From assembly GCF_030586465.1 (NCBI RefSeq), contig NZ_JAUQYP010000001.1:2026981-2090980 (forward strand): 64,000 nucleotides of DNA, written 5' to 3'. Origin of the DNA: Actinotalea lenta. GTDB lineage: Bacteria; Actinomycetota; Actinomycetes; Actinomycetales; Cellulomonadaceae. Below are positions 1-64,000 of the stretch, in pieces. The position numbers and the translations under genes are program-made. The notes beneath the pieces were generated by a model, which saw only the letters and a list, made by a program, of their open reading frames with translations, searched no databases and was not told the DNA's origin. Numbering within the stretch: the first letter of the stretch is position 1; each line of letters starts with the position of its first letter.

Positions 1-905
1 CGCACCTTCGCAGCCTCGCCGACCGCGTGCTGGAGCCGACCGACGCAGCAGTCCTCGCAGGCCACGACGTCGTGGTCCTCGCGCTTCCGCACGGCGCCTC
101 GGGCGGGGTGGCGGCGGCGTTGGGTCCCGACGTCCTGGTGCTGGACTGCGGTGCCGACCACCGGCTGGCCGACGCCGACGCGTGGCGCGCGTACTACGGC
201 TCGGACCATGCGGGGACCTGGCCCTACGGCCTGCCGGAGCTCCTGCTCGCGTCCGGCGGCCGGCAGCGTGATCACCTCGCCCGAGCCACACGCGTCGCGG
301 TGCCCGGCTGCAACGTCACCGCGGTGACGCTGGCGGCCCAGCCCGGCGTGGCCGCCGGGCTCGTCGACCCGACCGCGCTGACCGCGACGCTCGCCGTCGG
401 GTACTCCGGGGCGGGCAAGTCGCTCAAGCCCCACCTCCTGGCCTCCGAGGCGTTCGGGAGCGCGGCTCCGTACGCGGTGGGCGGTAGCCACCGGCACATC
501 CCGGAGATCGAGCAGAACCTGCGCGCGACCGGCGCGGACCAGGTCCGGGTGACTTTCACCCCGGTCCTCGTCCCGATGTCACGTGGCATCCTCGCGACGG
601 TCACCGCGCCGCTGCGCCCGGGGGTCGACGCCGACGCGGTGCGCGCCGCCTGGCGGGACGCCTACGCCGACGAGACGTTCGTCGAGGTGCTGCCGACGGG
701 GCAGTGGCCCACCACCGCGGCCACCGCGGGCGCGAACACGGCCCTGGTCCAGGTGGCCGTCGACGACCGGGCCGGAACAGTGGTCGCGATCGCGGCCCTG
801 GACAACCTGGTCAAGGGCACGGCGGGCGCGGCCGTGCAGTCGATGAACCTCGCCCTGGGCCTGCCAGAGGCCACCGGGCTCGTGACCGAGGGGGTCGCTC
901 CATGA
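1..905 (+). CDS. argC: N-acetyl-gamma-glutamyl-phosphate reductase, 5' partial
   Basis: This is the NADPH-dependent reductase of the third arginine step, converting N-acetylglutamyl-phosphate to the semialdehyde in the cytoplasm. The frame is already open at base 3, so the N-terminus with the dinucleotide-binding glycine loop lies outside the window; about 300 residues remain. The catalytic cysteine is in AVPGCNVT (Cys codon 309-311), the catalytic histidine region is [12 protein letters not shown], and a late [17 protein letters not shown] segment is typical of the family C-terminus. The stop overlaps the argJ start as ATGA at 902-905, so argC leads the translationally coupled arginine operon. 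Any ARG box operator upstream is not visible. Confidence 0.96.
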
Positions 906-2065
906 GCGTGACGGCACCGCGCGGCTTCCGCGCCGCTGGCGTGACGGCCGGCCTGAAGGCGTCCGGCCGGCCCGACCTTGCGCTGGTCGTCAACGACGGG
1001 CCGGACCACGTCGGCGCGGCCGTGTTCACCAGCAACCGGGTCGTCGGCCATCCGGTCACCTGGTCGCGGCAGGTGGTGACCGACCACGTCGTCCACGCGG
1101 TCGTGCTCAACTCCGGTGGCGCGAACGTCTGCACGGGTCCCGAGGGCTTCCTGGACACGCACCGCACGGCCGAGCGGGTCGCAGCGGCCCTGGACGTCTC
1201 GGCCGGGGACGTGGTCGTCTGCTCGACCGGGCTGATCGGCGAACGGCTGCCCATCGACAGGCTGCTCGCCGGCGTGGATGTCGCGGCGCGTGCGCTGCGC
1301 CCCGACGGCGGCCCCGACGCAGCGACGGCGATCATGACCACCGACACCGTGGCGAAACAGGCGGCCGCGACCCGGGAGGGCTGGAGCGTCGGTGGCATGG
1401 CCAAGGGCGCCGGCATGCTCGCGCCCGCGCTGGCGACCATGCTCGTCGTCCTCACCACCGACGCGGTCGTCGACCCCGTCGACGCCGATGCCGCACTGCG
1501 GGTCGCGACTCGGGCGACGTTCGACCGGATCGACTCCGACGGGTGCATGTCCACCTCCGACACGGTTGTCCTGCTCGCGTCCGGCGCCTCGGGGATCGCC
1601 GCCCCGCGGGCCGCGCTGGCCGACGCGCTGACGCAGACGTGCGCGTCGCTGGCGCGCCAGCTCGTCGCGGACGCCGAGGGGGCCAGCCACGACATCGCCG
1701 TGCGGGTGCGCGGTGCGCAGTCCGAGGGCGCCGCGGTCGCGGTGGCGCGCGCGGTGACGCGCTCGAACCTGCTCAAGGCGGCGATCTTCGGCAACGACCC
1801 GAACTGGGGTCGGGTGCTGGCCCAGGTGGGTACGGTCCCCGTGGAGGTGGCGGCGTTCGACGCCGACGCGGTGGACGTCACGATCAACGGCGTGATGGTG
1901 TGTCGGGCGGGTGGCGTGGGTGAGCCGCGCGAGCTCGTGGACCTCGCCTCGGATCGCGAGGTCCACATCGACGTCGACCTGCACGCGGGGCCCGCCGAGG
2001 CCACGGTGTGGACCAACGACCTCACGCACGCGTATGTGCACGAGAACAGCGCGTACTCGACATGA
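902..2065 (+). CDS. argJ: Bifunctional ornithine acetyltransferase / N-acetylglutamate synthase
   Basis: ArgJ moves the acetyl group from N-acetylornithine to glutamate, which makes the pathway cyclic. The 387-residue precursor carries the self-cleavage site in [14 protein letters not shown]; Thr179 is the expected nucleophile that becomes the N-terminus of the beta chain. TTDT and the C-terminal [16 protein letters not shown] tail are also family-typical. The start was chosen at the ATGA overlap with argC. Presence of argJ implies that an ArgE deacetylase is not needed here. Whether it is mono- or bifunctional cannot be read from the sequence. Confidence 0.96.
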
Positions 2066-3054
2066 CGGACGGACCCATGACAGCTCCCACGCCGACGCCC
2101 GACGACGCGCTGTTCAACACCCGCACCGACCTGCGCCCGGAGCAGAAGGCCGAAGTACTCATCGAGGCTCTGCCCTGGCTCCAGGAGTTCGCCGGTGCGC
2201 TGCTCGTCGTCAAGTACGGCGGCAACGCGATGGTCGACGACGCGCTCAAGCGGGCCTTCGCCGAGGACATGGTCTTCCTGCGACAGGTCGGCCTGCGGCC
2301 TGTGGTGGTGCACGGCGGCGGCCCGCAGATCTCGGCGATGCTCGGTCGCCTGGGCATCGAGTCGGAGTTCCGCGGCGGCCTTCGTGTCACTACCGCGGAG
2401 TCGATGGACGTGGTCCGGATGGTGCTGACGGGGCAGGTCTCCCGGGAGCTGGTCGGCCTGCTCAACGCCCACGGCCCCTACGCCGTCGGGTTGTCCGGCG
2501 AGGACGGTGGCCTGCTCAAGGCCGAGCGGCGGACCGCGGTCGTGGACGGGCGCCCGGTCGACGTGGGCCACGTGGGGGACGTGGTGGACGTCGACCCCCG
2601 CGCCGTGAAGGACCTGCTGGACGCCGGACGCATCCCGGTGGTCTCCACCGTCGCGCCGGACGTCGAGGACCCCACGCAGGTGCTCAACGTCAACGCGGAC
2701 ACCGCGGCCGCGGCGCTCGCCGTCGCCCTGCGGGCCCGCAAGCTCATCATGCTCACCGACGTCGAGGGCCTGTACGGCAGCTGGCCGGACCGTGGCTCGC
2801 TGCTGCAGCGGATCCACACCACGGCGCTGGAGCGCATGCTGCCCACGCTGGAGTCCGGGATGGTGCCCAAGATGGAGGCGTGCCTGCGCGCGGTGCGCGG
2901 AGGCGTGCCGGCCGCGCACATCGTGGACGGGCGCCAGGCGCACTCGGTCCTGGTCGAGGTCTTCACCACCGAGGGGGTGGGCACGATGGTGCTGCCCGAC
3001 GACCTCACCGGCTCGATGCCCGTGGTGCGACGGGTGGCGGGGGCGTCGGCGTGA
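2062..3054 (+). CDS. argB: Acetylglutamate kinase
   Basis: This enzyme phosphorylates N-acetylglutamate, the usual point of arginine feedback control. The protein has about 330 residues with the amino acid kinase motif VVKYGGNAM near residue 50, HGGGPQIS near residue 88 and [12 protein letters not shown] further on. The roughly 45 residues before the catalytic core resemble the mobile N-terminal helix of arginine-sensitive hexameric enzymes, so allosteric inhibition is a reasonable inference. The start at 2062 overlaps the argJ stop (ATGA); a second in-frame ATG at 2077 is an alternative that would give 325 residues. Confidence 0.95.
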
Positions 3055-4289
3055 GCGCAGGGGAGCTTGGGGCGGTCACCGCGGGACCGCCCGCGACGTC
3101 GGAGCAGTGGACGCGGCGCTACGGCGACGCCCTGATGAACACCTTCGGCACGCCGCGCGGGGTCCTGGTGCGAGGCGAAGGGCCCTACGTCTGGGACGCC
3201 GACGGCCGGCGCTATCTCGACCTGCTGGGCGGGATCGCGGTGACGGTCCTCGGGCACGCCCACCCGACCCTGACGGCGGCGGTCTCGGCCCAGCTCGGGA
3301 CCCTCGGGCACGTGTCGAACTTCTTCGCCACCCCGAACCAGGTCGCTCTGGCGGAGCGCCTGCTCGCGCTCGCCCGCGCGCCGCAGGGCTCACGGGTGTT
3401 CTTCACCAACTCCGGCACCGAGGCGGTCGAGGGTCTGGTGAAGATGACCCGGATGACCGGCCGGACCCGGATCCTGGCCCAGGAGGGCGCGTTCCACGGC
3501 CGGACGATGGGCGCTCTTGCGCTCACTCACAAACGGGCGTACCGGGAGCCGTTCGAGCCGCTGCCGCCGGGGGTGGAGTTCCTCCCGTTCGGCGACGCCG
3601 CCGCCCTCGAGGCCGCGATGGACGACGACGTGGCGGCGATCGTGCTCGAGCTCGTGCAGGGCGAGGCAGGCGTCCGTCCGCTGCCCCCGGGGTTCTGGGC
3701 CCTGGCTCGTCGGCTGGCGGACCGGCACGGTGCGCTGCTCGCGCTCGACGAGGTGCAGACCGGGATCGGGCGGACCGGGGAGTGGTTCGCGTTCCAGCAC
3801 CCCGACCTGGGCGCCGGTGTGCAGCCGGACGTCATGACCCTGGCCAAGGGACTCGGGGCGGGTTTCCCGATCGGTGCCGTGATCGGCTTCGGCGCTGCCG
3901 GCTCCTTGCTCGGACCGGGCCAGCACGGCACCACCTTCGGCGGCAACCCGGTCGCGGCGGCCGCCGGTCTGGCCACGCTGGGCGTGATCGAGCGCGACGG
4001 TCTTCTGGCACAGGCGCGCGATCTGGGCACCCGGCTCACCCGGGCGCTCGCGCAGCTCCCGGTGGTCTCCGACGTCCGTGGCCGCGGCCTGCTGCTCGGC
4101 GCGCAGCTCCGTGCACCGGCCGCCGCGCGGGTCGCCGACCTCGCGATGGAGGCCGGCTACATCGTCAACCCCGTGACTGCGGACACCCTGCGACTGGCCC
4201 CGCCGCTGATCCTCACGTGGGACCAGGTGGCCGGGTTCGTCGACCTGCTCGCGGGCCTGACCCCCGCCGACCTCGAGGAGGCACGCTGA
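3051..4289 (+). CDS. argD: Acetylornithine aminotransferase
   Basis: A PLP-dependent class III aminotransferase that makes N-acetylornithine from the semialdehyde and glutamate. The 412-residue protein shows [12 protein letters not shown] (cofactor phosphate binding), [14 protein letters not shown] with the Asp that contacts PLP, the Schiff-base lysine in [11 protein letters not shown], and [11 protein letters not shown]. The GTG start at 3051 overlaps the argB stop (GTGA), consistent with translational coupling. It may also serve as N-succinyl-diaminopimelate aminotransferase, as in some bacteria; that is inference only. Confidence 0.95.
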
Positions 4290-5226
4290 TGCGCCACCTG
4301 CTGCGCGACGACGACCTGAACCCCGACGAGCAGCGCCAGGTGCTCGAGCTCGCCTGGCGGATGAAGGAGGACCGGTTCGGGCGGCACCCGCTGGCCGGGC
4401 CCCGCTCGGTCGCGGTGATCTTCGACAAGCCGACCCTGCGGACGCAGCTCTCCTTCACCCTCGGCGTCGTGGAGCTCGGCGGCTACCCGATGGTCGTCGA
4501 CGGCAACCTGGCGCAGATCGGGGTGCGTGAGTCGATCGCCGACACGGCGCGCGTGCTCGGCCGCCAGGTGGCGGCGATCGTGTGGCGCACGTACGACCAG
4601 TCGCGCATCCAGGAGATGGCCGACCGCGCGGGTGTGCCGGTGGTCAACGCCCTGACCGATCAGTTCCACCCCTGCCAGGTACTGGCGGACCTGCTCACCG
4701 TGGCCGAGCAGCACGACGGTGTCGACGCGTTGCCGGGCCTCACCCTCGGGTACCTGGGGGACGGCGCCAACAACATGGCGCACTCCTACCTGCTCGGGGC
4801 CGCGACCGCCGGCATGCACGTGCGCATCGGCACGCCCGCGGACCGCCAGCCCGATCCGGGGATCCTGGCGGACGCGCGCCGGATCGCCGCGGCCACCGGC
4901 GGCTCGGTGCTCGTGACCGATGACCCCGCGGCAGCTGTGGCCGGCGCGGACGTCGTCGCGACCGACACCTGGGTCTCGATGGGGGACAGCCGGGCCGCCG
5001 AGGAGGCCGAGGCGCTCTTCGGTCGCTTCCGGCTGGACGCCGCGCGGCTGGCCGGGGCTGCGGAGCACGCGGTCGTGCTGCACTGCCTGCCGGCGTACCG
5101 CGGCAAGGAGATCACCGACGAGGTCATCGAAGGTCCGCGCTCCGTCGTCTTCGCCGAGGCGGAGAACAGGCTGCACGCCCAGAAGGCGGTCCTGACCTGG
5201 TTGCTGGAGCGCGCGGGGGAGCCGGT

Positions 5227-5230
<4 letters not shown>
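4289..5230 (+). CDS. argF: Ornithine carbamoyltransferase
   Basis: ArgF makes citrulline from ornithine and carbamoyl phosphate. The protein has 313 residues, the family length, and contains FHPCQVLAD and HCLPAYRG, plus the ornithine-side loop DTWVSMGD. The carbamoyl-phosphate loop, usually STRTR, reads TLRTQ here ([11 protein letters not shown] near residue 50), so the last arginine of the motif is glutamine. Everything else looks like a working ornithine enzyme and the operon position supports that. The ATG overlaps the last base of the argD TGA. Confidence 0.94.
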
Positions 5231-9205
<3,975 letters not shown>

Positions 9206-9209
<4 letters not shown>

Positions 9210-9835
9210 GCGGCACGGGGCCTGCCGGGTCCACACCACCGCGCGCCTGGTTCGCCCGTCCGGCGCTCGACGTCGCGCGCGACCTGCTCGACGCCCGGCT
9301 GACGGTCCGCCGGGCCGACGGCACGGTCACCGTACGGCTGACCGAGGTCGAGGCCTATGGCGGTGCCGACGACCCCGGGTCGCACGCCTACCGCGGCCGG
9401 ACGGCCCGCAACGCCGTGATGTTCGGGCCACCCGGCCACCTGTACGTCTACCGCCATCTCGGACTGCACCACTGCGCCAACGTCGTCACCGGTCCGGTGG
9501 GTCGACCGTCAGCCGTGCTGCTCCGGGCCGGAGAGGTGGTCGACGGCGATGCGGCGGCGCGCGCCCGTCGGGTGTCGTCCGGGGTCGTACGACGCGACGT
9601 GGACCTGGCCCGGGGGCCCGCTCGCCTCGTCGTCGCGCTCGGCCTCACTGGCGCCGACGACGGGCTCGACCTGCTGGGCGCCGACGTCGGCATCGCGCCG
9701 GCCGCGGACCCGCCGGCCGATGTCGCGGTGGGTGGACGGGTCGGCGTCTCCGGGCCCGGAGGCGACCCGGCCCGATTCCCGTGGCGGCTCTGGCTCGCCG
9801 GAGACCCCGCGGTGTCCGCCTACCGCCGCGGCTGA
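9206..9835 (+). CDS. mpg: DNA-3-methyladenine glycosylase (AAG/MPG family)
   Basis: This base-excision repair enzyme flips out and removes alkylated purines. The 209-residue protein contains the AAG core [20 protein letters not shown] with the catalytic glutamate in EVEAY, then [15 protein letters not shown] and HHCANVV, and a C-terminal [12 protein letters not shown]. The GTG start overlaps the previous stop. In the equivalent mycobacterial region, as I recall it, the same gene also stands immediately before tyrS, which supports the assignment. Confidence 0.92.
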
Positions 9836-9894
9836 CGGGACGCGGAGCTCGCGCCACGGACGGTGCAGCGGCGCTCCGGGCCCGCACGGCACAC

Positions 9895-9900
9895 TAGGGC
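9895..9900 (+). promoter_or_regulatory. Candidate -10 box for tyrS
   Basis: TAGGGC lies 20-23 bases before the two possible tyrS GTG starts, which would leave a short leader with a GAGGGA ribosome-binding site at 9911-9916. No convincing -35 is seen. The gap of 88 bases after mpg makes a separate promoter plausible. Confidence 0.4.
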
Positions 9901-9923
9901 TACCGACGACGAGGGAGCATGTG

Positions 9924-11189
9924 GTGCACATCCTGGACGAGCTGCGCTGGCGAGGCCTGCTGGCGCAGTCCACCGACGAGGAGGCCCTGCGCGACGCGCT
10001 GTCCGCTGGTCCGGTGACCGTCTACTGCGGGTTCGACCCGACCGCTCCGAGCCTTCACCACGGTCACCTCGTGCAGCTGGTGCTCCTGCGGCACCTCCAG
10101 CTCGCCGGCCACCGCGTCCTCGGGCTGGTGGGTGGTGCGACCGGGATGATCGGCGACCCGCGGATGTCGGGTGAACGTGTGCTCAACACGAAGGAGACCG
10201 TCGGGGAGTGGGTCGAGCGCCTGCGCGCCCAGATCTCCCGCTTCCTGGACTTCGAGGGCGAAAACCCGGCGCGCCTCGTCAACAACCTCGACTGGACCGC
10301 GCAGCTGTCGGCGATCGACTTCCTGCGCGACATCGGCAAGCACTACCGGCTCGGCACGATGCTCGCCAAGGACACCGTTGCCCGGCGGCTGGCCAGCGAG
10401 GAGGGCATCAGCTTCACGGAGTTCAGCTACCAGATCCTGCAGGGCCTGGACTTCCTGGAGCTCAACCGGCGCTACGGCTGCACGCTCCAGACCGGCGGGA
10501 ACGACCAGTGGGGCAACCTGCTGTCCGGGGTCGAGCTGATCCGCAAGGCCGAGGGGAGGACCGCTCACGCGCTGACCACGCCCCTGATCACCAAGGCTGA
10601 CGGCACCAAGTTCGGCAAGACGGAGGGTGGGGCGGTCTGGCTTGCGCCGGACATGATGACGCCATACGCCTTCTACCAGTTCTGGATCAACACCGACGAC
10701 GCGGACGTGATCGGGTACCTGCGGACCTTCACCTTCCGCTCCCGGGAGCAGATCGCGGAGCTCGAGGAGGCGGTCGCCGACCGGCCCTTCACGCGCGAGG
10801 CGCAACGCGCGCTGGCGCACGATGTCACGACGCTCGTGCACGGGCAGGCTGCGACGGACGCCGTCGTCGCGGCAAGCCAGGCACTGTTCGGCAGGGGAGA
10901 GCTGGCCGAGCTCGACGCCGGCACGCTCGAGGCGGCGGTCGACGAGCTGCCCAAGGCGGTCGTCGGAACCGACGCACCAGCCGTGGTGGACCTGCTCGCG
11001 GAAGCGGGTCTGGTCGCGGGTCGGGGTGCGGGTCGGCGAGCGATCTCGGAGGGCGGTGTGTCGATCAACAACGTGCGGGTCACGGACCCCGACGCCGTGC
11101 TCTCGGTGGACCAGCTCCTGCACGGCAGGTGGGCGGTGCTTCGGCGCGGCAAACGGACCCTCGCGGTGGCCGAGCGCCCTAACGGCTGA
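9924..11189 (+). CDS. tyrS: Tyrosyl-tRNA synthetase
   Basis: TyrS charges tRNA-Tyr with tyrosine. The class I nucleotide-binding signature HIGH appears as HHGH at residues 45-48 and the KMSKS loop as KFGKT near residue 230; [13 protein letters not shown] binds tyrosine. A C-terminal S4-type RNA-binding domain ([17 protein letters not shown]) completes the usual 421 residues. Tandem GTGs at 9921 and 9924 are both possible; 9924 has the better distance to GAGGGA at 9911-9916. No T-box-like leader is present in the short upstream gap. The gene stands directly before the rRNA operon. Confidence 0.95.
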
Positions 11190-11298
11190 TGGCCCGGGCC
11201 TGCTGGCCGGCGTCCGGCTCCTGGAGCCTGGCGCTGCGGACGTCTGCGCAGGTCATGGCCCAGATCTGCTGGTGCGACACGCCCGGGCGTCAGGCGAT

Positions 11299-11327
11299 TT
11301 GACGGCCCCCGAGGGCCTGCGTAATGT
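11299..11327 (+). promoter_or_regulatory. rRNA operon promoter P1
   Basis: TTGACG at 11299-11304 and TAATGT at 11322-11327 are separated by exactly 17 bases. The position, about 460 bases before 16S, and the shared GCGATTTGAC context with P2 support a real tandem promoter. Confidence 0.75.
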
Positions 11328-11416
11328 ATCTCCTCGTCGCCCGGACGGGAGGAACGGACAGCAGAGCGGAGCACCGCTCGCCGGCCGGTCCCGGAAGGCG
11401 AAAACCCCGGTAGTAT

Positions 11417-11443
11417 CTAGGACGGCGCTGAGGCGCCGCCTAG
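11417..11443 (+). other. GC-rich hairpin in the rRNA leader
   Basis: CTAGGACGGCGC at 11417-11428 and GCGCCGCCTAG at 11433-11443 pair over 11 bases with one bulged A and a TGAG loop. It lies downstream of P1 and upstream of P2, directly after a TAGTAT that could be a third weak -10 at 11411-11416. There is no following T-run, so an attenuator or processing role is only a guess. Confidence 0.45.
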
Positions 11444-11488
11444 GTCGCGCCGGAGCCCGGAAGGGCGCTGGAGGATCGCGAAAGCGAT

Positions 11489-11517
11489 TTGACAGGGCAG
11501 GACCGGACAGATAAGTT
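11489..11517 (+). promoter_or_regulatory. rRNA operon promoter P2
   Basis: A consensus TTGACA at 11489-11494 and TAAGTT at 11512-11517 are 17 bases apart, the strongest promoter match in the window. The rest of 11190-11785 holds no gene: after P2 it contains the CTTGAGAACTCAACAGC box at about 11571-11587, a motif common in actinobacterial rRNA leaders, and several short hairpins just before 16S. Confidence 0.85.
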
Positions 11518-11785
11518 AGAGAGGTTGCCTCGGGAAGGGCCTAGCGGCCCGGATCGATGCGCGTCCGCTCCTTGAGAACTCAACAGCGTGCCAAAGTCGA
11601 TGCCAATCGTCGACGCAAAGGCGAGTGGCGGGTCATTGACCCGTGACAGACCGGAGCGTCGACTTGGTGGAGACGAAATGACGAACGTCAGTTCAAATCA
11701 TTTTGATCAACGCCAGATCAACGGCCCTCAGGGGCCATTCTCCAGTCGGTTATCCCCGCGCTTCGGCGAGGGGGACCAACAGACA

Positions 11786-16756
<4,971 letters not shown>

Positions 16757-16770
16757 TACTTACTGTGCTA

Positions 16771-16788
16771 CGCGTCCACTGTGCGGTT
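16771..16788 (+). other. Right arm of 23S precursor processing stem
   Basis: This segment is the reverse complement of 13609-13626 apart from one G-U wobble. The remainder of 16757-16827 is the 23S-5S spacer and shows nothing else recognisable. Confidence 0.85.
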
Positions 16789-16827
16789 CCCGAGATACGG
16801 TCGGATACCGATTGACATCTCCATAGA

Positions 16828-16946
16828 GTTTCGGCGGTCATAGCGAAGGGGAAACGCCCGGCTCCATTCCGAACCCGGAAGCTAAGCCCTTCTGCGCCGA
16901 TGGTACTGCACTGGGGACGGTGTGGGAGAGTAGGTCGCCGCCGAAC
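16828..16946 (+). rRNA. rrf: 5S ribosomal RNA
   Basis: The 5' GTTTCGGCGG pairs with the 3' CCGCCGAAC to form the terminal helix. Internal CATTCCGAACCCGGAAGCTA and GTGGGAGAGTAGGTC are standard 5S segments. The length of about 118 bases is normal. Confidence 0.95.
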
Positions 16947-16953
16947 ATTTTTT

Positions 16954-16989
16954 CAGAAAGGGCCACCCGTGCGCGGGTGGCCCTTTCTG
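16954..16989 (+). terminator. Strong hairpin terminating the rRNA operon
   Basis: A perfect 16-bp stem (left arm 16954-16969, right arm 16974-16989) with the 4-base loop TGCG begins 8 bases after 5S. It is preceded by a run of seven T and followed only by TTGTC, so it has a strong stem but a weak U tail on the plus strand; the T-run on the other side could serve as the A-tract side of a bidirectional terminator. Confidence 0.9.
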
Positions 16990-17078
16990 TTGTCGCAACC
17001 GGGCATGGAGGACCGAGCCATGTCGGGGCGCGGCGTCACTGCCGAGCATGAGACGATGACCCGCCGACGGAGAGGTGA

Positions 17079-17969
17079 GTGGACGTGGCTGCGCACGAGC
17101 ATCGGTCGAGCGACGGCGGAGGGCAAGAGCGCCGAGGTGGTCGGACGGCGCGCGGATCTGCCGCGCGCGCGGGCGGTAGTGGCCACGGCGCGCCTCGGGG
17201 GCAGGATGCGGGTGGATCCCGCGACCCGGGTCCGCGTCGGGACAGTCCGCGCGCCCCGATGATCCCGGACGACGTCGTGCCCCAGGACTTGGATCGTGCT
17301 GCCCGGAGTCGGCTGCGAACGTTGTCGCGGGAGAACGCGGACGGCGTGGCACGGCATCTGGTGATGGCGGGGAGGCTGCTGGACAGCGATCCGGAGCTCG
17401 CCTATCAGCACGCGCAGGCGGCGGTCCGGCGCGCCGGTCGGGTGGACGTGGTTCGTGAAGCGGCCGGCTTGGCGGCCTACCACACGGGCCGGTATGCAGA
17501 GGCGTTACGAGAACTGCGGACGGTGCGGCGGCTGAACGGGTCGAGCGAGCACCTGCCGGTGATGGCGGACTGTGAGCGAGGACTCGGGCGTCCGGATCGC
17601 GCGATCGCCCTCGGACGCGACCCCGAGGTCGCCTCGCTCGAGCCGGAGGCGGTCCTGGAGCTGGCCTTGGTCGTCGCCGGCGCGCGGCTCGACCTCGGGG
17701 AACCGGAAGGCGCGCTCGTAGCGCTCGACTCGGTGACGCCGACGACGCCCGAGGCGCGCGAGCGACTCCTCGGCGTGCGCGCGGATGCCTTGGAGGCGGC
17801 GGGACGCGGCGCGGAGGCGCAGGTCCTGCGAGCTTCCCTTCCCGCGGCCGAGGAGGAGCTCGTGGTCTTCGACGTCGAGGACGACTCCGATGGGGCTGAC
17901 GTGACACGGGCGCGTCGGGACGGGTCGGAGGGCGGTGATGCCGGTGGGGCCCGGACTTCTGAGCTGTGA
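17079..17969 (+). CDS. TPR-like helical protein
   Basis: An actinobacterial protein of unknown function (Rv1691-like position) that precedes the HAD phosphatase gene in many genomes. Residues 1-60 are a basic low-complexity tail rich in Arg, Gly and Asp; the remainder is alpha-helical with tetratricopeptide-like hairpins (AGRLLDSDPELAYQHAQAAV, AAYHTGRYAEALRELRTV, ARLDLGEPEGALVALDSV) and an acidic C-terminus. The GTG at 17079 follows a GGAGAGG site and keeps the SPRAPMIPDD junction I recall from homologues; an ATG at 17259 would remove the tail. The bases 16990-17078 before it hold no gene. Confidence 0.75.
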   Translation: MDVAAHEHRSSDGGGQERRGGRTARGSAARAGGSGHGAPRGQDAGGSRDPGPRRDSPRAPMIPDDVVPQDLDRAARSRLRTLSRENADGVARHLVMAGRLLDSDPELAYQHAQAAVRRAGRVDVVREAAGLAAYHTGRYAEALRELRTVRRLNGSSEHLPVMADCERGLGRPDRAIALGRDPEVASLEPEAVLELALVVAGARLDLGEPEGALVALDSVTPTTPEARERLLGVRADALEAAGRGAEAQVLRASLPAAEEELVVFDVEDDSDGADVTRARRDGSEGGDAGGARTSEL

Positions 17970-18984
17970 GGTCCCGCTCGCGGAGCGCTACGACCTCGCT
18001 CTGGTGGACCTCGACGGCGTGGCGTACCGGGGCAGGAAGCCCATCCCGCACGCGGCCGAGGGGCTGAGCGATGCACGTCTGGCCGGCATGGACGTGGTGT
18101 TCGTCACGAACAACGCGTCGCGCGAGCCCGAATCGGTGGCGCACCAGCTGACGGAGCTGGAGATCCCCTGCAGCCCACGGGACGTCATGACGGCGGCGCA
18201 GGCAGCCGCCACACTGCTGGCTGAGCGGCTCGACCCGGGTTCGCGGGTCCTGGTCGTCGGAGGGCCCGGTCTGCGTACCGCGGTGGGCGCGGTGGGCCTC
18301 GTGGTGGTCGACTCCGCCGAGGAGTTGCCGGCCGCTGTCGTGCAGGGCTACTCCGCCGACGTGGGTTGGCGTCAGCTGGCGGAGGCGGCCTACGCCGTCG
18401 AGGCGGGGGCGTGGTTCGTGGCGAGCAACCTCGATCGCACGCTTCCCACGGAGCGCGGGTTCGCGCCCGGGAACGGCGCTCTCGTCAGTGCCGTGCAGAC
18501 CGCCACAGGTGTGGAGCCGGTCAGCGCGGGAAAGCCCGAACCGACCCTGTACCAGCTGGCGGCCAGGCGTCGAGGAGCCAGCAACCCCTTGGTCGTCGGC
18601 GACCGCCTGGACACCGACCTCGCGGGAGCTCGAGCGGCCGGCTGGGCGGGCCTGCACGTGCTCACCGGGGTGAGCACTGCCCGTGATGCGGTCCTGGCTC
18701 GGCCGGCGGAGCGCCCGTCCTACCTCGGGGCCGACCTGCGGAGCCTGCTCGTCCCTCACGTCGCGCCACACGAGGACGCAGGCTGGTGGGTGTGCGGGGG
18801 TGCCGCGGCCCGGGTGGTCGGCGCGCGGCTCGAGCTCGACGAACGATCGGGGTCGTCGCCGGGCGAGCGGCGGGACGAGGTGGACCGGGTTCGGGCAGCG
18901 TGCGCGGCCGCCTGGGATGCCAGCGATCATGGTGAGACGCTCGATCCGGACAGCGTGGGCGCCCTGGGCCCTCGGGCGGGTTGA
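17938..18984 (+). CDS. HAD-IIA phosphatase (NagD/glycerol-3-phosphate phosphatase-like)
   Basis: A 348-residue haloacid dehalogenase hydrolase. The nucleophile motif is VDLDGVAYRG (Asp24 and Asp26), motif II is FVTNNASR, and the metal-binding motif is VVGDRLDTDLAGA; the long insert between them is the C2 cap of the IIA subclass. The mycobacterial gene at the same place encodes a glycerol-3-phosphate phosphatase, so that role is an inference. The ATG at 17938 stands 5 bases after GGAGGG; the gene overlaps the TPR gene by 32 bases. The last 90 residues are divergent. Confidence 0.85.
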   Translation: MPVGPGLLSCEVPLAERYDLALVDLDGVAYRGRKPIPHAAEGLSDARLAGMDVVFVTNNASREPESVAHQLTELEIPCSPRDVMTAAQAAATLLAERLDPGSRVLVVGGPGLRTAVGAVGLVVVDSAEELPAAVVQGYSADVGWRQLAEAAYAVEAGAWFVASNLDRTLPTERGFAPGNGALVSAVQTATGVEPVSAGKPEPTLYQLAARRRGASNPLVVGDRLDTDLAGARAAGWAGLHVLTGVSTARDAVLARPAERPSYLGADLRSLLVPHVAPHEDAGWWVCGGAAARVVGARLELDERSGSSPGERRDEVDRVRAACAAAWDASDHGETLDPDSVGALGPRAG

Positions 18985-19007
18985 ACGTGGGGCTCGACGG
19001 GTAGCGT
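18981..19007 (+). promoter_or_regulatory. Candidate promoter before the small ORF-tlyA-nadK-recN operon
   Basis: TTGAAC at 18981-18986 and TAGCGT at 19002-19007 are 15 bases apart, and a GGGAGGGG ribosome-binding site follows before the GTG at 19035. Confidence 0.45.
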
Positions 19008-19034
19008 GGGACCGGCACGACCTGGGAGGGGCGC

Positions 19035-19217
19035 GTGGAGGACGAGGGGCTCGCCGAGCGGACGGCGGACGCAGACGTGGCGCCCGGGCACGGGCTGCTG
19101 CCGGAGGTCGCGGACCTCGTCGCAGAGGCTGACCGTGCCCCGCTCCCTGAGCGGGTCGACGTCTTCGAGGCGGTGCACGAAGTGCTGACCCGACGGTTGA
19201 GCGAGAAGGACGCGTGA
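19035..19217 (+). CDS. Small conserved actinobacterial protein (Rv1693-like)
   Basis: A 60-residue acidic, mostly helical protein with no recognised domain. Its size and its place immediately before tlyA match a small gene in the mycobacterial region. A GGGAGGGG site precedes the GTG start and the stop overlaps tlyA as GTGA, so the two are likely translated together. The C-terminal half (LPERVDVFEAVHEVLTRRLS) looks like an amphipathic helix. Function unknown. Confidence 0.75.
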   Translation: MEDEGLAERTADADVAPGHGLLPEVADLVAEADRAPLPERVDVFEAVHEVLTRRLSEKDA

Positions 19218-20059
19218 CGCGCCTCGACACCGAGCTGGTCCGGCGGGGCCTGGCTCGCTCGCGGCGCCGGGCAGCGGAGCTCGTCGCGGGTGGCCACGTG
19301 CGGGTGGCCGGACGGCCGGTGCGCAAACCCGCACACCCCGTAGGTGCCCATGAGCCGCTGAGCGTCGACCAGGACCGGTCGTGGGTGTCGCGCGGCGGCG
19401 AGAAGCTCGCCGGCGCGCTGGCCGACCTCACCGCGCTCGGAGAGCCGCTGCCGGTGGCAGGGGCGTGGTGCCTGGACGCGGGAGCGTCGACCGGGGGTTT
19501 CACCCAGGTCCTGCTGGCCGAGGGGGCGGCGCACGTCGCCGCGGTGGACGTCGGCCACGGGCAGCTGTCCCCGGACGTCGCGGACGACCCCCGGGTCACC
19601 GTGCGCGAGGGAGTGAACGTGCGCGATCTGCGCGCCGAGGACCTCGACGCGACCCCCGCGCTGGTGGTGGCCGACCTCTCGTTCATCTCGCTGCGCCTCG
19701 TCCTGCCGGCGCTCGCCGCGGTCACGGCGCGGGGCGGGGAGATGCTCGTGCTGGTCAAGCCGCAGTTCGAGGTCGGTAGGGAGCGACTCGGGGCGGATGG
19801 TGTGGTGAGCGACGACGCCCTCCGCGCCGAGGCGGTGCTCGGCGTGGCCCGGGCCGTGCCGGAGCCCTTCGAGGTGACAGCCCTCGTACCGTCCCGGTTG
19901 GCGGGACCCTCCGGGAACCGCGAGGTGTTCTGCCGCCTGACCGACCGGGCTGCCGGGGCGTCAGAGGCCGCACTCGACCACGCCGTGGCCGAGGCTGTGG
20001 CGGGGCGCCCGGCTCTCGTGGGACGCGACCGACGCAGCACTCCGAGGAGGCTCGCATGA
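19214..20059 (+). CDS. tlyA: TlyA-type 16S/23S rRNA 2'-O-methyltransferase
   Basis: TlyA methylates riboses in both ribosomal subunits and sets capreomycin sensitivity in mycobacteria. The 281-residue protein has an N-terminal S4 RNA-binding domain (RRGLARSRRRAAELVAGGHV) and an FtsJ-like methyltransferase domain with the SAM motif LDAGASTGGFTQVLL near residue 94 and catalytic Lys/Asp/Lys/Glu positions in WVSRGGEKL, VVADLSFI, LVKPQFE and NREVF. It overlaps genes on both sides. Confidence 0.93.
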   Translation: MTRLDTELVRRGLARSRRRAAELVAGGHVRVAGRPVRKPAHPVGAHEPLSVDQDRSWVSRGGEKLAGALADLTALGEPLPVAGAWCLDAGASTGGFTQVLLAEGAAHVAAVDVGHGQLSPDVADDPRVTVREGVNVRDLRAEDLDATPALVVADLSFISLRLVLPALAAVTARGGEMLVLVKPQFEVGRERLGADGVVSDDALRAEAVLGVARAVPEPFEVTALVPSRLAGPSGNREVFCRLTDRAAGASEAALDHAVAEAVAGRPALVGRDRRSTPRRLA

Positions 20060-20916
20060 CCAGGACGGTTCTCGTCGTGGCGCACCTGCGCCACCCGGAC
20101 GCGGCGGCCGCGACCGAGATCGCGGCACGGACCCTGTCCGAGGTCGGGATGCGGGCCGTGATGGAGGACGACTTCGAGTACGGCACCGAGCTCGAGGCGG
20201 TCCTGGTGCTGGGCGGCGACGGGACGATCCTGCGGGCCGCTGAGCTCGCCCGTGGCACCGGCGCGCCGTTGCTGGGCGTGAACTTCGGGCATGTCGGCTT
20301 CCTCGCCGAGACGGGGCGCGAGCAGGTCGACGAGGTCGTGCGGCGAATCGCAGAGCGCGACTACACCGTCGAGGAGCGCGGCACGATCGAGATCACCGTG
20401 CACCGCCCGGGGGCGCCGCCCGTGACGGACTGGGCGCTCAACGAGGTCGCCGTCGAGAAGTCCGACCGGACACGGATGGTCGCCGTCGTCGTGGAGGTAG
20501 ACGGCCGGCCGTTGTCGTCCTTCGGGTGCGACGGGATCGTGATGTCCACCTCCACCGGCTCCACCGCACACGCGTTCTCCGCCGGCGGTCCGGTGGTGTG
20601 GCCGGACCTCGACGCGATGGTCCTGGTGCCGATCTCCGCGCACGCACTGTTCGCGCGGCCGCTCGTGGTGGGCCCGCGCTCGGTGCTCGCCGTGGAGATC
20701 GTGCGGCGGTCCACCAGCTCGGGCTTGATGTGCTGCGACGGTCAGCGCCGGACGGACCTGCCCGTCGGCAGCAGGGTCGAGGTGCGGCGCGGTCCGGAGC
20801 CCGTGCTTCTGGCCCGGCTCAGCCCCGCACCCTTCACCGACCGGTTGGTCTCCCGGTTCTCCCTGCCCGTGGCCGGCTGGAAGGGCTGGTCGGACGAGCC
20901 GGGGTCCGTGACGTGA
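20056..20916 (+). CDS. nadK: NAD kinase
   Basis: Phosphorylates NAD to NADP. The 286-residue protein carries the GGDGTIL motif at residues 53-59, NFGHVGFLAE, the NE pair in ALNEVAVEK, and STSTGSTAHAFSAGGP. GAGGAGG at 20045-20050 precedes the ATG, which overlaps the tlyA stop as ATGA. Placement between tlyA and recN is conserved in actinobacteria as I recall (ppnK). Confidence 0.95.
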   Translation: MTRTVLVVAHLRHPDAAAATEIAARTLSEVGMRAVMEDDFEYGTELEAVLVLGGDGTILRAAELARGTGAPLLGVNFGHVGFLAETGREQVDEVVRRIAERDYTVEERGTIEITVHRPGAPPVTDWALNEVAVEKSDRTRMVAVVVEVDGRPLSSFGCDGIVMSTSTGSTAHAFSAGGPVVWPDLDAMVLVPISAHALFARPLVVGPRSVLAVEIVRRSTSSGLMCCDGQRRTDLPVGSRVEVRRGPEPVLLARLSPAPFTDRLVSRFSLPVAGWKGWSDEPGSVT

Positions 20917-22616
20917 TCGAGGAGCTCCGGATCGCCGATCTCGGCGTCATCGAGCAGGCCGAGGTGTCGCTGGCCCCAGGGCTGACGGCGATCACGGGCG
21001 AGACCGGTGCCGGCAAGACGATGGTCCTCACCGGCCTGTCCCTCATCCTGGGCGGACGCGCGGACAGCGGCGCCGTGCGCGTGGGCGCCGAACGCGCCCA
21101 GGCCGAGGGGCGGTTCCTGGTGGATCCGCACTCGTCCGTGGCCGATCGAGCGCGCGACGCGGGCGCCGAGCTCGACGAGGACGGCGGTCTGGTGGCCGCA
21201 CGCACTGTCGCCGCTGCCGGCCGCTCCCGCGCCTACCTGGGCGGGCGCGGTGTTCCCGTGACGGTGCTCACCGAGCTCGCCGACGCGTTGGTCACCGTGC
21301 ACGGCCAGGCCGACCAGGCCAGGCTTCGCTCACCACGGCACCAGCGCGGTGCGCTCGACGCGTTCGCCGGGGCGGACCACGCCGGTGCCGTGGCCCGGTA
21401 CCGCGAGCTGTGGGCCCAGCGTCAGGCGACGGGCGCCGAGCTCGCCGCGCTCGAGGCCACCGCGGTGGAGCGCGCCAGGGAGGCCGAGCTGCTCCGACTG
21501 GGACTGGCCGAGGTGGAGCGGGTCGATCCGCAGCCGGACGAGGACCTCGAGCTGGCGGCCGAGGCCGAACGGCTCGGGCACCTGGAGGACCTTCGGGCTG
21601 CCGCGGCGCTGGCCCACGGCGCCCTGGACGAGGTCGGCGACGAACCCGGCGGTGCGTCGGCGATCGCGCTCGTCGAGTCGGCGCGGCGCGCCCTGGACCA
21701 GGTCGCTGTGCACGACGAGCAGCTGCGCCGACTCGCCGAGCGCGTGGCCGAGGTGGGCTACCTCGCCGCGGACGTCGCGGCGGACATCGCCGGGTACGCC
21801 GACAGCCTGGAGGCGGACCCCGGACGGCTGGACCTGGTCCAGTCGCGCCGCGCGGAGCTGTCCGCGCTCGCCAGGGCGCACGGCGGCACGGTCGCCGACG
21901 TGCTGGCCTGGGCGAGCGACGCCGGCCCACGGCTGGTCGAGCTGGACGGCGGGGACGACAGGCGTGCCGAGCTCCTGGCCGCGCTGTCGCGTCTCGACGC
22001 CGCGCTGAGCGAGGCGGCGCGACGGCTGACCGAGGACAGGACCGCCGCCGCGGAGCAGCTCTCCGCGGCCGTCACGGCTGAGCTCGCCGGGCTCGCGATG
22101 GCCGACGCGTCCTTCACGGTGCTCCTGCACCCGCTCGACGAGCTCGGGCCATGGGGGGGCGAGGACGTCGAGATGCTGCTCGCCGGCCACCCGGGCGCGC
22201 CAGCCCGCCCCCTGGGGCAGGGCGCGTCGGGCGGCGAGCTCTCCCGAGTCATGCTGGCCATCGAGGTCGCCCTGGCGACGGCGGAGGATCTCGACCGACC
22301 GGCCACCTTCGTGTTCGACGAGGTCGACGCGGGAGTGGGTGGACGGGCGGCCGTGGAGGTCGGCCGTCGGCTCGCCGAGCTGGCGCAGCACGCCCAGGTC
22401 GTGGTGGTCACCCACCTCGCCCAGGTCGCGGCGTACGCGGACCACCACGTCGTGGTGACCAAGCCGACCGGGGAGGTCGTCACCGCCTCGGACGTGCACG
22501 CCGTGACGGGCCAGGACAGGGTGGCCGAGCTGGCGCGGATGCTGTCCGGGACGGCCTCCTCCACGGCTCTCGAGCACGCCGCTGAGCTCCTTCAGCGCTC
22601 TGTCGTGGGACGATGA
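20913..22616 (+). CDS. recN: DNA repair protein RecN
   Basis: RecN is an SMC-like ATPase that acts early at double-strand breaks. The 567-residue protein has Walker A GETGAGKT near residue 30, a central coiled-coil half rich in Glu, Ala and Arg (about residues 150-360), the signature QGASGGELSRVMLAIE and Walker B TFVFDEVDAGVGG, then a conserved VVVTHLAQVAAYAD. The GTG start overlaps the nadK stop. No LexA box was recognised, so damage control of the operon cannot be claimed. Confidence 0.94.
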   Translation: MIEELRIADLGVIEQAEVSLAPGLTAITGETGAGKTMVLTGLSLILGGRADSGAVRVGAERAQAEGRFLVDPHSSVADRARDAGAELDEDGGLVAARTVAAAGRSRAYLGGRGVPVTVLTELADALVTVHGQADQARLRSPRHQRGALDAFAGADHAGAVARYRELWAQRQATGAELAALEATAVERAREAELLRLGLAEVERVDPQPDEDLELAAEAERLGHLEDLRAAAALAHGALDEVGDEPGGASAIALVESARRALDQVAVHDEQLRRLAERVAEVGYLAADVAADIAGYADSLEADPGRLDLVQSRRAELSALARAHGGTVADVLAWASDAGPRLVELDGGDDRRAELLAALSRLDAALSEAARRLTEDRTAAAEQLSAAVTAELAGLAMADASFTVLLHPLDELGPWGGEDVEMLLAGHPGAPARPLGQGASGGELSRVMLAIEVALATAEDLDRPATFVFDEVDAGVGGRAAVEVGRRLAELAQHAQVVVVTHLAQVAAYADHHVVVTKPTGEVVTASDVHAVTGQDRVAELARMLSGTASSTALEHAAELLQRSVVGR

Positions 22617-22622
22617 CGGGCA

Positions 22623-23810
22623 ATGAGACGACGTCTGAGAGCGCACGGTCCCGCACCCGAGACCTCCGGCACGGCCGGAGCCGTCCGGGTGGATCCGCGC
22701 ACCAAGAACCTCACCAAGCGACTGCGCCCTGGTGAGATCGCCGTCATCGACCACCTGGACATCGACCGCGTCTCCGCTGAGGCCCTGGTCGCCTGTCGGC
22801 CGTTGGCGGTGCTCAATGCCCAGCGGTCGACGTCGGGTCGTTATCCCAACCTCGGTCCCGGGATCCTGGTCGAGGCCGGGATCACTCTCGTCGACGACCT
22901 CGGCCCGGACGTGCTGACGCTCGTCGAGGGTCGGACCGTGCGGGTCGTCGACGGTGCCGTCTACGACGGCGACACCCTGGTCGCCGAGGGCGTGGTGCAG
23001 GACACCGAGTCCGTGGCCGCGGCGATGGAGGAGGCCCGGGCCGGCCTCGCCGTGCAGCTGGAGTCCTTCGCCGCCAACACGATGGACTACCTGCGGCGCG
23101 AACGTGAGCTGTTGCTCGACGGGGTGGGTGTGCCGGAGGTGCACACCGCGATCGACGGCCGCCAGGTGCTCATCGTGGTCCGCGGCTACCACTACAAGGA
23201 GGACCTGGTGGTCCTGCGGCCGTACATCAAGGAGTACCGCCCGGTGCTCATCGGTGTCGACGGTGGCGCGGACGCGATCCTCGAAGCCGGGTGGACCCCG
23301 GACATGATCGTCGGGGACATGGACTCGGTGTCCGACCGTGCTCTGACGTGCGGGGCGGAGGTCGTCGTGCACGCGTACCGGGACGGGCGGGCTCCGGGGG
23401 TCGAGCGCGTCGAGAAGCTGGGTATCGACCCTGTCGTGTTCCCGGCCACCGGCACCAGCGAGGACGTCGCGATGCTGCTCGCGGACGACAAGGGCGCGGA
23501 GCTCATCGTCGCGGTGGGCACGCACGCCACGCTCGTGGAGTTCCTGGACAAGGGACGCGCGGGCATGGCCAGCACCTTCCTCACCCGGCTGCGGGTGGGT
23601 GGCAAGCTGATCGACGCCAAGGGTGTCTCACGGCTGTATCGTCAGCGCATCTCGAGCTGGCAGCTGGCATGGCTGGTGGTCGCCGGCCTGCTCGCGCTCG
23701 GGGTCGCGCTGGCCTCGACCACCGCCGGACAGACGATGTTCGGCCTCGTCGGTGCCTCGTTCGACGACTTCTGGTCATCGCTCGGCACCCTGTTCGGAGG
23801 CGGGGGCTGA
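22623..23810 (+). CDS. steA: SteA-like cell division protein
   Basis: Homologues in corynebacteria localise to the division ring. The 395-residue protein has a middle domain related to thiamine pyrophosphokinase (GVDGGADAILEAGWTPDMIVGD and TGTSEDVAMLLADDKGA, the latter holding the nucleotide-binding acidic residues) and one C-terminal membrane helix at about residues 346-366. It begins six bases after recN and is followed by the steB/mctB gene, the partner pair seen in other actinobacteria. The metabolic activity of the kinase-like domain is unknown. Confidence 0.85.
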   Translation: MRRRLRAHGPAPETSGTAGAVRVDPRTKNLTKRLRPGEIAVIDHLDIDRVSAEALVACRPLAVLNAQRSTSGRYPNLGPGILVEAGITLVDDLGPDVLTLVEGRTVRVVDGAVYDGDTLVAEGVVQDTESVAAAMEEARAGLAVQLESFAANTMDYLRRERELLLDGVGVPEVHTAIDGRQVLIVVRGYHYKEDLVVLRPYIKEYRPVLIGVDGGADAILEAGWTPDMIVGDMDSVSDRALTCGAEVVVHAYRDGRAPGVERVEKLGIDPVVFPATGTSEDVAMLLADDKGAELIVAVGTHATLVEFLDKGRAGMASTFLTRLRVGGKLIDAKGVSRLYRQRISSWQLAWLVVAGLLALGVALASTTAGQTMFGLVGASFDDFWSSLGTLFGGGG

Positions 23811-23838
23811 GCCCCGTCGTGGATCCGGAGAGCACTGC

Positions 23839-24960
23839 ATGATCGACTTTCGCTACCACCTCGTCTCGCTGATCTCGGTGTTCCTGGCGCTCGCCGTCGG
23901 GATCGCCCTGGGTGCCGGGCCGCTGAAGGAGTCCATCGGCAACACGCTGACCGGACAGGTCGACCAGCTGCGCACCGAGAAGGACCAGCTGCGTGCCGAG
24001 GCGGACCACCTGTCCAGCAACCTCGCGGACTCGCGGGACGCGATCTCGGCGCTCACCCCGAGCGTGCTGGAGGGGGTCCTGGGGGGCCGCCGGGTGGCCG
24101 TCGTCACCCTCGGCGAGGTGGACTCCGCCGTGGTGGACTCCGTCGGCGCGGCTATCCAGCAGGCGGGCGGGGCCGTGACCGCCGTCGCGGACGTCACCGC
24201 AGCGTGGACGGACCCGACCCGGACCGCGTTCCGGCAGTCGCTGGCCGGGACGATGATCACCTACCTCGACCCGGCGCCCGCCCAGGATGCCGGCGCGGAC
24301 GTCGAGCTCGCCGAGGCGCTCGCCCAGGGGCTGAGCAGCACGTCGCCCACCGATCCGAACGCCCTGTCGGAGAACGCCGGCGTGCTGCTCGACCTGCTCA
24401 CCGGCGACTCGGGGCTGGTCACCGTCACGAGCCCCGTGACCCAGCCGGCAGATGCCGTCGTCGTGCTCGCCGGGCCGATCACGCCGGTCGACGAGGCCGT
24501 CCCCACGTTGGCGCCCACCGCGACCCCGAGCGGCTCGGCCTCGCCGCGGCCTACGCCGACCGAGACCGCCTCGCCGACCGACAGCGCCTCGCGCAAGGCC
24601 CGGCTGGATGCCTGGGCGGCGATCTCCCAGGCCGTCCAGCGCCGATCCGCGGGAGCGGTGGTCGTGACGGGCGAGGTCGCCGACGACAGCCTGGTACGCA
24701 CCATCCGCACTGATGACGCGCTGTCGAAGCTCCTGACGACCGTGGACGGGGTGCGCACCCCCCAGGGTCTGCTCGCCGTGCCGCTCGGCCTGGCCGACCG
24801 GATCGCGGGCGTCGTCGGCCAGTACGGTGCAGGCCCGCAGGCCACCGCGGCCATGCCGGACCGCACGGCGCTCCCGCCGATCGAGCGCGTGGCTGCCCAG
24901 CCCCCGGCCGAGCCCTCCCCGAGCCCGACGGAGAGCGCGGCGTCCACCGGGCAGGGCTGA
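23839..24960 (+). CDS. SteB / MctB-family membrane protein
   Basis: The mycobacterial homologue MctB is linked to copper resistance, the corynebacterial one (SteB) to cell division. The 373-residue protein starts with MIDFRYHLVSLISVFLALAVG, a family hallmark (signal anchor at residues 8-27), followed by a coiled coil at about 33-60. Residues 222-250 are a Pro/Thr/Ser-rich stretch, probably an extracytoplasmic linker, and the C-terminus is also Pro/Ser-rich. The ATG follows GGAG at 23827-23830. The choice between copper and division roles cannot be made from sequence. Confidence 0.82.
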   Translation: MIDFRYHLVSLISVFLALAVGIALGAGPLKESIGNTLTGQVDQLRTEKDQLRAEADHLSSNLADSRDAISALTPSVLEGVLGGRRVAVVTLGEVDSAVVDSVGAAIQQAGGAVTAVADVTAAWTDPTRTAFRQSLAGTMITYLDPAPAQDAGADVELAEALAQGLSSTSPTDPNALSENAGVLLDLLTGDSGLVTVTSPVTQPADAVVVLAGPITPVDEAVPTLAPTATPSGSASPRPTPTETASPTDSASRKARLDAWAAISQAVQRRSAGAVVVTGEVADDSLVRTIRTDDALSKLLTTVDGVRTPQGLLAVPLGLADRIAGVVGQYGAGPQATAAMPDRTALPPIERVAAQPPAEPSPSPTESAASTGQG

Positions 24961-25787
24961 TGGGGCGGCCACGCGTAGCCCCGGCTGCGGTCCTCGCTTG
25001 CGTGGCCAGCGCCGGGGTCCGCGCCGGTCTGGAGGCCGCGTGGGGCGGCACGCCGCGGTGGACGAGGACGAACCACCGCGGCGCGCCCATCAGCCTGCTC
25101 GAGGGTCCGGCGGTGGGGCTCGGGGTGCTGGCCGGGACGGCTGCGCTGCCCGCGCCGTGGCGCGGTGCCGCCGCTATCGCCGGGGCCGGAGGGTTGGCCT
25201 TCGGCCTCGTGGACGACCTCGCCGAGGACTCCGGGCGCGCCCGCAAGGGACTGCGCGGTCACCTGGGTGCGCTCGCGCACGGTGAGCTGACGACCGGCGG
25301 CCTGAAGCTGCTCGGCATCGGAGCGGTCAGCACCGTGGCGGCCGCGCTCGCCGTCGGCCGCCCCACCGGCTCGCGCGCGGTGTGGCTCGGCGACGTGCTG
25401 ACCGGTGGCGCACTCGTGGCGGTCACGGCGAACCTGGTGAACCTGCTCGACCTGCGTCCGGGGCGTGCCCTCAAGGCGGTCTGGCTGGCATCGCTCGCGA
25501 CGCTGCCGGGGGAGGGAGGCCCGGCGGGCGCCGTCGTCCTGGGCGCCGCGTCGGCCGCGTTGCCCGCGGACCTCGCAGAACGGGACATGCTCGGCGACGG
25601 CGGCGCGAACGCCCTGGGCGCCGTGCTGGGCGTGGCCGCCCTGGCGGGGACCGGTCGCGTCGGTCGCGTGGGCCTCCTGGCCGGTGCCGTCGGCCTCACC
25701 CTGGCCAGCGAGCGGATCAGCTTCTCCGACGTGATCGCGCGCACCTCCGGGCTGCGGGAGCTGGACGCCTGGGGTCGGCGCGCGTGA
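24960..25787 (+). CDS. MraY/WecA-like membrane glycosyl-phosphate transferase
   Basis: A 275-residue polytopic protein with weak but clear resemblance to the polyprenyl-phosphate sugar-1-phosphate transferases: TNHRGAPISLLEGPAVGLG resembles the substrate loop, GLVDDLAED supplies the Asp pair, NLVNLLDLRPGRA the NxxNxxDG-like motif and MLGDGGANALGA a further Asp motif. It is shorter than MraY. Its place between steB and murJ suggests a part in envelope lipid metabolism. The ATG overlaps the last base of the preceding TGA. Confidence 0.75.
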   Translation: MGRPRVAPAAVLACVASAGVRAGLEAAWGGTPRWTRTNHRGAPISLLEGPAVGLGVLAGTAALPAPWRGAAAIAGAGGLAFGLVDDLAEDSGRARKGLRGHLGALAHGELTTGGLKLLGIGAVSTVAAALAVGRPTGSRAVWLGDVLTGGALVAVTANLVNLLDLRPGRALKAVWLASLATLPGEGGPAGAVVLGAASAALPADLAERDMLGDGGANALGAVLGVAALAGTGRVGRVGLLAGAVGLTLASERISFSDVIARTSGLRELDAWGRRA

Positions 25788-27382
25788 CGGCGCCCAGGGT
25801 CGCCGCGGGCGGGCTTGCCGGCGCCGCCGTCCTGATCGCGGTGGTCACCGTGGCGAGTCGTCTCACGGGCTTCGCGCGATCGCTCGTGCTCGCGGCCGCG
25901 GTGGGACCCAACGAGCTCGGCTCGGCCTACACCTCGGCCAACGTCGTGCCGAACGTGCTGTTCGAGGTGGCCGCGGGGGGTGCGCTCGCTGGCGCCGTCG
26001 TGCCCCTGCTCGCGGCGCCGCTCGCCCAGGGGATTCGGCGCGACGTCGACCACATCACCTCCGCGCTGCTGGGCTGGACGCTCGTGGTCCTGGTGCCGCT
26101 CGGTGGTCTCATGGCTCTCCTGGCCCGGCCCTTGGCCGCCTTCCTCGTGGGGGGTGAGCGCGACTCCATCCTGGTGGCCGCATCGTTCCTGCGGGTCTTC
26201 GCGGTCCAGGTGCCGCTCTACGGCATCGCCGTGGTGCTGTTCGGCGTGCTCCAGGCGCACCGTCGCTTCGCCTGGCCGGCCCTGGCGCCCCTGGTGAACA
26301 ACCTGGTCGTGATCGGCGTCCTCGTGGTCTTCGGGCACATGGTGCCCGGACCCAAGGACGATCCGGCGGCGGTGGCGTCCTCCGCGCTCGACCTGCTGGC
26401 GTGGGGCACCACCGCAGGTGTCGCGGCGCTGGCGGCATGCGTCGTGGTTCCGGCCTGGCGCACCGGCCTGCGCGTCCGCCCCACCCTCCGGTTCGGGGGC
26501 GTCGGGGCGAGGGCCAGGGTGCTGATGCTCGCGGGCCTCGGGGCTGTGGTGGCCCAGCAGCTCACCGTGCTGGTCACCGTGCTGGTCTCCAACCGGTGGG
26601 GTGGGTCCGGGACGTTCCTCATCTGGCAGTTCCTCCAGCAGGTGTATCTCCTGCCCTACGCCGTGCTCGCCTTCCCGCTGATCACGGCGGCATTCCCGAG
26701 GCTCGCGGAGCGCGTCGCGGCCGACGACGGCCCGGGCTTCGCGCGACTGGCGTCCGGCACGACCCGCGGCGTCGCCCTCGTCTCGGTGGCCGGTGCCGCC
26801 GTCCTGGTGGCCGCCGCTCCCGCTGTGGAGTCCGTGTACGCCGCGATCGCCGACGGTCCCGTCCAGGGCGCCGGCGCCGGGCTGGCCTGGATGGCGCCCG
26901 GCCTGATCGGCTTCGCGGTGTCGTTCCACCTCTCACGCACGCTGTACGCGCTGCACCGGGGGCGGTCCGCCGGGATCGCCGTGGGTTCGGGATGGGCGGC
27001 GGTCGGCCTGCTCGCGCTGCTGTCAGCCGCCGTGCTGGTCGGGGCTGTGCAGGATCAGGCGCGGACGCTGAGCGTGGTCGGTGCCGCGACCACCGCCGGG
27101 ATGACGCTCGGTGCCCTGGTCGCCGTGGCCGCGCTGCGTCGCGCGGCCGGCGCGGAGGCGCTCGTCGGCCTGGCACGCACCGCCGGGGTCTCGCTCGCGG
27201 GCGGCGCGCTCGGCGCGTGGCTCGGGCGCGTCGTGGCAGCACACGTGCTGGGGGCAGGGGGAGTCCTGCCGGGGGTGCTCGCGGCGATCGCGGGCGGCCT
27301 GGTCGCCGTCGGTGTGCTCGCCGTCGGCGTGCTCCTCGCCGATCGCGGCGCGCTCGCCGGGCTGCGATCCGTGCGCGGCTGA
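25784..27382 (+). CDS. MurJ/MviN-family lipid flippase
   Basis: A 532-residue multidrug/oligosaccharidyl-lipid/polysaccharide superfamily protein with about 14 membrane helices. Early SRLTGFARSLVLAAAVG and the NVVPNVLFEVAAGGALAGAVVPLL segment match the MurJ start region. It probably moves lipid-linked precursors across the membrane, and its neighbours (MraY-like enzyme, SteA, SteB) fit envelope growth. Actinobacteria often have a second, larger MurJ fused to kinase-like domains near the origin, so this copy may be a paralogue. The GTG overlaps the previous stop. Confidence 0.85.
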   Translation: MTAPRVAAGGLAGAAVLIAVVTVASRLTGFARSLVLAAAVGPNELGSAYTSANVVPNVLFEVAAGGALAGAVVPLLAAPLAQGIRRDVDHITSALLGWTLVVLVPLGGLMALLARPLAAFLVGGERDSILVAASFLRVFAVQVPLYGIAVVLFGVLQAHRRFAWPALAPLVNNLVVIGVLVVFGHMVPGPKDDPAAVASSALDLLAWGTTAGVAALAACVVVPAWRTGLRVRPTLRFGGVGARARVLMLAGLGAVVAQQLTVLVTVLVSNRWGGSGTFLIWQFLQQVYLLPYAVLAFPLITAAFPRLAERVAADDGPGFARLASGTTRGVALVSVAGAAVLVAAAPAVESVYAAIADGPVQGAGAGLAWMAPGLIGFAVSFHLSRTLYALHRGRSAGIAVGSGWAAVGLLALLSAAVLVGAVQDQARTLSVVGAATTAGMTLGALVAVAALRRAAGAEALVGLARTAGVSLAGGALGAWLGRVVAAHVLGAGGVLPGVLAAIAGGLVAVGVLAVGVLLADRGALAGLRSVRG

Positions 27383-27437
27383 TCCCGACACGCCGGGAGA
27401 GCGGACCCCCGGCACCGGGGCACCGTCCGTCGTCCGG

Positions 27438-27443
27438 TAGGGT
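27438..27443 (+). promoter_or_regulatory. -10 box for pyrG, leaderless arrangement
   Basis: TAGGGT ends 8 bases before the GTG start of pyrG and no Shine-Dalgarno sequence lies between, so the transcript probably begins at or next to the start codon. Confidence 0.65.
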
Positions 27444-27451
27444 GGAAGCCC

Positions 27452-29109
<1,658 letters not shown>

Positions 29110-29113
<4 letters not shown>

Positions 29114-29715
29114 CGTCGCCGCTGGCCGACCGTGCCGCGCGCTACCCCGTCCTCGAGTCGCGGACGCTGGGTTCGGGTCACAAGTTCGGGTTGGACCAGG
29201 ACGTCGTCGACCTCGGTCCGGGCGGTCGGGTCTCGCGGGAGTACCTCACACATCCCGGATCGGTCGCGGTGCTCGTCCTCGACGAGGACGAGCGGGTGCT
29301 CCTCATTCGTCAGTACCGCCATCCGGTGCGCGGCGAGCTGTGGGAGCTGCCCGCCGGGCTTCGCGACGAGCCGGGTGAGCCCGCCGTCCGCACGGCGGCG
29401 CGCGAGCTGGCCGAGGAGACCGATCTGAGTGCCGCGCGCTGGTGGCGCCTGGTCGACTTCTACGCCAGTCCGGGATGCTCCGACGAGCAGGTGGAGGTCT
29501 TCCTGGCGCGCGACCTGCGCCGCGTTCCCGACGGCGAGCGTCACGAGCGCCGCGCCGAGGAGCTGGGCATCGAGCCGATCTGGGTCCCCCTGGCGGAGGC
29601 GGTCACGGCGGTGCGGGAACGCCGGGTCCGCAACCCGGCCGCCGTCGCGGGAATCCTGGCGGTGGCCATGGCCTCGGCGGACGGGTGGCAGGGGCTGGAT
29701 CCGGTCGAGCCCTGA
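29110..29715 (+). CDS. NUDIX hydrolase, ADP-ribose pyrophosphatase-like
   Basis: A 201-residue NUDIX protein with [12 protein letters not shown] and RELAEET as the box. The spacing between the glycine and glutamate is one residue longer than the textbook motif, as in mycobacterial ADP-ribose pyrophosphatase, and the final glycine of the box is Asp (EETDL). [17 protein letters not shown] is typical of ADP-ribose hydrolases. It follows pyrG with a GTGA overlap. The substrate is inferred from family resemblance. Confidence 0.88.
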
Positions 29716-29763
29716 GCCGGCCGGGCGCTGTGGACGGATGATCTTGCGCCCGCCTCGTCGTCC

Positions 29764-29769
29764 TACCAT
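29764..29769 (+). promoter_or_regulatory. -10 box for the diguanylate cyclase gene, leaderless
   Basis: TACCAT ends 6 bases before the GTG at 29776; no ribosome-binding site separates them. Confidence 0.55.
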
Positions 29770-29775
29770 GACGGC

Positions 29776-30717
29776 GTGCATCCGCCAGGCGTCGTCACGG
29801 GGGCTCTGCTGCGCGCCGAGACCCGCGGCTGGGCGTTGTCGGGGCTCCTGACCGCGTCCGCTGCGGTCGTGGCGACGCTCGCCGTCACCCCGCTGACGAC
29901 CGGTTCCCGGACCGACCGGCTGCCCGTCGTCGTCGCCGCGCTCGCGCTCCTGGCCGTTGCGGCAGCTCTCGGGCGACGCTCGACGGCCGCGTTGTGGGGC
30001 GTCGTGATGCTCGCGGTCGGGGTGGACGTCTGGATGCTCGCCGGTGCCGCTACCCTGACCGGCGCGATCCTGACGATGAGTGCGTTCACCTACCCCGTGC
30101 TCTACGCCGCCTACGCGTTCGAGGGCGCGTGGCTCACGGCCGCGCTCGGGGTCACGGCGGGTGGTTCGGCGGTAGGCCTGGCGCTCTCCGGCGCCGGATG
30201 GCACTGGATTCCGTGGTCGGTGGTCGTGGCGGGTTCGGTGGTCGCCGGGTACCTCGTGGGCCGGGTGCTGACCGTGCTGCGGTGGTACGGCACCGTCGAC
30301 GCGCTCACCGGGGTGCTCACGCGGACGGCCTTCGCGGCGATGGCCGCCTCGGCGATCGCCGGGAGCCGGCGTCGTGGCGCCCCGGCCGTTCTCGTCCTCG
30401 TGGACCTTGACGGGTTCAAGGAGGTGAACGACACGCACGGCCACGCGGAAGGCGACCGCGTCCTGGTCGAGGCCGTCGACTCGTGGCGTGCCCGGCTGCG
30501 CGGGCAGGACCTGCTCGGTCGCGCCGGTGGCGACGAGTTCCTCATCCTGTTGCCGGACACTGACCTCGACGGGGCGCGGGAGGTCGCCGCCGGCCTGGCC
30601 GACGTGAGCCCCATCGCCTTCTCCACCGGGGTCGCGTTGGTCGGCCCGCACGACACCGTCGCGACGTTGCTGCGTCGCGCGGACGCGGCGATGTACGCGG
30701 TGAAGCGACGGCGCTGA
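29776..30717 (+). CDS. Membrane-anchored diguanylate cyclase (GGDEF)
   Basis: Predicted to make cyclic di-GMP from two GTP. The 313-residue protein has about six membrane helices in residues 20-175 and a C-terminal GGDEF domain. The active-site motif GGDEF is intact at residues 251-255, and the product-inhibition I-site RGQD is at 242-245, exactly five residues before it. VDLDGFKEVNDTHGH gives the metal-binding Asp region. No PAS, GAF or EAL domain is present, so any sensing would be through the membrane part. The gene ends 8 bases from the convergent ctaA and has no obvious partner nearby. Confidence 0.92.
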   Translation: MHPPGVVTGALLRAETRGWALSGLLTASAAVVATLAVTPLTTGSRTDRLPVVVAALALLAVAAALGRRSTAALWGVVMLAVGVDVWMLAGAATLTGAILTMSAFTYPVLYAAYAFEGAWLTAALGVTAGGSAVGLALSGAGWHWIPWSVVVAGSVVAGYLVGRVLTVLRWYGTVDALTGVLTRTAFAAMAASAIAGSRRRGAPAVLVLVDLDGFKEVNDTHGHAEGDRVLVEAVDSWRARLRGQDLLGRAGGDEFLILLPDTDLDGAREVAAGLADVSPIAFSTGVALVGPHDTVATLLRRADAAMYAVKRRR

Positions 30718-30725
30718 GGGAGCGC

Positions 30726-31703
30726 TCAGGCTGCGGCCGCGGCGGGGGCCCCGGGGCGGTCGGGTGCGCCGCTCGGCGCGGGCGTCCGGGGGCGGAGCGC
30801 GAGGAGCTGGGCGGTCTGGGCGACCACCATGAGCGAGGCCCCCAGCATGTGCAGGCCGACCAGGGCACCGGGGAGTCCCGTGAGGTACTGCAGGTACCCG
30901 ATCGCGCCCTGGACCACCGAGATCACCAGCAGGTCCCCGGTGCGGCGCAGGGCCCCGCCCAGCGCCGGATCGCTGCCACCCCGGCGGCGGAGGCGGCGCA
31001 GCACGAGCGCGAGGGTCACGAGCACGGCCACGTAGGCCCAGACCGAGAGCGAGTGCACTCGGGCCACGGTGACCGGGTCGAGGGCGTAGCGGGAGGGCCG
31101 TGTCGCATCCCCGGAGTGCGGACCGGCGCCGGTGACGACCGTGCCGAGCACGAGCACGGCCGCTGCCAGCGGCACGAGCGCCACGGCGAGGGCTCGCGTG
31201 CGCCCCCCCACCGCCCACCGGGGTGGGGTGTCGGGACGTCCGGCGCGCAGGGCCAGAGCGGTGGAGGCGGACACCAGCACCATCGAGATGAGGAAGTGCG
31301 AGCCGACCAGGGCGGGGTTGAGCTTGACCAGGACCGTCAGCCCACCGATCACCGCTTGTGCGAGGACGCCGACGAGCGGCACGGTCGCGAGTGCGCGCAT
31401 CCCGCGGCTGCGCCGCGGGCCTCGCCAGACCACCCACAGTGCGGCGACGGCGAGGACGACGAGTACCCCGGTGATGGTCCGGTTCCCGAACTCGATGTAC
31501 GGGTGGATCGATGTGGCGGCGTGCGGGATCGGCGTGAACTGACCCGGCTCGCACTCCGGCCAGGTCGAGCAGCCGAGCCCCGATCCGGTGAGACGGACGG
31601 CGCCGCCGGTCACGACGATCGTCACCTGACCCACGAGGTTCGCCCACAGCACACGACGGGTCCAGGTCGGCGACGGGTGGAGGATCGAGTGCTGCGCGTT
31701 CAC
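30726..31703 (-). CDS. ctaA: Heme A synthase (COX15/CtaA)
   Basis: Oxidises heme O to heme A for cytochrome aa3 oxidase. The 325-residue polytopic protein contains VRLTGSGLGCSTWPEC, SIHPYIEFGNR, GSHFLISM, RVHSLSVWAY and GLHMLGAS, which carry the conserved heme-ligand histidines in paired helix bundles. The C-terminus is Ala/Pro-rich. The GTG at 31703 is preferred because TAGGTT lies 7 bases upstream with no other signal; a TTG at 31712 is possible. It lies next to an ABC exporter and the suf operon, the same neighbourhood as in mycobacteria from memory. Confidence 0.93.
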   Translation of the reverse strand: MNAQHSILHPSPTWTRRVLWANLVGQVTIVVTGGAVRLTGSGLGCSTWPECEPGQFTPIPHAATSIHPYIEFGNRTITGVLVVLAVAALWVVWRGPRRSRGMRALATVPLVGVLAQAVIGGLTVLVKLNPALVGSHFLISMVLVSASTALALRAGRPDTPPRWAVGGRTRALAVALVPLAAAVLVLGTVVTGAGPHSGDATRPSRYALDPVTVARVHSLSVWAYVAVLVTLALVLRRLRRRGGSDPALGGALRRTGDLLVISVVQGAIGYLQYLTGLPGALVGLHMLGASLMVVAQTAQLLALRPRTPAPSGAPDRPGAPAAAAA

Positions 31704-31710
31704 GGGGGCC

Positions 31711-31716
31711 AACCTA
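31711..31716 (-). promoter_or_regulatory. -10 box for ctaA, leaderless
   Basis: On the minus strand TAGGTT ends 7 bases before the ctaA GTG. It falls in the 15-base gap after the upstream permease gene. Confidence 0.55.
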
Positions 31717-31718
31717 CG

Positions 31719-32465
31719 TCACGACCAGCGGAAGGTGCGGGCGACCCCGCTGGTGAGCACCGCCGCCCAGAGCACCAGCACCACGAGCGGGGCCAGCGGG
31801 AGGCCGTGGCCCGCGAGGGTTGACCGCAGGGCATCGCCCAGGGCCCCCGACGGGAGCAGCGGAGCGAGCTCGGTGAGCGGTCCGGGCAGGCGGCTCGGTG
31901 GGACGACCACGCCACCGCCGACCAGGAGCAGCACCCAGAGCAGGTTGGCAGCTCCCAGGACGGCCTCGGCGCGCATCGTCCCGGCCAGCAGCAGCCCGAG
32001 CGCGACGAACGCCCAGGTGCCCAGCGCCAGGGCGAGCACGGCGCCGGGGATGCCGGACGGGCGCCAGCCGAGCAGCATCGCCACCCCGCCGAGCACCACC
32101 ACCTGCCCGGCCTCGACGACCAGCACTGCGACAACCTTGCCCGCGACGAGCCCGTTGCGCCCCAGCGGCGTCGTGGCGAGCAAGCGCAGCACACCTGCTC
32201 GTCGATCGAACGCGGTTGCGATGGCCTGAGACGTCAGCCCGGTGGACATCACCGCCAGCGCGAGCACCCCGGGAGCCACGACCGCCAGGTCGTCTCCGAG
32301 GCCGAGTGCGGTGGTCCGGCCGAGGAGGATCAGGACGAGGACCGGGAGCACGAGCGTGATCAGCAGCTGTTCGCCGTTGCGCAGCACGGCGCGCACCTCG
32401 AACCATGCCTGGGCACCCACGCGTCGCCACGCGGGTGCGGGCGCGTTGCGTTGGCCGGCGGTCAT
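31719..32465 (-). CDS. ABC-2 type transporter permease
   Basis: A 248-residue membrane protein with about six helices and the ABC-2 layout: a soluble start (AQAWFEVRAVLRNGEQLLITLVLP), a region with ATTPLGRNGLVAGKV and a last helix near the C-terminus. It overlaps the ATPase gene behind which it is transcribed (stop/start overlap at 32462-32465), so the two form an exporter of unknown substrate. Mycobacterial homologues beside ctaA were called antibiotic-transport proteins, but a role linked to heme or oxidase assembly is equally possible from position. Confidence 0.85.
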   Translation of the reverse strand: MTAGQRNAPAPAWRRVGAQAWFEVRAVLRNGEQLLITLVLPVLVLILLGRTTALGLGDDLAVVAPGVLALAVMSTGLTSQAIATAFDRRAGVLRLLATTPLGRNGLVAGKVVAVLVVEAGQVVVLGGVAMLLGWRPSGIPGAVLALALGTWAFVALGLLLAGTMRAEAVLGAANLLWVLLLVGGGVVVPPSRLPGPLTELAPLLPSGALGDALRSTLAGHGLPLAPLVVLVLWAAVLTSGVARTFRWS

Positions 32466-33358
32466 CGCAGCTCCCGTCCGGTCAGGGCGAGCACCACGTC
32501 TTCGAGGCTACGGTGCCCGGCCGCGAGCTCGAGGATCCGGACGTCGCGGTCCCTGGCCCAGCCCGTGACCTGGTGGAGCACGGCAGGGGTCGGGGTTCCC
32601 TGCACCTCGAGCAGGCGCGGCGAGGCGACCACCGGCACCCGCAGCAGCGTCTCGAGCTCCGCGCGGAACGGTGTCGGGTCGGTGTCGAGCAGGATCCGAA
32701 GCCCGCGGTCGGTCCCGACGAGCTCCTGGGGGGTGCCCGAGGCTCGGACGCGTCCGGCGTCGAGCACCACGACGTGATCGGCGAGCTCGGCGGCCTCGTG
32801 CGTGAGATGCGTGGTCAGCAGGATGGTGGCCCCGTCGGCGCGCAGCTCGCGCACGAGGTCGTGCACGGCGAGCCGCGCCTGCGGGTCGAGCCCTGCGGTG
32901 GGCTCGTCCAGCAGGACGAGCTCCGGGCGCCCGACCAGTGCCGTCGCCAGGGCGAAGCGCTGTCGCTCACCGCCGGAGAGCCGGCGCACCGGGCGGCGCC
33001 ACAGGGGGCCGAGCCCGAGGCGGTCGGAGAGCTCGCGCAGATCGCGCGGGTTGGCGTGCATGGCCGCGACGTGGCGGAGCACGTAGCCGGCCGGGGCGGC
33101 CAGGGGGAGACCACCGTCCTGGAGCATGACCCCGACCCGGGTGCGCAGCGCCCGGTCCGTCGGCGCGCGACCGAGGACCTCCAGGGTTCCGGAGGTGGGC
33201 TGCCGAAGGCCGACGGTGCACTCCACCAAGGTGGTCTTGCCCGCGCCGTTCGGGCCGAGCAGGGCGGTGAGCCGTCCCGTGGGTGCGGTCAGGTTCACGC
33301 CGGCGAGCGCCTCGTGCCGCCCGTAGCGCACCACCAGCTTCGAGGCGACCAGGCTCAC
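32462..33358 (-). CDS. ABC transporter ATP-binding protein
   Basis: A 298-residue ATPase with Walker A GPNGAGKTT near residue 35, Q-loop VMLQDGGLPLAAPA, signature RLSGGERQR, Walker B LVLLDEPTAGLD and the H-loop in LLTTHLTHEA. A C-terminal extension of about 75 residues resembles drug-exporter ATPases of the CcmA/DrrA group. It is the first gene of the exporter pair and diverges from sufR. The GTG start is placed 8 bases after the minus-strand TAGACT. Confidence 0.9.
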   Translation of the reverse strand: MSLVASKLVVRYGRHEALAGVNLTAPTGRLTALLGPNGAGKTTLVECTVGLRQPTSGTLEVLGRAPTDRALRTRVGVMLQDGGLPLAAPAGYVLRHVAAMHANPRDLRELSDRLGLGPLWRRPVRRLSGGERQRFALATALVGRPELVLLDEPTAGLDPQARLAVHDLVRELRADGATILLTTHLTHEAAELADHVVVLDAGRVRASGTPQELVGTDRGLRILLDTDPTPFRAELETLLRVPVVASPRLLEVQGTPTPAVLHQVTGWARDRDVRILELAAGHRSLEDVVLALTGRELR

Positions 33359-33366
33359 GGGCCGAG

Positions 33367-33372
33367 AGTCTA
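33367..33372 (-). promoter_or_regulatory. -10 box for the ABC ATPase gene, leaderless
   Basis: TAGACT on the minus strand ends 8 bases before the GTG at 33358. No ribosome-binding site intervenes. Confidence 0.5.
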
Positions 33373-33430
33373 GGCGCCCGGCGCGAGTCCGCGAGTCCGC
33401 GAGGCGCGAGACCCCGTGGTGAGGGTGCCC

Positions 33431-33467
33431 TTCGTTGCGGGGAAGGATTTCAGCAACGAAGATGTTG
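33431..33467 (+). promoter_or_regulatory. Probable SufR operator before the suf operon
   Basis: Three half-sites overlap here. TTCGTTGC (33431-33438) and GCAACGAA (33453-33460) are perfect inverted arms with a 14-base spacer. The second arm also forms CAAC-GAAGAT-GTTG (33454-33467), a CAAC-N6-GTTG palindrome that I recall as the SufR-type site in other bacteria. It lies 42 bases before the sufR ATG, as expected for autoregulation of the operon. Confidence 0.65.
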
Positions 33468-33508
33468 TCGAATTAGCGAACGGGGTCTGCCCGCCGGACG
33501 GAGGTGAC

Positions 33509-34252
33509 ATGGATACGCCCGAGATCGACAGCTCGACCCGCGCGCGAATCCTGCACCTCGTGGTCGAGGCAGGTCCCGTCTCCGTGCTCGAGCTGGCGCA
33601 CGACCTCGACCTGACCCCGGCCGGCGTCCGGCGTCACATCGCGGCCCTCGAGGACGCCGGCCAGGTCGCGGTGCACTCAGGCCGGCCCGCCGGCTCGCAG
33701 GGTCGCGGGCGTCCGGCCCGCCGCTACGTCGCGACGCTCTCCGCGCAGGCAGCGCTGGACTGCACCTATGCCGAGCTGGCCGAGCAGGCCCTGGGCTATC
33801 TCGCCCAGGTCGCCGGCGAGCAGGCGGTCGAGGAGTTCGCCGAGCGCCGCGCCGCGGACCTGGAGGCGTCCCTGGAGCCCGCCGTGGACGGCGCACCGGG
33901 CCTGCGCGACCGCACCGAGCGGCTCGCGTCGGCGCTGTCGACCGAGGGCTACGCCGCCTCCGTGCGGTCGGTTCCCGGCGGGATGGCCGTGCAGCTGTGC
34001 CAGGGGCACTGCCCGGTGCGCGACGTCGCCGCCCGGTACCCCGCGCTGTGCGAGGCCGAGACCCGTGCCCTGTCCCGGCTGCTGGGAGTGCACGTCCAGC
34101 GGCTGTCCACGCTCGCCTCCGGCGGGCACGTGTGCACCACCCACGTCCCGGTCGCCGCCCTCGGCGTCGGGACATCGCCCAGTCGCGGCGGATCCGCGAC
34201 TGCCCACCGACCGACAGGTCGCCGCACGGCGGCCGTGGAGGGAGACCGATGA
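33509..34252 (+). CDS. sufR: SufR-like iron-sulfur-sensing transcriptional regulator
   Basis: A 247-residue regulator with an N-terminal winged HTH (residues 11-55; [19 protein letters not shown] is the recognition region) and a C-terminal sensor with Cys164, Cys168 and Cys181 in [20 protein letters not shown] (residues 162-182) plus Cys209. These cysteines match the cluster ligands of SufR proteins, which repress suf genes when they carry a cluster. The ATG at 33509 is strongly supported by GGAGGTG ending 2 bases before it. Its stop overlaps sufB as ATGA. Confidence 0.92.
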
Positions 34253-35694
34253 GCGCACCGACCGAGCCGGTGACCACCGCCCAGCCCGCCTCCGACCAGG
34301 AGATCATCGCGTCCATCGGCGCGTACGAGTACGGGTGGCACGACTCCGACACCGCGGGCGCCTCGGCGCGGCGCGGACTGGACGAGGAGGTCGTGCGACA
34401 CATCTCGGCGATGAAGAACGAGCCGGAGTGGATGCTCAAGACGCGTCTGAAGTCCCTCCGGCTGTTCGAGAAGAAGCCCATGCCGCACTGGGGTGCGGAC
34501 CTGTCCGGGATCGACTTCGACACGATCAAGTACTTCGTGCGCTCGACCGAGAAGCAGGCCGCCACCTGGGACGACCTGCCCGAGGACATCAAGCGCACGT
34601 ACGACAAGCTCGGCATCCCCGAGGCGGAGAAGCAGCGTCTGGTCGCCGGAGTCGCGGCCCAGTACGAGTCCGAGGTCGTCTACCACCAGATCCGCGAGGA
34701 CCTGGAGGAGCAGGGCGTCATCTTCCTGGACACCGACACCGGTCTGCGCGAGCACCCCGAGCTGTTCCGGGAGTACTTCGGCACCGTCATCCCGCCGGGC
34801 GACAACAAGTTCGCCGCCCTGAACACCTCCGTGTGGTCGGGTGGCTCCTTCATCTACGTTCCGCCAGGTGTGCACGTCGACATCCCGCTGCAGGCCTACT
34901 TCCGGATCAACACCGAGAACATGGGCCAGTTCGAGCGGACGCTGATCATCGCCGACGAGGGCTCCTACGTGCACTACGTGGAGGGCTGCACCGCGCCCAT
35001 CTACTCGAGTGACTCGCTGCACTCGGCGGTCGTGGAGATCATCGTCAAGAAGAACGCCCGCGTCCGGTACACCACCATCCAGAACTGGTCGACCAACGTG
35101 TACAACCTGGTCACCAAGCGGGCCACGGCCGCCGAGGGCGCGACGATGGAGTGGGTCGACGGGAACATCGGCTCGAAGGTCACCATGAAGTACCCGGCGA
35201 TCTACCTCATGGGCGAGCACGCCAAGGGCGAGACCCTGTCGATCGCGTTCTCCGGCGAGGGTCAGCACCAGGACGCCGGCGCGAAGATGGTGCACGCCGC
35301 GCCGCACACCTCGAGCTCGATCATCTCCAAGTCGGTCGCGCGTGGCGGGGGCCGGACCTCGTACCGCGGACTGGTCCAGGTCCTCGAGGGTGCCGAGCAC
35401 TCGGCCTCGAACGTGCTGTGCGACGCCCTCCTGGTGGACCAGATCTCTCGCTCGGACACGTATCCCTACGTGGACGTGCGCGAGGACGACGTGTCCATGG
35501 GCCACGAGGCGACGGTCTCGAAGGTCAGCGAGGACCAGCTCTTCTACCTGATGTCCCGCGGCATGCCCGAGACCGAGGCGATGGCGATGATCGTGCGCGG
35601 TTTCGTCGAGCCGATCGCGCGCGAGCTGCCGATGGAGTACGCCCTCGAGCTCAACCGCCTCATCGAGCTCCAGATGGAAGGCTCGGTGGGCTGA
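34249..35694 (+). CDS. sufB: Fe-S cluster assembly protein SufB
   Basis: Scaffold subunit of the SufBC2D complex. The 481-residue protein includes the conserved [44 protein letters not shown] (residues about 242-265) with the functional cysteine, and [15 protein letters not shown]. It is uninterrupted: unlike the mycobacterial SufB I know of, there is no intein in the YVEGC region. The ATG overlaps the sufR stop and is preceded by GGAGGGA. Confidence 0.97.
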
Positions 35695-35741
35695 CGCCCG
35701 CCCGCCTCGGCCCGACCGACGAGAGAGATCACGAGCAGCAG

Positions 35742-36968
35742 ATGACCACCGAGCTCAGCACGAGCCTGCCGACCGACCACTCCCGAGCCGTCGCGGACGG
35801 CGCGCACAGCCACGGCCTGGTGCCGGAGGCGTCCCGCGCCGCACGCCTGACGTCCTTCGACCCCGCCGACTTCCCGGTCCCGACGGGGCGCGAGGAGGAG
35901 TGGCGGTTCAGCCCGATGGACCGGCTCGCCCCCCTGTTCGACGCTGCAGGAGAAGGGTTGCGGGAGGGCGGCGTCCAGGTGACCGTCGTCAATCCCCCCG
36001 AGGTCGGCGTCGAGATCGTCGGCCGGGACGACCCCCGGCTGGGCTCGGTCGGCCGACCGGGCGACCGGACCGCTGTCACCGCGTGGCACGGCTTCACCGA
36101 CGCGACCATCGTGACCGTCCCGCCGCAGACCGTGGCGTCGTCCGCGACCAGCGTCCGGGTCGAGGGCCTGGACCGCACGGGCGAGCCCACCGCGGCACAC
36201 CTCATGGTGCACGCGGGTGAGCTCAGCGAGGCGGTCGTGGTGATCGACCACGTGGGCGCGGCGACACTGACCGAGACGGTCGAGATCCAGGCGGACGACG
36301 GCGCGCACCTCACCGTGGTCTCCATCCAGGACTGGGAGCCGGGGTCGGTGCACGCCGCCGCCCACCGGCTCAGCGTGGGCCGGGACGCCACCGTCAAGCA
36401 CGTCGTGGTGACGTTGGGCGGGGACGTCGTGCGGATCACGCCGGACGCCGGCTTCACCGGCGAGGGCGGCGACGTCCAGGCACTCGGCCTGTACTTCGCG
36501 GACGCGGACCAGCACCAGGAGCACCGGCTCTTCATCGACCACAACCAGCCCTCGTGCCGCTCCCGCGTGACCTACAAGGGAGCGCTGCAGGGTGACGGCG
36601 CGCGCACCGTGTGGGTCGGGGACGTGCTCATCCAGGCACACGCGGAGGGCACCGACACCTACGAGCTCAACCGCAACCTCGTGCTCACCGACGGTGCCCG
36701 GGCCGACTCGGTGCCGAACCTGGAGATCGAGACCGGTGAGATCGAGGGCGCCGGCCACGCGAGCGCGACCGGCCGGTTCGACGACGAGCAGCTCTTCTAC
36801 CTGATGTCCCGCGGCGTGCACGAGATCGATGCCCGGCGCCTCGTGGTTCGCGGCTTCTTCGCCGAGCTGATCGGCCAGGTGGGTGTGCCCGAGGTCGAGG
36901 AGCGTCTGCTGGCCGCGATCGAGGACGAGCTGGCCGCGAGCATGGCAGCCCTGGAGGGCGAGCGATGA
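35742..36968 (+). CDS. sufD: Fe-S cluster assembly protein SufD
   Basis: SufD is the partner of SufB in the scaffold. The 408-residue protein shares the beta-helix core (HHEHRL-type segment DQHQEHRLFIDHNQPSCRS with the conserved His) and the C-terminal helical domain [14 protein letters not shown], which is repeated almost exactly in SufB ([11 protein letters not shown]). The N-terminal 90 residues are variable. The ATG at 35742 lies 47 bases after sufB. The stop overlaps the next gene. Confidence 0.94.
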   Translation: MTTELSTSLPTDHSRAVADGAHSHGLVPEASRAARLTSFDPADFPVPTGREEEWRFSPMDRLAPLFDAAGEGLREGGVQVTVVNPPEVGVEIVGRDDPRLGSVGRPGDRTAVTAWHGFTDATIVTVPPQTVASSATSVRVEGLDRTGEPTAAHLMVHAGELSEAVVVIDHVGAATLTETVEIQADDGAHLTVVSIQDWEPGSVHAAAHRLSVGRDATVKHVVVTLGGDVVRITPDAGFTGEGGDVQALGLYFADADQHQEHRLFIDHNQPSCRSRVTYKGALQGDGARTVWVGDVLIQAHAEGTDTYELNRNLVLTDGARADSVPNLEIETGEIEGAGHASATGRFDDEQLFYLMSRGVHEIDARRLVVRGFFAELIGQVGVPEVEERLLAAIEDELAASMAALEGER

Positions 36969-37288
36969 GCGCCCAGGAAGCGTGCCGCCTGAGTGACCTG
37001 GCGCCCGGAAGTGCACTCCGCGTCGAGCTCCCGGGTGCCGCCGGCACGGTCGAGGTGGCCGTGGTGCGCACCGAGGAGGGCGCTGTGCACGCGGTGTCGG
37101 ACGTGTGCTCGCACGGCCAGGTCTCGTTGTCCGACGGCGAGGTCGAGGGTGCCACCGTGGAGTGCTGGTTGCACGGGTCGCGGTTCGACCTGCGCACCGG
37201 CGAGCCGCTCGCGCTGCCCGCGACCAAGCCTGTCCCCGTCTACCCCGTGACCGTCGACGGCGAGCGTGTGCTCGTCGACGTCGGCTGA
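36965..37288 (+). CDS. Rieske-type [2Fe-2S] ferredoxin of the suf operon
   Basis: A 107-residue Rieske ferredoxin related to the small subunits of non-heme iron oxygenases. The ligands are Cys48-x-His50 (CSHG) and Cys67-x-x-His70 (CWLHG), followed by the conserved FDLRTGEPLALPATKPVPVY. It overlaps sufD by ATGA and is followed by sufC, so it is an integral operon member. A role as electron donor or in cluster transfer during assembly is plausible but unproven. Confidence 0.92.
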   Translation: MSAQEACRLSDLAPGSALRVELPGAAGTVEVAVVRTEEGAVHAVSDVCSHGQVSLSDGEVEGATVECWLHGSRFDLRTGEPLALPATKPVPVYPVTVDGERVLVDVG

Positions 37289-37317
37289 CCCCGCGACTTC
37301 CGCACGAGAGGAACCCG

Positions 37318-38073
37318 ATGTCCACCCTGGAGATCCGCGACCTGCACGTCAGTGTCGAGACCAAGGAGGGCGCCAAGCCCATCCTGCGCGGTGTCGACCT
37401 CACCATCGCCTCGGGTCAGACCCACGCGATCATGGGGCCGAACGGCTCCGGCAAGTCCACGCTGGCGTACTCGCTGGCGGGGCACCCCAAGTACCAGATC
37501 ACTGGCGGCGAGGTCCGGCTGGACGGGCAGGACGTGCTCGCGATGAGCGTCGACGAGCGGGCCCGCGCCGGCATGTTCCTCGCCATGCAGTACCCGGTCG
37601 AGGTGCCGGGCGTGAGCGTGTCGAACTTCCTGCGCACCGCCAAGACCGCCCTGGACGGTGAGGCTCCTGCGCTGCGGCACTGGGTCAAGGACGTCAAGAC
37701 CGCCATGGAGCGGCTGCGCATGGACCCGGCGTTCGCCGACCGGAGCGTGAACGAGGGGTTCTCCGGTGGCGAGAAGAAGCGGCACGAGATCCTGCAGATG
37801 GAGCTCCTCAAGCCGAAGATCGCGATCCTCGACGAGACGGACTCCGGCTTGGACGTCGACGCGCTGCGGATCGTCTCCGAGGGCATCAACCGGGTCCGCG
37901 AGGGCGGCGAGGTGGGCGTCATGCTCATCACGCACTACACGCGGATCCTGCGCTACGTGCAGCCCGACTTCGTGCACGTGTTCGTCGACGGCCGCATCGC
38001 GGAGGAGGGCGGCCCGGAGCTTGCCGAGCAGCTCGAGGCCGAGGGCTACGACCGGTTCCTGGCACCTGCCTGA
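37318..38073 (+). CDS. sufC: Fe-S cluster assembly ATPase SufC
   Basis: The ABC-type ATPase of the SufBCD complex. In 251 residues it shows Walker A GPNGSGKST, the SufC-typical AMQYPVEVPGVSVSNFLR, signature GFSGGEKKR, Walker B AILDETDSGLDVDAL and HYTRIL. GAGAGG stands before the ATG. It follows the Rieske gene by 29 bases. Confidence 0.96.
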   Translation: MSTLEIRDLHVSVETKEGAKPILRGVDLTIASGQTHAIMGPNGSGKSTLAYSLAGHPKYQITGGEVRLDGQDVLAMSVDERARAGMFLAMQYPVEVPGVSVSNFLRTAKTALDGEAPALRHWVKDVKTAMERLRMDPAFADRSVNEGFSGGEKKRHEILQMELLKPKIAILDETDSGLDVDALRIVSEGINRVREGGEVGVMLITHYTRILRYVQPDFVHVFVDGRIAEEGGPELAEQLEAEGYDRFLAPA

Positions 38074-39862
<1,789 letters not shown>

Positions 39863-39866
<4 letters not shown>

Positions 39867-40177
39867 GCCCCGTCTCGGTGGCCGACGTCGAGGAGGCGAT
39901 GCGCGACGTCATCGACCCCGAGCTCGGCATCAACGTGGTCGACCTCGGGCTGGTGTACGGCGTCGTGGTCGACCAGAACAACCACGCCGTGATCGACATG
40001 ACGCTGACCTCGGCGGCGTGTCCGCTGACGGACGTGATCGAGGACCAGTCCGCCGCGGTGCTGGACGGCATCGTGGACGGTTTCCGCATCAACTGGGTGT
40101 GGATGCCCCCGTGGGGTCCGGACAAGATCACCGACGACGGCCGCGAACAGCTCCGAGCCCTGGGCTTCAACGTCTAG
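39863..40177 (+). CDS. sufT: SufT, MIP18/DUF59 Fe-S maturation factor
   Basis: A 104-residue DUF59 protein that helps mature Fe-S proteins. The core VEEAMRDVIDPELGINVVDLGLVYGV and TLTSAACPLTDVIEDQ, which holds the conserved cysteine, are intact. It closes the suf operon; the TAG stop lies 12 bases before the inverted-repeat element at 40190. Confidence 0.94.
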
Positions 40178-40189
40178 CCCCCACCCACC

Positions 40190-40222
40190 CCCCTGGTGGT
40201 GATCAAGGAATTCCTGCCCACC
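40190..40222 (+). repeat. Left terminal inverted repeat, 33 bp
   Basis: Begins CCCCTGGTGGTGATCAAGGA and continues through an EcoRI-type AGGAATTCCT palindrome to GCCCACC. It is the exact reverse complement of 40962-40994. Confidence 0.9.
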
Positions 40223-40231
40223 CAGAGGTGG

Positions 40232-40245
40232 TGATCAAGGAATTC
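40232..40245 (+). repeat. Internal direct copy of the 14-base core
   Basis: TGATCAAGGAATTC repeats the core of the left terminal repeat (40200-40213) 32 bases later, also preceded by GGTGG. Confidence 0.9.
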
Positions 40246-40316
40246 GTGCTCGGCCTCGGGTTCCACGGGTCGGGTCGCGGCTACGTGCTTCTCGGCGGCC
40301 CTCGTCGGCACGAGCC

Positions 40317-40882
40317 GGGCTTTGCGCGCCACCGTGGCACGGTGTCACGGCGACCACACCGACGCGCACCGCCACGGATCTCCTGCGCTGGGCGCCGTCC
40401 TACATCGGGCTCGCCGTCCTGGACGAATGGGCCCATCGGGGCGTGGTCTCGCCCGACGACGTCCGGAACCTCCTCGCACGCCTGCGTGGTCAGCGCTTCG
40501 TCGCCAAGGCCCGCAAACTCGCCGAGCTGTGCGAGCCCGCGACCGAGTCGCACGGCGAGTCGTGGATGCGCCTGCGGATCGTGGACGCCGGGCTCCCGAG
40601 GCCAGAGGTCCAGATTCCTGTGGTCCCGGCGGGAGGGAGCTCTACCGGCTCGACGCCGGCTACCCGGAGCTTCGCCTCGGCTTCGAGTACGACGGCGAGG
40701 AGTGGCACCGCGGAGCGCAGATCGCCGCCGACGAGGCCCGGCGGGACGATCTGCTGCACCGGTTCGGGTGGACCGTGGTCGCGGCTACCCGGGAGAAGGT
40801 GCTCGGCGCGCGCCCGGCCATCGAGCGCGTGGTGGCGGACCTGATCGGGTGGGCGGGCCCCGTCGCGCGGCGCGAGTGGTGA
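40317..40882 (+). pseudogene. Truncated, frameshifted AbiEi/DUF559-type nuclease gene
   Basis: One frame up to about 40640 reads GVTATTPTRTATDLLRWAPS, then LAVLDEWAHRGVVSPDDVRN and SHGESWMRLRIVDAGLPRPE. The continuation, RELYRLDAGYPELRLGFEYD and GEEWHRGAQIAADEARRDDL to the TGA at 40880, is in a different frame, one base back. Joined, they form the C-terminal two thirds of an actinobacterial AbiEi-like protein with a DUF559 (PD-(D/E)XK, Vsr-like) domain; the N-terminal HTH part is missing. A one-base loss near 40640-40650 explains the shift. No promoter or start is seen. Confidence 0.75.
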
Positions 40883-40907
40883 CCGCAGACAGCGCACCGG
40901 CGGGCTC

Positions 40908-40984
40908 GAATTCCTTGATCACGGCCTTCGGGTGGGCACGAGTTCCTTGATCAGCCCCTGGGGTGGGCAGGAATTCCTTGATCA
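40908..40984 (-). repeat. Inverted copies of the core at the right side
   Basis: The reverse-complement core appears at 40908-40921, 40940-40953 (one base changed, GAGTTC for GAATTC) and 40971-40984, with periods of 32 and 31 bases. The last is part of the terminal repeat. Confidence 0.88.
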
Positions 40985-40994
40985 CCACCAGGGG
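40962..40994 (-). repeat. Right terminal inverted repeat, 33 bp
   Basis: Exact reverse complement of 40190-40222. Its last base directly precedes the ecfT stop codon (TTA on the plus strand at 40995-40997). Confidence 0.9.
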
Positions 40995-41618
40995 TTACCG
41001 GGGCTGCGGTGGGGGGAGGTTGCGGGCCGTGAGGGCTTCGGCGGTGGTCTGGGCGCGACCCACCGCGCGGATGGCCAGGGGGACCAGGAGGGCTCGGGGG
41101 CTGCGGTCCAGGCCGCGCGCGCGGGCGGCGTCGCGGGTCTCGCCGGCCATGGTGACCAGGGCGGGCATCGTGCGCAGCATGAGCGAGATGGCCAGCGCGA
41201 CGGCCTCCGGGTCGACCCCGACGCGGCGCAGCGGTCGCAGCGCGCGCACGGCCGCGTCCAGCAGCGCGTCGGCCCGGGTGGTCACCGTGACGACCGTCGC
41301 GGCGAGCACCAGGCTCACGAGGTCCGCCGCGAGCTCGACGCCCACCGGCCAGCCGCGGCGCCAGGTCTGGTAGCCGCCCACCAGCGCGGCCGTGACCAGG
41401 ACCGGCGCCAGCCCGCGCAGGGTGGACCGCCACGGCAGTCGCGCGACCACCGCGAGGACGACGGTGACGACGAGCACGCCGAGGGCGGACCACGGCCCGC
41501 GCAGCACCACGAGACCGACCCCGAGCAGGGCCAGCCCACCGAGCCGCACCCCCAGCGGGGAGCGGTGCACGATGGTCGCCCCCGGCCGGTAGAGGCCTGC
41601 CGGATCGAGCCAGCTCAC
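40995..41618 (-). CDS. ECF transporter membrane coupling subunit (EcfT/BioN)
   Basis: A 207-residue energy-coupling factor T subunit. After the start GLYRPGATIVHRSPLGVRL there are about four to five membrane helices, then a cytoplasmic coupling segment with the ARG-type motif AARARGLDRSPRALLVPLAI. It follows ecfA with a GTGA overlap and belongs with bioY just upstream, so it probably couples ATP hydrolysis to biotin uptake. The gene ends against the inverted-repeat element. Confidence 0.88.
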   Translation of the reverse strand: MSWLDPAGLYRPGATIVHRSPLGVRLGGLALLGVGLVVLRGPWSALGVLVVTVVLAVVARLPWRSTLRGLAPVLVTAALVGGYQTWRRGWPVGVELAADLVSLVLAATVVTVTTRADALLDAAVRALRPLRRVGVDPEAVALAISLMLRTMPALVTMAGETRDAARARGLDRSPRALLVPLAIRAVGRAQTTAEALTARNLPPPQPR

Positions 41619-42310
41619 CGGACCGCCATCAGTGCGACGTAGGCGTCGACGGTCGAGCCGGCCGGCCCGTCGTGCAGGACCCGGCCCTCGTGCACGAGGA
41701 GGACGCGGTCGGCCCGACGGGCGGCGTCCAGGTCGTGGGTCACCAGGAGGACCTGCGCGTCGACCTCGTCGAGCAGGGCATCCACGACGCGCCGCCAGCG
41801 CAGGTCCAGGAGGGTGGTCGGTTCATCGCACACCAGCACCCGGGGTTCGGTGGCGAGGACCCCGGCGAGCGCCAGCAGCTGCTTCTGGCCGCCGGAGAGG
41901 GCGTGCACCGGCGTCGTCGCCCGGTCGCCCAGGCCGATGCGCTCCAGCCACGCCCGCGCGGCGTCCTCACGCTCACGCCGCCTCGGGATGCTGCGCCGCA
42001 GGGACAGGGCCACGTCCTCCACCGCGGTCGGCATCACGAGCTGCGCGTCCGGGTCGGTGAAGACGAACCCGACCCGGGCCCTGACCTCGGGCCCGTGCTC
42101 GGCGACGTCGAGCCCGAGTGTGCGCACGCGCCCCGTGGTGGGTGGGCGCAGGCCGTTGACCAGCCGGGCGAGGGTGGACTTGCCGGAGCCGTTGGCGCCG
42201 ATCACGGCGACCCGGCGCTCGGAGAGCGTCACGGTGGTCGGGTGCAGCAGCACCCGGGTGGTGCCGTCCGCAGCCGACACCGTGACGCCCGCACGCTCGA
42301 GCTCGATCAC
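41615..42310 (-). CDS. ECF transporter ATPase (EcfA/BioM)
   Basis: A 231-residue ABC ATPase with Walker A GANGSGKST near residue 38, Q-loop FVFTDPDAQLVMPTAVEDVA (the ECF-type form), signature ALSGGQKQL, Walker B VLVCDEPTTLLDLR and H-loop LLVTHDLDAA. Only one ATPase gene is present, as in the biotin-dedicated BioMNY systems, so the ATPase probably works as a homodimer. Confidence 0.9.
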   Translation of the reverse strand: MIELERAGVTVSAADGTTRVLLHPTTVTLSERRVAVIGANGSGKSTLARLVNGLRPPTTGRVRTLGLDVAEHGPEVRARVGFVFTDPDAQLVMPTAVEDVALSLRRSIPRRREREDAARAWLERIGLGDRATTPVHALSGGQKQLLALAGVLATEPRVLVCDEPTTLLDLRWRRVVDALLDEVDAQVLLVTHDLDAARRADRVLLVHEGRVLHDGPAGSTVDAYVALMAVR

Positions 42311-42341
42311 GCGTGCCCCGACCGTCTGCCCACCGCCGGCC

Positions 42342-42920
42342 TCAGGACCGTACGAGGTCCGGGTAGGCGCGGTGCACCGCGCCGGCGACGATCACGACGA
42401 CGACGGCCTTGATGGCATCGAACGGCACGTAGGCGGCGTTGATCGCGAGCGCCTCCGGCAGGCCGACCCCGATGCGCAGCGCGAGCACCGGCACGCCGAT
42501 CGCGTACACCACCAGGGTCGCGGCGGTCACCGCGAGCACCAGGCGGACCAGGTGTGCCGTCCATCGCCGGGACCCGCGGTGGGTGACCGCGCCGGCGACC
42601 CACGCCGCGATCGGGAAGGCGAGGAGGTAGCCGATCGACGGCCGGCCGAAGGTTGCCAGACCGCCGACGCCCTCGGCGAAGACGGGAAGCCCCGCGAAGC
42701 CGACGAGAAGGTAGAGCAGCACCGCGAACGCGCCTCGCCGAGCGCCCAGGACGGCACCCACGAGAAGCACCCCGAAGGTCTGCAGCGTGATGGGCACCCC
42801 GGCGCTGCCCACCGGGATCGCCAGCAGGGAGCACACCGCCACGAGAGCGGCGCCGGTGCCCACCAGGGCGATGTCGGTCGCGGCCGCGTGGCGGGCGGCA
42901 GGTGTCGCGTCGTCGGTCAC
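42342..42920 (-). CDS. bioY: Biotin transporter substrate-binding subunit BioY
   Basis: BioY is the S component that captures biotin. The 192-residue protein has six membrane helices with the family segments VPITLQTFGVLLVGAVLG, LYLLVGFAGLPVFAEG, GRPSIGYLLAFPIAAW and NAAYVPFDAIKAVVVV. GGAGG stands 5 bases before the GTG. Its gene leads the trio bioY-ecfA-ecfT. A minus-strand TAGCCT at 42990-42995 may be its -10, which would leave a leader of about 65 bases; no biotin-regulator palindrome was recognised there. Confidence 0.93.
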   Translation of the reverse strand: MTDDATPAARHAAATDIALVGTGAALVAVCSLLAIPVGSAGVPITLQTFGVLLVGAVLGARRGAFAVLLYLLVGFAGLPVFAEGVGGLATFGRPSIGYLLAFPIAAWVAGAVTHRGSRRWTAHLVRLVLAVTAATLVVYAIGVPVLALRIGVGLPEALAINAAYVPFDAIKAVVVVIVAGAVHRAYPDLVRS

Positions 42921-43003
42921 AGGTCCTCCGGGGCGGGAATCGGCTGGCCGGGTGGGGCCCGGGCATGGCAGCCTCGTCGGGTCCCCGTGAGGCTAGCCGG
43001 TCG

Positions 43004-43009
43004 TAGGAT
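43004..43009 (+). promoter_or_regulatory. -10 box for the ABC-F gene
   Basis: TAGGAT on the plus strand, back to back with the possible bioY -10 at 42990-42995. It predicts a leader of about 50 bases with GGAGGAAA before the GTG at 43066. Confidence 0.5.
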
Positions 43010-43065
43010 GAGCGTCGCCTGTGCCGGGCGACAGTACGCCAGCGCGCCGCTCGGAGGAAACCTCA

Positions 43066-44664
43066 GTGATCAGTGCCCACGACGTGGAGCTGCGGGTCGG
43101 GGCCCGTGTCCTGCTGCAGCCCACCAGCTTCCGGGTCGCCCCGGGCGACCGGATCGGTCTAGTGGGACGCAACGGCGCGGGCAAGACGACGCTGACCAAG
43201 GCTCTGGCAGGCGAGGGCCAGCTCACCGCCGGTCGCATCACCCGGTCCGGCGACGTCGGGTACCTGCCGCAGGACCCGCGCACGGGCGACCTGTCCCAGC
43301 GGGCGCTGGACCGGATCTTCTCGGTGCGCGGTCTGGACGACCTGGTGCGCCGGATGCGTGACACCGAAGGCCAGATGGCGTCCGCGGACGACGCGACGCG
43401 GGACCAGGCGCTGGAGCGCTACCCCAAGCTCGAGGCCCGCTTCACCGCGGCGGGCGGCTATGCCGCGGAGAGCGAGGCCGCCCGGATCGCCGCGAACCTC
43501 GGGCTTCCCGAGCGTGTCCTGGAGCAGCCGCTCGCCACGCTGTCCGGGGGGCAGCGTCGCCGGGTGGAGCTGGCCCGCATCCTGTTCTCGGGAGCGCAGA
43601 CCCTCCTGCTGGACGAGCCGACGAACCACCTGGACGCCGACTCGATCGTCTGGCTGAGGGACTTCCTGTCGGTCTACCCCGGTGGCCTGCTGGTGATCAG
43701 CCACGACGTCGACCTCGTGCGCACCGTGGTCAACAAGGTGTTCCACCTGGACGCCAACCGTTCCGAGCTGGACCAGTACAACCTGGGCTGGGACGCCTAC
43801 CTCGCTCAGCGGGAGGCCGACGAGCGCCGGCGCAAGCGCGAGCGCGCGAACGCGGAGAAGAAGGCGGCGGCCCTGCTCGCCCAGGCCGACCGGATGCGCG
43901 CCAAGGCGACCAAGGCCGTCGCTGCGCAGAACATGGCCCGGCGCGCCGAGCGACTGCTCTCGGGCCTGGAGGACCAGCGCGCCGCGGACAAGGTCGCCCA
44001 CCTTCGCTTCCCCGAGCCGGCGCCGTGCGGGCGCACGCCCCTGACCGCGACCGGCCTGAGCAAGTCCTACGGCTCGCTCGAGGTCTTCACCGACGTGGAC
44101 CTCGCGGTGGACCGTGGTTCGCGGGTCGTCGTGCTGGGGCTGAACGGTGCGGGCAAGACCACCCTGCTGCGGCTGCTCGCCGGTGTCGAGGAACCCGACA
44201 CCGGGACCGTGCAGCCCGGTCACGGCCTCAAGCTCGGCTACTACGCCCAGGAGCACGAGACGCTGGACACGACGATGACGGTGGTGGAGAACCTGCGCCA
44301 CGCCGCCCCCGACCTGACCGACACGCAGGTGCGTTCCGTGCTGGGCTCGTTCCTGTTCTCCGGTGACGACGCGGACAAGCCCACGGCTGTGCTGTCCGGT
44401 GGGGAGAAGACCCGCCTGGCGCTCGCGGTGCTCGTGGTCTCGGCGGCGAACGTGCTGCTGCTCGACGAGCCCACCAACAACCTGGACCCGGCGAGCCGTG
44501 CCGAGGTTCTCGGCGCCCTGCACCGCTACACGGGGGCCGTGGTCATGGTCACCCACGACGAGGGCGCGGTCGAGGCGCTCGCACCGCAACGAGTGGTGCT
44601 CCTGCCTGATGGGGACGAAGATCTATGGAACGACGACTACGCGGATCTCGTCTCCCTGGCGTGA
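43066..44664 (+). CDS. ABC-F family ATPase
   Basis: A 532-residue protein with two ABC domains and no membrane part, of the ribosome-associated ABC-F class. Walker A motifs are GRNGAGKTT near residue 34 and GLNGAGKTT near residue 356; signatures are LSGGQRRR and LSGGEKTR; Walker B motifs are LLLDEPTNHLD and LLLDEPTNNLD. Residues 245-310 between them form the Arg/Lys/Ala-rich P-site tRNA-interaction linker. GGAGGAAA is 5 bases before the GTG; an upstream in-frame GTG at 43021 is less likely. Whether it protects against antibiotics or is a housekeeping factor cannot be told. Confidence 0.92.
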   Translation: MISAHDVELRVGARVLLQPTSFRVAPGDRIGLVGRNGAGKTTLTKALAGEGQLTAGRITRSGDVGYLPQDPRTGDLSQRALDRIFSVRGLDDLVRRMRDTEGQMASADDATRDQALERYPKLEARFTAAGGYAAESEAARIAANLGLPERVLEQPLATLSGGQRRRVELARILFSGAQTLLLDEPTNHLDADSIVWLRDFLSVYPGGLLVISHDVDLVRTVVNKVFHLDANRSELDQYNLGWDAYLAQREADERRRKRERANAEKKAAALLAQADRMRAKATKAVAAQNMARRAERLLSGLEDQRAADKVAHLRFPEPAPCGRTPLTATGLSKSYGSLEVFTDVDLAVDRGSRVVVLGLNGAGKTTLLRLLAGVEEPDTGTVQPGHGLKLGYYAQEHETLDTTMTVVENLRHAAPDLTDTQVRSVLGSFLFSGDDADKPTAVLSGGEKTRLALAVLVVSAANVLLLDEPTNNLDPASRAEVLGALHRYTGAVVMVTHDEGAVEALAPQRVVLLPDGDEDLWNDDYADLVSLA

Positions 44665-44720
44665 CCCGCGTGGTCTCCAGGGTCGTGGCCCTGGGACACC
44701 TCAGGCCAGGAGGAAACCAG

Positions 44721-44966
44721 ATGAGCTCGAAGCTCCCGAAGGGATCCCGCATCACCGGCGAGAATCGCAGTGACCTGGCGGGCACGTTGATCGAGCGGTA
44801 CCGGCGCGGGGAGTCGATCCGGTCGATCGCCGACGACATCGGCCGGTCCTACGGGTTCGTGCACGGCCTCCTCGCGGAGTCGGGCGTCGCGATGCGCAGC
44901 CGTGGGGGCGCCACGCGGGGGAAGGCAGCTGAGGAGCGGCGCGCGGCGCTGCGCAACCAGGGCTGA
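44721..44966 (+). CDS. Small helix-turn-helix protein (Rv1473A-like)
   Basis: An 81-residue protein with a resolvase-like HTH: SDLAGTLIERYRRGESIRSI (residues 18-37) followed by ADDIGRSYGFVHGLLAESGV. The AGGAGGAAA site 4 bases before the ATG is the best in this area. It follows the ABC-F gene, a pairing I also recall from mycobacteria. It is basic, with a Gly/Arg/Lys-rich tail, so DNA or RNA binding is expected; targets unknown. Confidence 0.82.
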   Translation: MSSKLPKGSRITGENRSDLAGTLIERYRRGESIRSIADDIGRSYGFVHGLLAESGVAMRSRGGATRGKAAEERRAALRNQG

Positions 44967-45007
44967 GGTCGCGGCCCCGCCTACTCGGCCCGGACGCGGG
45001 GGACAGG

Positions 45008-45865
45008 TCAGGGCAGGTCGCGCCGCGGGGTCGACGTCGCCCTGCGCATCGCCGCCTCCTGGGCGTCCAGCAGGGCGTCCTCCTCCTGCTCGGCCGTGGG
45101 GTGGCGCCGACGCGGCGGTCGGCGGGGTCCGGACGCCGAGCCCTCCCGCCTGATCAGGACGACGGCGCCGACGAGCGCGCCGCTCGCGAACACCCACCAC
45201 TGGAACGCGTAGGACAGGTGCGGGCCGAGGTCGGTGCTCGGCAGGGCGAGAGAGCCCAGCCCTGCGGGCGGCGCCCCGTCCTCGGTCACGGCCTGCGCAT
45301 ACCCGTGCACGGCGGGCCCGCTCCACGGCTGTGCGGCCGTGGAGCGGGCCGCTGCGACGTCGATCGCCTGGACCTGGCCGGCGGGCGCCTGGCGTTCCGT
45401 CGGCTGCTCCGCCACCCTGAGCCGTGCCACGAGGTCGACCTGGCCCGTGGGTGGCTGGGGTACGGAGGGAACGCGCGCGGCGTCCCCGGTCGCCGGCAGG
45501 AAGCCGCGGTCGACCAGCACGACGGTGCCCGCCAGAGCGCCGTCCTGCACCAGGAACGGTGCGAGGACGTGGTAGCCACTCGTCCCGTTCACCGGTCGGT
45601 TGCGCAGGAGCACCGTGGCGTGGGGGAGATAGTGGCCCGTTGCCGCCACGGGGTGCCACTCCTCGGGGGCCGAGACCGTCGCGTCGCCGCCGACCCCCTG
45701 CCCGATCGGCACGGGTGCGGCGTCGTAGTTGGCCTGGACCACCGCCACCGCGGCACTGCGCGCCACGTACCGGTGCCACTGCCACAGCCCGAGCAGGACG
45801 CAGGCCGCGGAGACCAGGGTGGCCACCGCGAACGTGGCGATCGCCCGTCGGGCGCGTTCACTCAC
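45008..45865 (-). CDS. SURF1-family cytochrome oxidase assembly protein
   Basis: A 285-residue protein with one helix at each end (about residues 8-25 and 228-246, the latter in SYAFQWWVFASGALVGAVVL) and a large loop between, containing WQWHRY, LLRNRPVNGTSGYHVLAPF and VLVDRGFLPA. This is the Surf1 architecture; the family helps insert heme a into cytochrome oxidase, matching the presence of ctaA 13 kb away. The GTG at 45865 overlaps the stop of the next upstream gene. The C-terminus is Arg/Glu-rich. Confidence 0.9.
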   Translation of the reverse strand: MSERARRAIATFAVATLVSAACVLLGLWQWHRYVARSAAVAVVQANYDAAPVPIGQGVGGDATVSAPEEWHPVAATGHYLPHATVLLRNRPVNGTSGYHVLAPFLVQDGALAGTVVLVDRGFLPATGDAARVPSVPQPPTGQVDLVARLRVAEQPTERQAPAGQVQAIDVAAARSTAAQPWSGPAVHGYAQAVTEDGAPPAGLGSLALPSTDLGPHLSYAFQWWVFASGALVGAVVLIRREGSASGPRRPPRRRHPTAEQEEDALLDAQEAAMRRATSTPRRDLP

Positions 45866-46092
45866 CCGTCCGCCTCGGTCAGCTCGCCCACGGTGACGGT
45901 GTCCCGCCAGAACTGCCGCGTCTCGAGGTGGCGTTCGAGGTGCGGGCGGTGGTCGTCGCACGCGAGCCACACCTTGCGGCGCTCGGGGGCGTGGATGCGC
46001 GGGTTGTTCCACCGCACGGCCCACACGGCCGGGGCCCGGCAGCCCTTGGCGCTGCAGACCAGTCCCTCGGCGTGCTGGGAATCAGTGCTCAC
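45862..46092 (-). CDS. Small Cys/His protein of actinobacteria
   Basis: A 76-residue protein with Cys13-x4-Cys18 (VCSAKGCRAPAVWAVRWNNP) and a second pair Cys44-x3-His48 (LACDDHRPHL), spacing that suggests a small zinc-binding fold. Homologues are often labelled acetone carboxylase in databases, which is certainly a misnomer for something so small. It is sandwiched between DUF3099 and SURF1 genes with overlaps, so a link to respiration or membrane assembly is possible but unproven. Confidence 0.8.
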   Translation of the reverse strand: MSTDSQHAEGLVCSAKGCRAPAVWAVRWNNPRIHAPERRKVWLACDDHRPHLERHLETRQFWRDTVTVGELTEADG

Positions 46093-46402
46093 CGTCGTCC
46101 TCGTCCTTCCCCGCCTCGATGTGTCGCGGTTCGACGAAGGTACCTGCCTCCTCCCCGCGCGTGCGCCCGGCGTTGGCGAGCACCACCGCGACGTAGGGCA
46201 GGACGACCGCGCCGGCCACCAGGACCCACCGGAACCACCCGTCTACCAGGACGGCGCCGATGAAGCACACCACCCGGATCCCCATCTGGATGAGGTAGCG
46301 CCGGGTGCGCCGGCTCAGGTCGTCGCTGAGCGGCTCGCGCGCACTCGTGATCCGGGGGACGTCTGACGTCCCCCGGCCGCGGGCCCGTCCCGGTCGTCGC
46401 AC
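46082..46402 (-). CDS. DUF3099 small membrane protein
   Basis: A 106-residue protein with two adjacent membrane helices (about residues 39-56 and 60-77) after a conserved ITSAREPLSDDLSRRTRRYL and before a charged, acidic tail. This is the DUF3099 pattern, found only in Actinobacteria. The first 15 residues (MRRPGRARGRG...) may be upstream of the true start. It overlaps the next gene by 11 bases. Function unknown. Confidence 0.8.
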   Translation of the reverse strand: MRRPGRARGRGTSDVPRITSAREPLSDDLSRRTRRYLIQMGIRVVCFIGAVLVDGWFRWVLVAGAVVLPYVAVVLANAGRTRGEEAGTFVEPRHIEAGKDEDDGEH

Positions 46403-46489
46403 CGCGTCAGGCTAGCTCCGGCGCCGCTGCGCCGCCGGTCCGAGGAACCGGGGGCGCTTCCCGTCCGCCGTCCGCCGTGGGCCTCGGGG

Positions 46490-46495
46490 TACGGT
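46490..46495 (+). promoter_or_regulatory. -10 box for fabG
   Basis: TACGGT would start the transcript near 46502, leaving a leader of about 39 bases that contains GGAGAGGAAGG at 46523-46533 before the ATG. Confidence 0.5.
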
Positions 46496-46540
46496 GCGGC
46501 GGTGCCCGGCGAGTGCCGGGCCGGAGAGGAAGGCGCCGCC

Positions 46541-47257
46541 ATGGAACCGACGAGCCAGCGCAGCGTGCTGATCACCGGGGGAAGCCGGGGCATCGGCCGC
46601 GCGATCGCGGAGCGCTTCGTCGCTGCGGGCGACCGGGTGGTCGCACTGCACCGTACGGGCGATGTCCCCGACGGGGTGGTCTCGGTCATCGGGGACGTCA
46701 CGGACGCCGCCTCGGTCGATGCCGCGTTCAGCGCTGCCGAGGAGCTGCACGGGCCGGTCGAGGTGCTCGTCGCGAACGCCGGGATCACGCGCGACCAGCT
46801 GGTGATGAGGATGACGGACGAGGACTTCGACGCTGTCGTCGACGTCAACCTCACCGGTGCGTTCCGGTGTGCGCGCCGTGCCGTGACACCGATGCTGCGG
46901 ATGCGCCGTGGCCGGATCGTCCTGATCTCCTCGGTCGTCGGGTTGTTCGGCGGTCAGGGCCAGGTGAACTATGCGGCCTCCAAGGCGGGGCTCGTCGGGA
47001 TGGCCCGGTCCCTCGCGCGCGAGCTGGGCGCCCGCGGGATCACGGCGAACGTCGTGGCACCGGGCTTCATCGAGACCGACATGACGGCAGCGCTACCACC
47101 CGAACGCGTGGCCGCCTACCGGGCCCAGGTGCCGGCCGGACGCTTCGGCAGCCCCGAGGAGGTCGCGGAGGCGGTGGCCTTCCTCGCGTCGCCCGGCGCG
47201 GGTTACGTGAACGGTGCCGTGATCCCCGTCGACGGTGGGCTGGGCATGGGGCACTGA
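46541..47257 (+). CDS. fabG: 3-oxoacyl-ACP reductase FabG (MabA-like)
   Basis: NADPH-dependent beta-ketoacyl reductase of fatty acid synthesis. In 238 residues: GGSRGIGRAIAERF nucleotide loop near residue 14, NAG in VANAGITRDQLV, catalytic Ser in LISSVVGLFG and Tyr/Lys in NYAASKAG. The ATG follows a strong GGAGAGGAAGG; a GTG at 46502, directly after the -10 box, is an alternative leaderless start. It precedes fabI as mabA precedes inhA in mycobacteria, supporting this over a generic short-chain dehydrogenase. Confidence 0.9.
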   Translation: MEPTSQRSVLITGGSRGIGRAIAERFVAAGDRVVALHRTGDVPDGVVSVIGDVTDAASVDAAFSAAEELHGPVEVLVANAGITRDQLVMRMTDEDFDAVVDVNLTGAFRCARRAVTPMLRMRRGRIVLISSVVGLFGGQGQVNYAASKAGLVGMARSLARELGARGITANVVAPGFIETDMTAALPPERVAAYRAQVPAGRFGSPEEVAEAVAFLASPGAGYVNGAVIPVDGGLGMGH

Positions 47258-47288
47258 GACGGGGCTCGGCTCGCGCGGCGTACGCGGG

Positions 47289-47294
47289 TACCGT
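47289..47294 (+). promoter_or_regulatory. Possible -10 box between fabG and fabI
   Basis: TACCGT lies 39 bases before the chosen fabI GTG, with AAAGGA at 47321-47326 in between. It would allow fabI to be expressed apart from fabG. Confidence 0.4.
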
Positions 47295-47332
47295 CTCAGG
47301 TGCGACCCCTGAACCAGGCGAAAGGACACGAC

Positions 47333-48100
47333 GTGGCTCTGCTCGACGGGAAGAGGGTGCTGGTGACCGGCGTCCTCACGGAGGGCTCGATCGCCTTCCA
47401 CGTGGCCCGGCTCGCCCAGCTCGAGGGCGCCGAGGTGGTGCTGTCCTCGTTCGGGCGGCAGGCCCGGCTCACCGCCGCGATCGCCAAGCGGCTTCCCCGG
47501 CAGGCCCCCGTGGTCCAGCTGGACGTGACGGACGAGGCCGACCTGGCGGCGCTGACCGAGCGGCTGGGTGAGCACGTCGACCACCTCGACGGGGTGGTGC
47601 ACTCGATCGGCTTCGCCCCGCAGTCCGTGATGGGAGGCAACTTCCTGGCCGGTGGGTGGGACGACGTGGCGACGGCCCTGCACGTGTCGGCCTACTCGTT
47701 GAAGTCCCTCGCGGTGGCGGCCCGCCCGATGCTGGGCGCGGGCGGCTCGGTGGTGGGCCTGACGTTCGATGCGTCGTTCGCCTGGCCGGTGTACGACTGG
47801 ATGGGGGTGGCCAAGGCCGCGTTCGAGTCCACCGCGCGGTACCTGGCGCGCGACCTGGGACCCGAGGGGATCCGCGTGAACCTCGTGTCGGCCGGCCCGA
47901 TCCGGACGACGGCGGCCAAGTCGATCCCCGGGTTCGAGGCGATGGAGGGGGCCTGGCCGCACCGCGCTCCGCTCGGCTGGGACGTCTCCGACCCGGTACC
48001 CACGGCACGTGCTGTGGTGGCCCTGCTGTCCGACTGGTTCCCGGCGACGACCGCCGAGATCGTGCACGTCGACGGCGGCGTGCACGCGATGGGTCAGTGA
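47333..48100 (+). CDS. fabI: Enoyl-ACP reductase FabI (InhA-like)
   Basis: NADH-dependent enoyl reductase, target of triclosan and isoniazid-type inhibitors in relatives. In 255 residues: LLDGKRVLVTGVLTEGSIAF, DGVVHSIGFAPQ with the cofactor-site Ser, and the catalytic YDWMGVAK (Tyr-x6-Lys). The GTG at 47333 after AAAGGA gives the InhA-like N-terminus LLDGKR. It is second in the fabG-fabI pair. Confidence 0.94.
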   Translation: MALLDGKRVLVTGVLTEGSIAFHVARLAQLEGAEVVLSSFGRQARLTAAIAKRLPRQAPVVQLDVTDEADLAALTERLGEHVDHLDGVVHSIGFAPQSVMGGNFLAGGWDDVATALHVSAYSLKSLAVAARPMLGAGGSVVGLTFDASFAWPVYDWMGVAKAAFESTARYLARDLGPEGIRVNLVSAGPIRTTAAKSIPGFEAMEGAWPHRAPLGWDVSDPVPTARAVVALLSDWFPATTAEIVHVDGGVHAMGQ

Positions 48101-48107
48101 GCCGCTG

Positions 48108-48638
48108 ATGACCACGCCCCGTCCCGGCGGCCGCCGACTGGTGCTCCTGCGGCACGCCAAGGCCGAGCCGGCCGGAGGGGTCTCGGACGAGCTGCGGCCG
48201 CTCGCGGTGACCGGACGGCGCCAGTGCGTCGGCGTCGGCCAGCGACTGGCCACCTCGGGGCTGGTGCCCGAGCAGGTCCTGGTCTCGTCTGCGGTCCGGA
48301 CCCGCCAGACCTGGGACCTGGTCCGCCAGGCCCTGGGCGACATACCCGAGCCGGAGCTCGTGGTGACCGACGAGCTCTACGACGCGGGCCCGCGCGACGT
48401 CATGGCGCTGGTGCGGCGGACCGACGAGCGGGTCGCGACAGTGCTGGTCGTCGGGCACGAACCCACCATGTCGGTCGCCGCCACGCTGCTGGCCGACCCG
48501 ACTCCACCGGTGGGGGACCTCCGAGAGCTGCACGCGGGCCTGCCCACGGCGGGTTTCGCCGTGCTGGAGGTGCAGGAGTGGGTGGGGGTCGACCGGTCGG
48601 CGCTGCGGCTGCTCGAGGTGGTCCGGTCGCCGCACTGA
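48108..48638 (+). CDS. SixA-like histidine phosphatase
   Basis: A 176-residue histidine phosphatase superfamily member with the nucleophile motif LLRHAKAEP near residue 13 and a second His in VVGHEPTMS. The short form with RHAKAEP and DELRPLAVTG is the SixA subgroup, which removes phosphate from histidine-containing proteins. It starts 7 bases after fabI. Substrate unknown. Confidence 0.88.
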   Translation: MTTPRPGGRRLVLLRHAKAEPAGGVSDELRPLAVTGRRQCVGVGQRLATSGLVPEQVLVSSAVRTRQTWDLVRQALGDIPEPELVVTDELYDAGPRDVMALVRRTDERVATVLVVGHEPTMSVAATLLADPTPPVGDLRELHAGLPTAGFAVLEVQEWVGVDRSALRLLEVVRSPH

Positions 48639-48706
48639 TCGCAGCGCCCCTTTCGAGGACCGGGACACCGGTACCCGGTGGTGCGGGGCCGTGGCAGAGT
48701 GCCGCC

Positions 48707-49948
48707 GTGGCAACCCTGCGACCCTTCCGTGCCCTGCGCCCGCCCCGTGAGCTGGTCGAGGCGGTGGCGGCCCCGCCCTACGACGTCGTCGACACCGCCG
48801 AGGCCGCCGCGCTGGCGGCCGGCAACCCGGACAGCTTCCTGCACGTCTCCCGTCCGGAGATCGACCTGCCGGACGGCGACCCGCACTCGGACGCCGCCTA
48901 CGCGCAGGCGCGAGCCGCGCTCACGGACGCGGCGCGGCGGGGCGTGCTGGTCGAGCGGCCGGACGCTCTGTTGGTGTATCGCCAGGAGATGACCATCGAG
49001 CTCGGTGGCCGGTCGGTGGTCGCCGCGCAGACCGGCGTGGTCGGTTGTGTGTCCGCTGCGGACTACCGTGCGGGCCGGATCGCCACCCACGAGTTCACGC
49101 GGCCGGACAAGGAGGACGATCGCACGCGCCACATCGCCGTGCTGGGTGCGCACGACGAACCGGTCATGCTGATGTACCGGTCCGACCAGGCCGGGGCGGC
49201 GGCGGTCGCCGAGGTGATCCAGGGTGTCACCCGCGCGGAGCCGGAGTACGCGTTCTCCGCGGACGGGGTCCGGCACACCCTGTGGGAGGTGACCGACGCG
49301 GAGGTCGTGGCACGCGTCGTGGACGCGGTCGCGTCCATCGACACGCTGTACGTCGCCGACGGGCACCACCGGTGTGCGGCAGCGGCACGGGTCGCCGAGG
49401 AGTCCGAGGCGCCCGAGGCGGCGTTCTTCCCGGCAACCGTCCTGGCCGCCGACCAGCTCACCGTGCTCGCCTACCACCGGGTGGTCGCGGACCGGGCCGG
49501 CCTGAGCGTGCCGGAGCTGCTCGGTGCCCTCGAAGAGGCGTTCACGGTGGAGGCCGTCGACACGGCTCCCGACCCGGCCCGGCACCAGGTCGGTGTCTAC
49601 ACCGACGGGCACTGGTTCCTGCTCACGGCCCGCGACGGCGTCGTGGACGAGTCGGACCCGATCGCGAGGCTGGACGTCGCGGTGCTCGCCGAGCGTGTCC
49701 TCGGGCCGGTGCTGGGAATCACGGACCAGCGGACCGACGCCCGCATCACGTTCGTCGGCGGCATCCGCGGGACGGGAGAGCTCGAGCGTCGCGTCGACGC
49801 GCTGGCCGACGGCGTGGCCTTCGCCCTGCCGGCGACGTCGACGGCCGACGTCATGGACGTCGCGGACCTCGGCGAGGTCATGCCTCCCAAGTCCACGTGG
49901 TTCGAGCCGAAGCTGCGTTCGGGTCTGTTCGTCCACCCGTTCGCCTGA
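48707..49948 (+). CDS. DUF1015 family protein
   Basis: A 413-residue protein that begins with the family signature LRPFRALRPP and ELVEAVAAPPYDVV, continues with FLHVSRPEIDLP, ATHEFTRPDKEDDRTRHIA and YVADGHHRCAAA, and ends with STWFEPKLRSGLFVHPF. The conserved His/Asp/Arg set in DGHHR looks catalytic, but no activity is established to my knowledge. The GTG start has no ribosome-binding site; it may be leaderless. Confidence 0.88.
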   Translation: MATLRPFRALRPPRELVEAVAAPPYDVVDTAEAAALAAGNPDSFLHVSRPEIDLPDGDPHSDAAYAQARAALTDAARRGVLVERPDALLVYRQEMTIELGGRSVVAAQTGVVGCVSAADYRAGRIATHEFTRPDKEDDRTRHIAVLGAHDEPVMLMYRSDQAGAAAVAEVIQGVTRAEPEYAFSADGVRHTLWEVTDAEVVARVVDAVASIDTLYVADGHHRCAAAARVAEESEAPEAAFFPATVLAADQLTVLAYHRVVADRAGLSVPELLGALEEAFTVEAVDTAPDPARHQVGVYTDGHWFLLTARDGVVDESDPIARLDVAVLAERVLGPVLGITDQRTDARITFVGGIRGTGELERRVDALADGVAFALPATSTADVMDVADLGEVMPPKSTWFEPKLRSGLFVHPFA

Positions 49949-50665
49949 GAGGGCGTCGGCTGTCGACCAGTCCGGCAGCGCGGTGCGAGCTCGGTAGCGG
50001 GGCGTGATCCTGTGATCCGCTGAGTCGCAGCCGGGCGGCCCTCGACGAGGAGCGCGCCCCGCGCCGCCGCATCCGTTGCCGATGAGCCGGGCCTCCACAG
50101 ACCAACGTGGAACATCCGGCGCGAATGCCGTGCCGGATGTTCCACGGTCTCGTCCGCGCGAGATCGGCCTGGTCCATCTGGACAAGAGCCGCCCATCACC
50201 CGTCCCGACCCACCTGTTCGGCCGCCGTCGGCTACCTCAGTGCCGCCCAGGAGCTCGAGCTGGCGCGAGCCGTGGTTCTGGCCTACGACCTCGAGCTCCC
50301 CCTGCTCGACTGAGATCCACCGCCGCCCGGGACGCATGCCCCGGCATCTCCCGGTGAGCCACTGACCGGGCCGCCATGCCATCGGGGCCGTGAGCTGGCG
50401 GGCGACGTCGGCGATGGTGGGACGGCGGCTGACGCGGCGAAGGGGGTCGGCGGCCCGGCTCGGCTCCACGCTGCGGACGCCTCCGCACGGGTCGGGGTCT
50501 GAGCACCGCTTCGCCGCATGGGCCGCCGAGCACCGTCGGGGGAGCGCGTCCGACCGCGCATCGGCTACCGGATGTCGCGCCGCACCGCCGAGCCTCGATC
50601 GCGTCGAGGGCCGCCCGGAGGCCTGGCTCAGCGGATCGCCGTGCCGCGGTCCTCAGCTGTCGAAC
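49949..50665. other. Gene-poor intergenic stretch between DUF1015 gene and glgC
   Basis: About 717 bases without a convincing gene. It holds the 14-bp inverted repeat at 50107-50145. Two fragments have coding-like third-position bias: plus strand 50218-50313, reading VGYLSAAQELELARAVVLAY to a TGA, and minus strand about 50470-50360, reading SRRPTIADVARQ, which resembles the start of a LacI-family repressor but loses similarity at once. These may be relics of lost genes. Confidence 0.5.
50107..50145. terminator. Perfect 14-bp inverted repeat, possible bidirectional terminator
   Basis: GTGGAACATCCGGC (50107-50120) and GCCGGATGTTCCAC (50132-50145) pair perfectly around an 11-base loop. It lies between the convergent DUF1015 and glgC genes, 160 bases after the former, but has no T-run on either side. 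A repeat-element origin is the alternative. Confidence 0.5.
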
Positions 50666-51907
50666 TCAGCTGTCGATCACGGTGCCCTTCGGGACTACCG
50701 TGACGCCGGCGTCGGTGACCGTGAACCCGCGGGCCAGGTCGTGCTCGTGGTCCAGCCCGACGCGTGCGCGCTCGCGCACGACGACGTTCTTGTCGAGGAT
50801 CGCGCGGTGCACCTGGGCGTGCCTGCCCACCTCGGTGCTGTCCAGCAGCACCGAGTCGCTCACCGAGGACCAGGAGTGCAGGTACACGTGCGGGGACAGC
50901 ACCGACCCGGTCACCGTGGCTCCCGAGACCAGCACGCCGGGAGACACCACGGAGTCTGCCGCGTGGCCCAGCCGGCCAGGGCCGGCGTGCACGAACTTCG
51001 CCGGCGGCAGGTTCTGGTAGCCGCTGAACAGCGGCCAGGCGGAGTTGTACAGGTTGAACACCGGGTTGACCGAGATGAGGTCCATGTTCGCCTCGTAGTA
51101 GGCGTCCAGGGTCCCGACGTCACGCCAGTAGTCTCGATCCCGGTCGGCCGAGCCTGCGACGTCGTTCTGCACGAAGTCGTAGACGCCCGCCTCGCCGCGC
51201 TCGACGAACCACGGGACGATGTCGCCGCCCATGTCGTGGCGTGACGTGGGGTTGTCGGCGTCCTTGGTGACGGCCTCGATGAGGGCGTCGGCGTCCGCGA
51301 CGTAGTTGCCCATCGAGGCGAGGATCTCGCCGGGGGAGTCCGCGAGCCCCACCGGGTCGCTCGGCTTCTCGAGGAAGGCGGCGATCCGGCGCGGGTCGTC
51401 CGGCCGGGTCTCGATGACGCCGAACTGGTCGGCCATCCCGATCGGTTGGCGGATGCCGGCGACGGTGAAGCGGGCACCCGACTCCACGTGCGACGCGACC
51501 ATCTGGGAGAAGTCCATCCGGTACACGTGGTCCGCGCCGACCACGACGACGATGTCGGGCTTCTCGTCGGTGATGGTGTTCAGGCACTGGTAGATCGCGT
51601 CCGCGCTGCCGAGGTACCAGTGCTTGCCGACCCGCTGCTGTGCCGGGACGGGCGCGACGTAGTTCCCGAGCAGCGGGGACATCCGCCAGGTCTTGGCGAT
51701 GTGCCGGTCCAGGCTGTGCGACTTGTACTGCGTCAGCACCACGATCTGCAGGTAGCGCGAGTTGACCAGGTTCGACAGGGCGAAGTCGATCAGGCGGTAC
51801 ATCCCGCCGAACGGCACGGCGGGTTTCGCGCGGTCCGCCGTGAGGGGCATCAGTCGCTTCCCCTCACCACCGGCGAGGACGATCGTCAGGACCCGCGGCG
51901 CTGCCAT
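50666..51907 (-). CDS. glgC: Glucose-1-phosphate adenylyltransferase
   Basis: Makes ADP-glucose for glycogen and maltosyl-phosphate synthesis. The 413-residue protein has the nucleotidyltransferase loop [40 protein letters not shown] and a left-handed beta-helix C-terminal half ([20 protein letters not shown]). TAGGGT on the minus strand (51914-51919) ends 6 bases before the ATG, so it is probably leaderless. It diverges from glgA over a 98-base gap, as in mycobacteria. Confidence 0.95.
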
Positions 51908-51913
51908 GGGCTC

Positions 51914-51919
51914 ACCCTA
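51914..51919 (-). promoter_or_regulatory. -10 box for glgC, leaderless
   Basis: Minus-strand TAGGGT with a 6-base gap to the ATG; mirror of the glgA -10. Confidence 0.6.
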
Positions 51920-51993
51920 GGGCGCGGCGCGGTCCGCTGCCAGGATCGCGCACGACGTGCGTCGTCCGCGGGTCCCGGCGGCCCGGGCACGGC

Positions 51994-51999
51994 TAGGGT
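51994..51999 (+). promoter_or_regulatory. -10 box for glgA, leaderless
   Basis: TAGGGT with a 6-base gap to the GTG at 52006. The divergent boxes of glgC and glgA are 74 bases apart, so a shared control site could fit between. Confidence 0.6.
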
Positions 52000-52005
52000 G
52001 AGAAC

Positions 52006-53211
52006 GTGCGCGTCGACCTCCTCACCCGCGAGTACCCGCCCCATGTGTACGGCGGGGCCGGGGTGCACGTCGCGGAGCTGTCCGCGGTCCTGCGGCGGCA
52101 CCTCGACGTGCGGGTCCGGTGCTTCGACGGCCCGCGGGACGTCGAGGGCGTCACCGGTTACGACGTCCCGGCCGAGCTGGCCGGGGCGAACCCCGCCCTC
52201 GCCACGCTGGGCGTGGACCTGCAGATCGCCGAGGACGTGGCCGGCGCCGACCTCGTGCACTCGCACACCTGGTACGCGAACATGGCGGGCCACCTGGCGA
52301 GCCTGCTGCACGACGTGCCGCACGTGGTCAGCGCGCACAGCCTGGAGCCGTTGCGACCGTGGAAGGCGGAGCAGCTCGGCGGCGGCTACCGGGTCTCGTC
52401 GTGGGCGGAGCGCACCGCCTACGAGGGGGCGGCGCGGGTCATCGCGGTGAGCGCCGGCATGCGGGCGGACATCCTGCGCAGCTACCCGAGCCTCGACCCG
52501 GACGACGTCGTCGTGGTGCACAACGGCATCGACCTGGCGGGCTGGCGCCGTCCCCAGGGCGAGGCGGAGGTCGCCGCCGCACGGGCCAGCGTCCAGGCCC
52601 GAGGGGTCGACCCCGATCGGCCGTCGGTGGTGTTCGTGGGCCGCATCACCCGCCAGAAGGGGTTGCCCTACCTGCTGCGCGCCGCCGAGCGGCTCCCCGC
52701 GGACGTCCAGCTGGTGCTGTGCGCGGGCGCCCCGGACACGCCGGAGATCATGGACGAGGTCAGCGGCCTCGTCGCGGACCTGCGGACGAAGCGGGACGGC
52801 GTCGTGTGGATCACGCAGATGCTGCCCCGTCGCGAGGTCGTGGCCCTGCTGTCCACCGGCACGGTGTTCGCGTGCCCGTCGGTCTACGAGCCGCTCGGGA
52901 TCGTCAACCTCGAGGCGATGGCCTGCGGGCTGCCGGTCGTCGGTACCGCGACGGGCGGCATCCCCGAGGTGGTCGACGACGGTGTGACGGGCACCCTGGT
53001 TCCGATCGATCAGGTCGAGGACGGCACGGGCACGCCCGTGAACCCAGAGGAGTTCGTCGCGGACCTCGCCGACGCCCTGACCCGGGTCGCAGCGGACCCG
53101 CGGCGCGCCGCCGAGATGGGCGTCGCCGCCCGGCGGCGGGTGGAGGACCATTTCGCCTGGGAGGCGATCGCCGAGCGCACCGTCGAGGTCTACCGGTCCG
53201 TGCTGGGCTGA
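52006..53211 (+). CDS. glgA: GT4 glycogen synthase / maltose-1-phosphate synthase (GlgM-like)
   Basis: A 401-residue GT4 glycosyltransferase that uses ADP-glucose. It opens with LLTREYPPHVYGGAGVHV and has HSHTWYANMAGHL, VFVGRITRQKGLPYLL and the donor-site YEPLGIVNLEAMACGLPVV. This short actinobacterial type, found opposite glgC, is the one shown in mycobacteria to make alpha-maltose-1-phosphate, so GlgM may be the better name; the sequence alone does not settle it. The last 22 bases overlap the convergent downstream gene. Confidence 0.92.
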   Translation: MRVDLLTREYPPHVYGGAGVHVAELSAVLRRHLDVRVRCFDGPRDVEGVTGYDVPAELAGANPALATLGVDLQIAEDVAGADLVHSHTWYANMAGHLASLLHDVPHVVSAHSLEPLRPWKAEQLGGGYRVSSWAERTAYEGAARVIAVSAGMRADILRSYPSLDPDDVVVVHNGIDLAGWRRPQGEAEVAAARASVQARGVDPDRPSVVFVGRITRQKGLPYLLRAAERLPADVQLVLCAGAPDTPEIMDEVSGLVADLRTKRDGVVWITQMLPRREVVALLSTGTVFACPSVYEPLGIVNLEAMACGLPVVGTATGGIPEVVDDGVTGTLVPIDQVEDGTGTPVNPEEFVADLADALTRVAADPRRAAEMGVAARRRVEDHFAWEAIAERTVEVYRSVLG

Positions 53212-53963
53212 CTCGCGGCGAGCGTCGCGGCCGCGACGGCGCGGCGTGCGGCACGACCCACCTCGCGCAGTGCGGTGGCACGCTGGTCGGCCTGCCAGAC
53301 GTTGACGGCACCGCCCTCGTCGCTCGTGGCGAGCTCCACGATCATCTGGAGCCGGGCCGCTTCGAGCAGGGTGCTCAGGCACCGCTGGTCGACCGGCGGG
53401 AGGTCGGTGAGTCCTGGCGCCGAGCGCAGCTGGGCGAGAGCCTCAGCGGCCTCGGGTCGCCACCGCGCGACGTCCAGGTCGTCCAGGGCGGTCACGGCCT
53501 GTCGGAGCGTGGCGCGCAGGTCGGCCTGGGCCTCACCGAGCGTGCCGAACGCGCCGACCAGCGACCGGCGCCCGCTCGGCAGGGCTCGCAGGCGCCAGGT
53601 GACCAGATGTCCCTGGTCCCCGAGGGAGCCGAACTCCTCGATCTCGGGCACCACCGCCCAGCCTCCGTCCTCGCCCAGCGCGAGGACGCACTCCCCGGCG
53701 TCTGCCGCGAGGGCGGCGACGTCCGGGGGCACGCCGAGGTCCCCGGGGACGGGCAGGACGGCCGCGACCTCACGCAGCTCGCCCAGCCCGGTGAGCAGCT
53801 GGTCCAGTCCGGTCGGCTGCGGGGTGAGGCCCTCGACCACGTGCGGCTCGTCGTCCCCCTGGATGGCGGCCATGGCGTGGCGCGCCTGGCTTCGGGTCCG
53901 CGGCGGCTGAGCGAGCCAGAGCGCGAGGAGCACCGAGCGCGGCAGGGGTCGGTGCGTCTCCAC
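53190..53963 (-). CDS. Conserved actinobacterial protein of unknown function
   Basis: A 257-residue soluble protein, helical and Ala/Leu-rich. A central part with ECVLALGEDGGWAVVPEIEE and LVTWRLRALPSGRR suggests a beta-sheet region; the C-terminal half is helical (RQAVTALDDLDVARWRPEAA). No motif or membrane segment is visible. Its 3' end overlaps glgA tail to tail by 22 bases. TAGGTT (53970-53975, minus strand) lies 6 bases before the GTG, so it is probably leaderless. The position resembles an uncharacterised gene near fabG/NfeD in mycobacteria. Confidence 0.8.
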   Translation of the reverse strand: METHRPLPRSVLLALWLAQPPRTRSQARHAMAAIQGDDEPHVVEGLTPQPTGLDQLLTGLGELREVAAVLPVPGDLGVPPDVAALAADAGECVLALGEDGGWAVVPEIEEFGSLGDQGHLVTWRLRALPSGRRSLVGAFGTLGEAQADLRATLRQAVTALDDLDVARWRPEAAEALAQLRSAPGLTDLPPVDQRCLSTLLEAARLQMIVELATSDEGGAVNVWQADQRATALREVGRAARRAVAAATLAASQPSTDR

Positions 53964-53969
53964 GGTTCC

Positions 53970-53975
53970 AACCTA
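53970..53975 (-). promoter_or_regulatory. -10 box for the minus-strand unknown gene, leaderless
   Basis: Minus-strand TAGGTT, 6 bases from the GTG at 53963; divergent from the ABC gene box at 54011. Confidence 0.5.
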
Positions 53976-54010
53976 CGGCCTGGCGCGTCCGCGGCGGTCG
54001 CCGGCGCAGG

Positions 54011-54016
54011 TAGGGT
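54011..54016 (+). promoter_or_regulatory. -10 box for the orphan ABC ATPase gene, leaderless
   Basis: TAGGGT ends 8 bases before the ATG at 54025, with no ribosome-binding site between. Confidence 0.6.
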
Positions 54017-54024
54017 CGAGCGCC

Positions 54025-54834
54025 ATGAGCACCACGACCGCCGATCCCTCCAGCGGGGTGCTGGAGCTGACCGACGTGACGCTGCGGCGCGGCCGCACCA
54101 CCATCCTCGACCAGGTGTCCTGGCGGATCGCCGAGGGCGAGCGCTGGGTGGTGCTGGGACGCAACGGGGCGGGCAAGACGACGCTGCTGCAGATCGCTGC
54201 GGGCCGGATGCACCCGACCACCGGGACCGCCGACGTGCTGGGTGAGCGGCTGGGCCGGGTGGACGTCTTCGAGCTGCGCCAGCGGGTCGGCGTGGCCTCG
54301 GCCGCGGTTGCCGACCGGATCTCCGCGAGCGAGAAGGTGCTCGACGTCGTCCTCACCGCGGCGTACGGCATGACGGCGCACTGGCGGGAGGCGTACGAGG
54401 CGCTGGACCACGAGCGCGCGCGGGCACTGCTGGCGGCGTTCGACGTCGAGCGGTTCGCCGACCGCACCTACGGAACGTTGTCGGAGGGGGAGCGCAAGCG
54501 CGTTCAGATCGCGCGCGCCCTGATGGCGGACCCCGAGCTCCTGCTGCTGGACGAGCCTGCCGCGGGCCTGGACCTCGGCGGTCGCGAGGAGCTGGTCGCG
54601 GCACTGGCCGAGCTCGCCGGGCACCCGGCCTCGCCTGTCCTGGTGCTCGTGACCCACCACGTGGAGGAGATCCCCCCGGGCTTCACGCACCTGCTGCTGC
54701 TGCGGGATGGGCGCGTCCATGCTGCAGGTCCCGTGCAGGACGTCCTGACCGGCCGACACCTGAGCGAGGCGTTCGGTGTCGACCTCGTGGTGGACCGGCA
54801 CGGCGACCGCTGGTCGGCTCGCGCCGCCGGATAG
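54025..54834 (+). CDS. Orphan ABC ATPase
   Basis: A 269-residue ABC ATPase without a neighbouring permease. Walker A GRNGAGKTT is near residue 49, the signature is TLSEGERKR (Glu replaces the usual second-position Gly), Walker B LLLLDEPAAGLDLGG and the H-loop VLVTHHVEEIPPGF. The last two features match the ModF/YlmA-like ATPases seen as single genes in actinobacteria. Its TAG stop is inside the first unit of an 11-base tandem repeat. Confidence 0.85.
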   Translation: MSTTTADPSSGVLELTDVTLRRGRTTILDQVSWRIAEGERWVVLGRNGAGKTTLLQIAAGRMHPTTGTADVLGERLGRVDVFELRQRVGVASAAVADRISASEKVLDVVLTAAYGMTAHWREAYEALDHERARALLAAFDVERFADRTYGTLSEGERKRVQIARALMADPELLLLDEPAAGLDLGGREELVAALAELAGHPASPVLVLVTHHVEEIPPGFTHLLLLRDGRVHAAGPVQDVLTGRHLSEAFGVDLVVDRHGDRWSARAAG

Positions 54835-54867
54835 CCGCCGGATAGCCGCCGGATAGCCGCCGGATGG
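54824..54867 (+). repeat. 11-base tandem repeat, four units
   Basis: CCGCCGGATAG occurs three times exactly and a fourth time with one change (CCGCCGGATGG). The first unit contains the stop codon of the ABC gene. Confidence 0.9.
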
Positions 54868-54922
54868 CCGACGGCGCGGCACGCACCGGCCGGAAGTCCG
54901 GGGCGGGCGCTTCGTGCGCCGC

Positions 54923-54928
54923 TACGAT
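54923..54928 (+). promoter_or_regulatory. -10 box for the NfeD-SPFH operon
   Basis: TACGAT predicts a start near 54935 and a leader of about 24 bases containing AGGAG before the ATG at 54959. Confidence 0.5.
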
Positions 54929-54958
54929 CGACAGGGTCGTTCGGCGACGAGGAGTGCG

Positions 54959-55471
54959 ATGGGGCCGCAGGTCGAGATCCACTGGGCGTGGTGGCTCGTG
55001 GCAGCCATCGTGCTGGCCGTGATCGAGGTCTTCACGCTCGATCTCGTGCTGCTGATGTTCGCCGTGGGCGCCGTCGCCGCGCTGATCGTCAGCCTGTTCC
55101 ACGTCGGGATCATCGTCCAGGTGCTGACCTTCGCCGGGACGTCGATCGTCATGCTCCTGGTGCTGCGGCCCTACCTGCTGCGCAACCTGCGGCGTCGCAC
55201 CCCACTGGTCGAGACCAACACCGCCGCGCACGTCGGCCGTCAGGCGATCACGGTCACCGAGGTGACCGACCGGGACGGGCGGGTCAAGCTCGCCGGTGAG
55301 GTCTGGTCGGCGCGTGCACGCCCCGGGGTGGTGCTGCCCGAGGACCAGGAGGTCGTCGTGCTGGGGATCGACGGGGCGACCGCGATCGTCGGACCGCTCG
55401 ACGACAGCCCGACGACCGGCCCCACCCACTCACCCGACGTCGACCCGACCCGGCCGGAGGAGCCTCGATGA
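54959..55471 (+). CDS. NfeD-family membrane protein
   Basis: A 170-residue protein with two to three membrane helices in residues 7-70 (HWAWWLVAAIVLAVIEVFTL, then LIVSLFHVGIIVQVLTFAG) and a C-terminal OB-like domain (HVGRQAITVTEVTDRDGRVK, EVVVLGIDGATAIV). Short NfeD proteins pair with SPFH proteins; this one overlaps the SPFH gene by ATGA. The ATG follows AGGAG by 4 bases. It probably organises membrane domains or supports quality control with its partner. Confidence 0.9.
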   Translation: MGPQVEIHWAWWLVAAIVLAVIEVFTLDLVLLMFAVGAVAALIVSLFHVGIIVQVLTFAGTSIVMLLVLRPYLLRNLRRRTPLVETNTAAHVGRQAITVTEVTDRDGRVKLAGEVWSARARPGVVLPEDQEVVVLGIDGATAIVGPLDDSPTTGPTHSPDVDPTRPEEPR

Positions 55472-56595
55472 CCATCGACAGCCCGTCGATCAGCGCCAAC
55501 CAGCTGATCCTCTACCTCGTCCTGGGCCTGGTGGCGATCTTCGTGATCGTCGCCCTGGTGCGCGCGGTGCGCATCGTCCCGCAGGCCGAGTCCTACATCG
55601 TCGAGCGGCTCGGCCGGTACTCCCGGACGATGGACGCCGGCCTGCACGTGCTGGTGCCGTTCGTCGACCAGATCCGCCGCAAGGTGGACCTGCGCGAACA
55701 GGTCGTCTCCTTCCCGCCCCAGCCGGTGATCACGTCAGACAACCTGGTGGTGAGCATCGACACGGTCGTGTACTACCAGGTCACCGATCCCAAGTCCGCG
55801 GTGTACGAGATCGCGAACTTCGTGGTCGGTATCGAACAGCTCACCGTGACCACGCTGCGCAACGTCGTCGGCTCGATGGACCTGGAGCAGACGCTGACGA
55901 GCCGCGACCAGATCAACGGGCAGCTGCGCGGTGTCCTCGACGAGGCCACCGGGCGCTGGGGCGTACGCGTCAACCGCGTCGAGCTCAAGGCGATCGACCC
56001 GCCGGCCAGCGTGCAGGGTGCGATGGAGCAGCAGATGCGCGCCGAGCGGGACCGGCGTGCCGCGATCCTCACGGCCGAGGGCGTCAAGCAGTCCCAGATC
56101 CTCACCGCCGAAGGTGAGAAGCAGTCCGCGATCCTGCGGGCCGAGGGGGCCGCCCAGGCAGCGATCCTGCGGGCCGAGGGCGAGGCCCGAGCCATCCTCC
56201 AGGTGTTCGACGCCATCCACCGCGGCGACGCCGACCCGAAGCTGCTGGCCTACCAGTACCTGCAGATGCTCCCGGAGATCGCGCGGACCGAGTCGAACAA
56301 GGTCTGGTTCGTGCCCACCGAGTTCACGGCGGCGCTCAAGTCCATCGCGCACGGCTTCGGCGGTGGCGGCCCGGGCGAGGACGTCCCGGTCTCGAGCCGA
56401 CCGCCGGGGACGTCACCGGTGGACTCCTCGGAGCTGCCGTCGGCACTGGCCGACCCGGCCGAGGCGCTCGCCGAGGCGCGCCGCGAGTCCGCGGCCGCGA
56501 CCGAGGACGCGAACCGGTCCGACGCGATCCACCCGCACCGTGGCGCAGGGTCGGTCGTGGACCAGCAGCCGATCCCGCCGGCGCCCGAGCAGTGA
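55468..56595 (+). CDS. SPFH/band 7 (stomatin-like) protein
   Basis: A 375-residue membrane-anchored scaffold. One helix at residues 12-33 is followed by the SPFH domain (VPQAESYIVERLGRYSRTMD to about residue 190). Residues 200-243 hold four 11-residue repeats starting at Ile200, Ile211, Ile222 and Ile233 (consensus ILxAEGxxQxA), a hendecad coiled coil that should drive oligomer formation. The C-terminus is disordered, rich in Pro, Ser and Ala. It forms an operon with NfeD. Confidence 0.93.
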   Translation: MTIDSPSISANQLILYLVLGLVAIFVIVALVRAVRIVPQAESYIVERLGRYSRTMDAGLHVLVPFVDQIRRKVDLREQVVSFPPQPVITSDNLVVSIDTVVYYQVTDPKSAVYEIANFVVGIEQLTVTTLRNVVGSMDLEQTLTSRDQINGQLRGVLDEATGRWGVRVNRVELKAIDPPASVQGAMEQQMRAERDRRAAILTAEGVKQSQILTAEGEKQSAILRAEGAAQAAILRAEGEARAILQVFDAIHRGDADPKLLAYQYLQMLPEIARTESNKVWFVPTEFTAALKSIAHGFGGGGPGEDVPVSSRPPGTSPVDSSELPSALADPAEALAEARRESAAATEDANRSDAIHPHRGAGSVVDQQPIPPAPEQ

Positions 56596-56630
56596 TGCGA
56601 CCCTGACGTGCCCCCGTCGTGACGAGCGGT

Positions 56631-56669
56631 TGGCCGGCGCCTCGGTGACCCGCCGGCCACTGAGGCGCC
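56631..56669. terminator. Overlapping hairpins between convergent genes
   Basis: TGGCCGGCG (56631-56639) pairs with CGCCGGCCA (56651-56659). An alternative stem uses GGCGCCTC (56636-56643) with GAGGCGCC (56662-56669). Both sit in the 80-base gap between the SPFH gene and the opposing aldo/keto reductase gene. No T-run follows. Confidence 0.5.
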
Positions 56670-56675
56670 CGGCCC

Positions 56676-57530
56676 TCAGGACGGGATGTAGTCGAAGACG
56701 TCCGGGTTGGGGCCGGTGCGGCCGTCCTCGCCGCGGTCGAGCCCCGAGATGGCCGACACGTCGTCGTCCTTGAGCTGCACACCCAGCGCCCCGAGGTTCT
56801 CCTCCATGCGAGCACGGTGGGTGGTCTTCGGGAACACGATGTCGCCTCGCTGGAGGTGCCAGGCGAGGACGACCTGCGACGGCGTGGCGCCGATCCGCTC
56901 GGCGATCCGGGTGACCGTCGGGTCGTCCAGCACCGAGCCCTTGGCGATGGGGGACCACGCCTCCACGACGGCGCCGTGCCGGTGCGTGGCGGCGCGCGCC
57001 TCCTCGTTGGTCAGGTAGGGGTGCACCTCGATCTGGTTGACCGCGGGCGCCACCCCGGTCTCGGCGACGATCCGGTCCAGGTGCGCCGGCTGGAAGTTGG
57101 ACACCCCGACGGTGCGGGCGCGGCCGTCGGCGAGGAGCTCGGTCAGGACCCGCCAGGTGGACACGAAGTCGCCGTCGTACTGCGTGGGCAACGGCCAGTG
57201 GATGAGGAACAGGTCGACGTAGTCGCTGCCCAGCGCCTCGAGCGTCCTGTCGAACGCGCGCCGCGCGTCATCGGGGCGATGGAAGCCGTTGTTGAGCTTG
57301 CTCGTGATCCACACGTCGCTGCGGTCCAGCCCGGAGGAGGCGACGGCGCGCCCGACGCCCTCCTCGTTGCCGTACATCTGGGCGGTGTCGATGTGCCGGT
57401 AGCCGACCTCGAGGGCCTCCGCCACGACGTCGGCGGTCTGCGGCGGGGGCACCTGGAACACGCCGAACCCGAGCTGCGGGATGGACGCGGAGTCGGACAG
57501 TCGAACAAGGGGTACCTGTGGTGCGTTCAT
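56676..57530 (-). CDS. Aldo/keto reductase
   Basis: A 284-residue NADPH-dependent oxidoreductase. The catalytic tetrad is visible as Asp and Tyr in DTAQMYGNE, Lys in WITSKLNN and His in LIHWPLP; GVSNFQPAHLD and the C-terminal KTTHRARMEENLGAL bind cofactor. It resembles 2,5-diketo-D-gluconate reductase-type enzymes, but the substrate is unknown. The ATG at 57530 is preceded by GGTGGAG. It diverges from tetR; whether TetR controls it is not shown. Confidence 0.9.
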   Translation of the reverse strand: MNAPQVPLVRLSDSASIPQLGFGVFQVPPPQTADVVAEALEVGYRHIDTAQMYGNEEGVGRAVASSGLDRSDVWITSKLNNGFHRPDDARRAFDRTLEALGSDYVDLFLIHWPLPTQYDGDFVSTWRVLTELLADGRARTVGVSNFQPAHLDRIVAETGVAPAVNQIEVHPYLTNEEARAATHRHGAVVEAWSPIAKGSVLDDPTVTRIAERIGATPSQVVLAWHLQRGDIVFPKTTHRARMEENLGALGVQLKDDDVSAISGLDRGEDGRTGPNPDVFDYIPS

Positions 57531-57621
57531 GTCTCCACCCTGGCCCCATCGGGTCGATGCGTCCTGGTGGTTCGCGTGCGCGAGCGGCCGTGTTCGCCCT
57601 GAGAGAACGCGTCGCACTAAT

Positions 57622-57637
57622 GAGTGAGCACTCACTC
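57622..57637 (+). promoter_or_regulatory. Palindromic operator of the TetR regulator
   Basis: GAGTGAGCACTCACTC has two perfect 7-base arms around CA. It occupies the expected -35 region of the tetR promoter, so binding should block transcription. The half-site form is typical of TetR-family sites before transporter genes. Confidence 0.75.
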
Positions 57638-57645
57638 CGTTGTGC

Positions 57646-57651
57646 TACCGT
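57646..57651 (+). promoter_or_regulatory. -10 box for tetR, leaderless
   Basis: TACCGT ends 6 bases before the ATG at 57658. Confidence 0.6.
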
Positions 57652-57657
57652 CATCCC

Positions 57658-58392
57658 ATGACCTCGACCGAGTCGCCTCCCGCCGAGTCGACGGGCTCGC
57701 GAACCCGGCTCAGCCCCGAGGACCGGCGCGCCGCGATCCTCGACGCCACCGTCCCCCTGCTCGTCCAGCACGGTGTGGCGCTCACGACCCGCCAGATCGC
57801 GGATGCCGCAGGCGTGGCCGAAGGCACCCTGTTCCGGGTGTTCGACGACAAGCGTGCGCTCGTCGTAGCGGCCATCGCGCACGCTCTGGACCCGCTCCCC
57901 GTCGTCGCGGCGATCCGCGGCGTCGACGCCCGACGGGCCCTCGATGCCGTGCTGTACGACGTCGTGGACGTCGTGCGCAGTCGCAGCGAGGGGATTCGCG
58001 GCGTGATGAGCGTCGCGCACGAGCTGCGCCGGTCCGCGGGCGAGCAGTCCGCCGACGGCATGCCGCACTCGCCGTTCGACCACGAGGACCCGGCGGTCCG
58101 TGCCGACCTCGAGCGGCCCGGCAGCCTGGTGCACGCCGCGCACCAGCTGCGCAGCAAGGCCGGCCGCGCGCCGCAGACGATCGTCGCCGCCGTGGCCGAC
58201 GTGCTCGGCGGTCACCGGCAGGAATTGCGTCGCGACCCTGCCGTGTGCGCCCGCATCCTGTTCTCGATCGTCACGTCGTCCTTCCACGACCCGCTCGGAC
58301 CCGCCGACCAGCTCAGCACGCGCGAGATCGTGGAGGTCTTCCTCGACGGCATGCGCGCCCGCCCCGACACCTCCCCGGAGAACCCATGCTGA
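57658..58392 (+). CDS. TetR-family transcriptional regulator
   Basis: A 244-residue repressor with an N-terminal HTH (RRAAILDATVPLLVQHGVAL, then TTRQIADAAGVAEGTLFRVF) and a ligand-binding C-terminal part without recognisable signature. It directly precedes, and overlaps, the two-gene ABC exporter, and its own promoter carries a palindrome, so it probably represses itself and the exporter until a ligand, likely an exported compound, binds. Confidence 0.9.
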   Translation: MTSTESPPAESTGSRTRLSPEDRRAAILDATVPLLVQHGVALTTRQIADAAGVAEGTLFRVFDDKRALVVAAIAHALDPLPVVAAIRGVDARRALDAVLYDVVDVVRSRSEGIRGVMSVAHELRRSAGEQSADGMPHSPFDHEDPAVRADLERPGSLVHAAHQLRSKAGRAPQTIVAAVADVLGGHRQELRRDPAVCARILFSIVTSSFHDPLGPADQLSTREIVEVFLDGMRARPDTSPENPC

Positions 58393-60116
58393 TGCGTCTG
58401 CTGCGCAGTCACCTGCGCCCGTACGCCCGACCGCTGGCCCTAGTGCTGGTCCTCCAGCTCGCCCAGGCGATCGCCAACCTGTTCCTGCCCAGCCTCAACG
58501 CCGACATCATCGACAAGGGCGTGCTCACCGGGGACACGGGCTACATCGTCCGGATCGGCGGCGTCATGCTGGCGGTCACGCTCGGCCAGGTGGTGGCCAC
58601 GATGGTGGCGGTCTACTTCGGTGCCAAGGTCGCCATGTCCCTGGGCCGTGACCTGCGCGACCACATCTTCAGCGCGGTGCAGACCTTCTCCTCCCAGGAG
58701 CTGGGCCGGTTCGGCGCCCCGTCGCTGATCACCCGGACCACCAATGACGTGCAGCAGGTCCAGATGGTCGTGCTGCTCGCCCTGACCCTGCTGGTCGCAG
58801 CCCCCGTGATGGCCATCGGCGGCGTCATCATGGCGCTACGTGAGGACGTCCAGCTGTCCGGGCTGCTGCTCGTCGCGGTCCCGGTGCTGCTGGTGTTCGT
58901 GGCCTTCGTGATCAGCCGGATGCGTCCGCTGTTCCGCTCCCTGCAGCTCAAGATCGACGCGATCAACCGGATCATGCGTGAGCAGATCACCGGTATCCGG
59001 GTGATCCGCGCGTTCGTCCGTGACACCCACGAGCGCGAGCGGTTCGACATCGCCAACACCGACCTGCGCAGTGTGGGCATCGCCGTCGGCCGGCTGATGG
59101 CGCTGATGTTCCCGGCGGTCCTGCTGGTGATGAACCTCACCAGCGTCGGAGTGCTGTGGTTCGGAGGCCACCGGATCGAGACGGGCGGCATGCAGGTGGG
59201 TGCGCTGACCGCGTTCCTGTCCTACATCATGCAGATCCTCATGGCCGTGCTGATGTCCACCATGATGTTCATGATCGTGCCGCGCGCCGAGGTCAGCGCG
59301 GAGCGCATCAGCGCCGTGCTCGACACCGAACCGACCGTGCTGCCTCCGCTGCGTCCGATCACCGAGCTCAACGGTCGTGGCCACCTCGAGCTGCGCGGCG
59401 TGAGCTTCGGCTACCCAGGCGCGGACGAGGACGTGCTGCACGACATCTCGCTGGTCGCCGAGCCCGGCCGGACGACCGCCATCATCGGATCCACGGGCGC
59501 CGGCAAGACGACGCTCCTGAACCTGGTCCCACGGCTCTTCGACGTCACCGGGGGGCAGGTGCTGGTGGACGGGGTCGACGTGCGCGACCTGGCCCCGGAC
59601 ACCCTGTGGACCCGGATCGGCCTGGTGCCGCAGAAGCCTTTCCTGTTCAGCGGCACGGTGGCGAGCAACCTCCGCTACGGCGACGCCGAGGCGAGCGACG
59701 AGGACCTGTGGCACGCCCTCGAGATCGCCCAGGCGGCGCGTTTCGTGCGGGAGATGGGCGGCCTCGAGGCCTCGATCGCCCAGGGCGGCACCAACGTCTC
59801 AGGGGGGCAGCGCCAGCGACTGGCGATCGCCAGGGCGCTCGTCCGCAAGCCCGAGATCTATCTCTTCGACGACTCGTTCTCCGCACTGGACTATGCGACC
59901 GACGCCGCGCTGCGGCGCGCCCTGGTGCCCGAGACGCGCGAGTCGACGGTGCTCGTCGTCGCGCAGCGCGTGAGCACCATCCGGCACGCCGAACGCATCA
60001 TCGTCCTCGAGGACGGGCGCGTGGTCGGCACCGGCACGCACGACGAGCTGATGGCGGACAACGAGACCTATCGCGAGATCGTGCTGTCCCAGGTCACCGA
60101 GAGCGAGGCGGCATGA
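58386..60116 (+). CDS. ABC exporter half, degenerate ATPase subunit
   Basis: A 576-residue type IV ABC exporter subunit: six membrane helices (residues 15-300), then an ATPase domain with Walker A GSTGAGKTT, Q-loop GLVPQKPFLF and signature VSGGQRQRL. The Walker B ends LFDDSFSALD, with Asp in place of the catalytic Glu, and the H-loop histidine is Gln (VVAQRVSTI). These are the changes seen in the degenerate site of heterodimeric exporters such as TM287/288. It overlaps tetR at the start and the second subunit at the stop. A second ATG at 58392 is possible. Confidence 0.93.
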   Translation: MLMRLLRSHLRPYARPLALVLVLQLAQAIANLFLPSLNADIIDKGVLTGDTGYIVRIGGVMLAVTLGQVVATMVAVYFGAKVAMSLGRDLRDHIFSAVQTFSSQELGRFGAPSLITRTTNDVQQVQMVVLLALTLLVAAPVMAIGGVIMALREDVQLSGLLLVAVPVLLVFVAFVISRMRPLFRSLQLKIDAINRIMREQITGIRVIRAFVRDTHERERFDIANTDLRSVGIAVGRLMALMFPAVLLVMNLTSVGVLWFGGHRIETGGMQVGALTAFLSYIMQILMAVLMSTMMFMIVPRAEVSAERISAVLDTEPTVLPPLRPITELNGRGHLELRGVSFGYPGADEDVLHDISLVAEPGRTTAIIGSTGAGKTTLLNLVPRLFDVTGGQVLVDGVDVRDLAPDTLWTRIGLVPQKPFLFSGTVASNLRYGDAEASDEDLWHALEIAQAARFVREMGGLEASIAQGGTNVSGGQRQRLAIARALVRKPEIYLFDDSFSALDYATDAALRRALVPETRESTVLVVAQRVSTIRHAERIIVLEDGRVVGTGTHDELMADNETYREIVLSQVTESEAA

Positions 60117-62101
60117 GCGCGCAGCGTCCCGCCCCGGCGGCATCCGGCGGTCCGCGCCGCGGCCCCCTGGGCCACGGCCCGATGGGCGGGCTCGGGCAGC
60201 CCGCCGCCAAGGCGATGAACTTCGGTCCGTCGTTGCGACGCCTGCTCGGCGAGCTCCGCCCGGAGCGCCTGGTGATCGTCGCAGTCCTGGTCCTCACCGC
60301 CACGAGCGTCGCCCTCAACGTCGTCGGCCCACGCATCCTCGGGCACGCGACGAACCTCATCGTCGAGGGCGTGGTCGGCACCATGCTGGTCCAGCAGGGC
60401 ATGCCCGTGGGCATGTCGCAGGCCCAGGTGGAGCAGACCCTTCGCGACCACGGTCAGGGCAAGGTCGCCGACCTGATCTCGACCATGCATGTCACCGTCG
60501 GCCAGGGCATCGACTTCCACGCGCTGGCGATGGTCCTGCTGGGCGTCCTCGCCCTGTATGCCGGGGCCTCGCTGTTCGGGTACGTGCAGGGCTGGCTGAC
60601 CACCGGGCTGGTCCAGCGCACGGTGTACCGGCTGCGCCGGCGGGTCGAGAAGAAGCTGGGCGACCTGCCGTTGTCCTACTTCGACAAGCAGTCCAAGGGC
60701 GAGGTGCTCTCGCGCGTCACCAACGACATCGACAACCTCGCCCAGACCATGCAGCAGTCGCTGAGCCAGCTCGTCCAAGCCGTCCTGACGCTGGTCGGCG
60801 TGCTGGCGATGATGTTCTGGATCTCCTGGATCCTCGCACTGATCGCGGTGGTCACCATCCCGCTGTCGGCCTTCGTGACGATGCAGATCGCCAAGCGGTC
60901 CCAGCCGCAGTTCGTCGAGCAGTGGCGGTCCACCGGGACGCTCAACGCGCACGTCGAGGAGATGTACACCGGCCACGCGCTCGTCAAGGTCTTCGGTCGG
61001 CAGCAGGCGGCGCAGGAGACGTTCGCGGTCGAGAACGAGTCGCTCTACCAGGCGTCGTTCAAGGCCCAGTTCATCTCCGGGCTGATCCAGCCGTCGATGA
61101 TGTTCATCTCGAACCTCAACTACGTGGCGATCGCAGTGGTCGGCGGCCTGCGCGTCGCCTCGGGTGCGATCACGATCGGGGACGTGCAGGCGTTCATCCA
61201 GTACTCGCGCCAGTTCACCCAGCCGATCACCCAGGTCGCCGCGATGATGAACCTGCTGCAGTCCGGTGTCGCCTCGGCCGAGCGGGTCTTCGAGCTGCTG
61301 GACGAGGCCGAGCAGAGTCCCGAGCCGGCCGACCCGGCCGGCGTCCCCGCGGTGCGCGGGCGGGTCGCGTTCGAGGACGTGTCCTTCCGGTACGTCGAGG
61401 ACGCCCCACTCATCGAGCACCTGTCGATCGTCGCCGAGCCCGGGCAGACCGTGGCGATCGTCGGACCGACCGGGGCCGGCAAGACCACCCTGGTCAACCT
61501 CATCATGCGGTTCTACGACGTCGACTCCGGCCGGATCACGCTCGACGGTGTGGACACCCGCACCATGGACCGGGAGGACCTGCGCTCGCGCATCGGCATG
61601 GTGCTGCAGGACACCTGGCTGTTCGGCGGCACCATCGCCGACAACATCGCCTACGGCAAGGTCGAGGCGACCCAGGAGGAGGTCGTGGCAGCGGCCGAGA
61701 CCGCCTACGTCGACCGGTTCGTGCACCACCTGCCCGACGGGTACGACACCGTCATCGACGAGGAGGGCTCGAACGTCTCTGCCGGTCAGAAGCAGCTCAT
61801 CACGATCGCGCGGGCCTTCCTGGCCGACCCCGCGATCCTTATCCTCGACGAGGCGACCAGCTCCGTGGACACCCGCACCGAGGTGCTCGTCCAGGAGGCG
61901 ATGAACGCGCTGCGGGCGGGGCGGACCTCGTTCGTCATCGCCCACCGGCTGTCCACCATCCGTGACGCCGACGTCATCCTGGTGATGGAGCACGGGCAGA
62001 TCGTCGAGCAGGGCAACCACGAGGCGCTGCTGGCGGCCGACGGCGCCTATGCCCGGTTGTACCGCTCGCAGTTCGAGGAGGCCGCCGCGCCGGTCGAGTG
62101 A
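60113..62101 (+). CDS. ABC exporter half, catalytic subunit
   Basis: A 662-residue partner of the preceding subunit. A Gly/Pro-rich N-terminal tail of about 35 residues and an unusual loop between helices 1 and 2 (about residues 80-130, GMPVGMSQAQVEQTLRDHGQ) make it longer than its mate. The ATPase domain is fully canonical: Walker A GPTGAGKTT, signature VSAGQKQLI, Walker B LILDEATSSVD and H-loop IAHRLSTI. Together the two should form an asymmetric drug or lipid exporter. The ATG overlaps the previous stop. Confidence 0.94.
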   Translation: MSAQRPAPAASGGPRRGPLGHGPMGGLGQPAAKAMNFGPSLRRLLGELRPERLVIVAVLVLTATSVALNVVGPRILGHATNLIVEGVVGTMLVQQGMPVGMSQAQVEQTLRDHGQGKVADLISTMHVTVGQGIDFHALAMVLLGVLALYAGASLFGYVQGWLTTGLVQRTVYRLRRRVEKKLGDLPLSYFDKQSKGEVLSRVTNDIDNLAQTMQQSLSQLVQAVLTLVGVLAMMFWISWILALIAVVTIPLSAFVTMQIAKRSQPQFVEQWRSTGTLNAHVEEMYTGHALVKVFGRQQAAQETFAVENESLYQASFKAQFISGLIQPSMMFISNLNYVAIAVVGGLRVASGAITIGDVQAFIQYSRQFTQPITQVAAMMNLLQSGVASAERVFELLDEAEQSPEPADPAGVPAVRGRVAFEDVSFRYVEDAPLIEHLSIVAEPGQTVAIVGPTGAGKTTLVNLIMRFYDVDSGRITLDGVDTRTMDREDLRSRIGMVLQDTWLFGGTIADNIAYGKVEATQEEVVAAAETAYVDRFVHHLPDGYDTVIDEEGSNVSAGQKQLITIARAFLADPAILILDEATSSVDTRTEVLVQEAMNALRAGRTSFVIAHRLSTIRDADVILVMEHGQIVEQGNHEALLAADGAYARLYRSQFEEAAAPVE

Positions 62102-62141
62102 CGTCGCGGCGGGGCCGGGCCGCGACGGCAGAATGCTCGTC

Positions 62142-62969
62142 GTGCCCGTGATCCCGATCGACGACCCGGCCGACGACAGGCTGATCGACTACACCTCCCT
62201 CACCGACGTCGCGCTGCGCCGCCGGCTGGAGCCCGAACGCGGGCTCTACATGGCGGAGTCCTCGACCGTTCTGGGCCGCGCCCTGGCGGCCGGGCACCGG
62301 CCGCGGTCGGTGCTGTGCTCGCCCCGCTGGCTGCCCGACGTCGAGGCGATGCTCGCCGACCCGCCGGACCGGGCCGAGGTGCCGGTGTACGTCGCGGAGA
62401 CCGAGGTGCTCGAGGCGATCACCGGCTTCCACGTGCACCGCGGCGCGCTCGCCGCCATGCAGCGCCCCGAGCTGCCCCGCGTCGCGGACCTGCTGCGGGC
62501 CGGGCCCGGCGGGACGCCGGTGCGTCGGGTCGCGGTGCTCGAGGACATCGTGGACCACACCAACGTCGGCGCGATCATGCGGTCTGCCGCGGCACTGGGC
62601 GTCGACGCCGTCCTGGTCACGCCGCGGTGCGCGGACCCGCTGTACCGGCGGGCGGTGCGGGTGAGCATGGGCACGGTCTTCCAGGTGCCGTGGACCCGCA
62701 TCGACCCGTGGCCCGGCGGCGTCGGCCTGCTCCGCTCACTGGGTTTCGTGGTCGCCGCGCTGGCGCTGTCCGACGATGCGACGAGCCTGGACGACCTCGC
62801 CGCGGACCTGCCGCCGCGCCTCGCGCTGGTGCTGGGTGCGGAGGGGGACGGGCTCAAGCCCGCGACCGTCGCCGCGGCGGACCTGGTGGTGCGGATCCCG
62901 ATGTCCGGGGCAGTGGACTCGCTCAACGTCGCGGCGGCGTCGGCCGTGGCCTTCTGGGCCACGCGCTAG
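62142..62969 (+). CDS. SpoU/TrmH-family RNA 2'-O-methyltransferase
   Basis: A 275-residue SPOUT methyltransferase. The three knot motifs are HTNVGAIMRSAAALGVDAV, LVLGAEGDGL and IPMSGAVDSLNVAAASAV; an N-terminal L30e-like RNA-binding region (YMAESSTVLGRALAAGHRPR) precedes them. The target could be 23S rRNA or a tRNA. Starts at GTG 62142 (7 bases after a CAGAAT that could be a -10) or ATG 62133 are both possible. Its TAG stop is part of the next gene's -10 box. Confidence 0.9.
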   Translation: MPVIPIDDPADDRLIDYTSLTDVALRRRLEPERGLYMAESSTVLGRALAAGHRPRSVLCSPRWLPDVEAMLADPPDRAEVPVYVAETEVLEAITGFHVHRGALAAMQRPELPRVADLLRAGPGGTPVRRVAVLEDIVDHTNVGAIMRSAAALGVDAVLVTPRCADPLYRRAVRVSMGTVFQVPWTRIDPWPGGVGLLRSLGFVVAALALSDDATSLDDLAADLPPRLALVLGAEGDGLKPATVAAADLVVRIPMSGAVDSLNVAAASAVAFWATR

Positions 62970-62972
62970 CGT
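62967..62972 (+). promoter_or_regulatory. -10 box for the GNAT gene, overlapping a stop codon
   Basis: TAGCGT starts with the TAG stop of the methyltransferase and ends 7 bases before the GTG at 62980. Confidence 0.55.
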
Positions 62973-62979
62973 GCCCTCC

Positions 62980-63462
62980 GTGCCTTCCCCTGTTCCGTCG
63001 CTGAGCGTGGTGCCCGTGACCGATCCGGCGGCGGCCGAGCTGGTCGCGGAGTACTTCGCGTTCCGGGCTCGCGGCTGGCCCGACGCGACGACCCGCTACC
63101 GGCCCACCCAGCCCGACGCCGCCGCATTCGCGCCTCCGGGCGGGGCTTTCCTGCTGGTCCGGGACGAAGGGGGCCCCGCTGGGTGCGGTGGCGTGAGGCT
63201 GCTCACTCCTGGGCGCGCGGAGGTCAAGCACCTGTACCTGCGGGAGCGGGTCCGCGGTCGGGGATGGGGCAGGCTCCTCCTCGCCGCGCTCGAGGAGCAC
63301 GCGGCGCACCTGGGAGCCCGCGAGGTGGTGCTGGACACCCATGCGTCGCTGGGGCCGGCGCAGGGGCTCTACCGGTCCAGCGGGTACCGGGAGATCGCGG
63401 CGTACAACGACAACCCGAACGCGACGCACTGGTTCGGCAAGGCCCTTCCGGCGGACGCCTGA
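62980..63462 (+). CDS. GNAT-family N-acetyltransferase
   Basis: A 160-residue acetyl-CoA-dependent acetyltransferase. Motif A is VKHLYLRERVRGRGWGRLLL (the RVRGRGWG part binds the pyrophosphate of CoA), followed by LGAREVVLDTHASLGPAQGLYRSSGY, residues about 107-132, as motif B. The ending YNDNPNATHWFGKAL is common in one small-molecule subgroup. GTG 62980 is chosen from the upstream -10 box; GTG 62971 is an alternative. Substrate unknown. It ends 13 bases from the convergent next gene. Confidence 0.88.
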   Translation: MPSPVPSLSVVPVTDPAAAELVAEYFAFRARGWPDATTRYRPTQPDAAAFAPPGGAFLLVRDEGGPAGCGGVRLLTPGRAEVKHLYLRERVRGRGWGRLLLAALEEHAAHLGAREVVLDTHASLGPAQGLYRSSGYREIAAYNDNPNATHWFGKALPADA

Positions 63463-63475
63463 CCGCGCGGGTCGA

Positions 63476-64000
63476 TCAGGCGCCCAGGCCCTCGACGGCC
63501 TCGACGCCGAATGCCCTGAGGTCGCGTCCGGGGAGCAGGATCTTGGACCGTCGCACGCCGCTGCCGACGATCACCGGGGCGTCGTCGGCGAGCACGTCCG
63601 CGTCGGCCAGGACGCGCCAGCCCGCGGGCAGGCCGACCGGGGTGATCCCGCCGTACTCCATGCCGGAGAGCTCGACCGCGCGCTCGGTGGGCAGGAAGGT
63701 CGCCTTGCGGACGTCCAGGAGCCGGCGCACGACGGTGTTGACCTCGGCGCGGGTCGTGGCCCTGACGACACACGCGGCCAGGCGTTCCTCTCCGGCACGC
63801 CGACCCACGACGAGGACGCAGTTGGCCGACGCGTGCAGGTCCAGCCCGTAGGCCTCGGTCAGAGCCGCCGTGTCGGCCAGGTCCGGGTCGATCTCCGCGA
63901 CGCGGACCCGGGTTGCGGTGAGCGGGTCGCGGGCGGCGAGGTCGCGCACCGCGGCGAGGGTCGGCGCGGCGAGCAGGTCGGGACGGTCCAGGGCCGGCGT
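63476..64000 (-). CDS. YbaK/EbsC-family aminoacyl-tRNA deacylase-like protein, partial
   Basis: The frame is open to the right edge of the window, so the N-terminus is missing; 174 residues are visible. HASANCVLVVGRRAGEERLA, DVRKATFLPTERAVELSGME and YGGITPVGLPAGWRVLAD match the YbaK fold, with the conserved Lys in VRKATF and the GGITP loop. Such proteins hydrolyse mischarged tRNA, often Cys-tRNA-Pro. A GTG at 63949 could serve as a start but would cut off residues with family-like composition (LDRPDLLAAPTLAAV). Confidence 0.85.
   Translation of the reverse strand, partial: TPALDRPDLLAAPTLAAVRDLAARDPLTATRVRVAEIDPDLADTAALTEAYGLDLHASANCVLVVGRRAGEERLAACVVRATTRAEVNTVVRRLLDVRKATFLPTERAVELSGMEYGGITPVGLPAGWRVLADADVLADDAPVIVGSGVRRSKILLPGRDLRAFGVEAVEGLGA

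Follow-up and report, generated by a model that had tools for sequence, protein, structure and literature searches.

The stretch at positions 40190-40994 of the window, by which we mean the whole 64,000 nucleotides of Actinotalea lenta DNA analysed here, is 805 bp long and is framed by the stop codons of sufT (40177) and ecfT (40995). It has inverted ends, five copies of a core sequence and a broken gene inside. An earlier note on this DNA had described inverted ends, cores and a nuclease relic at this place, and we confirmed that observation. The features are given below; the two flanking genes carry the names used in the earlier note.

39863..40177, + strand: sufT, flanking gene; stop 12 bp before the left end of the element
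40190..40223, + strand: left terminal repeat, 34 bp, perfect inverse of 40961-40994 (sequence comparison)
40200..40213, + strand: core copy 1, exact
40232..40245, + strand: core copy 2, exact, 32 bp past copy 1
40377..40625, + strand: first piece of an AbiEi/DUF559-type nuclease relic, 83 aa, 35-59% identical to most kin over ~80 aa (alignment to kin)
40628..40852, + strand: second piece of the relic, the nuclease core, in another frame, 75 aa, 36-52% identical to kin, keeping D and ExDG (alignment to kin)
40908..40921, - strand: core copy 3, exact
40940..40953, - strand: core copy 4, 1 mismatch
40961..40994, - strand: right terminal repeat, 34 bp, perfect inverse of the left terminal repeat (sequence comparison)
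40971..40984, - strand: core copy 5, exact
40995..41618, - strand: ecfT, flanking gene; stop abuts the right end of the element

The two terminal repeats show 100% complementarity over their 34 nt. The perfect identity of the ends that had been claimed thus stands, and their length has to be corrected from 33 to 34 bp. The wider arms (40190-40252 and 40901-40963) are complementary at 83% over 63 nt. The 14-bp core is TGATCAAGGAATTC. Two copies lie on the + strand at the left and three on the - strand at the right, with start-to-start steps of 32 bp on the left and of 32 and 31 bp on the right; this is the direct pair and inverted triple at 31-32 bp steps described before, one of the copies having a single mismatch. 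As only 0.05 matches with up to two mismatches would be expected by chance in 64 kb, five cores are far above chance; none of 100 shuffles reached five, and a chance origin of the cores was rejected. No transposase is apparent among the open reading frames between the arms, which agrees with the earlier note.

The pieces of the relic align to residues ~135-220 and ~225-300 of kin of ~305 aa. Since this alignment begins only at about residue 135, the AbiEi-like N-terminal part, that is the first ~135 residues of the kin, is not recognised in the relic. Pfam likewise matches only the C-terminal part of the AbiEi plus DUF559/MTES_1575 architecture, with 20.1 bits for MTES_1575 and 12.9 bits for DUF559, both below the curated cut-offs. 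The gene is truncated and frameshifted, as had been proposed: its N-terminus is missing and the two pieces are in different frames. This copy of the nuclease is dead. An alignment of 23 kin has S, E, D and ExDG as invariant residues, and these can still be read in the pieces.

The kin themselves have a composite structure. Their N-terminal halves match AbiEi models in all six proteins scanned, and their C-terminal parts match MTES_1575, DUF559 and, weakly and in one protein, Vsr. At E<=0.1, MTES_1575 was matched by 8/8 proteins (none above the cut-off) and DUF559 by 6/8 (three above the cut-off). A sequence profile matched the PDB entries 3hrl (E 2.7e-6) and, more weakly, 3r3p, a mobile intron protein (E 0.0023) that we take to be I-Bth0305I. 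A search of 50,697 phage records with one protein of the set (L389) found no match. I-Bth0305I is described as a multidomain enzyme of the EDxHD homing endonuclease type, its target being almost 60 bp long (PMC3943268), and another paper, in a section on inteins, assigns a DUF559 gene to the EDxHD homing endonucleases (PMC9403480).

The core repeat in the A. lenta genome

With one mismatch allowed, the core occurs in 50 copies in the 3.3-Mb genome, and the reversed pattern in none. A longer core pattern gave 50 matches here and, across 18 congeners, one match in G014 and none in the other 17. Thus, within the genus sample the core is private to this species. In a search of genome contigs with the 14-mer core, the matches listed were scattered and look like chance.

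We read 25 clusters of the core in this genome. They consist of inverted pairs, mostly 32-35 bp apart, of direct runs at 31-33 bp, of one single copy and of mixtures. The inverted pairs can form a hairpin, and in several of them (L158 and L161; by eye) the variable arm positions match each other. The arrays lie beside stop codons: 30 of 38 outer cluster edges are no more than 45 bp from the stop codon of a gene that runs towards the array, compared with 11.4% of random intergenic edges. Genes were called with a simple codon-usage script trained on the 64-kb window. At five edges (L151:1642, L157:1297, L164:1561, L165:1205 and L169:1230) the adjoining gene is predicted to stop at the initial TGA of the core, and these stop codons look as if the repeat had replaced the original gene end.

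Only the two clusters of the element, among the 25 read, adjoin a DUF559 gene of known position (three of the six DUF559 matches in the genome are listed). One other place (L151:1642-2510, C1:2710641-2711509) has a ++ / --- layout like that of the element and encloses a lipoprotein-like open reading frame (by eye), not a DUF559 gene. Locally, therefore, the repeats do sit at gene ends that have no DUF559 gene, which the earlier note would have taken as a sign of an ordinary repeat family associated with the nuclease by chance. The wider surveys reverse this conclusion. An ordinary repeat with an accidental relic was the explanation that fitted the A. lenta data at first, and it was dropped after the surveys of the congeners and of the order.

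The genome contains no match to the Y1 transposase/RAYT family (PF01797) at E<=1; the same search finds matches in 10/14 control genomes. Within 14 bp of the 50 cores, GTAG or its complement is present 0 times, CGTC six times and GACG five times, so that there is no constant tag.

Repeats around DUF559 genes in other genomes

In the congeners, many standalone DUF559/MTES_1575 genes lie between arrays or hairpins of a common core, which mostly differs from genome to genome. At 20 congener DUF559 loci, a shared 10-mer was clear in 10 and weak in two. We then applied a flank test, which requires a 10-mer that is shared by both flanks, has at least three copies and at least two A/T, and is non-coding. 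The test is strict and misses G+C-only arrays. Among DUF559 loci of the genus with a gene model, 12/21 pass; this set left out L342 and L345 (contig edge), L214 (stop inside) and L170 (from A. lenta itself). For the order, a profile of 19 DUF559 proteins had matches in 113/119 sampled genomes, up to 13 per genome, and loci were chosen regardless of repeats. Here 15 of the 23 best-hit loci with a gene model pass (gene models were present in 23/30), and 18/30 returned loci pass when no gene model is required.

The relic clade gave a more uniform result. With the first relic piece as query, 60 of 198 genomes of the order, A. lenta included, had matches. All relic-clade loci (kin in other genera) with a gene model, 26 out of 28, pass the flank test (26/26). 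A first count of 29/29 had included L387, which was dropped as it lies at a contig edge and its flanks overlap, and L380 and L382, which had passed through a palindromic 10-mer of single inverted ends. Of further loci that were fetched, 13/18 pass, two of the 20 having no gene model; one of these loci, L447, is the same locus as L397. Unselected genes behave differently: 4/650 pass in four genomes, all of the genus, and 0/156 in five genomes of other genera. The four that pass are one DUF559 gene, one regulator (presumably of LacI type) and two genes beside repeats of a similar kind. Thus, all testable relic-clade loci are bracketed by repeats, as are about half to two thirds of the wider sets.

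The loci that fail, 8/23 in the order and 9/21 in the genus, count against the model proposed below, since some of these failures may be real. So do the two other DUF559-type genes of A. lenta, L435 (C1:1906633-1907493) and L436 (C1:1662129-1662977), both of which fail. Several loci deserve a description of their own. L332 is visibly flanked by repeats and is missed by the test. The L435 gene lies between G+C-only tandem repeats, which the test ignores by design, and the L436 gene between shared short pieces, GGAGGTGCGC. A further A. lenta locus, L170 (C1:1318465-1319232), has a DUF559 gene with an internal TAG, and its flanking repeats share CACGCGGCGA with a related gene in L333. Giant MTES_1575 proteins (L189-L209) showed no flanking repeats, but most of these loci cover only one flank and are therefore not a valid control.

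Within the relic clade, the left and right flanks of the same locus match in 26/26 cases. Mismatched left/right pairs match in 73/650, and such matches are to be expected where the cores of related elements resemble each other. Strictly inverted arrays are present in 27/34 loci (the relic-clade set and the further fetched loci together), and 73 of 101 same-strand core steps are 20-22, 31-33 or 42-44 bp, near two, three and four helical turns. GATC is part of the top shared core at 13 of the 19 nearest kin loci and at one of nine farther loci; examples of such cores are TGATCATGCA, TGATCTTGCA, TGATCATGAA, TGATCGTCGC, GTGATCATGG and TGATCAAGCA. In L437 and L447 the core is CGATCAAGGAA, of which ten letters, GATCAAGGAA, are common to the core of the element. 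Because 13/19 have GATC cores and two carry GATCAAGGAA, the dead gene belongs to a clade whose near members mostly carry the repeat type of the element. The top core lacks GATC in the remaining 6/19, including L383, which is among the closest (51% identical), and this counts against our preferred interpretation. One locus whose top core is without GATC, L380, has TGATCATGCA at its outer ends. In G043, four relic-clade paralogues have cores that are different though related.

The core and the protein covary. For 59 loci with repeated 8-mers, and with 59 same-locus pairs (homologous outer flanks) left out, a core 8-mer was common to 14/44 pairs at a protein similarity of >=0.4, to 15/143 at 0.25-0.4, to 4/248 at 0.15-0.25 and to 16/1229 at <0.15. 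In 2000 permutations the mean was 7.3 and the maximum 22, compared with 29 observed (p<=0.0005); kinship among the loci may inflate this covariation somewhat. As 26/26 relic-clade loci are flanked, most near kin have GATC cores, and core and protein covary, the association is not due to chance. The earlier note had suggested that a DUF559 nuclease gene may travel flanked by arrays of the sites that it recognises. The flanking and the covariation bear out the association; that the arrays are recognised and that the gene travels is what we infer from it.

Some cognate cores are also dispersed through the genomes that carry the nuclease gene. Copies of GTGATCATGCA number 90 in G040, 106 in G058 and 413 in G037, three genomes in which it stands next to a relic-clade gene. 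G109 has 24 copies and G051 has 68; the cores beside the genes of these two genomes are close variants of it (TGATCTTGCA, TGATCATGAA). In G000, G007 and G043 there are 2, 1 and 5 copies, and the reversed control gave 0 in all eight genomes. A de novo repeat search found two families in G007 (400 kb) and one in G015 (336 kb). One of these results is a blind test: family B of G007, detected within the first 400 kb, turned out to flank a DUF559 gene located at 1.82 Mb, 1.4 Mb away, and the link had not been sought from the side of the gene. The G015 family also flanks a DUF559 gene, with 6/8 copies in the stretch next to it; as the sampled stretch ran up to that gene, this is no independent test. 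In G017 the search (400 kb) gave no 12-mer family, and nearly all copies of its core lie at its DUF559 gene. The cognate cores sampled in G015 and G017 sit mostly at the gene itself and show little dispersal, which counts against the model. Family A of G007, with the core CGAGCACGTCC, has direct copies at 19 bp and inverted copies (L252:16317, L260:4164, L266:2427) and no assigned DUF559 gene, a further point against the model.

A different case is the congener G009, where an unrelated core, GCAGAGTGGAACGA, is present in 39 exact copies. Two non-congeners have one match each to this core, and the remaining congeners have none. The repeat (L187, L220-L248) is often arranged as core+ (30 bp) core+ (26 bp) core-. 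Despite this dispersed family, no standalone DUF559 gene was located in G009 by a PF18741 search of the incomplete assembly, and we count this against the model as well.

Comparisons of related loci give some signs of movement. Downstream of sufT, neither the relic nor TGATCAAGG is present at any of 17 congener loci (two of which end after 117 and 138 bp). In two of them (L173 and L185) sufT and ecfT are separated by no more than ~50 bp. Another seven have a different stretch of ~1 kb between the two genes, which in L172 is a gene that we take to encode a putative peptidase, and at eight loci ecfT was not found in the available stretch. The absence of relic and core from all 17, two of them with sufT and ecfT nearly adjacent, supports arrival of the element in the A. 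lenta lineage. The sequences fit such an arrival, loss elsewhere being the alternative. Comparison with the congeners shows no target-site duplication, although their junctions have diverged too far for certainty.

In the related genomes G101 and G142 (L380 and L382), a DUF559 element occupies the same locus in opposite orientations between colinear flanks. The two ends are alike within each element, and outside their shared part they differ between the species. At one orthologous place, G040 and G058 have arrays built on a common core, with extensions that differ. A comparison of G005 with G018 shows that both bracketing hairpins are conserved and that the sequence around them has diverged. 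These patterns are consistent with homogenisation or with renewed insertion; no cut, copy or insertion event was caught in the loci compared.

Proposed mechanism and alternatives

The element is likely to be the decayed remnant of one member of a large actinobacterial family of repeat-nuclease elements that seems not to have been described before. In this family the enzyme would bind and cut the cores and repair would spread the arrays. By analogy, the family may best be read as a REP/RAYT-like system in which a nuclease of Vsr/EDxHD type replaces the HuH transposase. REP/RAYT systems ('REPtrons') and RAYTs flanked by TIRs ('TIRtrons') are described as having species-private palindromic intergenic repeats at high copy, as singles and inverted pairs, which adjoin the 3' ends of genes; the enzyme gene is flanked by repeats or TIRs, and enzyme and repeat coevolve (PMC3733652, PMC8266576). 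High-copy private palindromic repeats are found here also (50 copies in A. lenta; 24-413 copies of GTGATCATGCA in five genomes), as is an enzyme gene between repeats (the DUF559 gene in 26/26, 15/23 and 12/21 loci, with controls at 4/650 and 0/156). The systems differ in that the bracketed gene is a DUF559/MTES_1575-type nuclease with an AbiEi-like N-terminus and not a HuH Y1 transposase, in that no constant GTAG/CGTC tag stands beside the 50 A. lenta cores, and in that direct tandem arrays at near-helical steps are common in the repeat-DUF559 loci. Because the Y1 enzyme and the constant tag are both absent from A. lenta, we do not class the element as REP/RAYT. A RAYT/Y1 protein as the cognate enzyme was rejected, the genome having none (PF01797, E<=1).

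Other known systems share parts of the design. The weak profile match to 3r3p (E 0.0023) suggests a link of the proteins to EDxHD (Vsr-fold) homing endonucleases such as I-Bth0305I. A homing gene normally interrupts its own recognition site, and the occupied allele is immune. The loci examined here, unlike EDxHD homing endonuclease genes, are free-standing bacterial genes; their repeats, which are putative cut sites, are complete on both sides of an open-frame DUF559 gene and are dispersed. The N-terminal halves resemble AbiEi antitoxins of type IV toxin-antitoxin systems (AbiE) in 6/6 proteins. They differ from these in that the AbiEi-like part is followed by a nuclease domain and the gene is bracketed by a common core. 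The C-terminal domain is like the Vsr mismatch endonuclease, DUF559 (PF04480) and MTES_1575 (PF18741). In the DUF559 literature searched, mainly titles and the openings of abstracts, we found no repeat association for these three families. No description of DUF559 proteins with cognate repeats appeared among the open-access matches listed either; subscription papers lie mostly outside these, and priority is thus uncertain.

In our model, an intact element would be a gene of ~300 codons bracketed by short core copies, often as tandem arrays that are inverted on the two sides. The protein would bind the phased cores as double-stranded DNA, and the AbiEi-like N-terminal part is probably the part that reads the core. 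It would then nick or cut at the bound cores. Repair copying from another array may spread short arrays to the ends of genes and homogenise them, and may now and then copy the nuclease gene as well. In A. lenta, the first ~135 residues of the nuclease are gone and the rest is frameshifted, and its population of 50 repeats has outlived it, as happens with orphan REPs.

The placement of the arrays might instead reflect a function for the host. If they were ordinary 3'-end hairpins, kept by selection as bidirectional terminators or mRNA stabilisers, DUF559 genes would merely have settled between convergent genes. The outer edges in A. lenta (30/38 within 45 bp of a stop, 11.4% at random), the hairpins that inverted pairs can form and the matching variable arm positions in several loci (by eye) all favour this, and a terminator role also fits the strict 3'-end placing. 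It does not predict genome-private cores, covariation of core and DUF559 protein or bracketing of DUF559 genes far above other genes, and direct arrays (++, ---) alone cannot form a long hairpin; we find it quite unlikely as the whole explanation. The covariation, the AbiEi-like N-terminal matches and the many steps near multiples of a helical turn would also be natural if the arrays were operators, through which an AbiEi-type repressor-nuclease regulates its own gene while dispersal has some other cause. Yet arrays are present on either side of the gene, including past its 3' end, and are mostly mirror images; moreover, the flanking core reaches 90-413 copies in three genomes and the A. lenta copies lie at 3' ends of genes, not at promoters. 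We regard the operator explanation as unlikely. Autoregulation and a terminator role may both be true in addition to the nuclease-driven spread proposed above.

The remaining alternatives make the nuclease incidental. The inverted arrays could be the ends of a classical MITE/IS family that depends on an unrelated transposase for its movement and carries DUF559 as a passenger. Terminal inverted repeats together with short derivatives do resemble an autonomous element with its MITEs, and congener junctions without the element agree with this. But the Y1 transposase (PF01797), the one transposase family searched, is absent from the A. lenta genome, and a core that follows the nuclease sequence is unexpected for a passenger, which makes this very unlikely. 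We think it just as improbable that the element alone is an accident, an unrelated DUF559 relic caught between two arrays placed independently at the 3' ends of sufT and ecfT. Only its two clusters of the 25 read adjoin a DUF559 gene of known position among the matches listed, another ++/--- pair (L151) encloses the lipoprotein-like frame seen by eye, and L383, among the closest kin, has a different core. Against such an accident, the kin of the relic mostly carry the same core type, two with GATCAAGGAA, and the two ends of the element are identical over 34 bp.

If the repeat-nuclease model is true, a REP-type population would be driven by a double-strand-DNA nuclease and not by a HuH transposase. 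An uncharacterised nuclease family would gain a predicted DNA target for many of its members, readable from the flanks of the gene itself. Nuclease specificity would thereby become directly testable, and the family could supply many natural nuclease-site pairs. Additionally, the model would suggest, for one big bacterial group, how species-private palindromic repeats without RAYT originate and are kept up. A broader version can be offered tentatively, and here our doubts slightly outweigh our confidence: a widespread, self-spreading actinobacterial system, with several protein-core pairs per genome, in which a Vsr-fold nuclease of evolvable specificity would cut its own phased arrays, while repair would write arrays to host 3' ends, homogenise them and at times carry the gene.

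At L375, a DUF559 gene is bracketed by CGCTCTCTCA in nine copies spaced at exactly 32 bp, of which three precede or follow it on one side and six stand inverted on the other.
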